From Gluconobacter vitians (GTDB lineage Bacteria; Pseudomonadota; Alphaproteobacteria; Acetobacterales; Acetobacteraceae), in contig NZ_JABCQG010000002.1 in the NCBI RefSeq assembly GCF_015244565.1, positions 1 through 64,000 on the forward strand: DNA of 64,000 nt. The letters are read 5' to 3'. Shown in pieces: positions 1 to 64,000 of this stretch. Position numbers and translations under genes: made by a program. Numbering within the stretch: position 1 is the stretch's first letter; each line of letters starts with the position of its first letter. The notes under the pieces were generated by a model that did not search any database, was not told the origin of the DNA, and saw only the letters and a list, made by a program, of their open reading frames with translations.

Positions 1-162
1 AGGACACACCTCAACGACTTCATGGCAGCCTATAATTTCGGGCGAAGACTCAAGACCCTCAGTGGCCTTACCCCTTACGAATACGTCTGCAAAATCTGGA
101 CTTCAGAGCCAGAAAGATTCATCATCAATCCAACCCATCAAATCCCGGGACTAAACACCTAG
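1..162 (+). CDS. IS481-type transposase, C-terminal fragment (5' end outside window)
   Basis: The reading frame is open from base 1 and ends at TAG 160-162, giving 53 residues. The text contains AAYNFGRRLKTLSGLTPYEY, then WTSEPERF, and ends HQIPGLNT. That is the usual C-terminal tail of IS481/IS3-like DDE transposases, which cut and join DNA to move their element. The catalytic DDE core lies off the left edge, so intactness cannot be judged. No terminal inverted repeat was recognised just after the stop. It marks the left part of the window as accessory DNA. The family call is confident from the tail motif; the subgroup is inference. Confidence 0.85.
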   Translation, partial: RTHLNDFMAAYNFGRRLKTLSGLTPYEYVCKIWTSEPERFIINPTHQIPGLNT

Positions 163-238
163 AAGTCCGACTTCTGTCAGAATCATTCGGGCGATCGCGA
201 GTTCAGGATCAAGGAAGTCGTGCTGTATCTGTGTCATG

Positions 239-433
239 TCAGATAGCCTGATTAATAGCGTCGATACTGCAATGTGTTTTGATTTTGGATATCAGTCTGT
301 TCGTCACCGTACATAACATCAACAAACTGTCATGACAGTTCAGCTTTGCATGCTCTTTTGCCTCGTTAAGGCCATACATCACCATCCGTACAAGCCCGCC
401 TGCTGCACGAAGCACGACCTCAGCCGTCTGCAC
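239..433 (-). CDS. possible small protein or gene remnant
   Basis: A 64-residue reverse ORF from a GTG, with helical-looking content (VVLRAAGGLVRMVMYGLNEA) and two later cysteines. The frame stays open upstream to about base 502 and reads protein-like there (SDEDFVSCGDGTPVQ), but no good start codon or ribosome binding site is visible. It may be the 3' part of a gene that lost its start. I do not recognise a family. It could also be chance, since the region is poor in genes. Confidence 0.25.
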   Translation of the reverse strand: MQTAEVVLRAAGGLVRMVMYGLNEAKEHAKLNCHDSLLMLCTVTNRLISKIKTHCSIDAINQAI

Positions 434-474
434 CGGTGTGCCATCGCCGCATGATACAAAATCTTCATCAGAAA

Positions 475-529
475 GCTGGGTGGTAGGCAGACCCGGATTT
501 CAGCTTACCCCCAGCCAGGTTTCTTTTTG
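475..529 (+). terminator. terminator-like hairpin before the proline-rich ORFs
   Basis: The arms GCTGGG (475-480) and CCCAGC (510-515) extend through GGTA/TACC with one bulge and are followed by TTTCTTTTT. The T-tract context (GGTTTCTTTTT) is nearly the same as in the hairpins after the next two small ORFs, which suggests a repeated module. A second small inverted repeat, AACCCG/CGGGTT, sits at 539-560 just before the next ORF. Confidence 0.4.
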
Positions 530-587
530 TGTATTTTGAACCCGTTGCTGGCCGCGGGTTTAAGTCGTCATACAACAGGAGGCGACC

Positions 588-812
588 ATGTTCGCTCAAT
601 CCGGTAATGCACATGGTAATCCGACGAAACCAACAGGTTCTCCAAGCGAGGGGGAGCCTTTTGATCTCTTTCTGGACGAGAACCCGATCATAGACGGGTC
701 GCCAGAAGAAGACGCGCCTGAAGAGGACTACGATCCAACGAAAAGTGCTCCGCCTTCCAAACCGGGAGAGCCGCCCGTACTTCCGAAGTCTCCGGACAAT
801 CCCACCAACTGA
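588..812 (+). CDS. small acidic proline-rich protein, unknown function
   Basis: 74 residues, starting at ATG behind a perfect AGGAGG (577-582) five bases upstream, so translation is credible. By my count 16 of 74 residues are proline. The middle is strongly acidic (SPEEDAPEEDYDP) and the end is PVLPKSPDNPTN. There is no signal peptide, membrane segment or cysteine, so it is probably a disordered cytoplasmic peptide. A hairpin with a T-tract follows directly. It is the first of three consecutive small proline-rich ORFs with the same layout. I recognise no family and propose no function. Confidence 0.5.
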   Translation: MFAQSGNAHGNPTKPTGSPSEGEPFDLFLDENPIIDGSPEEDAPEEDYDPTKSAPPSKPGEPPVLPKSPDNPTN

Positions 813-817
813 TTCCG

Positions 818-842
818 CCCGGCTTCGGCCGAGTTTCTTTTC
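818..842 (+). terminator. terminator with TTCG tetraloop
   Basis: CGGC-TTCG-GCCG (820-831) is followed by AGTTTCTTTT, six bases after the stop of the first proline-rich ORF. It has the form of a short rho-independent terminator with a stable tetraloop. Confidence 0.55.
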
Positions 843-907
843 CCTGCGACCAAACCTCTGCTTCGGAACGGCTTTGAAGTGTTGTCACCCCTAAAATGGA
901 GATGATG

Positions 908-1045
908 ATGTCTTATCCTCAAAGCGCCAGTGAGTTGCCTAATCCTCCGCCACCGATGCCACCTCAGCCGCCAAAACCCAATCCATATCCGCCACCAGGT
1001 GAAGATCCCCCGCCCATGCAGGAACCACCAAATCTGGTGAACTGA
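908..1045 (+). CDS. micro-protein, extremely proline-rich
   Basis: 45 residues from ATG 908. In-frame ATGs at 902 and 905 are alternatives, and a TGGAG at 897-901 fits 908 best. By my count 20 of 45 residues are proline, in runs such as NPPPPMPPQPPKPNPYPPP, and the end is PPNLVN. There is no signal peptide or hydrophobic segment. A clear hairpin terminator begins eight bases after the stop. It resembles a proline-rich linker of the TonB type, but no partner domain is attached. Its own SD site and terminator support a real transcript; the function is unknown. Confidence 0.5.
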   Translation: MSYPQSASELPNPPPPMPPQPPKPNPYPPPGEDPPPMQEPPNLVN

Positions 1046-1052
1046 TAAAGAG

Positions 1053-1078
1053 ACCCGGTAAAAGCCGGGTTTCTTTTT
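1053..1078 (+). terminator. rho-independent terminator
   Basis: A perfect six-base stem ACCCGG/CCGGGT (1053-1058 and 1065-1070) with a TAAAAG loop is followed by TTCTTTTTAT. It directly follows the 45-residue proline-rich ORF. Confidence 0.7.
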
Positions 1079-1137
1079 ATCTCAGCCAAACTCCGGATCT
1101 GTGGCGCGCTTGAATCATTTTGCCGGAAGGGCGAACC

Positions 1138-1329
1138 ATGTCCATTCCAGTTGATGAACAGACCCCAAAGCCGGTTCTCCCTCCAGACAACCGCGACCTC
1201 AAGGCGCATAATGATGGCCTACCGGAGAGCACTGAAAGCCCACAGCTTGATTCTCCGCCGCGGCGATTGAAGCATCAATATCGCATTCGCCCCCTCGGCA
1301 GATTTTGCCCGCCCTGGACATCACACTAA
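1138..1329 (+). CDS. third small proline-rich protein, unknown function
   Basis: 63 residues from ATG 1138, with a good GGAAGG (1125-1130) seven bases upstream. Proline is about 12 of 63. The N-terminal half (TPKPVLPPDN) resembles the two preceding small ORFs. The C-terminal half is basic and ends in RFCPPWTSH, which may be a changed or frameshifted tail. The stop codon lies inside a short inverted repeat, ACACTA-AAA-TAGTGT (1323-1337). No T-tract follows. No family is recognised. Confidence 0.4.
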   Translation: MSIPVDEQTPKPVLPPDNRDLKAHNDGLPESTESPQLDSPPRRLKHQYRIRPLGRFCPPWTSH

Positions 1330-1665
1330 AATAGTGTCTGACCCAGAAAGGACGGCTAGAATTGAATTTCTTTTACAGATTCGCCACCATAGCTTTACTG
1401 CGAGTACCAATTAATACTGTCTTCTCGCAATACAACAATACTACAAACCATATATATGCTCGATACGCATGAGTTTAAAATCAAGCTGGAAATAGCTAAA
1501 AATCGGCAAAGATACCAAAACAATGAGGTATAGAAGACTGGTCTTAGATCGGCCACCAACAGGCTGGAGTGGAATGAAAGATGTGCATAAAAGCTGTAAA
1601 ATTGATTCCATATTTATATAGACGATAAAAATGTATTATCTTGACCAGATAACGATTGGAACGAG
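1330..1665. other. AT-rich intergenic stretch without a recognisable gene
   Basis: 336 bases, clearly AT-richer than the core genome to the right. I see no coding frame I would support. The right end holds a plausible promoter for the next gene. The low-GC look agrees with foreign origin. Confidence 0.5.
1602..1630 (+). promoter_or_regulatory. possible promoter of the TonB_C-domain gene
   Basis: TTGATT (1602-1607) and ATAAAA (1625-1630) are separated by 17 bases, upstream of the GTG start at 1666. The boxes are only approximate and the surrounding DNA is AT-rich, so a chance match is possible. Confidence 0.35.
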
Positions 1666-2010
1666 GTGAATTTAAAGAATTTTCTATTGTTGGCAGCTGT
1701 CTTGGTTGCGCCCGGCGTGGCCTTGGGGCAGGAGATAAAATCCGATAAGCCGCAAATCACAAACAAAGGCCCTGTATACCCAAAAAAGCTGATTGAGAAA
1801 AATGCTACGGATCAGGTTCATTTGATGTTTGACATTGATAAAACTGGGCATACTGCAAACTGCCAAGTAACCTCCAGCACAAACCCTGAATTCAACGAAA
1901 GTGCGTTAGAGCACTGTCGACAGCAGAGGTATGCTCCAGCGACCATAAATGGTGTTCCTACAGTCAATCATCATCACCGTACAATTGTGAATTATAGTCT
2001 GGATAACTAG
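1666..2010 (+). CDS. small exported protein with a TonB C-terminal-type domain
   Basis: 114 residues from a GTG; the nearest SD-like sequence (GAGG) touches the start, so the start is uncertain. Residues 1-21 look like a cleavable signal peptide (FLLLAAVLVAPGVALG). The rest matches the TonB_C fold pattern: YPKKLIEKNAT, then FDIDKTGHTANCQVTSS, then ESALEHCRQQRYAPATINGV. TonB normally has an N-terminal membrane anchor and a proline-rich linker. Both are absent, so this is a stand-alone periplasmic domain with two cysteines that could pair. It cannot be a normal energy transducer. Codon use is AT-rich, suggesting transfer. Confidence 0.7.
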   Translation: MNLKNFLLLAAVLVAPGVALGQEIKSDKPQITNKGPVYPKKLIEKNATDQVHLMFDIDKTGHTANCQVTSSTNPEFNESALEHCRQQRYAPATINGVPTVNHHHRTIVNYSLDN

Positions 2011-2773
2011 TGGCATGTCCCGCAAAGAGCTTTACATTTAGTCTAGGCGTCCCGAAATTCATTCATGCAAATGAAACGGATATGGCATGTACCGGGCACC
2101 CACAGGGATGCGATTCTATGCTTGAGTGACGGCGAGCATAAAGGATTGGAGCGTAACACTACGCTCTCTCGTCCGTCTTTTAATCTCGGAACCAGATCGT
2201 CGGTCCCTGAACCACATATCTATGATGCCGCTTTTGCCGTCACAATTCTCAAAGATCAGGATTTCGAATTTGTCGACTGAGCGTTCGAGACCTGCATCAG
2301 AATCTGTTGCCCGTACTTTTCGGCCTGCTCGGTCTCACCACAGAACAGGATTTGATCTAGGCGGATACCACATGGAAGAGGCAGGCACTGGTCTGATAGT
2401 GCCAATCCTCAAAGACCCAGGCTTGCTGCCTTCCGCGATGCCAAAGGTAAGAGTCCATTTTCTACAGGTCACGCCCAAGCAGAGACCATTCTTCGATTCG
2501 CTTGGTGACCTAGAAGGACTACACACTGGGCGTCGAATTGCATCTAGCCCCTTTGGGGCATGAATCTTGTGCAAGACAGCGATTGAAAAGCTCATGAAAG
2601 CAGCAGAGCAATTCTTCAAATCGCAGTGATCACCAGTCATCAAACTCTATCGGAGCGCTAACGATATACGCGCTCACTCAATCAATAACAGCCGAAAAAA
2701 CGAGGCCAACGCGCCACTCGAGATCGCGAAACCTCATAAACAAAAGCTATTTTTACGGATCGGAAATTGTCTC
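2011..2773. other. gene-poor spacer between the TonB_C gene and tRNA-Cys
   Basis: About 760 bases. Open frames exist on both strands (2126-2563 forward, 2335-2643 reverse), but none has a good start site, a recognisable motif or protein-like composition. They may be remnants of decayed accessory genes. I looked for a second copy of the tRNA-Cys 3' end, which would mark an integration site, and saw none in 1-2770. Confidence 0.4.
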
Positions 2774-2847
2774 TGGAGGTCCGGGCGGGAATCGAACCCA
2801 CATACGCGGATTTGCAGTCCGCTACATCACCATTCTGCCACCGGACC
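2774..2847 (-). tRNA. tRNA-Cys (GCA)
   Basis: Read on the reverse strand, the acceptor GGTCCGG pairs fully with CCGGACC, followed by T and an encoded CCA (2774-2776). The anticodon loop reads CTGCAAA, giving anticodon GCA. The T-arm carries GGTTCGATTCC. Length is 74 nt including CCA. It sits between the accessory stretch and the conserved tolC operon, a typical place for island integration. Confidence 0.95.
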
Positions 2848-2864
2848 TCGACGGAGACAGGCGC

Positions 2865-2893
2865 TATATCCCCTCTGAAGCCCGATGGGTCAA
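2865..2893 (-). promoter_or_regulatory. promoter of tRNA-Cys
   Basis: On the reverse strand TTGACC (2893-2888) and GATATA (2870-2865) are 17 bases apart. The -10 box ends about 18 bases before the tRNA 5' end. Confidence 0.6.
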
Positions 2894-3003
2894 GACCGAT
2901 AATTGATCTGCAGAAGGATTTTTATTCTGTCACCCGACAGGCTATTAAGGACTGATTCACATAATTCTGTGATATGATGCATACTTAAAGAGCAGGAAAT
3001 CTC

Positions 3004-4461
3004 ATGACTTCAGGATGCGACGGTGCGGTAAAAATGACGGCTCCACTTGGGCTCGGTCTCCTATCGCTTCTCCTGAGCGGAACTGCTCTTGCCCAGAAAT
3101 ATGATGGCAGCAGCTCGCCAAACTTCATTCCGCACACGCTGCAGGAAGCGCTTCAGACCGCATACCTGACCAACCCAACTCTTCGTGAAGAGCGGGCACA
3201 TTTGCGCGCTACCGATGAGCAGCTCCCTACAGCATTGGCAGGTTGGCGCCCCACTGTTCAGACCAGCATGAACCTGACCTACTACGATGGCAGTACAAAC
3301 TACGCGTCAAAGGGTGGATATCTCGGAAGTTCACGTCGCTATCAAACGCCCGGTTATATGGGGACTGTTGGCATCACCCAGCCTCTTTACCAGGGCGGCA
3401 AGACAGTCGCGAGCGTTCATGCTGCAACCAATCAGATCATGGCTGAGCGTGCCCGCCTGATCCAGACGGAGCAGGACGTCTTCACCAACGTCGTCAACGC
3501 TTATGTCGGGATTATTGAAGACGAGCAGTTGCTACAGATTGCGATCAACAATGAACATGTTTTGCAGCAACAGGTTGAAGCGACCCAGGAGCGGTTCCAC
3601 GTCGGCGAAATTACCCGTACCGATGTAGCACAGGCGCAGGCCGCTCTTGCCAGTGCCACAGCCGAGCGTCAGCAGGCCGAAGGAACACTTCAGAGCGCCC
3701 AAGCAACCTACCTCCAGATCGTTGGAATTGCAGCGGCCCCAAATCTTGAAGCCCCCCAGCCTCTGAACCTGCCTGTACATAGCGAACAGGAAGCCGTGGC
3801 AATTGCGGTTCAAAACAATCCACAGGTTGTCAATGCGCTCTTTCTTGAAGCACAGCGCAAAGACAATATCTCCGTCCAGATCTCCCAGATCATGCCCAAG
3901 GTTTCTGCAAGCCTGAACTATCAGCGTTCTGTGAATCAAGCTTACGGCGACTCACTGCAGGACAATAAATATGGTGAGATCGAGTTCTCTGTGCCTCTGT
4001 ATCAAGGAGGGTCAGAGTATGCCTCCATTCGAGGTGCACGTCAGGATGCACAGGCAGCGCATCGTGAAGTCGATGTTCAGCGCAGAACGGCCCTTCAGAA
4101 GGCGGCATCGAACTGGCAGCAGATGGTTTCCTTCAAGCAGTCCATTTCCAGCGACCGGATGGCTATCTCTGCCAATGTGATCGCGCTGGATGGTGTCGAG
4201 CGGCAGGCTCTCGTAGGCACAAGTACGACACTTGCTGTTCTTCAGCAGCAGCAGACCCTGCTGCAGTCACAGCGGACGCTCGTTCAGCATCTCTCGAATC
4301 TGGTGACGTCGTCCTATGCTGTCGCCGCAGCGATTGGGCGTCTCACGGCCGTCGATCTTAAACTCGGTGTGCCGCTTTATGACGAAAAAGCTTACTATAA
4401 TGCGGTCAAGAACAAGCTCTGGGGCATGAACGATTATGCAATCAACCAGCCCGGTCGATAA
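3004..4461 (+). CDS. tolC: TolC-family outer membrane efflux protein
   Basis: 485 residues. The ATG follows AGGAA by six bases; an in-frame ATG at 3034 would give a shorter signal peptide. Residues 1-30 form a signal sequence ending in ALA. The mature part begins with HTLQEALQTAYLTNPTLREER, the TolC repeat opening. Two homologous halves follow, with GITQPLYQGGKTVASVHAA and later FSVPLYQGGSEYASIRGA, which correspond to the beta-barrel strands and helical hairpins. TolC forms a trimeric outer membrane tunnel for type I secretion and RND or MFS pumps. No pump gene is adjacent. The next gene starts 32 bases downstream, in the alphaproteobacterial order tolC-popZ-valS. Confidence 0.93.
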   Translation: MTSGCDGAVKMTAPLGLGLLSLLLSGTALAQKYDGSSSPNFIPHTLQEALQTAYLTNPTLREERAHLRATDEQLPTALAGWRPTVQTSMNLTYYDGSTNYASKGGYLGSSRRYQTPGYMGTVGITQPLYQGGKTVASVHAATNQIMAERARLIQTEQDVFTNVVNAYVGIIEDEQLLQIAINNEHVLQQQVEATQERFHVGEITRTDVAQAQAALASATAERQQAEGTLQSAQATYLQIVGIAAAPNLEAPQPLNLPVHSEQEAVAIAVQNNPQVVNALFLEAQRKDNISVQISQIMPKVSASLNYQRSVNQAYGDSLQDNKYGEIEFSVPLYQGGSEYASIRGARQDAQAAHREVDVQRRTALQKAASNWQQMVSFKQSISSDRMAISANVIALDGVERQALVGTSTTLAVLQQQQTLLQSQRTLVQHLSNLVTSSYAVAAAIGRLTAVDLKLGVPLYDEKAYYNAVKNKLWGMNDYAINQPGR

Positions 4462-4493
4462 ATCTTTTCAGTAAAACGGAATATCAAAAAACC

Positions 4494-5012
4494 ATGACTT
4501 CCTCTGATTTGGTTCAGCCTGATCATCAAGACGATACAGCAGTGACCGATGTCCTGAGTTCAATCAGGCGTGTTCTTCACGATGACCCTGCCGCATCCCA
4601 GCATCACGCAACCGAGGAAACACCAGACATGTCATCCCAGGAAGACGAACTGACACTGGATAGCTCCATGATGGTCACACCTCCTGCACCATCCAAAGAT
4701 GCTGAAACAACGGCGCCGGTATCGTCTGCGGCCTCCACTCCGGCTGAAACCGAGCAAAGCAAAGACGATCTCATGAATGCGCAGACGGTGGCAGCCGCGG
4801 AACGCTCGCTGGACGAACTGCACACAGCGTTCAGTGGTGCGACACCTCTCGCGTCCGATACAGTCATCAGCCGCAGCAGCGGTCTGACCATTGAAGATAT
4901 GGTTCGTAGCGAAGTCCGGAGCATGGTGCGCACGTGGCTGGATGCCCATCTTCCGTCACTCGTTGAAATTCTTGTCCGTGCGGAAATTGCCCGTCTGCGT
5001 CCACGAGAGTAA
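4494..5012 (+). CDS. popZ: PopZ-like polar organising protein (DUF2497)
   Basis: 172 residues, close to the length of Caulobacter PopZ (177). It has the same three-part plan: a short N-terminal helix motif (TDVLSSIRRVLHDD, residues 18-31), a long acidic Pro/Glu/Ser/Thr linker, and a C-terminal helical region (IEDMVRSEVRSMVRTWLDAHL). The last of these is the DUF2497 oligomerisation domain. PopZ forms a polar matrix that anchors ParB and the origin region. Position directly before valS is the usual alphaproteobacterial context. Sequence is diverged, so polar function is inferred. Confidence 0.75.
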   Translation: MTSSDLVQPDHQDDTAVTDVLSSIRRVLHDDPAASQHHATEETPDMSSQEDELTLDSSMMVTPPAPSKDAETTAPVSSAASTPAETEQSKDDLMNAQTVAAAERSLDELHTAFSGATPLASDTVISRSSGLTIEDMVRSEVRSMVRTWLDAHLPSLVEILVRAEIARLRPRE

Positions 5013-5016
5013 GAAG

Positions 5017-5045
5017 AGCGGTGGAAGCACGTTCTTCCACCCGCT
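5017..5045 (+). other. strong hairpin between popZ and valS
   Basis: AGCGG-TGGAAG (5017-5027) pairs with CTTCCA-C-CCGCT (5034-5045), with one bulged C and a CACGTT loop. No T-tract follows, so it is not a standard terminator. It lies in the 55-base spacer before the valS start and could adjust mRNA stability or valS translation. Confidence 0.45.
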
Positions 5046-5067
5046 GTACTGACTGTCCTGGATAACC

Positions 5068-7734
5068 ATGCTCGAAAAAAGCTTCGTCCCCGCCGATCAC
5101 GAAAATGCCCTCTACGATGCGTGGGAGAAAAGCGGCGCTTTCCGGGCTCACCCCGATCAGCCGGGTGAGCCTTTTTCGATCATGTTCCCGCCGCCGAACG
5201 TCACGGGTACGCTGCATCTCGGCCATTCCCTGAATTTTGTCCTTCAGGATATGCTGATTCGCTGGAAACGTCAGGAAGGATTCAATGTCCTCTGGCAGCC
5301 CGGAACGGACCACGCGGGCATCGCCACGCAGATGGTCGTCGAGCGTGCTCTCGATAAAGAAGGCACCAGCAGAACCGCTCTGGGGCGCGAAGGTTTTCTC
5401 GAACGTGTTTGGGACTGGAAGCAGGAATACGGCGGCACGATCGTCAAGCAGCTCCGTAAGCTCGGCGCCTCGGCGGACTGGGAGCGTGAGCGGTTTACGA
5501 TGGACGACGGATTGTCCCGTGCTGTCCGGAAGGTTTTCGTTACCCTTTACAAAGAAGGTCTGATCTACCGCGACCGTCGTCTGGTGAACTGGGACCCGAA
5601 GTTCCGTTCGGCCATTTCGGACCTGGAAGTGGAAAACCATGAGACCAAGGGGTCCATGTGGTACATCCGCTATCCGCTGGAAGACGGTCGGACCATCACG
5701 GTGGCTACAACACGTCCAGAAACCATGCTGGGCGATGTCGCCGTGGCCGTTCATCCGGAGGATGAGCGCTATGCCGACATGATCGGTAAGACCGTGATCC
5801 TGCCGCTTACGGGGCGTCGCATTCCTGTTGTCGCCGATCTGCATTCCGATCCGGAAAAGGGCACAGGCGCGGTCAAGATCACGCCGGCACATGACTTCAA
5901 TGACTTTGAAGTCGGCAAGCGTCACAATCTGCCAGCTCCGACCGTTTTTGATGAAACGGCCTGTCTGTGGATCGAGGAAATCCGTCCTGAACTGCGCGAT
6001 GTTGAGGGACTGGCTTCAGTTGCGTTTGTCGAATCCCTGAATGGGCTGAGCCGCGAAGAAGGCCGCAAGCAGGTTGTTGCCGAGCTTGAGCGGCTGGAAT
6101 GGCTGGAGAAGATCGAGCCACACAAGCTTCAGGTGCCGCATGCGGAGCGTGGTGGTGCAATCGTTGAGCCACGCCTGACGCTTCAGTGGTACTGCGATGC
6201 CAAGACCCTGTCGGGCCCCGCCGTAGAAGCGGTCGAAAGCGGAAAGATCGCTTTTGAGCCACGGCAGTGGGAAAACACGTTCCACGCCTGGATGCGCGAT
6301 ATCCAGCCCTGGTGCATCAGCCGGCAGCTCTGGTGGGGACACCGGATCCCGGCCTGGTATGGCGCGGACGGCAAGGTCTATGTCGCTGAAAACGAACAGG
6401 ATGCGCAGGCACAGGCCGGCGAGGGCGTAAGCCTTACGCAGGATGAGGACGTTCTGGACACATGGTTCAGCTCGGCCCTGTGGCCCTTTACGACACTTGG
6501 CTGGCCTGACAAGACGGAGGAGCTGGCCCGTTATTATCCGACCAGCGTGCTGGTTACGGGTTTTGACATCATTTTCTTCTGGGTTGCCCGGATGATGATG
6601 ATGGGTCTGCATTTCATGGATGATGTCCCGTTCCGGACTGTCCTGATTCACGGGCTGGTCCGGGACGAAAAGGGACAGAAGATGTCCAAGTCCAAGGGCA
6701 ACGGTCTTGATCCGCTGGATCTTGTGGCCGAGTTCGGGGCAGATGCGACGCGTCTGGCGATTTGTGCGGGCACGGGGCCGGGACGGGATATCAAGCTTGG
6801 GCGCAAGCGTGTTGAAGAACACCGGGCTTTCGTCACGAAGCTGTGGAATGCCGCGCGTTTCCTTGAAATGAACGGCGCCAAGCCGACGGAAGGCTTCGAC
6901 CCCGCGAGCGTCAAGAGCGCGCTTGGGCGGTGGATCCTGACGGAAGCGAATGATGCCATCACCGAAGCGGGGCGGGTTCTCTCGGTCTATCGTTTCGATG
7001 AATATGCCAACTGCTGCTACCGGTTCGTCTGGAGCCGTTTCTGTGACTGGTTTGTGGAATTCTCGAAGCCTGTCTTTGCGGCAGAAAACGAGGAAACCAC
7101 CGAGTTGCGGGCTGTCAGCGCGCATGTTCTGGGGCTGATCCTGCGGCTGATGCAGCCGGTCATTCCGTTCGTGACGGCGACGCTGTGGCAGGAGCTTGGT
7201 TATCCGGGCAAGTTCGAGGAGATCCGCTGGCCGGAAATCATGACGGTTCCTGCCGCGGACGAAGCCCGTTCGGAGCTGGACTGGGTGATCCGTCTGATTG
7301 GTGAGGTCCGGACCGTACGGTCGGAAATGAACATTCCGCCGTCACAGAAGGCGCCGCTCCTGCTGCGTGACGCAGCACCGGAAAATCTGGAACGTGCAAA
7401 GACCTGGGCTGAGGCCATTGGTCGCATGGCGCGGGTTTCCGAAGTTGGCGTGGTCGGCGAGGATACGCCGCGCAATGCCGCCCAGATCGTTCTGGATGAA
7501 GCGACCATTTTCATCCCGCTGGAAGGTCTGATCGACCTTGATGCGGAACGGGCGCGTCTTGCCAAGGAAACCTCCCGGATTGAAGGGGAGATCCTCAAGG
7601 TGACGCGCAAGCTGGACAATGCGGATTTCGTTGCCCGGGCCAAGCCGGAAGTCGTGGAAGAAAATCGTGAACGTCTCGTGGCTTTCCAGAGCGATCTGGC
7701 CCGTCTCAAGGCAGCCCTGGGGCGTCTTGCCTGA
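5068..7734 (+). CDS. valS: valyl-tRNA synthetase
   Basis: 888 residues, a usual length. It charges tRNA-Val with valine and edits mischarged threonine. The class I HIGH motif is HLGH at residues 50-53 (PPPNVTGTLHLGH). KMSKS is at 538-542 (GQKMSKSKGN). The editing (CP1) domain lies between them and contains TTRPETMLGDVAVAVHP. A C-terminal coiled-coil arm typical of ValS closes the protein (LDAERARLAKETSRIEGEI). The gene is complete and the last of the tolC-popZ-valS run. Confidence 0.97.
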   Translation: MLEKSFVPADHENALYDAWEKSGAFRAHPDQPGEPFSIMFPPPNVTGTLHLGHSLNFVLQDMLIRWKRQEGFNVLWQPGTDHAGIATQMVVERALDKEGTSRTALGREGFLERVWDWKQEYGGTIVKQLRKLGASADWERERFTMDDGLSRAVRKVFVTLYKEGLIYRDRRLVNWDPKFRSAISDLEVENHETKGSMWYIRYPLEDGRTITVATTRPETMLGDVAVAVHPEDERYADMIGKTVILPLTGRRIPVVADLHSDPEKGTGAVKITPAHDFNDFEVGKRHNLPAPTVFDETACLWIEEIRPELRDVEGLASVAFVESLNGLSREEGRKQVVAELERLEWLEKIEPHKLQVPHAERGGAIVEPRLTLQWYCDAKTLSGPAVEAVESGKIAFEPRQWENTFHAWMRDIQPWCISRQLWWGHRIPAWYGADGKVYVAENEQDAQAQAGEGVSLTQDEDVLDTWFSSALWPFTTLGWPDKTEELARYYPTSVLVTGFDIIFFWVARMMMMGLHFMDDVPFRTVLIHGLVRDEKGQKMSKSKGNGLDPLDLVAEFGADATRLAICAGTGPGRDIKLGRKRVEEHRAFVTKLWNAARFLEMNGAKPTEGFDPASVKSALGRWILTEANDAITEAGRVLSVYRFDEYANCCYRFVWSRFCDWFVEFSKPVFAAENEETTELRAVSAHVLGLILRLMQPVIPFVTATLWQELGYPGKFEEIRWPEIMTVPAADEARSELDWVIRLIGEVRTVRSEMNIPPSQKAPLLLRDAAPENLERAKTWAEAIGRMARVSEVGVVGEDTPRNAAQIVLDEATIFIPLEGLIDLDAERARLAKETSRIEGEILKVTRKLDNADFVARAKPEVVEENRERLVAFQSDLARLKAALGRLA

Positions 7735-8605
7735 TTTGAAGGCCTCTACCTGCCTCGGCGCCGCCGTTCTTGCTCTTATGGCAGGAACGGCTCAAGCCGG
7801 GATTTTGCCCGAAGGCCGCAGCCTTGAAAATGTGACCGTCGCCGGTGAGCATTTCGATGTTGCGGTTTTCAGGCCCGCATCCTGTCAGATCCGGGCCATC
7901 CTGATCGTGCTTGCCGGAAAAAACCGTGACAGCGCGACCTATCGCGACGACGCAATTCCGCTTGCCAGACATGAATGCAGTCTGGTGTTCGCTCCCGACT
8001 TTCCCATGTCGCGTTTTCCGGTCCAGCAGTATCAGCGCGGGGGATATCCCGTCTCACGGCAGACTGTGCCGGCAGCATCCTACATGAAGCCGCTGGAGCA
8101 ATGGACGCGCAGCGTTTCGGACGAGCAACGGGTTCCGATCATTCTTGTCGGACATTCTGCCGGGGCGCAGTATCTGGAGCGTGTCGCAGCTTATGCTCCG
8201 GGGGAGGAGAGCATGACCGTGATCATGAACCCTTCCACCTATGTCGAGCCCGAGACGGACACGGCCGTTCCTTACGGCTTTCGCAACTGGCCGGAGCCGG
8301 CCAGTCTTCCAGACCTCAGACGTTATCTTGCAAGAAATATCGCGGTTATTCTGGGCGCGGATGATACCGAAACGACATCAGCCACTTACCACAGCCCTGC
8401 AGCCGCAGAGCAGGGTCGCAACCGTCTTGAACGGGGGCAGTGGGCGTATGCGCAGGCGCGGGAACAGGCTGAAAAGCTGAATGTTCCCTTTGGCTGGACG
8501 ATTACGCTCGTCCCGGCGACCGGCCATGATGCTTCAAAAATGCTGGCGTCCGCCGAATTGCAGGACGCCATTGAGACTGCGATCAGATCCGCGTCTTCAC
8601 GATGA
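7727..8605 (+). CDS. secreted alpha/beta hydrolase
   Basis: About 292 residues if it starts at TTG 7727, inside the last codons of valS with a GGGG stretch just upstream; TTG 7736 is an alternative. Neither start is certain. The first 22 or so residues form a signal peptide ([15 protein letters not shown]). The nucleophile elbow is GHSAGAQ in [20 protein letters not shown] late GHDASKM supplies the likely catalytic His, and GADDTE the acid region. It is probably a periplasmic esterase-like enzyme; the substrate is unknown. Its 3' end overlaps the convergent ilvD gene by 23 bases. Confidence 0.75.
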
Positions 8606-10454
8606 TCTGCGACAGATCGCGGACGGCACCATGGGCTGCGCTCGTGGTCATTGCGGCATAGGCGTGAAGGGCTTTCGAAACCACACGCTCACGGTTCGGC
8701 TTCCAGGCATTTGCACCACGCTCATTCATGCGCTCGCGGCGATCCGCGATGTCGGAATCCGAAACGGCAAGGTGGAGGCCGCGCTTGGGGATGTCGATCT
8801 CGATGCGATCGCCGTCCTCGACCAGACCGATCAGGCCGCCTTCGGCGGCTTCGGGGGACATGTGGCCGATGGACAGGCCCGAGCTTCCGCCTGAGAAGCG
8901 GCCATCCGTGATCAGGGCACAGACCTTGCCCAGACCTTTCGATTTCAGATAGCTCGTCGGATACAGCATTTCCTGCATGCCGGGGCCGCCCTTGGGGCCT
9001 TCGTAACGGATGACCACGACGTCTCCGGCCACGATGCGGTTGCCGAGAATGGCCGCCACGGCGTCGTCCTGGCTTTCGAACACGCGCGCCGTTCCTGTGA
9101 AGGTCAGGATGCTGGCTTCGACGCCTGCCGTTTTGACGATGGCGCCATCCTCGGCGAGGTTACCGTACAGTACGGCCAGACCGCCATCCTGCGAGAAGGC
9201 ATGCGCCTTGTCGCGCAGGACGCCGGCTTCGCGGTCCTGATCCAGTTCATGGTAGCGGCTGGACTGTGAGAAGGCATGAACAGTGCGGACGTTTCCGGGA
9301 GCGGCCTTGAACAGATGAGCGGCTTCTTCATCACCGTTGAGGATGTCCCACTTCTTCAGGGCATCGCCCAGTGTCGGCGCGTGAACGGTTGAAACGCTCG
9401 TATCGAGCAGGCCGGCGCGGTCCAGTTCACCCAGAATGGCGGGGATGCCGCCTGCGCGATGGACGTCTTCCATGTGCACGTCGTTCTTTGCGGGCGCGAC
9501 CTTGCACAAATTCGGCACACGGCGCGACAGGTGGTCGATGTCGTGCATGTGGAAATCGACTTCACCTTCGCGGGCTGCGGCCAGAAGATGCAGGACCGTG
9601 TTGGTCGAGCCACCCATAGCGATGTCGAGCGTCATGGCGTTCTCAAAGGCCGCACGCGTGGCGATATTGCGGGGCAGGACAGACGCATCATCCTGTTCGT
9701 ACCAGCGACGTGCCAGATCCACGATCCGGCGGCCTGCGCTCAGGAATAGTTCGCGGCGGTCGCTGTGGGTGGCGAGCAGGGAGCCGTTTCCGGGCAGGGA
9801 CAGGCCCAGAGCTTCGGTCAGGCAGTTCATGGAATTGGCGGTGAACATGCCCGAGCAGGAGCCGCAGGTCGGGCAGGCGGAGCGCTCGATCTGTTCGGAC
9901 TCGCTGTCGGACACGTCCGGATTGGCGGCGGCGACCATGGAATCAATCAGGTCCAGCTTGCGCGTCACACCCGGACCGTTGACCTTGCCGGCTTCCATCG
10001 GGCCACCGGAGACGAATACCACCGGGATGTTCAGGCGCATGGAGGCCATCAGCATGCCCGGCGTGATCTTGTCGCAGTTGCTGATGCAGACGATCGCATC
10101 GGCACAGTGCGCGTTGACCATGTATTCCACGGAATCTGCGATCAGCTCGCGCGAGGGCAGGGAATACAACATTCCGCCATGGCCCATCGCGATGCCGTCA
10201 TCCACTGCGATCGTGTTGAATTCCTTGGCAATTCCGCCGACTTCCTCGATCGCGGAGGCCACCAGACTGCCCATATCCTTCAGATGGACGTGGCCAGGCA
10301 CGAACTGCGTGAAGGAATTGGCGATGGCGATAATGGGTTTGCCGAAATCACCGTCTTTCATGCCCGTCGCCCGCCAGAGCGCACGTGCGCCAGCCATGTT
10401 GCGGCCATGTGTGGTGGTGCGGGAGCGATAGGCAGGCATGGAAGATACTTTCAT
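8583..10454 (-). CDS. ilvD: dihydroxy-acid dehydratase
   Basis: 623 residues from ATG 10454. The alternative ATG 10439 gives [14 protein letters not shown], matching the start of the E. coli enzyme; neither has a strong SD site. IlvD converts 2,3-dihydroxy-isovalerate and -methylvalerate to the keto acids of valine and isoleucine synthesis. Iron-sulfur ligands are visible at Cys127 ([11 protein letters not shown]) and Cys200 in [22 protein letters not shown]-type and GRFSGG motifs are also present ([22 protein letters not shown]). The gene is divergent from the ester hydrolase gene, with 137 bases between. Confidence 0.95.
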
Positions 10455-10591
10455 GACAGGAGAAGGCCCTGATCCATAGCGAATCAGACGCGCAGAAGCC
10501 AGTGCGGGAAAGATGTGAAAACCCGCGCCGGCTCCCCTTGCCCCGAAGACTCCGTTCGGTCCAAACTCGCAACAAAGATCAGGAGCCTTTT

Positions 10592-12538
10592 GTGAGACGT
10601 CATTTTCTGAGCCTCGGTACCGCTCTGGCCGTGACCTGCCTGTGTGCAGCCCAGGCCGCCGAACCTGCTGCATCCAGCCCTGCGGTCACACCTGACATGA
10701 TCCAGACGGGCAGCGACATTCCCGCCCATGTCAATATGCCGATCGACCAGCGCGACTATATCAAGCGCGACGTGATGATCCCGATGCGTGACGGGATCAA
10801 GCTGCATACCGTCATCGTGATCCCCAAGGGCGCGAAGAACGCCCCGATCCTGCTGACCCGCACGCCTTATCATGCGAGCGAGCGCGCCAACCGTGTTCCC
10901 AATGCCTCGACCATGCGCGCCATTCTGCCGCAGGGTGACGGCGTGTTCGTGGATGAAGGCTATATCCGCGTCTTTCAGGACGTTCGTGGCAAGTATGGCT
11001 CACAGGGCGACTATGTCATGACGCGCCCGCCGATCGGTCCGCTGAACCCGACCAAGACGGACGATACGACCGATGCCTGGGACACGATCGACTGGCTGGT
11101 GAAGAACCTGCCCGAGAGCAACGGCAAGGTCGGCATGACGGGATCGTCCTATGAGGGCTGGACCGTGGTCATGGCGCTGCTTGATCCGCATCCGGCCCTG
11201 AAGGTCGCTTCTCCGGAGAGCCCGATGGTCGATGGCTGGATGGGCGATGACTGGTTCCATTATGGCGCGTTCCGCCAGCCGGGTCTGGATTACTTCACCG
11301 CCCAGATGACGCAGGCCGGGTCCGGTGCGTCCATTCCCCGCCCGGATGCGGATGATTACACGACGTTCCTTGCCGATGTCTCGACCGGCAATTTCGCGAC
11401 GAAAGCCGGTCTGGACCAGTTCCCCTGGTGGCGTCGCATGAAGGCCCACCCGGCCTATGATGCCTTCTGGCAGGATCAGGCGCTCGACCAGTTGATCGTG
11501 AAGAAGTCGCTCAAGGTTCCGACCATGTGGGAGCAGGGGCTGTGGGATCAGGAAGACATGTGGGGTGCGATCCATTCCTGGATGAACCTCAAAGCGCATC
11601 ACACGCAGGTTCCGAACATCCTCGTCATGGGGCCGTGGCGTCATAGCGGCGTAAACTATGATGGCTCCACGCTTGGTCCGCTGCATTTCAACGGTGACAC
11701 GGCCCTGTGGTACCGCGCCAATGTCATGCGTCCGTTCTTCGATCATTATTTGAAGAACGCACCCGATCCCCATTTCGATGAAGCCATCATCTACAATACG
11801 GGCGAGAACCACTGGGATCACTTCCGCAACTGGCTGAGCGACTGCACCACGACCTGCATGCAGAAGGGGGAGCGCCTGTATCTGCAGCCGGATCATGGTC
11901 TGGCGTTCAAGCGCACACTGCCTGGCACGGACAGCTATGTCTCCGATCCGGCCCATCCGGTGCCTTTCGTCCAGCGTCCGTACATGATGGGTGAGGATCC
12001 GCGCTGGAAGGCCTGGCTTGTGACTGACCAGCGTTTCGCCGAAAGCCGCCCGGATGTGCTGACCTACGAAACGCCTGTGCTTGACGCTCCGGTCACGGTT
12101 TCCGGTGTTCCGACGGCGGATCTGTTCGCCGCGACCACGGGGACGGATGCGGACTGGGTCGTCAAGATCATTGACGTCCAGCCTGGTCTGACGCCGGATA
12201 ATCCGCAGATGGGCGGGTATGAACTGCCGATGTCGATGGATATTTTCCGCGGACGTTATAGGCAGAGCTTCACGCATCCGTCCGCCATTCCGGCGGGGCA
12301 GGTGCAGGAATACCGCTTCACGCTTCCGGCCATGAACCACGTGTTCCAGAAGGGCCACCGGATCATGATCCAGATCCAGTCGAGCTGGTTCCCGCTCTAT
12401 GACCGCAACCCGCAGACCTTCGTGCCGAACATCTTCGACGCCAAGGCTTCGGACTATCACGTTGCGACCCAGACCATCCATCGTGGTGGCGATCATGCCA
12501 GCGCCATCTGGCTGCCGACGGTGACGCCGGCGCCGTAA
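10592..12538 (+). CDS. aehA: alpha-amino acid ester hydrolase (CocE/NonD family)
   Basis: 648 residues from GTG 10592, six bases after AGGAG (10581-10585). A signal peptide covers about residues 1-22. The sequence follows the Acetobacter turbidans enzyme closely. The nucleophile is Ser186 in GSSYEGW, the acid Asp319 in GLWDQED, and the base His351 in GPWRHSG. Glu321 and Asp322, just after Asp319, with an upstream Asp form the carboxylate cluster that binds the alpha-amino group. All sit 19 residues before the published A. turbidans numbers as I recall them (205, 338, 370). Such enzymes hydrolyse or transfer alpha-amino acyl groups, including beta-lactam side chains, in the periplasm. A C-terminal jelly-roll (residues 420 on) completes the fold. 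Confidence 0.9.
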
Positions 12539-12567
12539 TTCCGGCTGGCAACTCGTCAAACTGGATC

Positions 12568-12597
12568 AGCCTTCCCATATGGGGAGGCTGTCCTTTT
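12568..12597 (+). terminator. terminator after the ester hydrolase gene
   Basis: The stem AGCCTTCCC/GGGGAGGCT with an ATAT loop (12568-12589) is followed by GTCCTTTT. It sits between the hydrolase stop and the msrA ribosome binding site. Confidence 0.6.
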
Positions 12598-12611
12598 AAC
12601 GGAGCATCATC

Positions 12612-13166
12612 ATGACGACCCAGTCCCCCAATCTGTCGTCCATTCTCCTTGGCGGCGGCTGCTTCTGGTGCGTAGAAGCCGTCTTTACCGGTCTGCGCGG
12701 TATCATCTCGGCGGAACCGGGCTATGCCGGTGGCTCCGTTGAGAGCCCGAGTTACGAACAGGTCTGCACCGGCCGGACGGGCCATGCCGAAGTCGTGAAA
12801 GTCGTGTTTGACCCGGCTGAAATTGGACTGGAAGACGTGCTGCGCGTGTTTTTCACAACCCATGATCCGACGCAGCTCAACCGTCAGGGCAATGACGTTG
12901 GCACTCAGTACCGGTCGGTCATTTTTGCGGATGCCGCACAGCAGGAAACGGCCCGCAAGGTCCGTGACGAAATCGCAGCGGAAGGCATCTGGTCTGCCCC
13001 GATCGTGACCTCGATCGAAGGACCGGCGCATTTCTGGCCAGCCGAGGAAAAGCACCACGACTACTTCGCCCGCAATCCGCAGACGGCCTATTGTGCCGCG
13101 GTTGTTGCCCCGAAGGTCGCCAAGGCACGGAAGCTCTACCGGGATCGTCTGAAGACTCCGGGCTAA
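12612..13166 (+). CDS. msrA: peptide methionine-S-sulfoxide reductase MsrA
   Basis: 184 residues. The ATG follows GGAG by seven bases. The catalytic Cys17 lies in GGGCFWCVEAVF, and the domain continues with GYAGGSVESPSYEQVCTGRTGHAEVV and later FFTTHDPTQLNRQGNDVGTQYRS. All are signature motifs of MsrA. The enzyme repairs oxidised methionine (S-form) using thioredoxin. Length and motif order are normal. No signal peptide, so cytoplasmic. Confidence 0.96.
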   Translation: MTTQSPNLSSILLGGGCFWCVEAVFTGLRGIISAEPGYAGGSVESPSYEQVCTGRTGHAEVVKVVFDPAEIGLEDVLRVFFTTHDPTQLNRQGNDVGTQYRSVIFADAAQQETARKVRDEIAAEGIWSAPIVTSIEGPAHFWPAEEKHHDYFARNPQTAYCAAVVAPKVAKARKLYRDRLKTPG

Positions 13167-13189
13167 GGCACGCACAGGGCCGGGAAAAC

Positions 13190-13224
13190 TTTGTCACGGC
13201 AGCGTTCTCCGCTATCGTGACAAA
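13190..13224 (+). promoter_or_regulatory. inverted repeat abutting the DUF2252 start codon
   Basis: TTTGTCACG (13190-13198) and CGTGACAAA (13216-13224) are a perfect nine-base inverted repeat with 17 bases between. The second arm ends two bases before ATG 13227, and no SD sequence is visible. It could be an operator or an mRNA hairpin. Confidence 0.5.
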
Positions 13225-13226
13225 TT

Positions 13227-14609
13227 ATGACCCAAGCCAGAACATTTCCCCCGCTTCGTACCCGTCAGGATCGCTATGAGGCGGGTGTGGCCCTGCGCAA
13301 GACCGTCAAGCGCAGCAGCCATGCCCTCTGGCTGCCTCCTGCCAACCGGCGCGACCCGGTTGAAATCCTGCTTGAACAGGGGAAGAGCCGGATTGCGGAT
13401 CTTCTACCTATCCGGCACCAGCGCATGAAAGCGTCCCCGTTCGCATTTCTGCGGGGCGCGGCGGCTGTGATGGCTTCGGATCTGTCCTTCACGCCGCAGA
13501 CCGGGCTTAAGGTTCAGTCCTGCGGGGATTGCCATCTGGCCAATTTCGGATGCTATCCGTCGCCTGAAGGCATTCCCGTTTTCGATATCAACGATTTCGA
13601 CGAGACCGCACCGGCCACTTTCGAATGGGATCTCAAGCGTCTGGCTACAAGCCTTGTGCTGGCCGGTCGCGAAGCGTCCATGTCGGACAAGGCGTGTCAG
13701 GGTCTCGTGAGTTCTGCGGTTGGCAGTTATGTCGGCGAAATTGCGCGTCTTGCAGCACTTCCGCCGCTGCGGGCCTGGAATGAGCGGGTGGATGTGCGGG
13801 ACGTCATCAGCCGGATCGAGGATGACGACATCCGGACAGGCATGACGGAAAAGCTCCAGTCCCAGCTTCGGGCGATTTCCAGTCATTTCGGGATGATTGA
13901 TCCCAAATCCGCCCGGCGCCTGAAAGAACGGCCGCCTTTCGTGACACGCCTGCCGCAGCAGAACGATCTCGTTCGCGCAGCCTTCGCCCGTTATGTCAGC
14001 CAGCTCCCCCCGGAACGCAGGATCGTGCTCGACCGCTATGCCCTTCAGGACGTACTGTTCAAGGTGGTGGGCATCGGTAGCGTGGGGACATTCTGTGCCC
14101 TCGGGCTTTTCACCACGGCTGACAACGAACCGCTGATCCTGCAGATCAAGGAAGCCCAGTCATCGGTGCTGGAGCCCTATCAGGGCGCGGTGGACATGCC
14201 CAATCATGGTGAGCGGGTTGTGACGGGGCAGCGCATTATGCAGGCGGCCTCGGACCCGTTCCTGGGCTGGACGCACACTACGGGGAAACGAACCACCGCA
14301 CAGACGGGGCGCAAGGCCGGAGGCGGGCGGGATTTCTATGTGCGTCAGACCAAGGACGTCCGCCTTGCCGCTATTGGCGAGAAAATCCAGGACAATCTTC
14401 TGCCGGACTACGCTGCCCTGTGTGGGCGGACGCTCGGGCGTGCGCATGGACGCTCTGCGGATCTGGCGATGCTGGCCGGGTATCTTGGAAAAGGACATTC
14501 CTTTGCCAAGGCTATTACCGAATTTGCCGTGCTCTACGCCAAGCAGAGCGAGGCGGACTGGAAGGCATTTACGCAGGCCATCGCGGACAAGCGTGTCTTC
14601 TGCGCCTGA
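13227..14609 (+). CDS. DUF2252 domain protein
   Basis: 460 residues. The DUF2252 (kinase-like fold) motifs are clear: RHQRMKASPFAFLRGAAA, GDCHLANFG (residues 100-108), DINDFDE (120-126) and, near the end, AHGRSADLAMLAGYLG. The family resembles aminoglycoside-phosphotransferase-type folds, with H-x-N and D-x-D features that suggest ATP-dependent activity. Its substrate is unknown. No signal peptide is present. The start codon has no SD sequence and lies at the foot of an inverted repeat. It converges on the ABC ATPase gene with 15 bases between. Confidence 0.88.
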   Translation: MTQARTFPPLRTRQDRYEAGVALRKTVKRSSHALWLPPANRRDPVEILLEQGKSRIADLLPIRHQRMKASPFAFLRGAAAVMASDLSFTPQTGLKVQSCGDCHLANFGCYPSPEGIPVFDINDFDETAPATFEWDLKRLATSLVLAGREASMSDKACQGLVSSAVGSYVGEIARLAALPPLRAWNERVDVRDVISRIEDDDIRTGMTEKLQSQLRAISSHFGMIDPKSARRLKERPPFVTRLPQQNDLVRAAFARYVSQLPPERRIVLDRYALQDVLFKVVGIGSVGTFCALGLFTTADNEPLILQIKEAQSSVLEPYQGAVDMPNHGERVVTGQRIMQAASDPFLGWTHTTGKRTTAQTGRKAGGGRDFYVRQTKDVRLAAIGEKIQDNLLPDYAALCGRTLGRAHGRSADLAMLAGYLGKGHSFAKAITEFAVLYAKQSEADWKAFTQAIADKRVFCA

Positions 14610-14624
14610 GGCCGGTGGGCTGGT

Positions 14625-15938
14625 TTATTCCTCATTTTCCAGATGGAAGCGGTCGGATTCTTCATCATAGTCGAACAGCTCGGCATAGCGTGCCCAGCTG
14701 ATGGCGGTGGTGAGGGTCTGACGCGCATAGTCCGGGGACATGTTTTCTTCCATGGCCTTTCGGAACCGCGCCGCATCAACGACATGGCTGGACCGCTCGT
14801 CCAGCGTGCTGCGGATGGAGCGGAGCAGGGGGAGATGATGCAACAGGGCCGTGCGCATCAGATCCTTGCGGGTATCAGAATCGCCCTCGACGAAAGCCTT
14901 GCCATCAGGTGTGAGCAGGATGTCGCCATCTTCCAGTTCAGCCAGATCAAGCAACTGGAGCGACTCACCCAAGGGCAGAAGATCGTCCAGCGTCATCTGA
15001 AGCCGCTGCGCCAGTTCAGGAAGATCCGCGCGGCCGGAAAGCGGTTCACTTCCCAGAACTTCCATCAGTCCGACCAGAACCTCGACCGCAAGATCTGGCA
15101 GGACGATGGAGAAGGGTGGAAGGGTCGTGCCTGAAGCCGAAGAGGGCTGCACCGGATCCGCCTCGGACACGATCGGCGCACGGCGCGTCATGAGGGTATA
15201 GATCTGGTCCACGAAACGGCGGAAATCTTCGTCTTCACGGTTACGCGGATGGGGGAAGGGGACGGCGATCTCGTGTGTCACGCGGCCGGGGCTGGAGGAG
15301 AAAATGAGGATGCGGTCGCACATCAGGACTGCTTCCTCGATCCCGTGCGTTGCAAGCAGCATGGCCTTGAGGGGCAGGCGCTTTTCATCCCACAGTTCGA
15401 TCAGATCGGTTCGCAGGTTTTCGGCACTCAGGACATCCAGCGCCGAGAAGGGCTCGTCCAGCAGAAGCAGGGACGGCTGAAGCGCCAGTGCGCGGGCGAA
15501 GGAAACACGCTGGCTGAGCGCTTCGGACAGTTCCTTCGGGTAAGCGTTCTCGTAGCCTTCAAGCCCCATGACTTCGATGGCGGCGTCGGTCATGGCTTCG
15601 CGCTCGGCACGGGGCAGGCGGCGCATTTCCAGACCCAGCGCCACATTCTGCCGCAGGGTCAGCCAAGGGAAAAGCGCTCCGGACTGAAAGACCGTCGCCA
15701 CACCATCCAGAGGCCCGGTTACGGGGGTACCCTGCCAGAAGACCTGTCCTGACATCGGCGGCGTCAGTCCGGCCATGATCCGCAGCAGGGATGATTTTCC
15801 CGAGCCGGAGCGCCCGAGCAGGCCCAGGATTTCTCCAGTCCGTACATCGAAGCTGACGTGATCGAGCACGACCAGATCCGTGCTGCTCTCCTTGAGATAG
15901 GTCTGGCGACATTCGCGAAGGGACAGGAGCGATTTCAT
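14625..15938 (-). CDS. ABC transporter ATPase, nitrate/sulfonate type, with C-terminal AAA-associated domain
   Basis: 437 residues. The ATPase domain covers about 1-250: Walker A GRSGSGKS (42-49), Q-loop near ATVFQSGALFPWL, Walker B LLLLDE (157-162), then PFSALD. The signature that should read LSGGxxQR is LSEALSQR (137-144), so both glycines are replaced. Residues 270-437 form the AAA-associated helical domain found in a subset of nitrate/taurine-type transporters (DLAVEVLVGLMEVLGSEP). The permease gene lies 25 bases upstream on the same strand. The substrate is unknown. Confidence 0.85.
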   Translation of the reverse strand: MKSLLSLRECRQTYLKESSTDLVVLDHVSFDVRTGEILGLLGRSGSGKSSLLRIMAGLTPPMSGQVFWQGTPVTGPLDGVATVFQSGALFPWLTLRQNVALGLEMRRLPRAEREAMTDAAIEVMGLEGYENAYPKELSEALSQRVSFARALALQPSLLLLDEPFSALDVLSAENLRTDLIELWDEKRLPLKAMLLATHGIEEAVLMCDRILIFSSSPGRVTHEIAVPFPHPRNREDEDFRRFVDQIYTLMTRRAPIVSEADPVQPSSASGTTLPPFSIVLPDLAVEVLVGLMEVLGSEPLSGRADLPELAQRLQMTLDDLLPLGESLQLLDLAELEDGDILLTPDGKAFVEGDSDTRKDLMRTALLHHLPLLRSIRSTLDERSSHVVDAARFRKAMEENMSPDYARQTLTTAISWARYAELFDYDEESDRFHLENEE

Positions 15939-15963
15939 AGGTCTGTGGATTTCAGCCTGAGGT

Positions 15964-17607
15964 TCAGATCGTGTATTTCTGGGCCGCGTTCACGGCGAGA
16001 GGTTGCAGGACCAGCCGGTCCAGCATCATGGACAGAAGCGTCAGCAGCATCAGGGCAAGGATCTGGGCACTCACGGCACCACTCAGCACTTCGGAGAGCA
16101 GCCGCGCGCCCAGCCCGCTATCGGCAGGCACGAAGGCCTCCGCCACCATCACGGCATTCCAGACCGGCACGACGGCCGTCAGAAGGCCGCCGCACAATTC
16201 GGGCGCGATGGCCGGCAGCAGAAGCCTGCGCCACAGCAGGACGCCGCGCAGTCGAAGCCCTGCGGCGACCTGTCTCAGACCCGAAGGAATGGCTTTTGCC
16301 GCATCCAGAACGACGATCCCGATCAGCCAGTGCGCGCCGAGGAACAGCAGCACGACAGCGGAATTGAGCCCGAGTTCCCGGCAGAGAGGGTAAAGCAGGA
16401 CGGCCGGAAACAGCCCGCAGGCTGCAACAGCTGCGCGGCACAGGTTTCGCAGGGACGACCTGCTCTCGCTGATCAGAAGACCCAGGGGAACCCAGACCAA
16501 CACGCACAGAACCAGTGTTCCGCAGACATGCAAGAGCGTCAGCATAGCTTCGGCAAGATCCGAAGGAAGCAGTCGGAGAAGACCGGCATGATAGATCGCA
16601 TAGACGAGTAGAAGCAGCGAAACGACAGGCAGGACCGCTTCGGGAAGCTGCCAGATTGCCGTGGTGCGTTCGGGAAGAATGATCCGGGGACGCCCGATCC
16701 GCCAGTTGCCGATCCATGTGAGAGCGCGGCCTATGGTGCCGCTGATCCAGAGCATGGGTTTCGTCCGGCGCCAGATCATCAGCAGCCATGACTGCGGACG
16801 TGAGCGCTCCTCGAACGGGCCTTCCGGACGATAGCGCTGTGCCCAGCCCATCATCGGACGCATGATGGCCTGATCGATCAGGAGGATCAGCAGAAGGATG
16901 ACCACGGAGACTTCGATGATTTGGACAGGGTGATGCTCCAGCGTCGCCCGCAGAACTTCCGCTCCGCATCCGCCTGTTGTCTGGTGGCTCATCAGCATCA
17001 TTACGCCTTCCGCGGACAGAAGACGGACCCAGAAGGCCGGCATGGCCTGCATGGCCCTGAACGTCGTCAGGGGTACGGCAATCGGCATCTGCAGACGCCA
17101 GAAGCGTTGCCAGCCCGTCATGCGCAGACCCGTTGCCACTTCATCCAGCGCGGCAGGGAGTGTGTCCTCCGCATCCAGGACAGCGGTTACAATCCGCCAG
17201 ATCATGCTTGAGGCCGCAACCAGCATGATTGTCAGGTCAGGGGGAAAGATGGCGGCCAGTATCCCGATCAGTCCAAGGCCCGGAATGGCACGGGCCACAG
17301 AAAGAGCGGGGACCAGAAAGGCCCGGAAGCGCGGCCACTGACACGCAGCACCCGATAGAAGCAGGGACGCTCCCACAACAATCACCAGTGACAGGGCGAT
17401 ATGCAGAAGCGTCAGACCGGCCACCTCCCACAGGGGCGGGGTCAGGCTCGGCGGAACGGCGGCAAGGACGGACATGGCCGGGCCGCGATGCGCTACGAGA
17501 AGTGCAAGAGCCGTCGCGCAGAACAGGATCGAAAGCTCGATACCGCTCATGCGCTGTCGCCAGCGATGCATGATCCGCATGGGCATGGCCATCGGGCTGC
17601 CCGTCAT
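15964..17607 (-). CDS. ABC transporter permease, two fused halves
   Basis: 547 residues with two copies of the binding-protein-dependent permease domain. The first, around residues 60-245, contains SVARAIPGLGLIGILAAIF. The second, around 335-535, contains the EAA-like stretch AAKAIPSGLRQVAAGLRLRG. A long hydrophilic loop joins them. It forms the channel of an importer with the downstream ATPase. No periplasmic binding protein is encoded nearby. The chosen ATG has AGGAAGGA about 11 bases upstream; in-frame ATGs follow at residues 6, 8, 10, 13 and 20. Confidence 0.85.
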   Translation of the reverse strand: MTGSPMAMPMRIMHRWRQRMSGIELSILFCATALALLVAHRGPAMSVLAAVPPSLTPPLWEVAGLTLLHIALSLVIVVGASLLLSGAACQWPRFRAFLVPALSVARAIPGLGLIGILAAIFPPDLTIMLVAASSMIWRIVTAVLDAEDTLPAALDEVATGLRMTGWQRFWRLQMPIAVPLTTFRAMQAMPAFWVRLLSAEGVMMLMSHQTTGGCGAEVLRATLEHHPVQIIEVSVVILLLILLIDQAIMRPMMGWAQRYRPEGPFEERSRPQSWLLMIWRRTKPMLWISGTIGRALTWIGNWRIGRPRIILPERTTAIWQLPEAVLPVVSLLLLVYAIYHAGLLRLLPSDLAEAMLTLLHVCGTLVLCVLVWVPLGLLISESRSSLRNLCRAAVAACGLFPAVLLYPLCRELGLNSAVVLLFLGAHWLIGIVVLDAAKAIPSGLRQVAAGLRLRGVLLWRRLLLPAIAPELCGGLLTAVVPVWNAVMVAEAFVPADSGLGARLLSEVLSGAVSAQILALMLLTLLSMMLDRLVLQPLAVNAAQKYTI

Positions 17608-17697
17608 GATGCGCGCGATCCTTCCTCTTGATGGGAGTCAGAGGTTAGAAAGAGAAATCTGGAAGGCTCAAGTGTTTTCTGCATTTCACCGGCCGGA

Positions 17698-18153
17698 TCA
17701 GTGGCCGGTGCTGCCAAAGCCGCCTTCGCCACGCGCCGTCTCATCCAGCGTCTCGACCTCCGTCCAGCGCAGGCGGGAGACAGGGGCCAGCACGCCCTGT
17801 GCGATCCGGGCGCCACGCTCGACGGTGAAGGGTTCGGTGCCCGCATTCATGACGATGATGCGAAGCTCGCCGCGATAGTCTTCGTCGATGGTGCCAGGCG
17901 AATTGGGCAGCGTGATGCCGTGCTTGAGAGCCAGACCCGAGCGGGGACGCACCTGAAGCTCGTAAGCGGGTGGCAGGGCGATGCACAGCCCCGTCGGCAC
18001 CAGAACGCGCTCACCCGGGGCGATCGTCATGGGAGCATCTACTGCCGCCAGAAAATCGAATCCTGCAGCACCGGCAGTGGCATAGGCGGGAAGGGGAAGG
18101 CCTTCGGAATGAGGCATGCGCGTGATGCGCACATCAATCAGGTCTGTCGTCAT
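17698..18153 (-). CDS. dut: dUTP diphosphatase
   Basis: 151 residues, the normal size of trimeric dUTPases. The five motifs are visible: [34 protein letters not shown] and the flexible C-terminal [11 protein letters not shown]. The enzyme cleaves dUTP to dUMP, keeping uracil out of DNA and feeding dTMP synthesis. It starts 29 bases after coaBC ends, so they are probably co-transcribed. Confidence 0.97.
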
Positions 18154-18182
18154 GGCCTCTGTCTTATCCCGGATCGCGATAC

Positions 18183-19373
18183 CTATGAAGATGGATGGGC
18201 AAAGAACGCTGCAATCCTCTGAGCAAGCTGTTCCGCGACGTCCGTCTTGTCCATTTCCGGCCAGCTCTGAATGCCATTATCGTCGATCAGGCTGACGGTA
18301 TTGCGCATGGCGCCGAACACGCCCTGACGCACATCATTGGCCACCAGCCAGTCGCACCCCTTGCGCAGACGCTTGGCCTGGGCGTTGTCCAGAACATCAT
18401 CCGTCTCGGCGGCAAATCCTACAACGAGGCGCGGACGTTGGGCGGCACAGCAGAGCGTCGCCAGAATGTCGGGGTTTTCCACGAGTTCGAGTCTGGGCGG
18501 TCCGTCACCCGTCTTCTTGATCTTGCCCGGCGCCAGTTCCTTTGCACGCCAGTCGCTGACGGCGGCGGTGCAGACGGCAGCATCGACCGGCAGGGCAGTT
18601 TCACAGGCCGCCAGCATCTCGCGGGTGGTCTGAACGGAGATGCGATGGATGCCGTCAGGCACAGAGATCGAGACCGGCCCGCTGATCAGCGTGACGTCCG
18701 CACCCCGTACCGCCAGAGCCGCCGCAATGGCATAGCCCTGTCGGCCGGAAGAATGGTTGGACAGGAACCGCACGGGATCGAGCGGCTCGACGGTCGGGCC
18801 AGCCGTCACGAGAATGCGGCGTCCGGCCAAAGAGCGGTCCGGCGTCAGGATATGCAGGATGGCATCGCGGATCGCGGATGGCTCGCTCAGACGGCCCGCG
18901 CCGACTTCTCCGCAGGCCATGCTTCCCACATCCGGCCCGACAACAGAAACGCCGCGTGCTTCGAGAGCTTTCAGATTGGCCTGCGTCGCGGGGTGTTCCC
19001 ACATCCGCACATTCATGGCCGGGGCCAGAAGGATGGGGGATGTGGTCGCGAGCAGAAGCGTGGTCGCCAGATCATCGGCAAGACCATGGGCCATGCGCGC
19101 CATGATGTTGGCGGTGGCGGGACAGACGACCACAAGATCCGCGCTTCGGGCGAGGGCGATATGGCCGATCTCGCTTTCCTGCGTCGGCTCGAACAGCGCG
19201 TCATGCACGCGCTCGCCTGCCAGCGTCTCGAGGCTGAGCGGAGTGACGAAGGCCTTGGCGGCCTCGGTCATGACGGGCGTGACGGCAATGCCTTCCGCCC
19301 GCAGCAGCCGCACCAGCTCAAGCGCCCGGAACGCCGCAATGCCGCCCGAGACGATCAGCAGGACGCGGCGCAT
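18183..19373 (-). CDS. coaBC: bifunctional phosphopantothenoylcysteine decarboxylase / phosphopantothenate-cysteine ligase
   Basis: 396 residues from ATG 19373, four bases after the ubiE stop. The N-terminal flavoprotein decarboxylase (CoaC) shows [12 protein letters not shown], the PxMN motif in [12 protein letters not shown] and a [12 protein letters not shown] loop. The C-terminal ligase (CoaB) begins at about residue 185 with [20 protein letters not shown], and GFAAETDD follows. The protein makes 4'-phosphopantetheine for coenzyme A. The frame remains open upstream of the chosen start, but that DNA encodes ubiE. Confidence 0.96.
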
Positions 19374-19377
19374 GGTC

Positions 19378-20166
19378 TTACAGACGCCAGCCGGAATGAA
19401 TGGCGGCAATGCCACCGGACAGGTTGCGGTACTGGACCTGCTCGAGCCCGGCATCGCGCATCATCTGCGCCAGCGTTTCCTGATCGGGGAACATGCGGAT
19501 GCTTTCGGCGAGATACTGGTAGCTCTCGGAGTCCTTGGCGATGATCTGGCCCATCTTGGGCAGAACCTGGAAGGACCACATGTCATAGATCGGCGCGAGG
19601 GCTGCGACCTCGACCTGCGAGAACTCAAGGCAGAAGAAGCGCCCGCCTGGCTTGAGCACACGACGCGCCTCACGCAGCACGACGTCCTTGTCCGTGCAGT
19701 TACGCAGGCCAAAGGCGATCGTCACGCGATCGACGGAGCAGTCGGGCAGGGGGATGGCTTCCGCGTCCACGACGCAGACCTCGATTTTGCCGATCAGTCC
19801 GGCCTTGATGGCGCGGTCCCGTCCCACGGAAAGCATGGCGGCATTGATGTCGGACAGGATGGCCGGACCACCACCGGCACGGAGCCAGCCAAAGGTGATG
19901 TCACCCGTGCCACCCGCCAGATCCAGCAGCTTCATGTTCGGGCGCGGATTGAGCATGCCCACGAAAATGCGTTTCCAGACGCGGTGAATGCCCAGCGACA
20001 TCACGTCATTCATGATGTCGTATTTCCCGGCGACGCTCTCGAACACCTCCCGGACCATCGTCTTCTTCTGGCCGCGCGGAACACTCCGGTAGCCGAAATC
20101 GGTGGTGTCCTCGGCGTGTGCGGAGGACTGGAAGGGCGAGGCGTTGTGTTCTGCGCTATCGGTCAT
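19378..20166 (-). CDS. ubiE: demethylubiquinone/demethylmenaquinone C-methyltransferase
   Basis: 262 residues from ATG 20166. Motifs are VFESVAGKYDIMNDVMSLGIHRVWK, SAM-binding LLDLAGGTGDI, and AFGLRNCTDKD with FCLEFSQ. All are typical of UbiE, which methylates the ring in ubiquinone synthesis. Ubiquinone is the acceptor for the membrane dehydrogenases of acetic acid bacteria. It is divergent from mutM with 30 bases between, and leads the ubiE-coaBC-dut run. Confidence 0.96.
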   Translation of the reverse strand: MTDSAEHNASPFQSSAHAEDTTDFGYRSVPRGQKKTMVREVFESVAGKYDIMNDVMSLGIHRVWKRIFVGMLNPRPNMKLLDLAGGTGDITFGWLRAGGGPAILSDINAAMLSVGRDRAIKAGLIGKIEVCVVDAEAIPLPDCSVDRVTIAFGLRNCTDKDVVLREARRVLKPGGRFFCLEFSQVEVAALAPIYDMWSFQVLPKMGQIIAKDSESYQYLAESIRMFPDQETLAQMMRDAGLEQVQYRNLSGGIAAIHSGWRL

Positions 20167-20196
20167 GGGGCAATCGATATATCGTTGAGGCCAGCC

Positions 20197-21030
20197 ATGC
20201 CAGAGCTTCCAGAAGTCGAAACCGTCATGCGCGGATTTCGTGATGCCTTTGAAGGGCACCGAATCAGCCATGTTTCCGTCAATCGCCCCGACCTTCGTTG
20301 GCCGTTTCCCGCTGATCTGCGGGAAAAGCTGGAAGGTCATCACGTTCTCTCGTTCCGCAGGCGCGCGAAGTATATTCTCATGCGTCTTGAAGGCGGGTGG
20401 AGCATGCTGCTGCATCTGGGCATGTCGGGCCGACTCACGATTGGCCGGGCAGGGACAAACGCGACTCCGCCAGCTCACGAGCATCTGGTTCTTGAAACGG
20501 ACAGCGGCGCGCGGGCAGGGCTGGTTGATCCCCGGCGCTTTGGCATGGTCGATCTGGTTCGGACGTCTGAAGAGGACAGCCACCGCCTCCTGGCCCATCT
20601 GGGAATGGAGCCGCTTTCGGACGCCATGACCGGTCCGGTACTGGCGGAACTGTTCCGGGGCAGACGTACACCGATCAAATCCGTGCTGCTGGATCAGAAG
20701 CTGATTACGGGACTTGGCAATATCTATGTGTGCGAGGCGCTATTCCGCTGCGGCATTCATCCCGAACGACAGGCCTGTACCCTGACAGGAGAAGAGACCG
20801 CCGCTCTTGCAGAAGCCATTCCACAGATCCTGGAGCAGGCCATCGCGTCCGGAGGATCGTCCCTGCGCGACTATGTGCAGGCTGACGGCACGAAAGGCGG
20901 GTTTCAGGACCTGCATCTCGTCTATGGACGCGAAGGGGCTCCATGCCCGAACTGTGGAGCAGAACATCCGATCCAGCGGATCACACAGGCAGGGCGGTCA
21001 ACGTTCTTCTGTCCGACCTGCCAGAAATAG
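20197..21030 (+). CDS. mutM: formamidopyrimidine-DNA glycosylase
   Basis: 277 residues from ATG 20197. The N-terminus PELPEVETVMRG provides catalytic Pro2 and Glu3. KYILMRLEGGW holds the conserved lysine loop, and LLDQKLITGLGNIYVCEALF is the helix-two-turn-helix. The C-terminal zinc finger has Cys250, Cys253, Cys272 and Cys275. The enzyme removes 8-oxoguanine and nicks the site. An upstream extension of the frame overlaps ubiE and is not used. Confidence 0.97.
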   Translation: MPELPEVETVMRGFRDAFEGHRISHVSVNRPDLRWPFPADLREKLEGHHVLSFRRRAKYILMRLEGGWSMLLHLGMSGRLTIGRAGTNATPPAHEHLVLETDSGARAGLVDPRRFGMVDLVRTSEEDSHRLLAHLGMEPLSDAMTGPVLAELFRGRRTPIKSVLLDQKLITGLGNIYVCEALFRCGIHPERQACTLTGEETAALAEAIPQILEQAIASGGSSLRDYVQADGTKGGFQDLHLVYGREGAPCPNCGAEHPIQRITQAGRSTFFCPTCQK

Positions 21031-21079
21031 GCAGCGTGACAGGAAGATGCCCCCATCCTGTGTAAAATGTGCAAAACGC

Positions 21080-21108
21080 TTGACGTGACCCGTCCGGACA
21101 GAGTAGAC
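21080..21108 (+). promoter_or_regulatory. probable rpsT promoter
   Basis: TTGACG (21080-21085) and GTAGAC (21103-21108) are separated by 17 bases. The boxes lie about 50 bases before the rpsT start. Confidence 0.5.
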
Positions 21109-21156
21109 GGCGCCAACCATTTACGCGACCAAAACGCAAACTGAACCGAAAGATCC

Positions 21157-21426
21157 ATGGCAAACACAGCTTCTGCCCGCAAGCGTATCCGTCAGAACGA
21201 ACGTCGCCGTGAGCGCAACGTTGCCCGCATGTCCCGCATGCGTACCTTCATCAAGAAGGTTGAACTCGCCATCCAGGCCGGTGACAAGTCCGCTGCTTCC
21301 GAGGCTTTCAAGGTTGCACAGCCGGAAATGCAGCGCGCAGCAGGCAAGGGCGTGATTGCCAAGAACACGGTCAGCCGCAAGCTGTCCCGTCTGTCCGCCC
21401 GCGTGAAGGCTCTGGCAACCGCCTGA
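21157..21426 (+). CDS. rpsT: 30S ribosomal protein S20
   Basis: 89 residues, basic and helical, opening with [20 protein letters not shown] as expected for S20. It binds 16S rRNA in the small subunit. It is followed by a strong terminator and then dnaA. The mutM-rpsT-dnaA order is common in Alphaproteobacteria. Confidence 0.97.
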
Positions 21427-21449
21427 GCTTCACCTTCGGGTCGGAACTG

Positions 21450-21486
21450 AAGAACGCGCTCCCCTCCAGGAGCGCGTTCTTTTTTG
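21450..21486 (+). terminator. rpsT terminator
   Basis: AAGAACGCGCTCC pairs with GGAGCGCGTTCTT around a short CCTCCA loop, and the T-tract runs to 21486. It is a strong rho-independent terminator. Confidence 0.9.
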
Positions 21487-21763
21487 ACTGCATCTCCGAG
21501 ATCTTTTTCCGGGCTTCTGTTGCCGGGTTGCTCATTGGGAACACTCCCGGGACATCCCGCTGAACCCTTCGTGTTCCAGCTTGCTTCGGGCAGAACGGAC
21601 GCCTATTCTGGGCGTTCGACAAAAAAGTATCGGATGCTCTGGCCTCTCCGGAAATTCGCCGGCTTTTCTGCTGCAGTTTTTCTGTCGAGAGCGCAACTGC
21701 CCTGCGTGCAGGGAACCATAACTGATGCCCGCGAATGCGGGAATGGACATGAAAGGGGGTACA
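21487..21763. other. rpsT-dnaA spacer
   Basis: 277 bases with no coding frame I support. I searched by eye for DnaA boxes (TTATCCACA or its complement) and found none, so there is no sign of the origin here. A short hairpin CCCGC-GAAT-GCGGG lies at 21728-21741, before the dnaA ribosome binding site. A dnaA promoter must be present but I could not pick one. Confidence 0.5.
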
Positions 21764-23188
21764 ATGGTGGAAAACGCTCAGTATCTGGACGCCAGCGCCT
21801 CCGCCCCCGGTTCGACGACATCGCTGGAGACCGCCTGGGTCCGCGTTCGTGAGAAACTGAAGAGTGAGGTCGGCGAGGTCGAATACCGGACGTGGCTCCG
21901 GCAGATCGTTCTGGGGCCGCTCGATGAAGATGAACTGACCCTTTACCTACCCACACGCTTTCTCCGCGACTGGGTCCGCAGCCAGTATGAAGAGCGCCTT
22001 CAGACGCTCTGGCGTACCGAGCGCGAAGACATCAAGGGCGTTGAACTTCAGGTCAAGCGTGGTCTGCCGGAAGTGCCTGTGGATGATCTGGACGAGGGCG
22101 GCGAGGGCACGGGCGAAATCAGCGAAAGCCTGCCTCAGGCTGCCGCACCGGAAAGCCGCAGCGATCTGGCTGTGCCGCTTGATCCGCGCTTTACGTTTGA
22201 TACCTTCATTGTCGGCAAGCCGAACGAGTTCGCCTATGCCTGCGCCCGCCGCGTGGCGGAAAAGCCGTCGAGCCCCGGCTTTAATCCACTTTTCCTGTAT
22301 GGTGGCGTTGGTCTCGGCAAGACGCATCTGATGCACGCGATCGGAACGGAACTGACCCGGACAGGGAAGGTCTCCGTGGCCTATATGTCCGCGGAAAAGT
22401 TCATGTACCGCTTCATCGCGGCGATCCGTTCGCAGTCCACGATGGAGTTCAAGGAACAGCTCCGTTCCGTTGACGTGCTGATGATCGATGATCTCCAGTT
22501 CCTGATCGGCAAGGACAACACGCAGGAAGAATTCTTCCATACGTTCAACGCCCTGGTCGATGCCGGTCGTCAGATCATCGTCAGCGCTGACAAGAGCCCG
22601 TCTGATCTGTCGGGTCTAGAAGACCGTCTGCGGACCCGTCTGGGCTGCGGCATGGTGGCCGACATCCATGCCACGACCTTCGAGCTGCGCATTTCCATTC
22701 TGGAAGCCAAGGCCAAGGCGTCGGGCACGCATGTTCCGTCCAAGGTTCTGGAATATCTCGCCCACAAGATCACGACCAATGTCCGTGAACTTGAAGGCGC
22801 GCTGAACCGCCTGATCGCCCATGCTGATCTGGTTGGACGTCCTGTGACGCTCGATACGACGCAGGATGTTCTCAAGGACATGCTGAAGGCACACGATCGC
22901 CGCGTAACCATTGAGGAAATCCAGCGTAAGGTTTCCGAGCACTGGAACATCCGTCTGACAGACATGTCCTCAGCCCGCCGTGCCCGTGCCGTGGCACGTC
23001 CGCGTCAGGTTGCCATGTATCTGGCCAAGCAGCTCACGAGCCGTTCGCTGCCGGAAATTGGACGCAAGTTTGGCAACCGCGATCACACGACCGTCATGCA
23101 CGCCGTCAACCGCGTGACAGAGCTGATGGATCAGGACACGTCCTTCGCCGAGGACGTGGAACTACTGCGCCGGATGCTCGAAGGCTAA
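21764..23188 (+). CDS. dnaA: chromosomal replication initiator DnaA
   Basis: 474 residues from ATG 21764, chosen because AAAGGGGG lies five bases upstream; in-frame ATGs at 21725, 21743 and 21749 are weaker. Domain I is the N-terminal helical part (WLRQIVLGPLDEDELTLYLP). Domain II is an acidic linker. Domain III is AAA+, with Walker A GGVGLGKT (180-187) and Walker B VLMIDDLQFL. Domain IV holds the DNA-recognition RDHTTVMHAV (439-448). It binds DnaA boxes and opens the origin. Confidence 0.97.
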   Translation: MVENAQYLDASASAPGSTTSLETAWVRVREKLKSEVGEVEYRTWLRQIVLGPLDEDELTLYLPTRFLRDWVRSQYEERLQTLWRTEREDIKGVELQVKRGLPEVPVDDLDEGGEGTGEISESLPQAAAPESRSDLAVPLDPRFTFDTFIVGKPNEFAYACARRVAEKPSSPGFNPLFLYGGVGLGKTHLMHAIGTELTRTGKVSVAYMSAEKFMYRFIAAIRSQSTMEFKEQLRSVDVLMIDDLQFLIGKDNTQEEFFHTFNALVDAGRQIIVSADKSPSDLSGLEDRLRTRLGCGMVADIHATTFELRISILEAKAKASGTHVPSKVLEYLAHKITTNVRELEGALNRLIAHADLVGRPVTLDTTQDVLKDMLKAHDRRVTIEEIQRKVSEHWNIRLTDMSSARRARAVARPRQVAMYLAKQLTSRSLPEIGRKFGNRDHTTVMHAVNRVTELMDQDTSFAEDVELLRRMLEG

Positions 23189-23278
23189 CCTCGCGAGACC
23201 TCCGATCCCTCTCTTTCCCGAGGGGCGGGGGTCTGCTAGGTTCTCTCAATTAATTCAAGATCTTCGCCGAGGCTCGGA

Positions 23279-24403
23279 ATGAAATTCAAGGTTGACCGTA
23301 CCCTGCTGCAACGGGCTCTGGCGCATATTCACGGCGTTGCGGAAAAGCGGAATACCATTCCCATCCTGGCCAACGTTCTGATGAGCTATCAGGATGACGT
23401 TCTGCGCCTGACGGCGACGGATATGGAAATCGCTGTCGTGGAAGATGTTCCTGCGAGCGGCGAGCGTTCCGGTTCCACGACCGTTCCGGCAGCAGTGCTT
23501 TTCGAAATCGTTCGGAAGCTGCCTGATGGCGTGGCTCTGGAGTTCGACCATCAGGACAGCGAAGCACCGCTTGCCCTGCGGGCCGGTCGTTATGCCACCA
23601 GCCTGAACGTGCTGCCGGTTGATGATTTTCCGGCCATGGTCGCGGGTGATCTGCCGCATCGTTTTTCGATCCCGGCGGCAACGCTCCGTGGGCTGATCGA
23701 CCGTACGAAATTCGCCATTTCTAACGAAGAAACGCGTTATTACCTGAACGGTATTTACCTGCATGTTGCAGAAAACGGGTCCATCCCGATGCTGCGGGCT
23801 GTGGCTACAGATGGCCACCGTCTTGCCCGCGTCGAGACGGAACTTCCGGAAGGCGCGCGCGGTATGCCGGGAGTCATCATCCCGCGCAAGACCATCAACG
23901 AACTGCGCAAGCTGCTCGACGAAGGGGCGGCCGATCTAGAAGTATCGCTGTCCGACACCCGCATCCAGTTCCAGGCCGGTCCGGTCCTGCTGACCTCCAA
24001 GCTGATCGACGGCACTTTCCCGGAATATGAGCGCGTCATTCCCAAGGGCAATGACCGCATCCTGCGCGTCGGCAAGCGCGACTTTGCCGCTGCTGTTGGT
24101 CGCGTCGCAGCCATCAGCCAGGAGCGTTCACGACCGGTCAAGCTGTCTGTCACGCAGAACATGCTGAACCTCTCCGCCACTAGCCCAGATCAGGGTGTGG
24201 CGCATGAGGAACTGGATGAAAATGCCGTTTCCTACGACGCTGCGCCGATCGAGATTGGCTTCCAGGCCCGTTACCTGACGGACATCACCGATCAGATCGA
24301 CGTGGAAGTAGAATTCGCATTTTCCGACAGCTCTGCTCCCACCATCGTCCGTGACACGGCATCGCCTTCGGCGCTGTATGTCCTGATGCCCATGCGGGTC
24401 TGA
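23279..24403 (+). CDS. dnaN: DNA polymerase III beta subunit (sliding clamp)
   Basis: 374 residues, the normal size, forming the three-domain ring half. Opening MKFKVDRTLLQRALAHIHGV and the middle RYYLNGIYLHV and TDGHRLARVE are standard for the clamp. The C-terminus ends YVLMPMRV. It tethers polymerase to DNA. It lies 90 bases after dnaA and 13 before recF, and is probably co-transcribed with recF. Confidence 0.97.
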   Translation: MKFKVDRTLLQRALAHIHGVAEKRNTIPILANVLMSYQDDVLRLTATDMEIAVVEDVPASGERSGSTTVPAAVLFEIVRKLPDGVALEFDHQDSEAPLALRAGRYATSLNVLPVDDFPAMVAGDLPHRFSIPAATLRGLIDRTKFAISNEETRYYLNGIYLHVAENGSIPMLRAVATDGHRLARVETELPEGARGMPGVIIPRKTINELRKLLDEGAADLEVSLSDTRIQFQAGPVLLTSKLIDGTFPEYERVIPKGNDRILRVGKRDFAAAVGRVAAISQERSRPVKLSVTQNMLNLSATSPDQGVAHEELDENAVSYDAAPIEIGFQARYLTDITDQIDVEVEFAFSDSSAPTIVRDTASPSALYVLMPMRV

Positions 24404-24416
24404 GCACGAGCCGCTA

Positions 24417-25520
24417 TTGAAACTGACCCGGCTCGCGCTGACGGATTTCCGGAACTACACCCATACCGTCTGGACCCCGGATGCCTCCATTCTGGTTCTG
24501 ACGGGAGAGAACGGTTCCGGGAAAACCAATCTGCTCGAAGCCGTCTCCCTGCTGGCACCTGGCCGCGGTCTTCGGGGAGCGCCACTTCCTGCTCTCTGTC
24601 GCAATGGAGCGGACCACTGGGGCGTTGCAGCGACACTTCAGTCCGGACTGGATGAATTCCGGATCGGCACCGGCAGCGATCTGACCGAAAGGCAGCGCCG
24701 GACATTCCGCCTTGATGGGGAAAATATCCGCTCTCAAGCTGTAATCGGGCAAAAATTTTCCTGTGTGTGGCTGACCCCGCAGATGGACCGGCTTTTTCAG
24801 GAAGGCTCCAGCGGACGACGCCGGTTTCTGGACAGGCTAGTCATGGCCTTATCTCCCGATCATGGGCGGCAGATTGCAGCTCATGACCGGTCAGTTGCCA
24901 GCCGCAACCGGCTCCTTTCCGAGCGCCCGACTGAGGCGGCATGGTTGTCTTCCATTGAAGACTCCATTGCCCGCCATGCTGTTGCCGCTTCCGCTGCACG
25001 GCTCGCACTTGTTGAGAGCATGAACGCCTATCCATTTGAAAATGATGGATTTTCTGCCAGTACGCTTCATCTGGACTGTGCCATCTCCGCTCGTCTTGGC
25101 AGGCAGCCCGCATTGGAGGTAGAGGACTGGATCAGGAGTAGCCTTCAGCAGTCCCGCGATGAGGACCGGCTGCGTTCCGGCACCTCTGTCGGTGCCCATC
25201 GCGCCGATTTCACCCTGTCTGACACCGCGACAGGGCGTCCCGCCGAGCTTTCGAGCAGTGGACAGCAGAAAGTCATGCTGACGGGTACGATCCTGACCCA
25301 TGCACGGTTGATGCGGCAGGAGCGTGGTCATGCGCCGGCGATCCTTCTGGACGAGCCTCTGCTTCATCTGGATGAAGGGCGGCGGCGCGCGCTTCTTGAA
25401 AGCCTTGAAGGATTGCAGGCTCCTGTCCTGATTACGGGCACCGATATCGAACCATTTGCGCCAATTGCAGGCCGCGCCCAGTTTTTTTCCGTCAGGAACG
25501 GCACCATATCTCCATCCTGA
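24417..25520 (+). CDS. recF: DNA replication and repair protein RecF
   Basis: 367 residues from a TTG, 13 bases after dnaN. The start gives the normal RecF opening LTRLALTDFRNY. Walker A is GENGSGKTN (30-38), the ABC-like signature is LSSSGQQKVML, and Walker B is ILLDEPLLHLDE. RecF helps load RecA at gaps. The gene is complete. Confidence 0.95.
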   Translation: MKLTRLALTDFRNYTHTVWTPDASILVLTGENGSGKTNLLEAVSLLAPGRGLRGAPLPALCRNGADHWGVAATLQSGLDEFRIGTGSDLTERQRRTFRLDGENIRSQAVIGQKFSCVWLTPQMDRLFQEGSSGRRRFLDRLVMALSPDHGRQIAAHDRSVASRNRLLSERPTEAAWLSSIEDSIARHAVAASAARLALVESMNAYPFENDGFSASTLHLDCAISARLGRQPALEVEDWIRSSLQQSRDEDRLRSGTSVGAHRADFTLSDTATGRPAELSSSGQQKVMLTGTILTHARLMRQERGHAPAILLDEPLLHLDEGRRRALLESLEGLQAPVLITGTDIEPFAPIAGRAQFFSVRNGTISPS

Positions 25521-25527
25521 CATACCC

Positions 25528-28831
<3,304 letters not shown>

Positions 28832-28935
28832 ACGGAGCACTCGAACGTCTTGCAATAATCGGCAATTCGAAGTGATGACACAGTCTGCGGGCTCCGTTTG
28901 ACGCGGGCCCGCGGTTTGGATACCCCGGGCGGGAC

Positions 28936-30270
28936 ATGACCGACAGCACCCATCGCACCACTGCCATTATCCTTGCCGCGGGCCTCGGCACGCGCATGAA
29001 ATCCCGTCTGCCAAAGGCGCTGCATCGTCTGGGCAACCAGCCGATGATCAACCATCTCATCACAACTGCCCGGCAGGTCTTTGATGATGTGGTCGTCGTC
29101 ACCGGACCGGACATGCCGGAGCTTGAAAAGGCCGTCCGTCCTTTCAAAACCATCACGCAGATCGAGCGGCTTGGCACGGCCCATGCTGCCAACACGGCGC
29201 GGGCCCTGTTTGGCACAGGCGATGTGGCCATTCTCTATGCCGATAATCCGCTCATTACGGCAGAGACGATGCAACGCCTGCTGGCAGCACGCAGGGAAGG
29301 CGCCAGTTTGGTGCTTCTCGGAATGCGGCCTGCCGAACCAGGACGTTATGGCCGGATTGTCGAAGATCACGGCAGGGTCGTGAAGATCGTCGAATTCAAG
29401 GACGCCACAGAAGACGAACGCCGCATCACGCTGTGCAATGCGGGCGTCATGTGTGCCGGAGCCGACGATTTCCGGACTTGGCTTGCGAATGTCGGCAACG
29501 ACAATGCCCAGGGCGAATATTACCTGACAGACGTGGTTGAAATGGCCGCGAAAGCCGGACCGGTCGTTTGCGTGGAAGCACCGGAAGCCGAACTGGCGGG
29601 CGTTAATTCCCGCTCGGAACTGGCCCGTGCCGAGGCGACGCTTCAGACCCGGCTGCGAAATGCGGCCATGGATGCGGGCGTTACGCTTGTTGCTCCTGAA
29701 ACCGTGTTCTTGAGCACCGACACCGTTATCGAGGCGGATGTGACGGTCGAGCCGAACGTTTTCTTTGGCCCCGGCGTCAGGGTCCGTTCCGGTGCCCTCA
29801 TTCGTGCCTTTTCCCATCTGGAAGGTTGCGAGGTTGGGGAAAATGCGATGATCGGTCCCTATGCGCGGCTGCGTCCCGGCACGCTCTGCGCCGCGCAGAC
29901 GCATGTCGGAAATTTCGTCGAACTCAAGAATGTAGAGCTGGGTGAGGGCGCGAAGGCCAATCATCTGACCTATCTGGGCGACGCCTCGATCGGGAGCGGC
30001 ACGAATGTCGGAGCAGGGACCATTACCTGCAACTACGATGGCATCTTCAAACACCGGACCACGATCGGAGAGCGCGTGTTCGTCGGCTCTGATTCTATCC
30101 TCGTGGCGCCGGTAACCGTCGGGGACGATGCCCTTATTGCGGCCGGCAGCGTCATTACCAGTGACGTTCCCCCCGGCGATCTCGCTCTGGGCCGGGCCCG
30201 GCAGACGCTGAAAAGCGGGCAGGGTCTTCAGATCAAACAGTCTCTCAAAGCTCGGAAGGAACAGGGCTGA
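28936..30270 (+). CDS. glmU: bifunctional UDP-N-acetylglucosamine pyrophosphorylase / glucosamine-1-phosphate N-acetyltransferase
   Basis: 444 residues, slightly shorter than the E. coli enzyme (456). The uridylyltransferase motif LAAGLGTRMKSRLPK (13-27) is clear. The C-terminal left-handed beta-helix carries hexapeptide repeats and GAGTITCNYDG plus FVGSDSILVAPV. It makes UDP-GlcNAc for peptidoglycan and LPS. The stop overlaps the glmS start by one base (TGATG), so the two are translationally coupled. Confidence 0.96.
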   Translation: MTDSTHRTTAIILAAGLGTRMKSRLPKALHRLGNQPMINHLITTARQVFDDVVVVTGPDMPELEKAVRPFKTITQIERLGTAHAANTARALFGTGDVAILYADNPLITAETMQRLLAARREGASLVLLGMRPAEPGRYGRIVEDHGRVVKIVEFKDATEDERRITLCNAGVMCAGADDFRTWLANVGNDNAQGEYYLTDVVEMAAKAGPVVCVEAPEAELAGVNSRSELARAEATLQTRLRNAAMDAGVTLVAPETVFLSTDTVIEADVTVEPNVFFGPGVRVRSGALIRAFSHLEGCEVGENAMIGPYARLRPGTLCAAQTHVGNFVELKNVELGEGAKANHLTYLGDASIGSGTNVGAGTITCNYDGIFKHRTTIGERVFVGSDSILVAPVTVGDDALIAAGSVITSDVPPGDLALGRARQTLKSGQGLQIKQSLKARKEQG

Positions 30271-32096
30271 TGTGCGGTATCTGCGGCATTGTTGGACACC
30301 AGCCTGCCAGTCCGATCGCGTTCGAGGCGCTCCGCCGTCTTGAATATCGCGGATATGATTCCGCAGGCATCGCCACGCTGACGGCGTCCGGAGATATTGA
30401 GCGCCGTCGTGCAGCTGGCAAGCTCGACAATCTTGAGCATGTCCTGAAGGAACACCCGCTGCCTGGTACGACTGGCATTGGACATACGCGGTGGGCCACG
30501 CATGGCGCGCCTACGGAAAACAATGCCCATCCTCATGAGGCTGGCCGTGTAGCAATCGTCCATAACGGCATCATCGAGAACTTTGCCGAGCTCAAGAAAG
30601 AGCTTGAGGCGAAGGGACGCGTGTTCCGGACCGAGACGGATTCAGAGACGGTTGCCCATCTGGTCGATGACTATCTGGGCCAGGGGCTGGAACCTCGCGA
30701 TGCAGCCTTTGCCGCGATCAAGCGGCTGGAAGGCGCCTATGCCATTGCCATGATCTTCAAGGATCATGAGGGTCTGCTGATTGGTGCACGCCATGGCGCA
30801 CCGCTGGCGGTGGGCTATGGCAATGGTGAGATGTTCCTCGGGTCTGACAGCATTGCGCTGGCTCCGATGGCCCGGAAGATGACCTATCTGGAAGATGGCG
30901 ACTGGTGCGAACTGACCCCCGGTCATGTCACGATTTTCGACATGACCGGCGCGGAAGTCAGCCGTCCGGTTCAGGACCTGACCTTCATGGCCGGACAGGT
31001 CGGCAAGGATGGTTACCGGCATTACATGGAGAAGGAACTCCATGAACACCCCGTCGCCATCGGACAGACGCTGAAGCGCATTACCGACCCAGCTTCGAAG
31101 CGCATCGCCCTTCCGGAAATGCCGTTCGATCCGGCGCAGGTTCCGCGCATCACCATCACGGCCTGCGGCTCGGCCTATTATGCCGGCATGGTCGGGCGGT
31201 ACTGGCTGGAATCCCTTGCGCGCATCCCGGTGGAGATCGATGTTGCATCCGAAATGCGCTATCGCGAGCCGCCGCAGCCGGACAAGGGCGTGGCGCTGCT
31301 GATTTCCCAGTCGGGCGAGACGGCCGATACGCTCGGGGTTCTGCGAAGCCTCAAGAAGGCCGGGCAGAGCATTGTTTCCGTGCTGAACGTCGAGCATTCG
31401 ACCATGGGACGTGAAAGCGATCTCGTGCTGGGTATGGATGCTGGGCCGGAAATCTCCGTTGCCTCTACCAAGGCCTTCACGGCGCAGCTTTCCGTTCTGG
31501 CGGCACTGGCGATCGACTTCGCACGGGCTCGCGGCACCATGGATCAGGCTCGTGAAGAACGTCTGACGGCTAGCCTGCTGGATCTGCCGTCCCGCGCTGC
31601 GGAAGTCTTTACCCGCACAAAGGATATCCAGGCCATGGCGGCCGTTGTGGCACAGGCTCGCGATGTCCTGTATCTGGGACGCGGGATCTGTACGCCGATT
31701 GCGTTTGAAGGCGCCTTAAAATTAAAGGAAATCAGTTATATCCACGCGGAAGCTTATGCCGCAGGTGAACTGAAGCATGGCCCAATCAGCCTGATCGACC
31801 AGACCGTTCCGGTCGTTGCCATCGCACCGTCCACGATCCTGTTCGACAAGACCCTGTCTAATCTTCAGGAAGCCAAGGCTCGGGGAGGACGCATCCTCGC
31901 TTTCACCGATGCAGAAGGTGCGAAGCGGCTGAAGGACGTGGCTGAGCAGGTTGTCATCATGCCGGATGTGGACGCGTTCGTAGCACCGATCCTGTATGCC
32001 ATTCCCGTCCAGATGCTGGCCTATGAAGTGGCGCTGCTCAAAGGGACGGACGTGGATCAGCCCCGCAATCTTGCGAAGTCCGTTACGGTGGAATGA
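30270..32096 (+). CDS. glmS: glutamine-fructose-6-phosphate aminotransferase (isomerising)
   Basis: 608 residues. The catalytic Cys2 is in MCGICGIVG, the glutaminase domain has GHTRWATHGAPTENNAHPH, and two SIS domains follow (SQSGETADTLGVLR and the C-terminal KLKEISYIHAEAYAAGELKHG). It makes glucosamine-6-phosphate. With glmU it supplies the amino sugar pathway from a single transcript. No glmS ribozyme was recognised upstream, as expected because the gene overlaps glmU. Confidence 0.97.
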   Translation: MCGICGIVGHQPASPIAFEALRRLEYRGYDSAGIATLTASGDIERRRAAGKLDNLEHVLKEHPLPGTTGIGHTRWATHGAPTENNAHPHEAGRVAIVHNGIIENFAELKKELEAKGRVFRTETDSETVAHLVDDYLGQGLEPRDAAFAAIKRLEGAYAIAMIFKDHEGLLIGARHGAPLAVGYGNGEMFLGSDSIALAPMARKMTYLEDGDWCELTPGHVTIFDMTGAEVSRPVQDLTFMAGQVGKDGYRHYMEKELHEHPVAIGQTLKRITDPASKRIALPEMPFDPAQVPRITITACGSAYYAGMVGRYWLESLARIPVEIDVASEMRYREPPQPDKGVALLISQSGETADTLGVLRSLKKAGQSIVSVLNVEHSTMGRESDLVLGMDAGPEISVASTKAFTAQLSVLAALAIDFARARGTMDQAREERLTASLLDLPSRAAEVFTRTKDIQAMAAVVAQARDVLYLGRGICTPIAFEGALKLKEISYIHAEAYAAGELKHGPISLIDQTVPVVAIAPSTILFDKTLSNLQEAKARGGRILAFTDAEGAKRLKDVAEQVVIMPDVDAFVAPILYAIPVQMLAYEVALLKGTDVDQPRNLAKSVTVE

Positions 32097-32174
32097 AGGA
32101 TTTTCCTATCGGGGGAAAGTTTTCTGCATAGAGTATAACGGCACAGACAGTGAGACGGTGAAGGAAACGCACAG

Positions 32175-35141
32175 ATGGGTGGAGACGCAGTATCCGGCAG
32201 AACAACCGGGAATTCAGGCCTGTCTCCCAGCGCATCTGAAATCGCCGTCCGCGAAGCCTTTGTCAGACGACTGGATGAGCAGGGATTTGAAGGCGATATC
32301 CATCTTCAGGTCTCCTCCCGTCTGGTGTCTTCCACCGATAACAGCATCTACCAGCGTCTTCCTGCGGCCGTCATTCATCCGCGAACAGGCGAAGACATCA
32401 ACCGGGCCGTACGCGCCGCTGCCGATGGTGAACTGATCCTTGCGATCCGTGGCGGTGGAACGGGAACCAATGGCCAGTCGCTGACGGATGGCATTGTGCT
32501 TGATGTCTCACGGCATCTGGACCGGATCCTCGATTTCGATGCTGAGGCCGGGACGGTCACTGTGGAGCCAGGCGTTATTCTGGCGCGGCTTAATGCGTTT
32601 CTGAAACCCCACGGTTTTTTCTTCCCACCAACGGTCTCGACGGCCACCCGGGCCACAATCGGTGGCATGATTGCGACTGATGCGTCCGGCAAGGGATCGC
32701 GCATCTATGGCCGGACGTCCGACTATATAGACGCCATGGATGTCGTTCTGTCGGACGGGACTGACCTCCATGTGAGCCCGCTGACAGCTGCGCAGTTGGA
32801 AAACCGCGTGAACGGAGCAGGGCTTGCGGCCCGTGCCTATCGTGAAGTTCAGCGGGTTGTCACGGAACAGGCAGACGAAATCCGGCGTGTCTTTCCGGAC
32901 ATGAACCGCGGGCTGACCGGGTACAACCTTCAGAATGTCCTGCTTGAGGATGGAAGCTTTCATCTCGCGCGGCTCTTGGCGGGATCAGAGGGCACGCTTG
33001 CCCTGACCAAAAAAGTTGTTCTGCGCGTGAAGCGGCTGCCGAAATACCGTCAGCTCATCGTCGTCCGCTATGCCAGCTTCAATGATACCCTGCGCGACGT
33101 GCAGACTCTTCTTCCTGCCAATCCTTCTGCGGTGGAAGTGCTGGACGATCGCGTTCTTGCCAAGGCCCAGCAGGACGTGATCTGGCATTTGCTTGAGAGC
33201 GTTCTGGGCAACAAATCTGCACTTCCGGTCAAAGGCATGAGCTTCGTCGAGTTCGTTGGAGACGATCTGGATGTTTTGCAGGAGCAGATGGCTCATGCGG
33301 TCATCTTGCTTGAGAACTCTCCCCACAAACCCATTGATCATAAAGCAGTTTCAGATCCGAGCATCATTGCGAACCTCTGGACTTTGCGGGAAAAGTCGGT
33401 TGGTCTGCTCGGGCGTCCGGACGGCCATCGGCAGGGTGTTCCCTTCGTTGAAGACACTGCCGTTCCTCCGGATGTGCTGCCTGAGTATGTGAGCGAGTTC
33501 CGGGACATTCTCGATGGTTACGGGCTGTCTTATGGCATGTTCGGACATGCGGATGTGGGCTGCCTGCATGTCCGGCCGTACCTGAATATGCTGACCGTAG
33601 AAGACCGCGCACTGATCCGCCCGATTTCCGATGCTGTGGCCAATCTGACGAAACGACATGGCGGTCTGCTCTGGGGCGAACACGGGCGTGGCTTCCGTGG
33701 TGAGTTCTCCCCGCTGTTTTTCGGCGAGACGTTGTTCGCGGAACTCTGCCGGATCAAGGATGTCTTTGATCCCAAAGATATTTTCAACCGCGGCAAGCTG
33801 GCACCCGGTGGGGCGGGTTATCCTGTAGACCGGATCGACGGCATCCCGTTCAAGGGACGTTTCGACGAGGACATTGCTCCCGCGCTCCGCGAACCCTATG
33901 CGCTTTCCATAAGCTGTAATGGTAATGGCGCCTGTTTCAACCGTGAGTCGGACATGGCCATGTGCCCGTCCTACAAGGCCACGAAAGACCGGTCCCAGTC
34001 TCCGAAAGGTCGCGCGCTTCTGATCCGGAGCTGGGCCAGGCTACGCTCACTGCCGCAGGACGCCCCCGATCGCAGCATGCTTCCGGCCCTGACGGACGAA
34101 CTCAAGGATGCGCTGGATACCTGCCTGTCCTGCAAGGCCTGTGCGACACAGTGCCCGATCCGTGTGGACATTCCCTCCATGCGTTCGAAATTTCTTGCCA
34201 GCTATTTCCGGGACCGTCGCAGGCCGATCCGCGATTATCTTGTCTACTGGCTGGAGCCGCTTCTGGCTGTAGGCCGGACGATCCCGACGCTGGCCAATTT
34301 CCTGATGCATAATCCGCTCTCGCGGGCCGTTCTGTCGCGGTTCGGGCTGGTGGATCTTCCGCACCTGCATCCGGCGCAACTGGATGCGGACAGCCGGATC
34401 AGCCGTTCGTGGTTGCGGCGCAACCGCGGCAATCCGCGTGCGGTCGTGCTGATGCAGGACTCATTTACAGGCAGCTTTGATGGCGGTCTTGTCGAGAACG
34501 TTTATACGCTTCTGACGGCTCTCGGGCTGGATGTGAGGGTCACGCCTGTCTGGGACAATGGCAAAGCCCGTCATGTTCTGGGATTTCGCAGAGGCTTTGG
34601 CGTTACGGCCCGCCAGACGCTTCGAAACCTGCGCAAACTCGCAACATTCGACATTCCGGTCATTTCGCTGGATGCTGCAACGGGGCTTATGTTCACCCAG
34701 GAATATAAGGACGTTGCAGGCGAGGCGCCGATACCGGCCGTTATCCCGCTGGAAACGTTCCTGCGGCAGCAGATAGAGCAGGGGATGTTGCAGTCCGCAC
34801 AGATCAAAAACCTGGCGACCCCCATGACTGTCATCTCCCACTGTACGGAACAGGCTGCACGACCGGAAAGTGCCGGGGACTGGGCCTTTATCCTCGGTCA
34901 TTTCGGCGTGCCGGTGCAGGCGGGCAAAGCGGGATGTTGCGGGATGGCCGGGCTGTTCGGGCATCAGAAAGAGCATGTCGACCTGTCACGGAAGATTTTT
35001 GATCAGAACTGGCGGACCAAGGTCGAAAAGCCAGTCCTCGCGACCGGATTTTCATGCCGCTGCCAGACAGAGCGCATGGCCGGTCATCGCCCGGCCCATC
35101 CGGCAGAGGCTCTGCTCGCCGCTTTGCAGGAACGGTCCTGA
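32175..35141 (+). CDS. FAD- and Fe-S-binding oxidoreductase, YdiJ-like (probable D-2-hydroxyacid dehydrogenase)
   Basis: 988 residues, similar in size to E. coli YdiJ (1018). The FAD-binding (PCMH) domain spans about 65-260 with GGGTGTNGQSLTDGIVLD and SRIYGRTSDYIDAMDVVLS. An FAD oxidase C-domain follows, with FGHADVGCLHVRPYLN and WGEHGRGFRGEF. Then come Fe-S cysteines in CNGNGACFN and CLSCKACATQCP, and a C-terminal CCG-type domain (GKAGCCGMAGLFG). YdiJ relatives oxidise D-2-hydroxyglutarate or D-lactate and pass electrons on. Substrate here is inferred only. Confidence 0.85.
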   Translation: MGGDAVSGRTTGNSGLSPSASEIAVREAFVRRLDEQGFEGDIHLQVSSRLVSSTDNSIYQRLPAAVIHPRTGEDINRAVRAAADGELILAIRGGGTGTNGQSLTDGIVLDVSRHLDRILDFDAEAGTVTVEPGVILARLNAFLKPHGFFFPPTVSTATRATIGGMIATDASGKGSRIYGRTSDYIDAMDVVLSDGTDLHVSPLTAAQLENRVNGAGLAARAYREVQRVVTEQADEIRRVFPDMNRGLTGYNLQNVLLEDGSFHLARLLAGSEGTLALTKKVVLRVKRLPKYRQLIVVRYASFNDTLRDVQTLLPANPSAVEVLDDRVLAKAQQDVIWHLLESVLGNKSALPVKGMSFVEFVGDDLDVLQEQMAHAVILLENSPHKPIDHKAVSDPSIIANLWTLREKSVGLLGRPDGHRQGVPFVEDTAVPPDVLPEYVSEFRDILDGYGLSYGMFGHADVGCLHVRPYLNMLTVEDRALIRPISDAVANLTKRHGGLLWGEHGRGFRGEFSPLFFGETLFAELCRIKDVFDPKDIFNRGKLAPGGAGYPVDRIDGIPFKGRFDEDIAPALREPYALSISCNGNGACFNRESDMAMCPSYKATKDRSQSPKGRALLIRSWARLRSLPQDAPDRSMLPALTDELKDALDTCLSCKACATQCPIRVDIPSMRSKFLASYFRDRRRPIRDYLVYWLEPLLAVGRTIPTLANFLMHNPLSRAVLSRFGLVDLPHLHPAQLDADSRISRSWLRRNRGNPRAVVLMQDSFTGSFDGGLVENVYTLLTALGLDVRVTPVWDNGKARHVLGFRRGFGVTARQTLRNLRKLATFDIPVISLDAATGLMFTQEYKDVAGEAPIPAVIPLETFLRQQIEQGMLQSAQIKNLATPMTVISHCTEQAARPESAGDWAFILGHFGVPVQAGKAGCCGMAGLFGHQKEHVDLSRKIFDQNWRTKVEKPVLATGFSCRCQTERMAGHRPAHPAEALLAALQERS

Positions 35142-35257
35142 AAACAGGACGTTAATAAAGATATGGTATCTCTGGACGCATCCGGTCCGAACTGTAACAG
35201 TATGGTCCAGTCTGATGATGCGCCACCTTGTATGCAGGCCTGTGGAGTACGAACGTG

Positions 35258-35878
35258 ATGTCTTCCCTTCCGTCAAGGATCTATGCCGTCGTTGACCATC
35301 CCCGCTGGGTGGAACGGCTTGGTGGTGCAGGCCTGCGCTTCATCGAGCTTTACCTGCGGGACCTTCCGGAAGAGGAAATCAGGGCGCAGGCTCTGCTTGC
35401 CCAGGAACTTGCCGCACGTTTCAATGTGTCTCTGGCCCTGAACCGCTACTGGCAGACCGCCATCGAACTGGGCTATGAGTGGCTGCATCTTGGCCCGGAA
35501 GATCTGGAAACGGCCGATCTGGACGCGATCCGGACAGCTGGCATCCGGTTCGGGATTTCCACCCATACCCGTGAGGAACTGGAAACGGCGCTGGCCTGCA
35601 AGCCGGATTACATTTCCTTTGGCCCGGTCTGGTCCACGCAGCTTCGGGGCGTGGAACTTGAGGGGCGTGGGCTGAAGCAGCTGGCGGAATGGCGGAAGCT
35701 GTGCGGAAATGTTCCGCTTGTCGCGATTGGCGGGATTAACGTGTCCCGTCTGGAAGACTGTCTCAAAGCCGGAGCCGATACCGTGGCCGTCATGAGCGAC
35801 TTCATCGGCCATCAGGATCCGGAAGGACAGGTCCGGCGCTGGCTCGAGGCCGTCTCGCGGGAGACCATATCAACTTGA
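35258..35878 (+). CDS. thiamine phosphate synthase-like protein with changed active-site motif
   Basis: 206 residues from ATG 35258; the frame is open from 35228 but that start has no better SD. The fold matches the ThiE/TenI barrel: IYAVVDHPRWVERL, YWQTAIELGYEWLHLGPEDL, GISTHTREELETAL, VPLVAIGGINVSRLEDCLKAGA. The usual QLRxK stretch is IELYLRD (residues 29-35), and GPxxxTxTK is GPVWSTQLRG. These positions normally contact pyrophosphate and metal, so it may not be a normal synthase. No TPP riboswitch was seen. It lies between the YdiJ-like gene and the antiporter. Confidence 0.7.
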   Translation: MSSLPSRIYAVVDHPRWVERLGGAGLRFIELYLRDLPEEEIRAQALLAQELAARFNVSLALNRYWQTAIELGYEWLHLGPEDLETADLDAIRTAGIRFGISTHTREELETALACKPDYISFGPVWSTQLRGVELEGRGLKQLAEWRKLCGNVPLVAIGGINVSRLEDCLKAGADTVAVMSDFIGHQDPEGQVRRWLEAVSRETIST

Positions 35879-35927
35879 AACACGATAAGCCGTCTGCGGA
35901 CGATCTCATGAAGGGACAGAACCAACG

Positions 35928-38501
35928 ATGATGGTGACAGGACTGGCGGCCGTACTCCTAGCGCTTGCGTTCCTGCTCACGCTTGTCAGCATCATTCAGC
36001 CTCTCGCGAAACGTCTTGAGATTTCCGAGGCGGTTCTGCTGGCTCTGACCGGGATCGGGCTTGGGCTTGTTGCGTCTCTGATCGTTCGCTCTTCTGCAAC
36101 CGATCTGTTGGACGGGGCTGCCGAGGCGCTGATCTATTTTCCCGTCAACAGTGAAGCTTTCCTGCTGATCTTCCTGCCGATCCTAGTTTTCCAGGGTGCG
36201 ATGGCCATTGATGTCCGGCGTCTGGCGCATGAGACGGCGACGGTGCTCCTGCTGGCTGTGGTGGCGGTCATCGTTTCGACCGCGACGATCGGTTTTGCGC
36301 TCTATCCCTTTGCCAAACAGAGCCTTGTTGTCTGTCTGCTTCTTGGCTCCATCGTCGCCACGACTGATCCTTCTGCCGTGGCGGGAATCTTCCGGGAAAT
36401 CGGTGCGGCTTCGCGCCTGACGCGGCTTGTCGAGGGTGAGGCGCTTCTCAATGACGCGGCGGCCATTTCCATCTTCTCGATCCTTCTCGCGGCCGTAACA
36501 TCACATCATCAGATCCATCTGGCCGATGCGCTGATGGACTTCCTGACGGCCTTCATCGGAGCAATCGTGGTCGGCGTCTGTCTGGCGCGCCTCACACTGC
36601 TGCTGATTGCAGGGCTGGGAGGATCGGCGGCCTCCGAGGTCACGCTAACGCTGGCATTGCCCTATGCAGTCTATATCCTGTGCGATGAAATGCTCGGCTT
36701 TTCCGGGGTTGTGGCGACGGCGGCGGCAGGTCTGACGGTCTCTGCTTACGGGCCGTCCACTTTCCGGCCGCAGGTCTGGCGCTTCCTGAACGAAATGTGG
36801 GAGCAGCTCGTCTTCTGGGCCGGGTCGCTCGTCTTCCTTCTGGCGGCCATGCTCGTGCCCCGGTTGCTGATCGGCATGACGAAATGGGATTTCGTGCTGA
36901 TCATTATCGCAAGCCTCGCGGGTCTGATCGCCCGTGCGGCGGTGATCTTCGGCATGCTGCCACTGCTGGCTGTTACCAAGCTGTCTCCGCCGGTACCGAA
37001 CCCCTTCAAGGCGACGATGGCGTGGGGTGGCATCCGTGGCGCCATCACGCTCGCTCTTGCCCTAGCCGTGACCGAAAACCAGAGTGTTTCGAGCCCGGTT
37101 GCGCATTTCGTCGGTATTATTGCCACCGGTTTTGTTCTCATCACTCTTCTGGTCAACGGGACTACGCTTCGGGCTCTCGTCCTGTTCTTCAAACTGGATC
37201 AGCTATCACCGATCGATCAGGCCATCCGCCAGCAGATCGTGGGAATTGGACTGGGCGAGGTTGCTGAACGGACACGAGAGCTTTCGGAAGAACTGGGCTT
37301 CAGCGAACAGACGCGTGCAGGCGTTATCAGCCGTCTTGAGCGACGTGCCGAGAAGGAGAGGGCGGCCAATAATTTTGAGTCCGCCCTGAGTGACCGTAAC
37401 CGTGTCAATATCGCCCTGATTACGATCGCCAATCAGGAGCGCTCCCTGCTGCTGGATCTGTTCCGCATTCAGGGGCTGTCCCGCCGTGTGATGGAGACCC
37501 TGCTGCGAACAGCAGAGGCCATGGCTGACGGCGCCCGTCTGGAAGGGCGGTATGGCTATGTCCGTGCGCTCAAGCGGCGTCTTCAGCCGTCCTGGCGCTT
37601 CCGGATTGCACAGGAACTGCACAGCCGCCTTCATATCGACGAGCCGCTGACGAACTGCATGATGGAGCGTTTTGAGATGCTCATCATCGCGCATCTCGTC
37701 TCACTTTCGCTCCAGCGCTTTATCCGCCAGCGCATGGAACCGACGCTCGGCCCGCGCATCACGGAAATCGTGTCCGAGGTTCTGGGGCGGCAGCGCAAGC
37801 TTCTCGATGACGCGCTTGAAACGCTGCGTCTGCATTATTCCGGTTATTCAGAGGCTTTGGAGAGCCGTATCCTGCGTCAGATCGCACTGCGTCTGGAGGA
37901 CGAGGAATATGATGCGCTGGAAGCCGATAATCTGATTTCGGAAGAACTGCACCGCGAACTGCATCGCGAGATCGAGCGTCAGCGTGCCCGGCTTGATGCG
38001 CCTCTGCGCTTCAATCTCAAGAGCGGTATCGAGCAGCGTCTCCGGGCGTTTCCTGCCTTTAACGGCGTGCCTGACAATGTGCTGCAAAAGCTCGCAGGCA
38101 AGGTCTCGATGCATTTTGTCTCGCCTGGTGAAGTCCTGTTCAAGCGTGGGCAGCGCGTGCGCTTCGTTTATGCGCAGGTCGCAGGACTGGCAGAGGTCAA
38201 TCTTGCGGAACGGGATCTGCTTTTCGGGAGCGGGGATTTGATCGGGGCGGCGTCTGTCATCCGGAACGATGTCATGCCGGGGACAGTGCGCTCCCTGCAG
38301 TTCAGCCATCTGCTCGCCATTCCACGTCCTGTGTTTGAAAGGCTGCTGAAGGACTATCCCATCGTTCAGCGCCTCATCATACAGCGTAGCCAGAAGAGGG
38401 CAGATGGGCTGCTTACGCCTGTCACGGTCCGGACGCTGGACGGCGCTGCGGTCTCGACGGCTTCGGCCACCGAGATGCGTCGTCTGGTCGCGCCGCCTTA
38501 A
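35928..38501 (+). CDS. CPA1-type Na+/H+ (cation/proton) antiporter with C-terminal cyclic-nucleotide-binding-like domain
   Basis: 857 residues. About 410 residues form a multi-span membrane domain with ATTDPSAVAGIFREIG and EALLNDAAAISIFSIL, motifs of NhaP/NHE-type exchangers. The polar middle part (410-690) is helical and charged. A cyclic-nucleotide-binding-like fold follows near 700-820 (FVSPGEVLFKRGQRVRFVYAQVAGLAEV). Such a module may gate transport. The gene ends four bases inside the convergent POT transporter gene. The exact ion is unknown. Confidence 0.85.
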   Translation: MMVTGLAAVLLALAFLLTLVSIIQPLAKRLEISEAVLLALTGIGLGLVASLIVRSSATDLLDGAAEALIYFPVNSEAFLLIFLPILVFQGAMAIDVRRLAHETATVLLLAVVAVIVSTATIGFALYPFAKQSLVVCLLLGSIVATTDPSAVAGIFREIGAASRLTRLVEGEALLNDAAAISIFSILLAAVTSHHQIHLADALMDFLTAFIGAIVVGVCLARLTLLLIAGLGGSAASEVTLTLALPYAVYILCDEMLGFSGVVATAAAGLTVSAYGPSTFRPQVWRFLNEMWEQLVFWAGSLVFLLAAMLVPRLLIGMTKWDFVLIIIASLAGLIARAAVIFGMLPLLAVTKLSPPVPNPFKATMAWGGIRGAITLALALAVTENQSVSSPVAHFVGIIATGFVLITLLVNGTTLRALVLFFKLDQLSPIDQAIRQQIVGIGLGEVAERTRELSEELGFSEQTRAGVISRLERRAEKERAANNFESALSDRNRVNIALITIANQERSLLLDLFRIQGLSRRVMETLLRTAEAMADGARLEGRYGYVRALKRRLQPSWRFRIAQELHSRLHIDEPLTNCMMERFEMLIIAHLVSLSLQRFIRQRMEPTLGPRITEIVSEVLGRQRKLLDDALETLRLHYSGYSEALESRILRQIALRLEDEEYDALEADNLISEELHRELHREIERQRARLDAPLRFNLKSGIEQRLRAFPAFNGVPDNVLQKLAGKVSMHFVSPGEVLFKRGQRVRFVYAQVAGLAEVNLAERDLLFGSGDLIGAASVIRNDVMPGTVRSLQFSHLLAIPRPVFERLLKDYPIVQRLIIQRSQKRADGLLTPVTVRTLDGAAVSTASATEMRRLVAPP

Positions 38502-39928
38502 GGAACGGGCGGCGCGGTCTCTTTTCCGGGTGCCAGCAGATCGCGGAATCGCACGGCGCAGAAGCCAAGAAGCGCCGCTGCCAGCAATGCAGCGCCTGAA
38601 TGCAGCAGCCAGAACGAGACATCTGAAATGCGGCCCAGCAGCGTCGCCAGCTTTCCGATCAGAAGATTGGACAGGAACAGATGGAGCGAGAAGCAGGCGA
38701 CGAGAATGGTATTCAGACTGACAGGTGCGGCGCGTGAGAAAAGCGCCATGCCGATCGCGTAATTCATCGAAAACCCGATATCATTGATGATGTGGAAAGC
38801 CAGCCCCCAGAACAGGCTGACTTCATGCGGCCCGGGGCTCAGCCATGCTCCGAGAGCCAGCATCAGGGGCGCGAAAGCTGCTATGAAAGCTCCCAGCGCC
38901 ACCTTGGCGATTTCCGACAGGTCCTGACGTCGGCGCGCATAGGCTTTCCAGAACCAGAGGACGAGCACGGCGCACAGGGTACTGATGAAGCCGTCGAGGG
39001 ATATGAGATCGCTGACCGGCATTTCATATCCAAGAAGGTGAAGCTGGAAATGTTCACGCCCCCAGAGCAGATAGCCATCGAAAATCTCGGAATTCGGAAC
39101 AGCGCCCACGGCCATGACAGGAACGAGCGCAAGAAGCAGGATCGTTGTTTTCTTTTCCTGCAAGGTCAGGGCAGGGCGCGGCCTTTTTTCAGTCCCGATC
39201 GCATCAGGGGCAGTCCGCGCCAACAGAGACGGGGCGGGGAGCCAGCGACGCCCAACAAGATAGACGACCAGCCCGATCAGCATGCCCAGACCCGCGGCCA
39301 GAAATCCCCAGTGCCATTCGATCTGCGCCAGGCTCGCACAGAGGACCGGGGAGACGATGACTGCAACCTGAAGTCCCATCGTGTAGATCTGATAGGCGTC
39401 CGAGCGTCGTCGGTCTGTCAGGGCATATAATGCGCCCACCTGCGCCCGCAGACCGCCCGCCATACCTAGACCCAGAAGCAGCAGGCCGAGCGCCAGCACG
39501 AAACTCCAGTCGAACGACATCAGGAAATGTCCCGCTGTCATCAGGATAGCGCCCAGCAGAATGGTCCTTGTCTGGCCGAGCACGCGGTCTGCAAGAAAAC
39601 CGCCAAGGAGAGGGGTTGCGTAAATCAGAGCCAGGAACAGGCCCGTAATGGCGCCAGCCAAAGCCTGGGTTCCGACAGGTGCGTAAAGAGCCGAAACAAG
39701 AGTTTCAAGCGGCGCCAGACCCAGCACATGTCCCGCATGGTCCGGCTGCAGCAGATGATCCGTCAGGTACAGCGCCAGGATGGCCTGCATTCCATAAAGC
39801 GAGAAACCGACCCAGCCTTCGGTGAGTGTCAGCACCCACAAACCGATCGGATGGCCCCAGAGTTCCTGCTGCGTGCTTGAGACCGCAGGCCGCTCGACGG
39901 CTGGGGATTGAGGAATGATCTCGGTCAT
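38498..39928 (-). CDS. POT/PTR2-family proton-dependent peptide transporter
   Basis: 476 residues with about 12-14 predicted membrane spans. POT-type motifs are GFSLYGMQAILALYLTDHL near the N-terminus and GGFLADRVLGQTRTILLGA. These match FYGMRxxLxxYL and GGxxADRxLG. The family imports di- and tripeptides with protons. The gene is divergent from a porin across a 574-base spacer rich in palindromic sites, so both may share a regulator. Substrate is inferred. Confidence 0.85.
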   Translation of the reverse strand: MTEIIPQSPAVERPAVSSTQQELWGHPIGLWVLTLTEGWVGFSLYGMQAILALYLTDHLLQPDHAGHVLGLAPLETLVSALYAPVGTQALAGAITGLFLALIYATPLLGGFLADRVLGQTRTILLGAILMTAGHFLMSFDWSFVLALGLLLLGLGMAGGLRAQVGALYALTDRRRSDAYQIYTMGLQVAVIVSPVLCASLAQIEWHWGFLAAGLGMLIGLVVYLVGRRWLPAPSLLARTAPDAIGTEKRPRPALTLQEKKTTILLLALVPVMAVGAVPNSEIFDGYLLWGREHFQLHLLGYEMPVSDLISLDGFISTLCAVLVLWFWKAYARRRQDLSEIAKVALGAFIAAFAPLMLALGAWLSPGPHEVSLFWGLAFHIINDIGFSMNYAIGMALFSRAAPVSLNTILVACFSLHLFLSNLLIGKLATLLGRISDVSFWLLHSGAALLAAALLGFCAVRFRDLLAPGKETAPPVP

Positions 39929-40006
39929 GCGGCCTCATATGCGCAGGGGAAGAAGATCCTGCGTAGAGGCAGAAAGCCGGTGAGGTAAAGAGGCAGAGAA
40001 GAGGGG

Positions 40007-40048
40007 ATGGCAAAATGCCATAGGGCATTAGTTATGGCATTTTGCCAT
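40007..40048. repeat. 16-base perfect inverted repeat made of two palindromic sites
   Basis: Bases 40007-40022 and 40033-40048 are perfect complements over 16 bases with a 10-base loop. Each arm is itself a palindrome: ATGGCAAAATGCCAT and ATGGCATTTTGCCAT. The centres are 27 bases apart. This looks like paired operator sites; a hairpin role is also possible. Confidence 0.8.
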
Positions 40049-40074
40049 TGTGCCACAGGTGCATGTTCTAGATG

Positions 40075-40117
40075 TGGCATTTTGTCCTAAATTTCGATCT
40101 GTGGCTTTTTGCCATAG
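40075..40117. promoter_or_regulatory. second pair of TGGC-type sites
   Basis: TGGCATTTTGTCC at 40075-40087 is a one-sided degenerate copy. TGGCTTTTTGCCATAG at 40102-40117 is a good copy. Their centres are again 27 bases apart, matching the first pair. Confidence 0.6.
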
Positions 40118-40200
40118 ATGCGTTGCCCAGCAGCTTTCGAGAGCATAAATGTCCGTGCGTTATGCGGACCGATTCAAAGCTAGCTTAGGGAAAGACAGAG

Positions 40201-40219
40201 TTATGGCTTATTGCCATAA
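40201..40219. promoter_or_regulatory. fifth TGGC-type palindrome
   Basis: TTATGGC-TTATT-GCCATAA has perfect seven-base arms and a five-base centre. It is the longest palindrome of the set and the nearest to the porin gene. Confidence 0.7.
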
Positions 40220-40325
40220 GAGGAATGGCTGAAAACTGCGGATTTTGCGCGTTCAGGAATCATGGTGAACAAAATGGATGAGCTGCGAGCCTCAGGCAGG
40301 GCCGTTCTCACACGCATGTCGTATA

Positions 40326-40352
40326 AGATATATTATGCCAACTAATATATCT
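40326..40352. repeat. inverted repeat upstream of the porin gene
   Basis: AGATATATT (40326-40334) and AATATATCT (40344-40352) are a perfect nine-base inverted repeat with nine bases between. No T-tract follows. It could be an operator or part of the porin 5' untranslated region. Confidence 0.55.
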
Positions 40353-40502
40353 GGAAACCATGAATTTCTGACGTTTTTGTGAGAACACATCCTATTGTTG
40401 CGAAGAATGTCTCCATTCGCGCTAGGAAAAGCAGTGTAGTCCAATCTGCCGGTGAGCGCCCGCATTGCGATCGTCGGTATATCCGCGGGAGCGGCTGTTT
40501 AT

Positions 40503-42137
40503 ATGCCATCTATGTCCCTGTGCCGCCTGAGCCTTCTGGGAAGCACATTCTGCATTGCTGCACTCTCCGTCCTCCCGAACGCCGCATGGGCCGATGATTA
40601 TACGGAACTGCTCGACATTCTTAGGGCCAAGGGCAGTCTGACCCGCTCGGAATATAATGTGCTGCTGGCCCATCATCAGCATCACTCACATCCTTCGCTG
40701 CAACGTGACGATGACAGCGCACCCGCTGCCCCCTCACGACACCGCAACCGCTACATGCGCTATGGGCCCCAGAACGAAGGAAGCAGCCTGGAGGCTCCCC
40801 CGGATGTGACGACCATCGCCGCCGTTTCCGCCGCGCGCCGTGCCGCCATGGATGCATCGGCCAGTGCACAGGACGCCCGCAATTCGCTTCTGGAAGCGCG
40901 CCGGACCTATAATCCGGACAGCATCGTGCGCGTGAAACCCTATGTCGCGGGAAAAGGTGTGACGATCCAGGCCGGCCAGATCGATATCAATATCTCGGGC
41001 TTCGTCAACGCCTACTACACCTATAACAGCCCCGGCGGTGGTCGCCCGGTCGCAGGTGGCGTCTCGACCGGCAGCAGCGGCTTTGACTCCTCGTCTGTCC
41101 GTAACGGCCTGCTGCCCGGTGGTCTGATCCTCAAGCTGAATACGGTTCAGGACGGGATCAAGCTTGGTGCTGTCTTCGGCATGTATCCCGGCATCAACAA
41201 CAACAATCCCAGCACCTTCAATGCCAACTCGGGCGGCAGCCCAGTCGGCCTTGGAACGGCCGGCCTCGATTTTCGTCAGGTCTACATGACCGCTGGCACC
41301 GACAGGTTCGGTACGGTCAAGCTGGGTCGCGACATTGCGCTGTTCGCGTCTGACGCTATCCTGAACGACGCCACGCTTCTCAGCGTTGGCAGTACCGGCA
41401 GCAACGCCAATCCTGCCAACACGTCTCTGGGCCGTATCGGCGTGGGTTACGTCTATACCGACTGGCTGCCGCAGATCACCTATATCTCGCCGAAATGGAA
41501 AGGCTTCCAGGCCTCCGTTGGCATCATGACGCCACTCGACGAGTTCAACTTTGCCGGCGGCGGCATCTCCGCAACCACGACCCAGCACAGCTCTCCCATG
41601 CTTCAGGGCAAGGTCACCTATGATGGCAATATCGCAGGCTTTACGACCCGCTTCTGGAGCAGCTTCCTCGTTCAGCACCAGCAGAACCTGACCAGCGCAA
41701 CCCTTGGCAGCAGCAGCCGGAAAGGCACGACGGTCGAGGCCGGCGACGTTGGCGTCAAGGTTTCGCGCGGCCCGTTTGAAGGCGTGGCCTATTACTACTA
41801 TGGCAGTGGTCTTGGTACGACTGGCATCTTCTTCGATGGCGTATCTGCCGACGGACGCAAGCGTGACTCCGAAGGCTACTATGTTCAGGCGGCCTACAAG
41901 ATCCTGCCCAAGCTCAAGCTTGTTGGCAGCTATGGCGTCAGCAACCTCTATCAGGCTCCGGGCGAAGACAATCCGTCCATGGTCCGGCGCAACCAGTCGG
42001 AAGTCGGAGCGATCTATTACAATCTGACGGACTGGTTCACGATCGTGGGCGAATATGCCCATACAGAATCGGATTCCCACAGCATCGCTCACGAAAGCGA
42101 CCACACCATGTCCGCCGGTGCGATGATGACGTTCTGA
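40503..42137 (+). CDS. outer membrane porin
   Basis: 544 residues from ATG 40503; GTG 40452 and ATG 40512 are in-frame alternatives. The first 30 residues form a signal peptide ending in AWA. A short N-terminal helical part (DYTELLDILRAKGSLTRSEYN) and a His-rich, charged stretch precede the barrel. The barrel region has alternating beta strands such as INISGFVNAYYTYNS and DRFGTVKLGRDIALF, and it ends in an aromatic F. It probably lets small solutes cross the outer membrane. A strong hairpin follows the stop. Confidence 0.85.
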   Translation: MPSMSLCRLSLLGSTFCIAALSVLPNAAWADDYTELLDILRAKGSLTRSEYNVLLAHHQHHSHPSLQRDDDSAPAAPSRHRNRYMRYGPQNEGSSLEAPPDVTTIAAVSAARRAAMDASASAQDARNSLLEARRTYNPDSIVRVKPYVAGKGVTIQAGQIDINISGFVNAYYTYNSPGGGRPVAGGVSTGSSGFDSSSVRNGLLPGGLILKLNTVQDGIKLGAVFGMYPGINNNNPSTFNANSGGSPVGLGTAGLDFRQVYMTAGTDRFGTVKLGRDIALFASDAILNDATLLSVGSTGSNANPANTSLGRIGVGYVYTDWLPQITYISPKWKGFQASVGIMTPLDEFNFAGGGISATTTQHSSPMLQGKVTYDGNIAGFTTRFWSSFLVQHQQNLTSATLGSSSRKGTTVEAGDVGVKVSRGPFEGVAYYYYGSGLGTTGIFFDGVSADGRKRDSEGYYVQAAYKILPKLKLVGSYGVSNLYQAPGEDNPSMVRRNQSEVGAIYYNLTDWFTIVGEYAHTESDSHSIAHESDHTMSAGAMMTF

Positions 42138-42140
42138 GCC

Positions 42141-42174
42141 TGAAAGACCGGGCATTCCCCTGCCCGGTCTTTCA
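42141..42174 (+). terminator. strong hairpin after the porin gene
   Basis: TGAAAGACCGGGCA and TGCCCGGTCTTTCA form a perfect 14-base stem with a six-base loop. No run of T follows, so it may act as a 3' stabiliser as much as a terminator. The SD of the next gene lies directly behind it. Confidence 0.65.
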
Positions 42175-42181
42175 AAAGGAA

Positions 42182-42700
42182 GTGTCCATCAAAACGCCTC
42201 TTCCCTTTGTCCTGAGCGCCCTGTTTGCGCTCCATGGACAGGCGGAAGCCGCATCTGCCACCGCAATGCAGGACATCATCAAGTCAAAGCTTGGACTGTC
42301 CCTCTATCAGGAAGTGGATGTCGTGCTGAACGGGAGCGGTACGACACGGCAATATCTTGTCTATGCCCGGGACAGCACATGGTGTGGAGTAACCGGGGGC
42401 TGCATGCTCTTCATTCTCACGAACAGTAGCGACGGCTGGCGGGTCCTGTCACGCATGACGCTGGTTCACCTGCCCATTCGTGCCCTGCCGCATCTGTCAA
42501 AGGGCTGGCATGATCTCGAAGTGTCCTATTCCGGCAAACTGCCGGATGGGCGCCCTGCTCTTGTCACCAGTCGCATGCGGTTTGATGGCGCACGGTATCC
42601 GCTCAATCCATCAGTCCCGCCAGCCGAACCGGTCGAGCGCCCGGGAGGACAGATCGTTCTCGCCACGGACAGCCCGATACAGACCAGCACCCCGCATTAA
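42182..42700 (+). CDS. small exported protein of unknown function
   Basis: 172 residues from GTG 42182, with AAAAGGA immediately upstream. A signal peptide (PFVLSALFALHGQAEA) is followed by a domain with two cysteines (STWCGVTGGCMLFIL) and WRVLSRMTLVHLPIRALP, then WHDLEVSYSG. This layout is met in uncharacterised periplasmic proteins of Proteobacteria; I know no function. The C-terminus is Pro-rich. It overlaps the convergent MBL gene by four bases. Confidence 0.7.
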   Translation: MSIKTPLPFVLSALFALHGQAEAASATAMQDIIKSKLGLSLYQEVDVVLNGSGTTRQYLVYARDSTWCGVTGGCMLFILTNSSDGWRVLSRMTLVHLPIRALPHLSKGWHDLEVSYSGKLPDGRPALVTSRMRFDGARYPLNPSVPPAEPVERPGGQIVLATDSPIQTSTPH

Positions 42701-43494
42701 GCCTGAAGGTCGAGCACCATTCCGTCATAGGCTGGTTCAACACCTACCGGCAAGGTCTGGCGCAGGGTCTGGTAATCCATATCCGGCCCCATATGGGTCA
42801 AAACCACGTGCCCCACGCCGAGCCGTTCACGCCATTCCAAAACACGCCCAAGCCAGGCATGGGCCGGATGTGGTTCGTACTGGAAGCAGTCCACAATCCA
42901 GGTCTGCACGCCTTCAAGCAGCGACAGGGACTCCTCCGAAAGCGTCTCGACATCCGTGCTGTAGGCAAAGTTTCCGCAACGCACGCCAAGGGACGCAATT
43001 CGACCGTGTCGCTGCTCGAAAATCCGAGCTGTCAGACCGGGGAACGTCACTGTCTCTCCAGGCTGCACGACATGCTCGTCAAAGACAGGCCGGTAGAACT
43101 CTGGCCCTTTCCAGGGCGCAAACGCATAGGCATAACGCAGGCGCAGTTCTTCCAGAACATCCGGCGTGGCCAGCAGCGGCAGAGGCGTTTCGATCACGCG
43201 GTTGATGGCCCGCAATTCATCGAGGCCGCCGATATGATCGCTGTGCGGATGCGTATAGAGAACCGCATGAACATGGCTCAGGCCGCAGTTCAGCATCTGA
43301 TCGCGAAAATCAGGCCCGGAATCCACCAGAAGCCGGAAACCGCCCTCACCTTCAATCACGACTGAGGAGCGTGTGCGCCGGTTACGCGGCTCGGTTGGGT
43401 CGCAGGCGCCCCAGATCCCCGTCCGTGGTCCCTCCTCGCCCCCGATCATGGGAACGCCGGCAGAGCCACCACATCCAAGGATTGTCACTTTCAC
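42697..43494 (-). CDS. MBL-fold metallo-hydrolase
   Basis: 265 residues. The metal site motif THPHSDHIGGLDE is present, with a late VLTHMGPDMDY. The N-terminus MKVTILGCGGSAGVPMIGG resembles PhnP and related phosphodiesterases. The activity is unknown. The start overlaps the tatD stop by four bases, the last step of a tightly coupled run from mltB. Confidence 0.9.
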   Translation of the reverse strand: MKVTILGCGGSAGVPMIGGEEGPRTGIWGACDPTEPRNRRTRSSVVIEGEGGFRLLVDSGPDFRDQMLNCGLSHVHAVLYTHPHSDHIGGLDELRAINRVIETPLPLLATPDVLEELRLRYAYAFAPWKGPEFYRPVFDEHVVQPGETVTFPGLTARIFEQRHGRIASLGVRCGNFAYSTDVETLSEESLSLLEGVQTWIVDCFQYEPHPAHAWLGRVLEWRERLGVGHVVLTHMGPDMDYQTLRQTLPVGVEPAYDGMVLDLQA

Positions 43495-44276
43495 GCAGCG
43501 ATCCTCGTAAACAGACGACGGGCGTTTTCAGACGTGATCCGCGCGATCTCGTCCAGAGACATGCCCCGCTCTTCGGCCAGTCGGGCGGCCGTATGGGCGA
43601 CGTAACCCGGCGTATTGGGTTTTCCACGTTTCGGGACAGGTGCGAGGAACGGACTGTCCGTCTCGACCAGAATGCGGTCTTCCGGAACCATCCGCGCCAC
43701 TTCGCGGACTTCCTCGCATTTCGGGAAGGTCAGCAGGCCGGAGAAGCTGATATAGCCCCCGAGTTCCAGCGCCGCTTCCGCCAGTTTCGGACCAGACGCA
43801 AAGCAATGGATCAGGAACGGAAAGGCACCCTTGGCGTGTTCGTCACGCAGGATGGCGATCATGTCGTCATCGGCGTTGCGGGTATGGATGACGACCGGCA
43901 GTCCCGTCTGACGTGCGGCCGCGATATGGGTGCGGAACGCGGCGTGCTGGGCTGGCTTGGCCTCGTCTCCGCTATGGAAATAATCCAGCCCCGTCTCTCC
44001 GATTGCCACAACGGAAGGCGCTTCGGTCTTGGCGACGAGTTCCTCGACGGACGGCAGACGCTCCTCGCCCGCATAATCCGGATGAATGCCGATTGCGCAC
44101 CAGATCCGCAGATCCGGCGTGTCATGCTGAGTCAGGGCGATCTGCGTATCAGCTTGTGAAAAGCGCGTCCCGATCGTGATCATGCCGGACAGGCCCGACT
44201 CCCGCGCCAGCTCGAAAGCAGGCGCGAGGTCGTCGAGCTTGTCCAGATGACAGTGGGTGTCGATCAGTCCCGTCAT
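43491..44276 (-). CDS. tatD: TatD-family metal-dependent DNase
   Basis: 261 residues. Metal ligands lie in DTHCHLDKLDD, AIGETGLDYF, VIHTRNAD, and LVETDSPFLAPVPKRGKPN. These are the TatD signatures, which fit a phosphodiesterase or DNase. It overlaps metG by four bases upstream and the MBL gene by four downstream, a common arrangement metG-tatD-MBL. The exact substrate is not shown by sequence. Confidence 0.92.
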   Translation of the reverse strand: MTGLIDTHCHLDKLDDLAPAFELARESGLSGMITIGTRFSQADTQIALTQHDTPDLRIWCAIGIHPDYAGEERLPSVEELVAKTEAPSVVAIGETGLDYFHSGDEAKPAQHAAFRTHIAAARQTGLPVVIHTRNADDDMIAILRDEHAKGAFPFLIHCFASGPKLAEAALELGGYISFSGLLTFPKCEEVREVARMVPEDRILVETDSPFLAPVPKRGKPNTPGYVAHTAARLAEERGMSLDEIARITSENARRLFTRIAA

Positions 44277-45823
44277 GCCTCTTCCTCGACAAAACGCGGG
44301 AACAGACCTTCCGGCTTGGGAAGCGTGCGACCCGCCGGCAGTGGCGTTTCGAGGGCCGCGAATGTCCGTTCATTTTCCTGCACACCGAGCTGCGTCAGCA
44401 TCCGGTCCATCGTGTTCGGCATGTAAGGCTGAAGCATGGTTGCGATCCCGCGGATCATGTCAACGAGAACCCGCAACACGTCCGCCATACGCTCCGGATC
44501 GGTCTTTTTCAGGGCCCAGGGCGCCTGACGGTCGATGTAGGAATTGGCGGCGCGGATGACCTTCCAGACTTCTTCCAGCGCATCGGTGATCGCCTTGCGC
44601 TCAATCTGTTCGGACATGATCGTCGGCAGCAGCGTCACCATGGCCAGCATGGCCTGATCGTCTTCGGTCAGCGTGCCGCTTTCAGGCAGAACGCCGCCCA
44701 GATTGCGGGCCACCTGGCTCAGCGTACGCTGGCACAGATTGCCAAGATCGTTCGCCAGTTCGACATTCGTACGCGTGATCATGGAGCGGCGGCTGAAATT
44801 GGAATCCCCGCCAAACGGCACTTCGCGCATCAGGAAAAAGCGCAGCGCATCCAGCCCGAATTCGTCAGCGAGCGCCTTCGGGTCGAGGACGTTACCGAGA
44901 GACTTGCTCATCTTCTCGCCTTCGACCGTCCACCAGCCATGGGCGAAGACGCTCTTCGGCAGATCAATGCCAGCCGCCATCAGGAAGGCCGGCCAGTACA
45001 CGCAGTGGAAGCGAGCAATTTCCTTGCCCACGATATGGACATCCGCCGGCCAGAACTTCGCCCGCGGGTCATCAAGGTTCGGATAACCGACGGCCGTGAG
45101 ATAGTTCGCCAGCGCGTCGAACCAGACATACATGACATGGTCCGGATCGTTCGGAACCGGAACGCCCCATTTGAAGCTCGTACGGCTGACGGACAGGTCG
45201 CGCAGGCCCTGACGGACGAAGCTCTCGATTTCACGACGCGGACCGACGGGGCCGATGAAGTCGGGATTGTCTTCGTAGAGCTTCAAAAGCCGGTCCTGAA
45301 AATCGGACAGACGGAAGAAATAGGACGGCTCCTTGACGCGCTCGACCGGCGCACCAGACGGGGCCACGAACGTCCCGTCAGGCTTCTTGACCAGTTCGTC
45401 CTCGCCGATGAACGCCTCGTCGCGCGTCGAGTACCAGCCCTCATAGGCGCCCAGATAAATATGTCCGTTCGCCGCAACCTTTTCCCACAGCGCCTTGGCC
45501 GCGCCCTTGTGGCGCTCTTCGGTCGTGCGGATGAACTCATCGGTCGAGATCGCCATGTCCTTCTGCATCTGGCGGAAGGAAGCTGAAACCTCGTCGGCAT
45601 AGGCCTGCGGGTCCATACCCTTGGCGACAGCCGTCTGCTCGACCTTCTGGCCATGCTCGTCGGTGCCGCTAACGAACAGGACTTCTTCGCCGTTCAGGCG
45701 ATGAAAGCGGGCCAGAACGTCGGCCGCAATAGAGGTATAGGCATGCCCGATATGCGGAGCGCCGTTCACATAGAAGATCGGGGTCGTGATGGTGAAGCGC
45801 CGCGTCATGTCCACTCGTTTCAT
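44273..45823 (-). CDS. metG: methionyl-tRNA synthetase
   Basis: 516 residues. HIGH is at 24-27 (GAPHIGHAYTS) and KMSKS at 304-308 (GEKMSKSLGN). ATG 45823 was used; ATG 45808 (MTRRFTITTP) is a possible start. It is of the shorter class lacking the C-terminal tRNA-binding extension. The enzyme charges both initiator and elongator tRNA-Met. It starts 15 bases after holB stops and overlaps tatD by four bases. Confidence 0.96.
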   Translation of the reverse strand: MKRVDMTRRFTITTPIFYVNGAPHIGHAYTSIAADVLARFHRLNGEEVLFVSGTDEHGQKVEQTAVAKGMDPQAYADEVSASFRQMQKDMAISTDEFIRTTEERHKGAAKALWEKVAANGHIYLGAYEGWYSTRDEAFIGEDELVKKPDGTFVAPSGAPVERVKEPSYFFRLSDFQDRLLKLYEDNPDFIGPVGPRREIESFVRQGLRDLSVSRTSFKWGVPVPNDPDHVMYVWFDALANYLTAVGYPNLDDPRAKFWPADVHIVGKEIARFHCVYWPAFLMAAGIDLPKSVFAHGWWTVEGEKMSKSLGNVLDPKALADEFGLDALRFFLMREVPFGGDSNFSRRSMITRTNVELANDLGNLCQRTLSQVARNLGGVLPESGTLTEDDQAMLAMVTLLPTIMSEQIERKAITDALEEVWKVIRAANSYIDRQAPWALKKTDPERMADVLRVLVDMIRGIATMLQPYMPNTMDRMLTQLGVQENERTFAALETPLPAGRTLPKPEGLFPRFVEEEA

Positions 45824-45838
45824 AACGCCCGGACCATC

Positions 45839-46762
45839 TCAGCTGCCGGAAGCGAGTTCCGCTGCCTGACGGATGGCCTGGGCCTTGTCCAGATTGAAGC
45901 CTTCGGTCTGACGCCTCAGCGTGTCCAGTTCGGAACACTGCCGCGCCGTCAGATCGGCTTTTGCGAGATCCCCGCGCCGCGCTGCCGAGCGCGCACGGTC
46001 TGCCAGTCCCTCGCCTAGCAAATCGCAGAGCAATGCGAAACCTTCAGCCTCTCTCGCAATACGCTCGCTCAGGGCCATGGTTTCCGATCCACGCACCTGT
46101 CCGGCAAGGATTTCCGCCACAAATGAGGCAATCGCCCCGTCCCGGTCCTGCGACAGAAAGAGTGCCCGGCCCGGCGATCCATGCGCCCGCGCCAGCACAT
46201 CCGCAGAGATGCCCGGTAGTGCGGCGCGCATATCCGCGTCCGACAGTGCGGACAGTGTAAGCATCCGGCAGCGGCTGCGGATCGTGGGCAGGAGCGCGCC
46301 CGGAGAGGACGTGGTCAGCAGCAGGATGCAGCGCGGGGGGGGCTCTTCTAGGATCTTGAGCAGCGCGTTGGCCGCGAACCGGTTCAGATATTCCGCCCCG
46401 TCCACGATCACCACACGCCAACCCCCTTCGGTCGCCGTATGGTGAAGGAACGTCTGGACCGGACGGACATCCGCGGCGGTAATTTCGCCCCGCAGACGGC
46501 CTTTTTTCTCGTCCACGACCCGCGAGATTTCCAGCAGGTCCCCGTGTGTTCCGGCTGCAATGCGACGCGCCTGCGAGGAATCCGGATTTTCCGCATTCAG
46601 AAGCAGTCTGGCCAGACGGAAAGCCAGCGTTGCCTTCCCGATCCCCGCCGGGCCACAGATCAGCCAGGCATGATGCAGCTTGCCACCGGCCAGCGCCTGC
46701 CGGAACGTCGCCTCCGCCTCGGCATGGCCATACAGATCCAGAGTATGCCGCGGATCGCTCAC
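45839..46762 (-). CDS. holB: DNA polymerase III delta' subunit
   Basis: 307 residues. The AAA+ Walker A-like stretch is CGPAGIGKATLAFRLAR, and the middle shows VVIVDGAEYLNRFAANALLKILEEPP, the delta' signature. The subunit is part of the clamp loader. Its start overlaps the tmk stop by four bases (46759-46762), a strong sign of co-translation. The usual tmk-holB pairing supports the call. Confidence 0.94.
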   Translation of the reverse strand: MSDPRHTLDLYGHAEAEATFRQALAGGKLHHAWLICGPAGIGKATLAFRLARLLLNAENPDSSQARRIAAGTHGDLLEISRVVDEKKGRLRGEITAADVRPVQTFLHHTATEGGWRVVIVDGAEYLNRFAANALLKILEEPPPRCILLLTTSSPGALLPTIRSRCRMLTLSALSDADMRAALPGISADVLARAHGSPGRALFLSQDRDGAIASFVAEILAGQVRGSETMALSERIAREAEGFALLCDLLGEGLADRARSAARRGDLAKADLTARQCSELDTLRRQTEGFNLDKAQAIRQAAELASGS

Positions 46763-47403
46763 ACGCCCTGAACCGACAGGCTTTCATGCACGGCCTGCAG
46801 GAGCGCCGCACTAACGGCCTTGGGCGTCTGGCCAGCATCTACACGTTTCACGCGCGCCGGATCAGCCGACGCAATCGCATCGAACCCGGCCAGAACACGC
46901 TCATGGAATGCTTCTGCCTGAGCCTCGTAACGGTCCGTCTGGCCGCCCCGGGCTTTCAGACGCGCAAGCGCCTGCGTCCGGGGGAGTTCCAGCATCAGTG
47001 TCAGATCCGGCTCGAAGTCCACGAGTTTGCGGGCACCCTTGAGGAACGCCAGAACCTCGGGCGCACCCTGCCCGATGCCATAGCCCTGATAGGCCAGTGT
47101 CGAGTCATGGAAGCGGTCACAGACCACGATCTCGCCCCGCTCAAGCGCCGGCAGAATGGCGTTGTCGAGATGGTCCGACCGGGCGGCCATGTGCATCAGG
47201 ATTTCCGCCCGCCAGGAGAGATCAACCTCCCCGAACAGCAGCAGGTTGCGGATTTCCTCCGCGCCCGGCGTTCCACCGGGCTCCCGCGACAGAAGAACCT
47301 TATGTCCTTCCGCACGCAGGGCCTCGGCCAGAAGGCGGGCCTGGGTGGATTTCCCCGCACCCTCGCCGCCTTCGAGCGTAATGAACAGTCCTTTTCCAGT
47401 CAT
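46759..47403 (-). CDS. tmk: thymidylate kinase
   Basis: 214 residues from ATG 47403. The P-loop is LEGGEGAGKSTQ and the DR(Y/H) motif is VCDRFHDSTLAYQGYG. It phosphorylates dTMP. The gene begins four bases after the dac stop and overlaps holB by four. An extended N-terminus to 47424 is possible but overlaps dac. Confidence 0.95.
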   Translation of the reverse strand: MTGKGLFITLEGGEGAGKSTQARLLAEALRAEGHKVLLSREPGGTPGAEEIRNLLLFGEVDLSWRAEILMHMAARSDHLDNAILPALERGEIVVCDRFHDSTLAYQGYGIGQGAPEVLAFLKGARKLVDFEPDLTLMLELPRTQALARLKARGGQTDRYEAQAEAFHERVLAGFDAIASADPARVKRVDAGQTPKAVSAALLQAVHESLSVQGV

Positions 47404-47407
47404 GCCC

Positions 47408-48640
47408 TTACTGCGCGGGACCATGGCCCAAACGCGTCATGGCGCGGGCAACCAGTCCGAGCTTTGCGACCGATTCGCCAGCCTCCAGCGGCACGCGGAT
47501 GTCAGCCATGTTCGGCGCGGAAATCACCAGTGCCCCGCAGACCTGTCCCTTTGTCACCGGCGCAATCACCGGAGAGGCATAATCCACCCCGATATGGGAG
47601 CGCTGCTGCCAGCCCACCGGGAGCGTCATGACAATATCGGCGCCTGCGACCAGCGGGACCTGACGGTGTTCGCCCATCCAGACCGGCGCGGAATCCACGA
47701 CCTGCCCGCGACGGAACAGCGTGGCGTTCTCGAAATTCGCAAACGCCCAGGACATCAGACGCTCGCCCTCATGGGCACGCTCATTGCTCGACGATGTGCC
47801 GTTGATGACGACGATGACACGGTTGCCGTTGCGCTGGGAGCTTGCGCACAGACCAAAACCGCCCGCATCCGTATGACCGGTCTTCAGACCGTCAGCGAGG
47901 CCCTTGTCCACCAGCACGTTCCGGTTGCCCTGACGGATATGGTTGTAGGTGAACTCGAGCTCGCCGAAATAATGATAGTACTGCGGGAAATCGCGGATCA
48001 GATGGGACGCCACCGTCGCGACATCGCGCGCCGTCATGTAATGACCATCCGCCGGCAGACCCGTCACATTGAGGAAGTGCGAGTTCATCATGCCGAGCTT
48101 CGGTGCTTCCTCGTTCATCATCGCGACAAAGCGCTCTTCCGAACCCGCAATGCCTTCCGCCAGAACGATACAGGCGTCATTGCCGGACTGGATCAGCATG
48201 CCCTGAATCAGATCAGATACCAGAACGCTCTGGCCCAGCGGCACGAACATCTTGGAGCCCTGCGTACGCCATGCTTTTTCGCTGACCGGCAGGCTCTGCT
48301 CCAGACGGATGCGACCCGTGGCCAGCATGCCGAACACGATATAGGCGGTCATCATCTTCGTCAGCGAAGATGGTGCCATGCGCTCGTCGGAGGCCTTGTC
48401 GAGCAGGACCGCGCCCGTATCGTAATCCACGACATAAGCCCAGCGCGCCACCGTATCGAACGGACCGATGGGCGTATTCGCAGGCGTTCCGACCGGAGCG
48501 TCTGTCGTAGCGGCCGCAGCAGCCTTTGCAGCGTGAGCCGCATGACGGTGCGGGCGGGCGAACGCCTTCAGGGGTCCCGCAAAAGAAGCACAGGCCGCAA
48601 TACCTGCCACCCCACCGAAAAGAGAGCGTCTAGTCCGCAC
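47408..48640 (-). CDS. D-alanyl-D-alanine carboxypeptidase (penicillin-binding protein 5/6 type)
   Basis: 410 residues from GTG 48640, with a GGGGA seven bases upstream; longer starts exist. The N-terminus is a signal sequence with RRSLFGGVAGIAACASFAG, with an alanine-rich linker after it. The serine active sites are visible: SLTKM (SxxK), SGNDAC (SxN) and KTGHTDAGG (KTG). The protein removes the terminal D-Ala of peptidoglycan. A DacA-type C-terminal domain follows. Confidence 0.93.
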   Translation of the reverse strand: MRTRRSLFGGVAGIAACASFAGPLKAFARPHRHAAHAAKAAAAATTDAPVGTPANTPIGPFDTVARWAYVVDYDTGAVLLDKASDERMAPSSLTKMMTAYIVFGMLATGRIRLEQSLPVSEKAWRTQGSKMFVPLGQSVLVSDLIQGMLIQSGNDACIVLAEGIAGSEERFVAMMNEEAPKLGMMNSHFLNVTGLPADGHYMTARDVATVASHLIRDFPQYYHYFGELEFTYNHIRQGNRNVLVDKGLADGLKTGHTDAGGFGLCASSQRNGNRVIVVINGTSSSNERAHEGERLMSWAFANFENATLFRRGQVVDSAPVWMGEHRQVPLVAGADIVMTLPVGWQQRSHIGVDYASPVIAPVTKGQVCGALVISAPNMADIRVPLEAGESVAKLGLVARAMTRLGHGPAQ

Positions 48641-48678
48641 GTTCGTCCCCAGTTCCACGGCCTTCAGACAACCGGCCG

Positions 48679-49527
48679 TCATTCCACAATGATCCGCGCG
48701 CCCTCTACCCCGCACAGGCGGGTGTGGTCCAGTGCCGCATCAGCCTGTGCGATGTCGGAATAGGGTCCACCAAGAACGCGCCACTCAAGCCCGACGGCCT
48801 CCCGCGCATGCAGGACCGAGCCACCACAGCGCGCTGCAACACCTGCTGCCGTCGCGCTGCCAGAAAATATTCCCATCAGGATATAAAGCCCCGACGGCCC
48901 CCGACTGCCCTGTGTCCATGTCGCAGGCAATGGCCCGACAGGAACGGAATTTGTCTCGGCAGACGAGTCGTTGCCATAGACCTGCGAGGAGCCATCACTC
49001 AGCGAGGTCGCCCGAACTTCTCCGACAGGCGCTGCCGAAATATTCTGGGGTGGCACTTTCACCAGCTTTTCCGCCAGCACACGGCTGACCGCTTCGTCTT
49101 CCGTAACCTCGACAGGTGTATCTGCCGTCATGCCCAGAAGGTCCGCCGCTTTCGGAGATAGTGCAATAATGCGTCCGGGATCAGCCGGTCCACGATCCGT
49201 CAGCCGGATGCGTACGATCCGGCCGTTCAGAAGGTTGCGGACACTGACGATTGCCGGAAGCTGGAGCGTCTGGTGCGCCCCCGTCATCCCGTCCGCAGAC
49301 CAAGCTTCCCCATCAGCCGTCAGGCCGGAGGCAGGCGCGTGTTCGCGCGTCGCCAGTCCTGTCGCGTGATAGTCAAACTGCTCGTTCGGATAGAACCATC
49401 CGTGTGTGCCAGGCCAGGCATCACCCAGTTCGTAATGCGGATGGACCGCAGGTGCCGGCTCGTCGCGCTGGCAGGATGCGAGCAGCGGCAGAAGGGCCAG
49501 AGCGGCCCCGTACTTACGCAGAGACAA
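48679..49527 (-). CDS. rlpA: RlpA-like septal lipoprotein with SPOR domain
   Basis: 282 residues from TTG 49527, with a GGGGA upstream; the open frame extends to 49560. A lipobox-type signal ends LLPLLASC. The double-psi barrel is seen in YHATGLATREHAPASGLTADGE, NLLNGRIVRIRLTDRGPADPG and IALSPKAADLLGM. A C-terminal SPOR domain (PSGLYILMGIFSGSATAAGVAARC) binds denuded glycan at the septum. It probably acts in cell separation as a lytic transglycosylase. It overlaps the mltB stop by 14 bases. Confidence 0.85.
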   Translation of the reverse strand: MSLRKYGAALALLPLLASCQRDEPAPAVHPHYELGDAWPGTHGWFYPNEQFDYHATGLATREHAPASGLTADGEAWSADGMTGAHQTLQLPAIVSVRNLLNGRIVRIRLTDRGPADPGRIIALSPKAADLLGMTADTPVEVTEDEAVSRVLAEKLVKVPPQNISAAPVGEVRATSLSDGSSQVYGNDSSAETNSVPVGPLPATWTQGSRGPSGLYILMGIFSGSATAAGVAARCGGSVLHAREAVGLEWRVLGGPYSDIAQADAALDHTRLCGVEGARIIVE

Positions 49528-50497
49528 TTCCGGTCCCCAGAAGCCCGACGCCGAGCGCATAGTAGTCCGACGGGTTGTACCGGCGGATCACGTTGAAGTT
49601 GTGATAGACCATGAAGGCCTGCGTGTTCGGACCATCAGGCTGCACGACAGCACCCTGTGCATCGGACCGCGAGAATGCCGTCCCGTCAGCCCGGCGCACG
49701 CCCAGCGCCATCCATTCGCCCAGCGTCCGCTGACGGGTCCGGCCGATTTCCGCCTTGTCGAGCACTTTGGTCAGTGTGATTTCCTGTCCCCAAGGCTCGT
49801 TGACCTGCCAACCACATTTGCCGAGATAATTGGCGATGGAGGCGAACACATCCGCTTCCGATGTCCAGATATTGCGCTTGCCGTCCCCGTCCCCATCCGC
49901 CGCGTAGCGCAGATAGGCGCTGGGCATGAACTGCGCCTGCCCCATGGCACCAGCATAGCTGCCAATCATGGCCGAGGGTGCGATATCACCGTCATTGAGG
50001 ATCTGAAGCGCCTTCATAAGCTCGTTACGGAAGAAAGCAGAACGCCGTCCGTCAAAGGCCAGCGTCGCAAGCGCGTCGATGACGGAATAGGTCCCGTCAT
50101 GCGCGCCAAATCCCGACTCGAGCCCCCAGATCCCCATGACGGCGCGGTCGTCGCATCCGAAACGTGCGCTGACGGGAGACATCACGGACTGCTGGGCCGC
50201 GTAAACGCTCCGTCCCTTTGCAAAACGCGACTCCGGCAGGACGCGATCACGATACTGCGCCCAGGTCAGAGTAAACTCCGGCTGGTGGCGGTCGAGCTTG
50301 AGGACGGAGGCGTTGGGCTGCGTCGTCAGGCTGAGCGCCTGTGAAACGATCGAAGGGGACAGTCCCTGCGCCACGGCCTGTGCCCGGACACTGGCGAGAA
50401 AAGCGCTGTAATCCTGCGCGCGGGCGGACGAAAACCCGACTGCCGCCGAGCCGGCAACGGAGGTCAGGGCCGCAAGCAGATGGCGTCGTTGAAGCAC
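49514..50497 (-). CDS. mltB: lytic murein transglycosylase MltB-type
   Basis: 327 residues from GTG 50497; an ATG at 50557 adds 20 residues. The N-terminus QRRHLLAALTSVAG followed by FSSARA fits a twin-arginine or Sec signal peptide. The catalytic Glu is in MGIWGLESGFGAHDGTYSV. GAMGQAQFMPSAYLRYAADGDGDG is typical of the MltB family. It cuts glycan strands. It heads an eight-gene reverse run ending with the MBL hydrolase. Confidence 0.92.
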   Translation of the reverse strand: MLQRRHLLAALTSVAGSAAVGFSSARAQDYSAFLASVRAQAVAQGLSPSIVSQALSLTTQPNASVLKLDRHQPEFTLTWAQYRDRVLPESRFAKGRSVYAAQQSVMSPVSARFGCDDRAVMGIWGLESGFGAHDGTYSVIDALATLAFDGRRSAFFRNELMKALQILNDGDIAPSAMIGSYAGAMGQAQFMPSAYLRYAADGDGDGKRNIWTSEADVFASIANYLGKCGWQVNEPWGQEITLTKVLDKAEIGRTRQRTLGEWMALGVRRADGTAFSRSDAQGAVVQPDGPNTQAFMVYHNFNVIRRYNPSDYYALGVGLLGTGIVSA

Positions 50498-50679
50498 GGT
50501 CAGGAATGATCCCTTACGGGTAGAAATGATAGGACATACGCTAGCAATCCGCAGCACGGACCGCCAGCCTCCAAAGGAGTGTCGCAGGTCATTCGCACCG
50601 AAATATGGCAGGGCAAGATTGTCGTTGGCGCGCTGGCGTGCGAAACCGGCGCCTCAATGTTCATGGAACCTTCCCAATC

Positions 50680-51246
50680 GTGATTGCCATCGGCCCTGCC
50701 ATGGCCTCCCAGCCAGCCTGGCTGAAGGCAGCCACCATCATTGTTGGCACCTTCATCCTTGAAGACGTGGCAACGGTGCTTTCCGCGATTGCAGCCCGCG
50801 CCGGCGAAGTCAGCATCCCCCTCGCCCTGGGTGCGCTGTATTTCGGCGTGGCGGTCGGGGATATGGGCCTGTACGGGCTTGGCGCCGCCGGTGCCCGCTG
50901 GCCTTACCTCAAGCGGTTCCTGACCCTTCCCAAACGCGAACGTACACAGGACTGGTTCAGCACGAACGTCATCCGCGTCGTGGCCATCTCCCGCTTCGTG
51001 CCCGGCGCCAGACTGCCGCTCTATACCGCCTGCGGTTTTTTCCGCGCGCCGTTCCTTCCCTTTGCCATGACCGCAGTTCTGGCTACGCTGGTCTGGACAA
51101 CGTGTCTTTTCCTGCTCGCCATGAGAGTCGGAGGCTGGCTGCTCGCCCATCAGGGCGGCTGGCGCTGGGCCGGACTGGCGGGGTTTGTCCTGTGTATCGT
51201 TGTCGTCGGGCGCCTGATCGCCCGTCTCCAGACCGTGAGCCAGTAA
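50680..51246 (+). CDS. DedA-family membrane protein
   Basis: About 188 residues from GTG 50680, chosen because the preceding text is poor; ATG 50605 and ATG 50701 are alternatives. About four or five membrane spans are seen. The DedA core has IVGTFILEDVATVLSAIAA, LYFGVAVGDMGLYGLGA and the amphipathic VVAISRFVPGARLPLYTACGF, the latter two holding the conserved E/D and FxRxxPGxR. DedA proteins move lipid carriers such as undecaprenyl phosphate or phosphatidylethanolamine. It is followed 5 bases later by an ATP-grasp gene. Confidence 0.8.
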   Translation: MIAIGPAMASQPAWLKAATIIVGTFILEDVATVLSAIAARAGEVSIPLALGALYFGVAVGDMGLYGLGAAGARWPYLKRFLTLPKRERTQDWFSTNVIRVVAISRFVPGARLPLYTACGFFRAPFLPFAMTAVLATLVWTTCLFLLAMRVGGWLLAHQGGWRWAGLAGFVLCIVVVGRLIARLQTVSQ

Positions 51247-51251
51247 CAGCA

Positions 51252-52316
51252 ATGTCCAAGTCAGAAGCCGACCAGAACCCGCTCTCCCTTTTCGAATTCT
51301 GGCCCGGATCCATCTTCTACACCCCCATCGTCCTGTACTGGATCGCCATGGGAATCAAATACCGCGACCTCAGCATCTCGACCGCCGCCAATCCGCGTAT
51401 TGAAACCGGTGGCCTGTGTGGAGAGAGCAAGTCCTCGATCCTCGATATGGGCGGCTCCACGGCACAGTCCTATATTGCCCCCTACGTCGTCTTCCGCAGC
51501 GGCAAGGGCTCGGAACGCCGGGCGCTGGACGCCATGGAGCGCAAGGGCCTGTCCTTCCCCGTCGTCATCAAGCCCGATATCGGCTGCAATGGCACGGGCG
51601 TAAAACTCGTCCAGTCCCGCGAACAGCTTGAAGCCGTCCTGCCGCAGTTCCCCGATGATGTGGATATGCTGGTTCAGGAGCTCATCACCTATCCGGTTGA
51701 GGCAGGCCTGTTCTATATCCGTCACCCCGACGAACCCCGTGGCCGCATCACGTCCATCACCTACAAGGAAGCGCCGATCCTGACGGGCGATGGTGTCTCC
51801 ACGATCGAGGAACTGATCCTGCGGGATCCGCGCATGGGCCTTGTTCCGCAGATCTATCTGCCGCGGCTGGCTGGCAAGGAAAAGAACGTCCTTGCCAAAG
51901 GTGAGGAAATGCCGCTGGTTTTTGCCGGAAACCACTGCAAGGGTTCCGTCTTCCGCGATGGTCGCGCCGATACGACCGAGGCTCTGACCGTGCGGCTGGA
52001 TGCCATCATGAAGGATATTCCGGATTTCCATTTCGGCCGGGTGGACGTGAAAGCCGCTTCCATTGAGGATCTGCGCCGGGGCGAGAACTTCCGGATCATC
52101 GAGATCAATGGCGTCGGCTCCGAGGCCACTCATATCTGGGACCGTCGCACGACGCTCTGGGAAGCCTATCGCGCCCAGTTCTCACATTACCGTCAGACGT
52201 TCCTGATCGGCGCTGCCAACAGGGCGCGGGGCTGGAAAACGTCAGGCGCGTTCTCGATGCTGCATTCCTGGCGCAAGCAGCGTCGGCTGCTTGCGTCCTA
52301 TCCGCTGAACGACTGA
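51252..52316 (+). CDS. ATP-grasp domain protein (D-Ala-D-Ala ligase-like), unknown substrate
   Basis: 354 residues from ATG 51252. The N-terminal hydrophobic stretch (FYTPIVLYWIAMGIKY) may touch the membrane. The signature ANPRIETGGLCGESKSSILD is shared by an uncharacterised family that often has the ATP-grasp fold. The ATP-grasp parts are FPVVIKPDIGCNGTGVKLV, MLVQELITYPVEAG and RIIEINGVGSEATHIWD. The last holds the metal-binding E and N. It probably joins a carboxylate to an amine using ATP. It follows a DedA gene after five bases, which hints at envelope lipid or wall chemistry. Confidence 0.75.
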   Translation: MSKSEADQNPLSLFEFWPGSIFYTPIVLYWIAMGIKYRDLSISTAANPRIETGGLCGESKSSILDMGGSTAQSYIAPYVVFRSGKGSERRALDAMERKGLSFPVVIKPDIGCNGTGVKLVQSREQLEAVLPQFPDDVDMLVQELITYPVEAGLFYIRHPDEPRGRITSITYKEAPILTGDGVSTIEELILRDPRMGLVPQIYLPRLAGKEKNVLAKGEEMPLVFAGNHCKGSVFRDGRADTTEALTVRLDAIMKDIPDFHFGRVDVKAASIEDLRRGENFRIIEINGVGSEATHIWDRRTTLWEAYRAQFSHYRQTFLIGAANRARGWKTSGAFSMLHSWRKQRRLLASYPLND

Positions 52317-52337
52317 ATCCAGCGCGGCAGGCTGGCC

Positions 52338-52802
52338 TTACTGGCCCAGCTTGCCGCCACCAAAGATGTAATTGCTGACCTGCTGCTCCAGGGAAAGCTG
52401 ATCCCGCGTATCGGTGATCTTGCCTTCGCTGGACAGTGTCGTGCGGGAATGGCCGGGCTGAATCTGCAGGGCGTTATCCGCAGTCATGGTCGGCGCACCG
52501 ATGCCTACGGCCGTATCCACGGGAAGATGCAGGCGCTGGTCCACCGTAAAGGCCACGTCGGCCATCTGTGTGCGCGGATCGAGCGTGATGGAGACGACAC
52601 GTCCCACCGGCACACCTGCGAGATCGACATTCGCGCCCGTGTGGAGGCCATTCGCGGAATTAAAGGCCGCGTGCAGGACCTCGCCCTGAAAATCAGGTCC
52701 CTTGCGCAAGGCGTTGCCATAGACGAGGAATGTTCCGGCGATCGCCAGAACGAGACCACTGGCCAGGATGGCGCCCCCACGGCCGCTCAATGTTGACTGC
52801 AT
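52338..52802 (-). CDS. MlaD-like protein (MCE domain)
   Basis: 154 residues. An N-terminal membrane anchor (AILASGLVLAIAGTFLVYG) is followed by a single MCE domain with FNSANGLHTGANVDLAGVPVGRVVSI and TDNALQIQPGH-type text (ADNALQIQPGH). MlaD hexamers carry phospholipids between inner and outer membranes. No mlaE, mlaF or other Mla gene is nearby, so it is an orphan. It is divergent from uppP, with a TetR-like palindrome in the spacer. Confidence 0.82.
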   Translation of the reverse strand: MQSTLSGRGGAILASGLVLAIAGTFLVYGNALRKGPDFQGEVLHAAFNSANGLHTGANVDLAGVPVGRVVSITLDPRTQMADVAFTVDQRLHLPVDTAVGIGAPTMTADNALQIQPGHSRTTLSSEGKITDTRDQLSLEQQVSNYIFGGGKLGQ

Positions 52803-52851
52803 GCCAGCCTCGCCTTCTGGAAAATCTTGAACAGAACGGGAGTTAGTCCTC

Positions 52852-52871
52852 CCTTGACCGCCCGGTCAAGG
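52852..52871. promoter_or_regulatory. TetR-type palindrome between MlaD-like gene and uppP
   Basis: CCTTGACCG-CC-CGGTCAAGG is a 20-base palindrome with perfect nine-base arms. The TTGACCGnnCGGTCAA form is a common TetR-family operator. On the reverse strand its TTGACC is followed 17 bases later by CTAACT, a possible promoter for the MlaD-like gene that the site would cover. Confidence 0.6.
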
Positions 52872-52961
52872 TTACGTCCAAGGTTGCGTCGCCTGCCACC
52901 ATGAGGCAAGTGATCTGCTTTTCCGCCTTTGTGACGAAGGCCTCCACCCGATACAGGCTCC

Positions 52962-53804
52962 ATGACGCTTCTCCAGGCCCTCATTCTCGCCATCGTTCAG
53001 GGTATTACCGAACCCTTCCCGGTTAGCAGCCTCGGCCATGCCGTTCTCCTGCCCGCGCTTCTGCACTGGGATCTGGACGAACACGCGCCCATGTTCCTGC
53101 CGTTCCTGACTATGCTCCATGTGGGCACGCTGGTCGCGCTGGCAGGCGTTTTCTGGCGGGACTGGATAGCCATTCTGGGTGGCATGTTCGGCCGTTATGG
53201 CCGCTACGCGCAGATGGAAGCGATTCGGATCTTCGGGCTGCTCGTGATTGCGACCATTCCTGCCGTGCTGGTTGGCTGGCTGCTGGAACACCGTCTGCGC
53301 GCCGTGTTCGGTACCCCTCTCGCCGTTGCCGGGTTCCTGATCCTCAATGGCTTTCTGCTTATGGCGACGGAATGGCTCCGGCGCCAGAAAGGTCATCGCG
53401 ATCACAAGCCCATCGCCACGCTTGCGCCCAAGGACGCCGTGATCATCGGCATCTGGCAGTGTCTTGCGCTTCTGCCGGGACTGTCGCGCTCGGGAGCGAC
53501 CATGAATGGCGGCCTGCTGCGCGGACTGGATCATGAAACAGCTGCGCGTTTCTCTCTGCTGATGGCCCAGCCCATCGTGCTGGCCGCCACGGTCCGGGAG
53601 GCCTGGCAGATGCGTCACATGACAATCTCGCATGACGTCATGGTGCAATGCGTTGCCGGTGCCGTCGTCGCGGGACTGACGGCGCTGATCTGTTCGCTGC
53701 TAATGCTGCGCTTCTTTCGCAACCATGATGGCTGGGCGCTGACGCCCTTTGGAATCTACTGCATCGTGGCGGGCCTTTTTGCCGGTGCCGTCATTCTTCT
53801 CTGA
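52962..53804 (+). CDS. uppP: undecaprenyl-diphosphatase
   Basis: 280 residues, about eight membrane spans. The BacA motifs are GITEPFPVSSLGH (residues 14-26), where LPISSSGH is usual, and LPGLSRSGATMNGGLLRGL, with the catalytic Glu and Ser/Arg. It removes phosphate from undecaprenyl diphosphate, recycling the lipid carrier for wall polymers. It may work with the DedA protein nearby. The two-residue change in the first motif is within the known range. Confidence 0.93.
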   Translation: MTLLQALILAIVQGITEPFPVSSLGHAVLLPALLHWDLDEHAPMFLPFLTMLHVGTLVALAGVFWRDWIAILGGMFGRYGRYAQMEAIRIFGLLVIATIPAVLVGWLLEHRLRAVFGTPLAVAGFLILNGFLLMATEWLRRQKGHRDHKPIATLAPKDAVIIGIWQCLALLPGLSRSGATMNGGLLRGLDHETAARFSLLMAQPIVLAATVREAWQMRHMTISHDVMVQCVAGAVVAGLTALICSLLMLRFFRNHDGWALTPFGIYCIVAGLFAGAVILL

Positions 53805-53842
53805 CCTTTCCAGCCGCCGTTTTTCGCGGCACATTGCGGATC

Positions 53843-55384
53843 ATGCCAGCTTCGATACAATCTTCTCCTGATGCCTCCGGTCCCAGTCGTCGCAAGACCC
53901 TTGAACAGGTCCTGTTCGAAAACGACACGAACGGTCTCAAACGGAGCCTGACGGCAACACAGTTGATCATTCTGGGCGTCGGTTCCACGATCGGCGCTGG
54001 CATTTACGTCATGACGGGTACGGCCGCTGCGGAATATGCCGGTCCTTCCGTCCTGATCTCATTCGTTATCGCCGCCCTCGCCTGCCTGTTTACGGCATTT
54101 TCCTACGGCGAACTTTCCTCGACCCTGCCTGTGTCGGGTTCAGCCTATTCCTATGCCTATATCTCGATGGGCGAAAAGGCTGCCTGGATGGTCGGCTGGC
54201 TGCTGCTTCTTGAATACGGCATTTCGTGTTCCGCTGTCGCGGCCGGCCTGTCGGGATATGCGAGTTCGCTGCTTGGCGTTACTGGCATTCATATGCCCGC
54301 ATCATTGACGCAGGCGACCCTGCAGCCCATTGCCGGCACGGCAGGTGCCCGGATCGGCGCAGGGTGGCGGTTTGATCTGATCGGCTTCACCGCAACACTT
54401 CTCGTCACGGCACTGCTGGTCCGAGGCGTCGAAGAGTCAGCCCGGATCAACACCATGATCGTGGCGCTCAAGGTCGGGGTGCTGTTCGTGTTCGTGGCGC
54501 TGGGCATCGGTGCCGTCAATCCGGCAAACTGGCATCCGTTCATTCCCGCCAGTGAAGGCGGTTTCCATTACGGCGTGCGCGGCATTTTCCGCGCGGCTTC
54601 GGTCATTTTCTTTGCCTATGTCGGGTTCGAGGCCGTCTCCACAGCCTCAGCCGAAGCGCGCAACCCTACACGCGACGTTCCGATCGGCATTATCGGCAGT
54701 TTGCTGATCTGCACCATCGTCTACATGATCGTCGCAACCGTGCTGCTTGGCATCGTGCCTTATCGTGAGCTGGACGTCCCTGACCCGCTCGCCATTGCCG
54801 TAAAGATCATGCACACACCCTGGCTGTCCCTGCTGGTCAATGTCGGCGCCACGATCGGCCTGTGCTCGGTTCTGATGGGCCTGATGTATGCCCAGTCCCG
54901 TGTTCTGCTCACCATCAGCCGTGATGGTCTGATCCCGGGCATTTTCTGCCTGATCCATCCGAAATTCCGCACACCGTGGATCGGAACGATTGTCCTTGGT
55001 CTGGTCGTGGCCCTCATCACCGCGACGCTACCGATCGACATCATCAGCGACCTCGTTTCCATCGGCACGGCGGCAGCGTTTGGAATTGTCTGCTTTACGG
55101 TCATCTGGCAGCGCAACACGCGCCCGGACATTGTACGCCCCTTCAGCGTCCCGCTCGGCGGCATCCGCATCCGCGGGGTCTGGATCGGCACGACACCCGC
55201 ACTTGGCATCCTGTTCTGTCTGGTGATGACCATTCCACTGGTCTCGGACATGGTGCACGCCGTCACCAGCGGCAATCCGGTCCCGCTGATCCTTCTGGTG
55301 ACCTATCTGGCGCTGGGCCTTGCAACTTACGTCTTCTACGGACGGCGCCATTCCAAAATGCGCCCCGAGCAGCCCTCAGTCTGA
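53843..55384 (+). CDS. APC-family amino acid permease
   Basis: 513 residues from ATG 53843; a TTG nine bases upstream (53834) is also in frame. About 12 membrane spans. APC motifs are LGVGSTIGAGIYVMTGTAAAEYAGPSV near the N-terminus and GFEAVSTASAEARNPTRDVPIG in the middle. The pattern resembles the cationic amino acid (CAT/YhdG) group. The substrate is not fixed by sequence. It overlaps the convergent MscS-like gene by nine bases. Confidence 0.88.
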   Translation: MPASIQSSPDASGPSRRKTLEQVLFENDTNGLKRSLTATQLIILGVGSTIGAGIYVMTGTAAAEYAGPSVLISFVIAALACLFTAFSYGELSSTLPVSGSAYSYAYISMGEKAAWMVGWLLLLEYGISCSAVAAGLSGYASSLLGVTGIHMPASLTQATLQPIAGTAGARIGAGWRFDLIGFTATLLVTALLVRGVEESARINTMIVALKVGVLFVFVALGIGAVNPANWHPFIPASEGGFHYGVRGIFRAASVIFFAYVGFEAVSTASAEARNPTRDVPIGIIGSLLICTIVYMIVATVLLGIVPYRELDVPDPLAIAVKIMHTPWLSLLVNVGATIGLCSVLMGLMYAQSRVLLTISRDGLIPGIFCLIHPKFRTPWIGTIVLGLVVALITATLPIDIISDLVSIGTAAAFGIVCFTVIWQRNTRPDIVRPFSVPLGGIRIRGVWIGTTPALGILFCLVMTIPLVSDMVHAVTSGNPVPLILLVTYLALGLATYVFYGRRHSKMRPEQPSV

Positions 55385-56581
55385 TGACATCGACGAACTG
55401 CCGGGCCCCATACCCGGACCCATATAGCTTCCCGGCGGTGGCCGGCTGATCGGGGGCGCCATCCGCTCCCAGGGCTCCTGAGCCTCGGCTGCGGGAGGCA
55501 TCATGGAGAAACGCGACCGGGGTAGCGCCTCGGGGCATTCATCGCGGATCCGGGCGATGATTTTCTCACGGATATCGCACCGCAAATCCCAGCTCTGGAG
55601 TGCCGTACGGGCACTGGCGATGATGCGGATGGACATGACATGCGCATCGCAATCCGCCACCTGAACGTCGAACACGCGCCCGTCCCACAGCGGGCAGCCG
55701 CGCACGATCTCGTTCAGTATCTCGCGGATCTTGTCCATCGGTGCCTGATAATCGACCCATAGAAATACGACACCGATGATGGCCGCGGAGTTATGCGTCC
55801 AGTTCTCGAACTGGTTTTCCAGAAAATACGAGATCGGCACGATATGCCGCCGCCAGTCCCAGACCCGCAGCACCACATAGGTCGCGTTGATTTCCTCAAC
55901 CCAGCACCAGTCGCCATTGATAATGATCAGGTCTTCCATCCGGATCGGCTGGGTGAGTGCAATCTGCACACCCGCGATCAGGTTCGTCAGCAATCCGCGC
56001 GCCGACAGACCGACGATCAGGGACGCCGCCCCTGCCGACGCGAACAGGGACAGCCCATACTGCTTGACGGAGGGAAACAGCATCAGAGCCGAAGCCACGG
56101 TCACAATGCCCACCAGGATTTCCGTCAGCCGTCGCAGGACGCGGATCTGCGTCTGATGCGAACGGATCATGATGTCGTCGGTCTCTTCGCGCGCTGCGAG
56201 GCGGTTGAGATAGACTTCCGTCATGATCCGGAAGACCATGATCGCCGAGAAACCGAAAGTCAGGATCAGCAGGAACAGGAAGAAAAGCTGAAGATCGTCT
56301 TCCTGCGCCGCCGTAAACCCCGTTGCGGCCGGCAGCGCGGACAGCATGGCCAGAAGTGCCACCATCAGCCGTGTGGGCCTGCGCAGGGACGAGACGATCC
56401 GCCGGATCAGTGCGGCCTTGCGCGATCCCGGGATCCGCAGGAGCTGTGTCGTGACAAGATTGCCGCAATAGAACGCCAGCACCCCCACAACCACCAGCAT
56501 CAGCACCGACACGACGGAAGCGGGCAGCCAGGTGAAGTAGGACCTTATGACAAACAGGGTGCTGACGAAGTGTTGCGTCAC
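55376..56581 (-). CDS. MscS-family mechanosensitive channel
   Basis: 401 residues. Several N-terminal membrane helices precede the pore helix region ASAGAASLIVGLSARGLLTNLIAGVQIALTQPIRMED, the MscS-like Gly/Ala-rich TM3, and the beta domain (IINGDWCWVEEINATYVVLRVWD). The C-terminal part ends in a Pro/Gly/Met-rich tail (MGPGMGPGSSSMSSD). It may open under membrane tension to release solutes. This class is larger than E. coli MscS. Confidence 0.87.
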   Translation of the reverse strand: MTQHFVSTLFVIRSYFTWLPASVVSVLMLVVVGVLAFYCGNLVTTQLLRIPGSRKAALIRRIVSSLRRPTRLMVALLAMLSALPAATGFTAAQEDDLQLFFLFLLILTFGFSAIMVFRIMTEVYLNRLAAREETDDIMIRSHQTQIRVLRRLTEILVGIVTVASALMLFPSVKQYGLSLFASAGAASLIVGLSARGLLTNLIAGVQIALTQPIRMEDLIIINGDWCWVEEINATYVVLRVWDWRRHIVPISYFLENQFENWTHNSAAIIGVVFLWVDYQAPMDKIREILNEIVRGCPLWDGRVFDVQVADCDAHVMSIRIIASARTALQSWDLRCDIREKIIARIRDECPEALPRSRFSMMPPAAEAQEPWERMAPPISRPPPGSYMGPGMGPGSSSMSSD

Positions 56582-56723
56582 CAGGGGAAGGACTCCTTGC
56601 CGCGAAAAAACAGGACGCGCCGCAGGGAGCCGCGCAGAATGGAAAACAGTGATACTTCAAATGCCACGGGCACCCACGCCATTGCGACCCGAAAAAACAT
56701 CTTATTTTCCCGGAACCAACGTG

Positions 56724-56752
56724 TTGACACCCTGAAAGATCCCCCTTAAAAC
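56724..56752 (+). promoter_or_regulatory. promoter of tRNA-Met
   Basis: A consensus -35 TTGACA (56724-56729) and -10 TAAAAC (56747-56752) are 17 bases apart, with the tRNA starting about 33 bases after the -10 box. Confidence 0.7.
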
Positions 56753-56784
56753 CCCGCGTCAACGCCGGTTAACCCCGGCAGGAT

Positions 56785-56859
56785 GGCGGTGTAGCTCAGT
56801 GGTAGAGCAGGGGAATCATAATCCCTTGGTCGGCGGTTCAAATCCGTCCACCGCTACCA
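56785..56859 (+). tRNA. tRNA-Met (CAU), possibly elongator
   Basis: 75 nt with an encoded CCA. The acceptor GGCGGTG pairs with CACCGCT (one G-U). The D-arm has AGCTCAGTGGTAGAGC, the anticodon loop is ATCATAA (CAU), and the T-arm has GGTTCAAATCC. The CAU anticodon is shared by elongator Met, initiator and modified Ile2 tRNAs. The first pair and overall form fit elongator Met, but Ile2 is not excluded. Confidence 0.9.
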
Positions 56860-56935
56860 TCCCTTTTCCCGAAAACAGAAAATAGACAGTGGCAGCATCC
56901 TGTTTCGTGGGACTGTTTCCTGTATTCTTTCGGGC

Positions 56936-57805
56936 ATGATCAAAAAGCCCCTCGCCGTCGTGACGATGGTTTACAACGAGCCGGAACATTTGCAGTTGTG
57001 GCGCCGTCATTATGGCGCACAGGTTGGAGAAACCGCCTGTTATGTCATCGATCACGGCTCGGACGACGGCTCGACCGCATATCTGGGACAGGTCAATGTC
57101 GTCCGCATTCCGCGCTCCCCACAGGATGACGAACGCCGGACCCGCGCTATCGGCAAGTTCTGCGACAGTCTGCTCGAATGGTATGACAGCGTCATCTATA
57201 CGGATGTGGACGAAATCCTTCTTGCCGATCCGGCATTCGTCCCGTCCCTGACGGAACTCGCGCTTCTGAACCGGTCTCCGGTCGTCACCGCCACAGGTTT
57301 TGACGTCATTCATATCCCGGACGAGGAAGCTCCGTTCGATTACAGCCGCCCCTTCTCGCTCCAGCGCCTGCATCTCCGCTTTTCCAGCGCAATGTGCAAG
57401 CCGGTCCTCACCCGCATCCCCATCACCTGGGCACCGGGCTTTCACTGCTGCGAAGAAGCTGTTCCCAGCCTTGCAGCCCCGCTCTTCCTGTTTCATCTGC
57501 GCTATGCCGACCTGCCTTCGGGACTGGAGCGGCTGGAACGCACGCGCAGGCAGCCCTGGGTCTCAGAAGATGTCGGGCGTCACCAGCGCCTTGAGAACAC
57601 GGACTGGGAAAACATGCTGCGTGCCATGGCCGGACTTCCCCGAAGCGACAGCACACTGGACAGCCGCGATGAACGCCTGACCCAGTGGCGCCAGCAGGTG
57701 GAAGACAGCGCCCAGTCACGCCTGCACGACCGCTATCGCCTCGACCTGCATTTGAGCGGAACCGAACTCTGGCGCCTGCCCGACCGCTTCGTGGGGCGTG
57801 TCTGA
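56936..57805 (+). CDS. glycosyltransferase family 2-like protein
   Basis: 289 residues. The opening AVVTMVYNEPEHLQLWRRHYGA and YVIDHGSDDGS resemble GT-A folds, and the metal-binding Asp motif is at residues 90-93 (TDVDEILL). No signal peptide or clear membrane span, so it is probably cytoplasmic or peripheral. It may decorate a surface sugar, but the acceptor and donor are unknown. It is followed by a bidirectional terminator. Confidence 0.82.
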   Translation: MIKKPLAVVTMVYNEPEHLQLWRRHYGAQVGETACYVIDHGSDDGSTAYLGQVNVVRIPRSPQDDERRTRAIGKFCDSLLEWYDSVIYTDVDEILLADPAFVPSLTELALLNRSPVVTATGFDVIHIPDEEAPFDYSRPFSLQRLHLRFSSAMCKPVLTRIPITWAPGFHCCEEAVPSLAAPLFLFHLRYADLPSGLERLERTRRQPWVSEDVGRHQRLENTDWENMLRAMAGLPRSDSTLDSRDERLTQWRQQVEDSAQSRLHDRYRLDLHLSGTELWRLPDRFVGRV

Positions 57806-57810
57806 GGCAT

Positions 57811-57844
57811 AAAAAAACCGGCTCCTTATAGAGCCGGTTTTTTC
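57811..57844. terminator. bidirectional terminator
   Basis: AAAAAACCGGCTC pairs with GAGCCGGTTTTTT around a CTTATA-type loop. It serves the glycosyltransferase gene and the reverse DUF4167 gene that ends just after it. Confidence 0.9.
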
Positions 57845-57847
57845 GTT

Positions 57848-58306
57848 TCAGTCCGCTTCGGCTTCAGCCGTGCGACGGTCCTGATCTTCATCCGAAGACC
57901 GCTCGGACCCGTATTCCGCGTCCTGTTCCTGTGAGGGCTGCTCGTCCTCATTCCGCTCGCCACGCGGCTCCCTGCGATCTTCATAGGCGCGCTGACGCTG
58001 CTGCTGGCGCTCGTTGCGTTCCTGCTGGCTCTTCTCGGCAGCCTGGTTCATGGCGTTGAGAATACGGAAGTAGTGCTCCGCATGCTGAAAATACGCTTCT
58101 GCAAGAATGCGGTCGCCAGTTCCGGTCGCGTCGCGGCCGAGCTGGAGATACTTCTCGAACAGCTGCTGCGCCGTACCGCGGACCCGCAGATCGGGTCCGT
58201 TACTGTCAAACACATGGTTGCGGTTCAGAGGTGTCTGGGCATTGCTGCTGCGTGATGGCCCACTGCCCGCACGATGATGCCGGCCTCTTATGCGCTTCAT
58301 ATTCAT
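57848..58306 (-). CDS. DUF4167 protein
   Basis: About 152 residues if it starts at ATG 58306; 58327 and 58300 are alternative starts. The N-terminus is basic (MKRIRGRHHRAG), followed by the DUF4167 core SNGPDLRVRGTAQQLFEKYLQLGRDA, AEAYFQHAEHYFRI and a Gln/Arg/Glu-rich tail. The family is typical downstream of prmC in Alphaproteobacteria. The role is not known; the charged tail may bind nucleic acid. Confidence 0.85.
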   Translation of the reverse strand: MNMKRIRGRHHRAGSGPSRSSNAQTPLNRNHVFDSNGPDLRVRGTAQQLFEKYLQLGRDATGTGDRILAEAYFQHAEHYFRILNAMNQAAEKSQQERNERQQQRQRAYEDRREPRGERNEDEQPSQEQDAEYGSERSSDEDQDRRTAEAEAD

Positions 58307-58570
58307 CGACCCGTGATGCACTTTCATGATGACGTGGACCGTTCTGCAACCGCAGAAAGTTCCGACCGCCGCTGTCGAAAAAGACGTCTGTCTGTTCCGC
58401 TATGGCTGAACCCGGCTCAGCCAGTCTTCCATCGTCAGTGCATGATGACATGAACGATGGGCAAAGATACGCCTGACAGTGCTGATAAAACACCCTCAAA
58501 TCGCATGCATTGGCTTTAGCAATACCAAGTTCCGTCAGTCAAGCCAACGGTTTTTCGCCACGATCCGCCC

Positions 58571-59419
58571 TCACCCGTCCGATTGCAGGACCAGGGCCCT
58601 GTCCACGCCACCCAGATCAGCCCTGCGCGCGACTTTCCGCAATCCATTTTCCGCCCCAAGCGTGGACACCGCATCAATCTGGCCAATGCCCATTTCCAGG
58701 ATCGCGTGACCACGCGGCACCAAAAGGTCTGGCAGAGCCCTGCACAGGATACGGTAGGCTTCCAGCCCGTCCGTGCCACCATCCAGAGCCCTAGCGGGCT
58801 CGTACTGCACGACTTCCGGCATCAGCCCGGCCAGATCCCCGGTCTCGATGTAAGGGGGATTGGACAGAACGACGTCAAATCGGGCGTTCAGCGCATCCGC
58901 CCAGCTTCCGGCCAGAAAGGCACTGCGCTTCTCCAGTCCTGTGCGAATGGAATTACGCCGTGCCAGTGCCGCCGCCTGCGGAGACAGATCCACGCCGATA
59001 CCCCTCGCCTGCGGATATTCGGACAGGGCCGCCAGCAGCAGGCAGCCTGTTCCGGTTCCAAGATCGAGAATGGAGAGCGGCGCGCTGCGATCCGGACAGA
59101 CATCCAGCAGGGCTTCGATCAGGGCTTCACTGTCGGCACGGGGAATGAGCGTGTCACGCCCCGTCTCCAGATCCAGGGTCCAGAAGCCCGTCTCTCCGGT
59201 AATGAATGCCAACGGCTCCCGTTTCAAACGCCGCTTCAGAGCCTCTGCGAATCGCGATTCCTGTGCAGGTTTTACACCATCCAGAGACAGCAGACCGCCC
59301 AGATCCCGCCCTGTCGCCCAGCACAGCAGAAGCCGGGCTTCACGGCGCGCATCATCGATCCCGGCCTGCTCCAGCGCCTGTGAGGCCTCGCGCAAAAGAT
59401 CATCTTTGGCCATCATCAT
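58571..59419 (-). CDS. prmC: peptide chain release factor N5-glutamine methyltransferase
   Basis: 282 residues; the start may be any of three adjacent ATGs. The SAM motif is ILDLGTGTGCLLLAAL, and the NPPY motif is at 187-190 (LSNPPYIETGDL). It methylates the Gln of the GGQ motif in RF1 and RF2. prfA lies upstream on the same strand, separated by a forward small gene; the usual prfA-prmC pairing is thus interrupted. Confidence 0.95.
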   Translation of the reverse strand: MMMAKDDLLREASQALEQAGIDDARREARLLLCWATGRDLGGLLSLDGVKPAQESRFAEALKRRLKREPLAFITGETGFWTLDLETGRDTLIPRADSEALIEALLDVCPDRSAPLSILDLGTGTGCLLLAALSEYPQARGIGVDLSPQAAALARRNSIRTGLEKRSAFLAGSWADALNARFDVVLSNPPYIETGDLAGLMPEVVQYEPARALDGGTDGLEAYRILCRALPDLLVPRGHAILEMGIGQIDAVSTLGAENGLRKVARRADLGGVDRALVLQSDG

Positions 59420-59446
59420 TCAAGCGAACCTGTTATAGTTGGTGTC

Positions 59447-59917
59447 ATGAAGCCCAAACGCGCCTTCCTCTATTCCGCCCTGCTGCTTGGCTGCACGCTC
59501 AATCCTGTTCACGCCCAGTCGGAACTGTCCACGGAGCTGCCCCCGTCCTTTACAGTGACGGACGAGCGCGCGCCCGAAGAAATTTCGGAAGTCTCACGCC
59601 TCTATCTGGACGGCAATCTGGTTGCGACCTTCAGGCTGGGCCTGTCCAAGGCGCACGAGACGCAGACGATCCCGCTTCCAGTCGGCCGCTTCGATGTCGA
59701 TTATGCCCTGTGTGGCGAAATCACCATCGTCCATAACGGTCATCAGGAAACCCATCAGGTCAGCAGCGAAGGCCAGCTCCACCATCCCGAAGGCCATTCG
59801 CTCGACGCCGTGGGGACCAACAACTTCACTGATTTCTTTCTGGTCGATTACGACGATGCCGCTGTCGCCACACACCGGCATGGCCGTGCCGCCGTCTGCG
59901 CGACACCGAATACCTGA
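59447..59917 (+). CDS. small exported protein of unknown function
   Basis: 156 residues. A signal peptide (YSALLLGCTLNPVHAQ) leads a beta-rich domain: RLYLDGNLVATFRLG and TIPLPVGRFDVDYALCGEITI, then a His-rich ending. Two cysteines remain after cleavage. It lies in the opposite direction between prmC and prfA, so it interrupts the usual prfA-prmC coupling. I recognise no family. Confidence 0.6.
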   Translation: MKPKRAFLYSALLLGCTLNPVHAQSELSTELPPSFTVTDERAPEEISEVSRLYLDGNLVATFRLGLSKAHETQTIPLPVGRFDVDYALCGEITIVHNGHQETHQVSSEGQLHHPEGHSLDAVGTNNFTDFFLVDYDDAAVATHRHGRAAVCATPNT

Positions 59918-59920
59918 GGC

Positions 59921-60982
59921 TCAGAACCCTTCGGCGGCGAGCAGTTCCGTCTGCTCTTCGCGGGTTAGAGCATCGATGATCTCGTCGAACTCGCCGCCCA
60001 TGATCCGGTCGATCTTGTAGAGCGTCAGGTTGATCCGATGATCCGTCACGCGCCCCTGCGGGAAATTATACGTCCGGATGCGCTCCGAACGATCGCCCGT
60101 CCCGACCTGTGATTTCCGGTCAGCAGCCCGGGTGGCATGAAGCTGCGCGAGTTCCCGCTCATAGAGCCGGGCCCGCAGGATCTTCATGGCCTTGGCCTTG
60201 TTCTTGTGCTGGCTTTTCTCTTCCTGCATCGCCACGACAATGCCACTGGGCATATGTGTGATGCGGACCGCACTCTCCGTCTTGTTGACATGCTGGCCGC
60301 CCGCGCCAGAAGCCCGGTAGACGTCGATCCGCAGATCATCGTCATTGACCGTCACATCGACTTCTTCGGCTTCAGGCAGTACGGCCACGGTCACGGTCGA
60401 GGTATGAATCCGTCCCTGACTTTCCGTCGCCGGAACACGCTGCACCCGGTGCACACCGGATTCGTATTTCAGCCGCGCGAAAACAGATCGGCCGGAAATG
60501 GTCGCCATGCCTTCCTTGAGGCCGGCTACCTCGTTCTCGGCATATTCCATGACTTCAAAACGCCAGCCATTCTGCTCGGAAAAGCGGCGATAGGCATCGA
60601 ACAGTTCCGCTGCGAACAGGCCTGCCTCATCGCCACCCGCTGCGGGACGGATTTCAAGAATGGCGCTGCGTTCATCTGCCGCATCTTTCGGCAGAAGCGC
60701 AAGCCGCAGGGCATGCTGAAGATCGGGCAGCGTCGCCTCGATCTCCGCCAGCTCCATCTGGGCGAGTTCACGCATTTCCGGGTCATCAAGCAGGGCCTGC
60801 GCCCCGGCTTTCTGTTCCTCAGCGCTTTTCCACGCCTGAATGGATGCGACCACAGGCTCCAGCTCGGCATATTCCTGCGACAGACGGGTGAAATCCTCAC
60901 CCGTCAGCTCGCCGGAAGACATCAAGGCCTGGACTTCCTCCGAACGCGCGACAATCCGCTCAAGCCTGTCGTCAAAGGCCAT
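59921..60982 (-). CDS. prfA: peptide chain release factor 1
   Basis: 353 residues. The PAT tripeptide (recognition of UAA/UAG) is at 184-186 in RVPATES, and GGQ at 228-230 in [13 protein letters not shown]. It terminates translation and is the substrate of PrmC. It begins four bases after hisS ends on the same strand, so the two may be co-transcribed. Confidence 0.97.
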
Positions 60983-60986
60983 CTGT

Positions 60987-62234
60987 TCAGGCGCGTCCTG
61001 CGCTCAGAATCCGCGCCAGATCCGCAACCGGCACTTCCTGCTGCTCGCGGCTGGAGAGGTCACGAAGCTGCACGATATTCTTGGCGATTTCCTTATCGCC
61101 CAGAACAATCGCATGGGATGCACCGGACTTCACCACACGCTCCATGCGCTTCTTCATGTTGCCGCGGGTCTCGATCTCCGCTCGCAGACCAGCAGAGCGC
61201 AGAGCGCGAGCAATGGACGCGGCTTTGAGGACGGCTTCATCTCCCATCGGAACCAGCGCAATACCGGCCGGAAGTTCGGGAACGGAATCCAGCAGCATCG
61301 CCAGACGCTCGATCCCGCCAGCCCAGCCGATCGCCGGAATAGCCGGACCACCCATCTGTTCTACAAGACCTTCATACCGGCCACCGGCCAGCACCGTGCC
61401 CTGAGCGCCAAGCTTCGAGGTCACGAACTCGAACGCCGTGTGGCTGTAATAATCAAGGCCACGAACGATGCGCGGGTTTTCCACGAAATCCACGCCAAAC
61501 GCCTGGAGGCTGGAGCGCAACCCGTCCCAGAACTGGCGGGAGGCGTCGTTCAGATAGTCTGCAAATGCCGGAGCATCGTCGAGCAATTTGCGGTCCTGTT
61601 CAGACTTGCTGTCCAGAATCCGTAGCGGATTGGCTTCGAGACGGACACGGCTTTCTTCCGACAGCGCATCCGCATGATCGCGGAAATACGCCACCAGAGC
61701 CTCACGCCAGGCCTGACGGCTGGCCAGATCGCCAAGCGTGTTGAGCTCCAGCGTAACGTGATCGCCCAGACCCAGCTCGCGCAGAATGTCCTGCGCCATG
61801 GCAATCGTCTCGGCGTCCCGCAGAGGGCTCTCTGCACCGATCAGTTCCGCACCAATCTGATGGAACTGCCGGTAACGCCCCTTCTGCGGACGCTCGTAGC
61901 GGAACATCGGCCCGTGATAGAACACCTTCTGCGGCAGGGACTGCGTCAGGCCATTCGTAACCAGTGCCCGGCAGATCGCCGCCGTGCCTTCGGGGCGCAG
62001 AGTGATGCTCTCACCGCCGCGATCCTCGAACGTGTACATCTCCTTGGACACGACATCGGACGTCTCACCGAGCGTGCGCGAAAAGACGCGCGTATCCTCG
62101 AAGATCGGTGTGCTCCATTCCTCGAAACCATAGGTCCGCAGCACCCTGCGGGCCGTCTCCACGACATGGTGGTGACGACGCATGGTCTCGCCGATGAGGT
62201 CATGGGTGCCGCGTGGGGGCTGAAGTCCTGACAT
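60987..62234 (-). CDS. hisS: histidyl-tRNA synthetase
   Basis: 415 residues. Class II motifs include [13 protein letters not shown] at the N-terminus, [15 protein letters not shown] (motif 2), and [20 protein letters not shown] with [13 protein letters not shown] and [10 protein letters not shown] (motif 3). It charges tRNA-His. The start ATG overlaps the ispG stop by one base. Confidence 0.97.
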
Positions 62235-63379
62235 CAGCTGGCTGCCGGGTCCATCTGCTTGGCCGTGGAGGCCTCGACCTTGCCTGCCTCGATGTCCGAA
62301 ACCTTCTTTTCCACCAGTTCGACGATATGCTCGATCATGTCGCCAGCCGGCATCGTGTGGTCCTGACGGCCCGCGGCATAGACCATGTGACGGCCATTGC
62401 CGCCGCCGGTCACACCGATATCGGTCATCAGAGCCTCACCGGGGCCATTCACCACGCAGCCGATGATGGACAGCGTCAGCGGCGTCTTGATGTGCTGCAG
62501 GCGGTCTTCCAGCGTCTGCACTGTCTCGACGACGTTGAAGCCCTGACGCGCACAGGACGGGCAGGAAATAATCTTCACGCCACGATGACGCAGGCCAAGG
62601 GACTTCAGGATGTCCCAGCCAACCAGCACTTCTTCTTCCGGAGCGGCGGAAAGCGAAACACGCATCGTATCGCCCACACCGGCCCAGAGCAAATTGCCCA
62701 GACCAATGGAGGACTTCACGGTGCCCGCACGCTTGGAGCCGGCTTCGGTGATGCCGATATGCAGCGGATGATCACAGCAATCCGCAAGCTGCTGATAGGC
62801 TGCGACCGCCATAAACACGTCGGAGGCCTTCACACTAATCTTGAACTCATGGAAGTCGTGATCCTCGAGGATCTTCGCGTGTTCCAGAGCGCTTTCGACC
62901 AGAGCTTCCGGGTTGGGCTCACCGTATTTTTCGAGCAGGTGCTTTTCGAGCGAGCCGGCATTCACGCCGATCCGGATGGAGCAGCCATAATCCCTGGCGG
63001 CGTTGACGACTTCACGCACACGCTCGGCGCTGCCGATATTGCCCGGGTTGATACGCAGGCAGGCCGCACCGGCCTTCGCGGCTTCGATGGCGCGCTTGTA
63101 GTGGAAGTGAATGTCCGCGACGATCGGAACATTCACCTCACGCACGATTTCTTCCAGAGCAGCCGTGCTGGCTTCGTCAGGGCACGATACGCGCACGATG
63201 TCCACGCCCGCCAGTTCGGCGCGGCGGATCTGCTCGATCGTGGCCTGCGCATCGGATGTCAAGGTGTTGGTCATGGTCTGCACGGAGATCGGGGCATCAC
63301 CACCGACCGCAACCTTGCCGACATGGATCTGGCGCGACTTGCGACGCTCGATGTGCTGATAGGGACGGTAGCTGCTCAT
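62234..63379 (-). CDS. ispG: 4-hydroxy-3-methylbut-2-enyl-diphosphate synthase
   Basis: 381 residues, a [4Fe-4S] enzyme of the non-mevalonate isoprenoid pathway. Motifs are [41 protein letters not shown] and the C-terminal [15 protein letters not shown]-type start ATG 63379 follows AGAGGT. It supplies the lipid carrier and quinone side chains also used by UppP and UbiE here. It is coupled to hisS and is preceded by a RodZ-like gene. Confidence 0.96.
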
Positions 63380-63470
63380 GATTTACCTCTTCGTGCCCGG
63401 AAAGGACCGGGAGCTCTGACCCAGTGGGCTCTATTCAGGGGCATTGAGCCCCCCTGACTGATATAAGGGT

Positions 63471-64000
63471 TTAATGCGATGGCGACGATTGTTCCAGCGG
63501 CTGATGTTCAAGCTGCCGGGCATTCAGGTCATCTGCCGAAACATCATGTGACGGCGGCGATATTTTCCGCGGAGCCGGAGGCGGTTTCACAGTCACAGGG
63601 GCTGGCGGTCCAGCCTGCGGTGCAGGACCAGCCGGTGCGGGAGACGGCGTGCTGGGCTGAACCGGCAGAGCGACCCCTGATCCGAACATACCAGACCGGA
63701 TGGCGTCCGCCGTCACCTCAACATTGCGGCGGACCTGCCCTTCCCGGCCGAGCGGCGCACTGGTCGCCCCGGCCGTGGTGAGGACAACACCGCCGGCATT
63801 GCCGAAAGACATTTTGAACGGTGCACCAGCAGGATCGCCCTGCCAGCTCTCACCAGGCTGCATCACGCGCGACATCAGGACGTGACCATCCCGGTCCCGG
63901 ATCTGCGTCCAGACGGGTGACAGCGTCCTGACAACAACAGCTCCTTCGGGAACCGCAGGCGGCAGATCCGTTGCAGGTTCGCCGTTTGGCGTGTTCTGCG
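63471..64000 (-). CDS. rodZ: RodZ-like protein, C-terminal part (5' end outside window)
   Basis: The frame is open to the right edge. The visible part has the DUF4115/RodZ C-terminal domain: SPVWTQIRDRDGHVLMSR, ESWQGDPAGAPFKMSFGNAGGVV and then a Pro/Ala-rich tail (PSTPSPAPAGPAPQAG). RodZ links MreB to the envelope through an N-terminal helix-turn-helix and one membrane span, which lie off the window. Position just upstream of ispG is usual. The family call rests on the C-terminal motif. Confidence 0.78.
   Translation of the reverse strand, partial: QNTPNGEPATDLPPAVPEGAVVVRTLSPVWTQIRDRDGHVLMSRVMQPGESWQGDPAGAPFKMSFGNAGGVVLTTAGATSAPLGREGQVRRNVEVTADAIRSGMFGSGVALPVQPSTPSPAPAGPAPQAGPPAPVTVKPPPAPRKISPPSHDVSADDLNARQLEHQPLEQSSPSH

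Follow-up and report, generated by a model that had tools for sequence, protein, structure and literature searches.

Between the divergent genes for a peptide transporter and a porin, the 64 000-nucleotide stretch of Gluconobacter vitians DNA analysed here (the window) carries a row of short palindromes, and the question raised by this locus is which protein binds them and which gene they serve. The initial annotation had described about five TGGC-N5-GCCA palindromes in this spacer (40007–40219), and we confirmed such an array, made up of four intact sites and one decayed site, its centres and spacings of 27, 40, 27 and 102 bp being correct as given there.

The palindrome array and its neighbouring genes

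38498–39928, minus strand: POT-family (PTR2) oligopeptide:H+ symporter gene, the presumed target (Pfam PF00854, E 2.7e-17)
39961–39989, minus strand: candidate POT core promoter TTTACC-N17-CTACGC, low confidence, read by eye from an alignment of 20 congeners
40008–40020, no strand: operator 1, TGGCAAAATGCCA, exact TGGC-N5-GCCA
40035–40047, no strand: operator 2, TGGCATTTTGCCA, exact TGGC-N5-GCCA, 27 bp from operator 1
40075–40087, no strand: decayed operator, TGGCATTTTGTCC, two arm mismatches
40102–40114, no strand: operator 3, TGGCTTTTTGCCA, exact TGGC-N5-GCCA
40204–40216, no strand: operator 4, TGGCTTATTGCCA, exact TGGC-N5-GCCA
40503–42137, plus strand: porin gene, with a start codon chosen by us (the ORF list begins at 40452)

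The plain TGGC-N5-GCCA motif was weakly enriched in the window (6 sites versus 2.56 expected, 3 of 100 shuffles reaching 6). Its A/T-centred form was present four times versus 0.04 expected, a count reached by none of 100 shuffles, and the 3.16-Mb genome held seven such sites, four in the POT spacer, two near an XRE gene and one within a long ORF that by eye is aminopeptidase-like. A strict 15-mer derived from the motif gave 73 matches in 27 genomes (the window's own, 25 with the same genus label and one of another genus) versus one for the reversed control; 69 of these lay at POT or XRE loci, and the remaining four were located within ORFs (three; G004, G013 and G020) and near a Swaminathania GH32 gene. 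In the same 27 genomes TGGCWWWWWGCCA was matched 184 times versus 22 for the control. Thus, the motif is not scattered randomly. Occurrences of TGGCATTTTGCCA within metG (G001 and G011 examined) were coding and were set aside, and a sigma-54 reading of the TGGC/GC elements in the array was dropped, as the spacing does not fit the sigma-54 consensus.

In 25 of the 26 congeners the DNA ahead of POT contains at least three exact sites, G004 having none, and the motif is thus kept in the orthologous spacers. With an E limit of 1e-40, a POT search of 150 family genomes returned 36 rows, of which 33 came from genomes other than the congeners. In about 1 kb upstream of the strongest 20 of these 33, 18 were site-less, and the other two were those of Brytella (five sites) and Tanticharoenia (six sites). 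A porin was found beside POT in 21 of the 26 congeners and was not found there in five (L075–L078 and G004). The array stands before POT without an adjoining porin at L075–L078 and in Brytella and Tanticharoenia, and G004 possesses both the regulator described below and POT, but neither array sites nor a porin beside POT. The array travels with POT.

It had also been proposed that one regulator jointly controls uptake across the inner and the outer membrane through this array. In 21 of 26 congeners the array is flanked by both of these divergently read genes, which would suit joint control of POT and porin, but we consider such control unlikely: at six loci that carry the array, POT has no porin next to it, the site nearest to POT lies 79 bp from its start whereas the farthest lies about 290 bp from the onset of porin homology in the window genome, and porin-directed promoter-like elements, which are consensus matches only, are placed at 40305–40336, outside the array on the porin side. 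The porin, which showed a weak, sub-cut-off match to Pfam Porin_O_P (E 0.0037), is probably a neighbour and not the array's reason. The POT protein matched NCBIfam TIGR00924 with E 1.3e-36 and 126.7 bits, slightly below the cut-off of 130.2.

The XRE regulator gene and its operators

G000:C9:14832–15221, strand not given: gene of the 130-aa XRE/HTH_3 regulator (PF01381)
L131, about 6610–6660, antisense through the regulator gene: DN promoter, TTGACC-[17 bp holding an operator]-TAATTT

Two of the seven A/T-centred genomic sites (G000:C9:15238 and 15283) lie directly upstream of a gene whose 130-aa product matched Pfam PF01381 (HTH_3) with 41.5 bits against a cut-off of 23. Its Pfam matches were confined to HTH families, with no S24-like domain detected, and NCBIfam returned RstR and DicA only, both below cut-off. 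Two peptide patterns, which distant relatives would escape, retrieved 35 regulator loci (L152–L186) from the genome collection, belonging to Gluconobacter, Neokomagataea, Acidomonas, Tanticharoenia, Brytella, Asaia and Swaminathania. An operator was located at −31 to −27 from the regulator start codon at all 35 loci and at −90 to −68 at 33 (L173 having one mismatch in this upper site, and L175 lacking it); a pair of operators 32 bp apart followed 570–640 bp past the start, likewise at 33 loci (the second site being degenerate in L174 and the first absent in L186). The arms of these operators are constant and the middle five bases drift. The single co-occurring regulator that the initial annotation had suspected was thus found in this XRE gene, which bears the motif in its own flanks, conserved across loci. 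Judged by motif position (35 and 33 of 35 loci), the operators would lie in the promoter of the gene itself, as looked for in a phage-type repressor of the XRE/HTH_3 class.

The DN promoter, which is conserved and promoter-like in scans whose scores are top values picked from several hundred offsets and do not serve as significance tests, is directed towards an operon for a 102-aa and a 180-aa protein, and the small reading frame after it was, by eye, similar in close relatives and dissimilar in distant ones. All 35 loci further contain an exact TTAA-N7-TTAA box (for example at +567 from the regulator start in L156), which we take to be the CtrA consensus. This box ends directly beside the place taken by the first of the two downstream operators and, in Gluconobacter, overlaps the −10 element of the DN promoter, and its middle seven bases diverge between genera. 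In 567 kb, TTAA pairs with a spacing of 7 numbered 38, and no other spacing between 2 and 19 was represented more than 11 times. According to the available text of PMC11150451, the GTA of Rhodobacter is under CtrA control.

Sites at the regulator gene alone do not prove autoregulation, and a different, unlinked transcription factor could bind TGGC-N5-GCCA with the XRE gene as just one of its targets. This appears improbable, as four sites flank the XRE gene on both sides at most of the 35 loci, and the surrounding sequence, up to 16.4 kb, was free of further exact matches at 33 of them and held one each in L183 and L186. Nor was the motif enriched in nine family genomes in which no regulator orthologue was found (TGGCWWWWWGCCA, 2 matches versus 3 for the control), among them G026 with a weak regulator match (38% over 68 residues); in eleven regulator-bearing Acidomonas, Tanticharoenia, Brytella and Asaia genomes enrichment was weaker than in the 27-genome set (34 versus 11), and the whole comparison of genome sets is supportive only, because base composition may differ between them. 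XRE phage repressors normally autoregulate, which also speaks against another factor. On the conserved placement of its sites, the 130-aa XRE/HTH_3 protein is likely to be the cognate regulator of the motif. Titles and abstract openings of the literature matches listed gave no account of this XRE regulator, of the motif or of a link to POT.

The phage-like element and other motif-bearing genes

L131, 7643–8182, strand not given: gene of the 180-aa protein, the predicted model of which resembles phage 21 Q
L131, 8263–8293: terminator-like hairpin after the 180-aa gene, ahead of late genes
L241, 1056–1128 (G000:C3, about 211.2 kb), strand not given: leader of the lysis-like operon, with promoter-like element, operator and terminator-like hairpin

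The regulator gene is divergent from the operon for the 102-aa protein and the 180-aa candidate Q21-like antiterminator, and phage terminase and portal genes are found near it (the terms holin-like, Q21-like and GTA-like serve as working labels throughout). Terminase and portal shared the stretch with the regulator at 36 of 36 loci, and dnaB at 23. The 180-aa protein is likened to phage 21 Q, and so to lambda-type late control, by its predicted model (Foldseek E 0.8), no sequence match being found among solved structures. One of its 28 relatives matched DUF6456, which we take to be the GafZ family, with E 0.018, unrelated matches being of similar strength; the name DUF6456 does not occur in the paper searched for it. 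The 102-aa protein had no Pfam match.

A portal match was obtained in all 26 congeners and in eight of ten other family genomes (G026 giving three rows, and G007, G017 and G029 being fragmented). The head–tail cluster is thus kept across related species, as looked for in a GTA, and was presumably inherited vertically. It encodes a tail sheath (phrog_23, E 3.7e-45) and baseplate wedge proteins, and therefore contractile-tail genes, by which it differs from RcGTA, the tail of which is non-contractile and of siphovirus type. A PHROGs scan of 17 proteins from the cluster region gave one weak 'transposase' profile match (E 0.0017), to the terminase small subunit. The regulator locus thus appears to be part of a GTA- or prophage-type element.

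Temperate myoviruses of Komagataeibacter, phiKX1 and phiKX2, are described in the available text of PMC8566455; their portal is 54–55% identical to the present one over 98% of its length, and their annotated order of terminase, portal, minor structural and coat protein is alike. They are known as 53-kb phage records, whereas here the head and tail genes adjoin the regulator and the lysis-like operon lies elsewhere. The same text reports myovirus-like particles, their heads measuring 41 ± 5 nm, after mitomycin induction of acetic acid bacteria including three Gluconobacter strains. To us these heads appear small for the 34–54 kb phage genomes sequenced there, and some of the particles might be of another kind.

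The unlinked lysis-like operon comprises two genes, one for a 114-aa protein that by eye is holin-like and one for a protein of 157–162 aa, which matched phrog_3108 in the Neokomagataea copy and, weakly and below cut-off, the lysozyme-like SLT_3 in the window-genome copy (E 0.027). The second gene gave 51 matches in 32 of 38 genomes, and the loci of 30 of these 51 were examined. An exact operator was located 399–430 bp upstream at 26 of these 30, Tanticharoenia having it at −73 instead, and none was found at two Asaia loci and in G004. In the window genome the operator starts two bases past TTGATA-17-TATATT and is followed by the terminator-like hairpin, a leader layout which suggests repression plus antitermination.

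A single operator stands ahead of a GH32 gene in six of eight Asaia genomes and in Swaminathania (L208, L209, L212, L215, L216, L217 and L137; Pfam GH32 for L208, the others by similar sequence). In five of these seven, TTGAC[A/T] lies three bases before the operator, which is the geometry of the DN promoter, and the gene would represent a lineage-specific host target in Asaia and Swaminathania. Operators were also found ahead of a phage-lysozyme gene in two Neokomagataea-type genomes (G001 and G008) and in Tanticharoenia; this operon was rejected as a general target, as strong matches in four of 38 genomes plus one weak match mark it as a clade feature. Motif sites precede a 125-aa gene in two genomes, and L211, L213, L214 and L218 each have a single intergenic site, L211 being the lysis-like operon of Acidomonas (L250) and the other three perhaps due to chance.

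Within the POT spacers, the palindromes are also related to one another. Operators 1 and 2 of the window (40008–40047) are exact reverse complements of each other. Spacings of 25–29 bp made up 21 of 69 neighbouring gaps in the 26 congeners, the remaining spacings being variable, and sites 22–29 bp apart were exact reverse complements in 13 of 21 pairs versus 0.19 for random pairs from the same pool, a figure inflated by shared descent, since counts within one genus are not independent. Pairs with the 25–29 bp spacing, at 40008–40047 of the window and in relatives' POT spacers, often form nested inverted repeats, which could stem from head-to-head operators or from quasi-palindrome correction. 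Such repeats, together with terminator-like scores for one array site in the window and two sites at the regulator locus, would be expected if the palindromes acted as hairpins in RNA or DNA (as terminators or as REP-like or cruciform elements) instead of operators. We regard this as most improbable: the promoters of the regulator, the lysis-like operon and GH32 carry sites that either stand alone or do not complement one another, and these sites lie in or beside −35/−10-like elements, an Rfam scan of 38000–42500 gave nothing at the gathering threshold, and the loop drifts between conserved arms.

Proposed control of POT and comparison with known repressors

The reading we favour, with a probability of about 0.8, is that the array serves POT as a control region with several operators, bound in trans by dimers of the 130-aa XRE/HTH_3 protein, which would be the repressor of the phage-like element. 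In this proposal the regulator would act as the repressor of a conserved GTA- or prophage-type element and would control its own promoter and the divergent operon with the Q21-like antiterminator candidate, as well as the unlinked lysis-like operon and a promoter on the downstream side of the regulator gene. As long as the repressor is present, these promoters would be held down; upon its loss or inactivation, production of the antiterminator would start, late and lysis genes would be read, and POT expression would change simultaneously. The sequences show the operators, their positions, their conservation and their co-occurrence with the regulator; binding by the regulator, repression and not activation at POT, and a cooperative or looped occupancy of the sites spaced 25–29 bp apart are what we infer from them.

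Operators situated in or against promoter-like elements, as seen around the regulator gene, ahead of GH32 and in the lysis-like operon, fit repression. At POT, by eye, all operators are upstream of a conserved TTTACC-N17-YTACG block and none on top of it, and as this is the sole conserved promoter-like block there, activation or looping is possible. A POT promoter with an operator inside its spacer, as in DN and GH32, was inconsistent among species by eye and by promoter scan, and was rejected. The same regulator may activate POT from upstream while repressing the phage-like targets, and phage repressors that double as activators are known. This alternative is a possible but clearly less probable one, since the gap from the proximal operator to the block varies by several bases among species (by eye), unlike the fixed geometry of an activator, and since the block is a poor sigma-70 promoter, conserved yet with a poorly matching −10 and outside the top three of the promoter scan. 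For POT, repression through multi-dimer occupancy or looping and activation are both possible, and we would put repression ahead at about two to one.

As far as the available texts of PMC9632790 and PMC11150451 go, the nearest parallel in function is RogA, a helix-turn-helix repressor of the Caulobacter crescentus GTA that acts via gafYZ. As proposed for the present regulator, RogA governs an activator/antiterminator operon of a domesticated phage-like cluster; it also binds one further promoter (CCNA_02002), and Caulobacter has auxiliary genes elsewhere in the genome. RogA, however, possesses an S24-like domain, none being detectable in the 130-aa protein, and its promoter carries GGAA-N4-TTCC repeats whereas the sites conserved here are TGGC-N5-GCCA. 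On these two differences, the regulator was not filed as RogA. In addition, the lysis-like operon and POT have operators of their own here, and contractile-tail genes are part of the cluster. Another XRE protein, CdxB, acts on Caulobacter gafYZ (available text of PMC13236601). The repressors of P22 (C2) and ICEBs1 are similar in the N-terminal HTH (phmmer E 2.6e-4 and 1.4e-4), but the present regulator matches HTH families only, and its gene has stayed next to one and the same cluster across seven genera.

That the regulator belongs to a phage-like element with lysis-like targets speaks against a simple nutrient-uptake regulon. Tentatively, acetic acid bacteria of several genera could have retained an undescribed contractile-tailed GTA that is connected to an XRE repressor, a CtrA-type cell-cycle box and a Q21-like antiterminator. 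Its repressor would have recruited a chromosomal di/tripeptide importer, so that uptake and particle production or lysis would switch together, perhaps with feedback from imported peptide. If true, this would supply a domesticated phage-like element with its regulator, its operator code and its regulon, in an order in which the survey table in the available text of PMC6821227 counted no RcGTA-like clusters in 62 Acetobacterales genomes, and would link such an element to nutrient import by the host. In acetic acid bacteria, one switch may thus serve both a gene for food uptake and a programme for viral particles.
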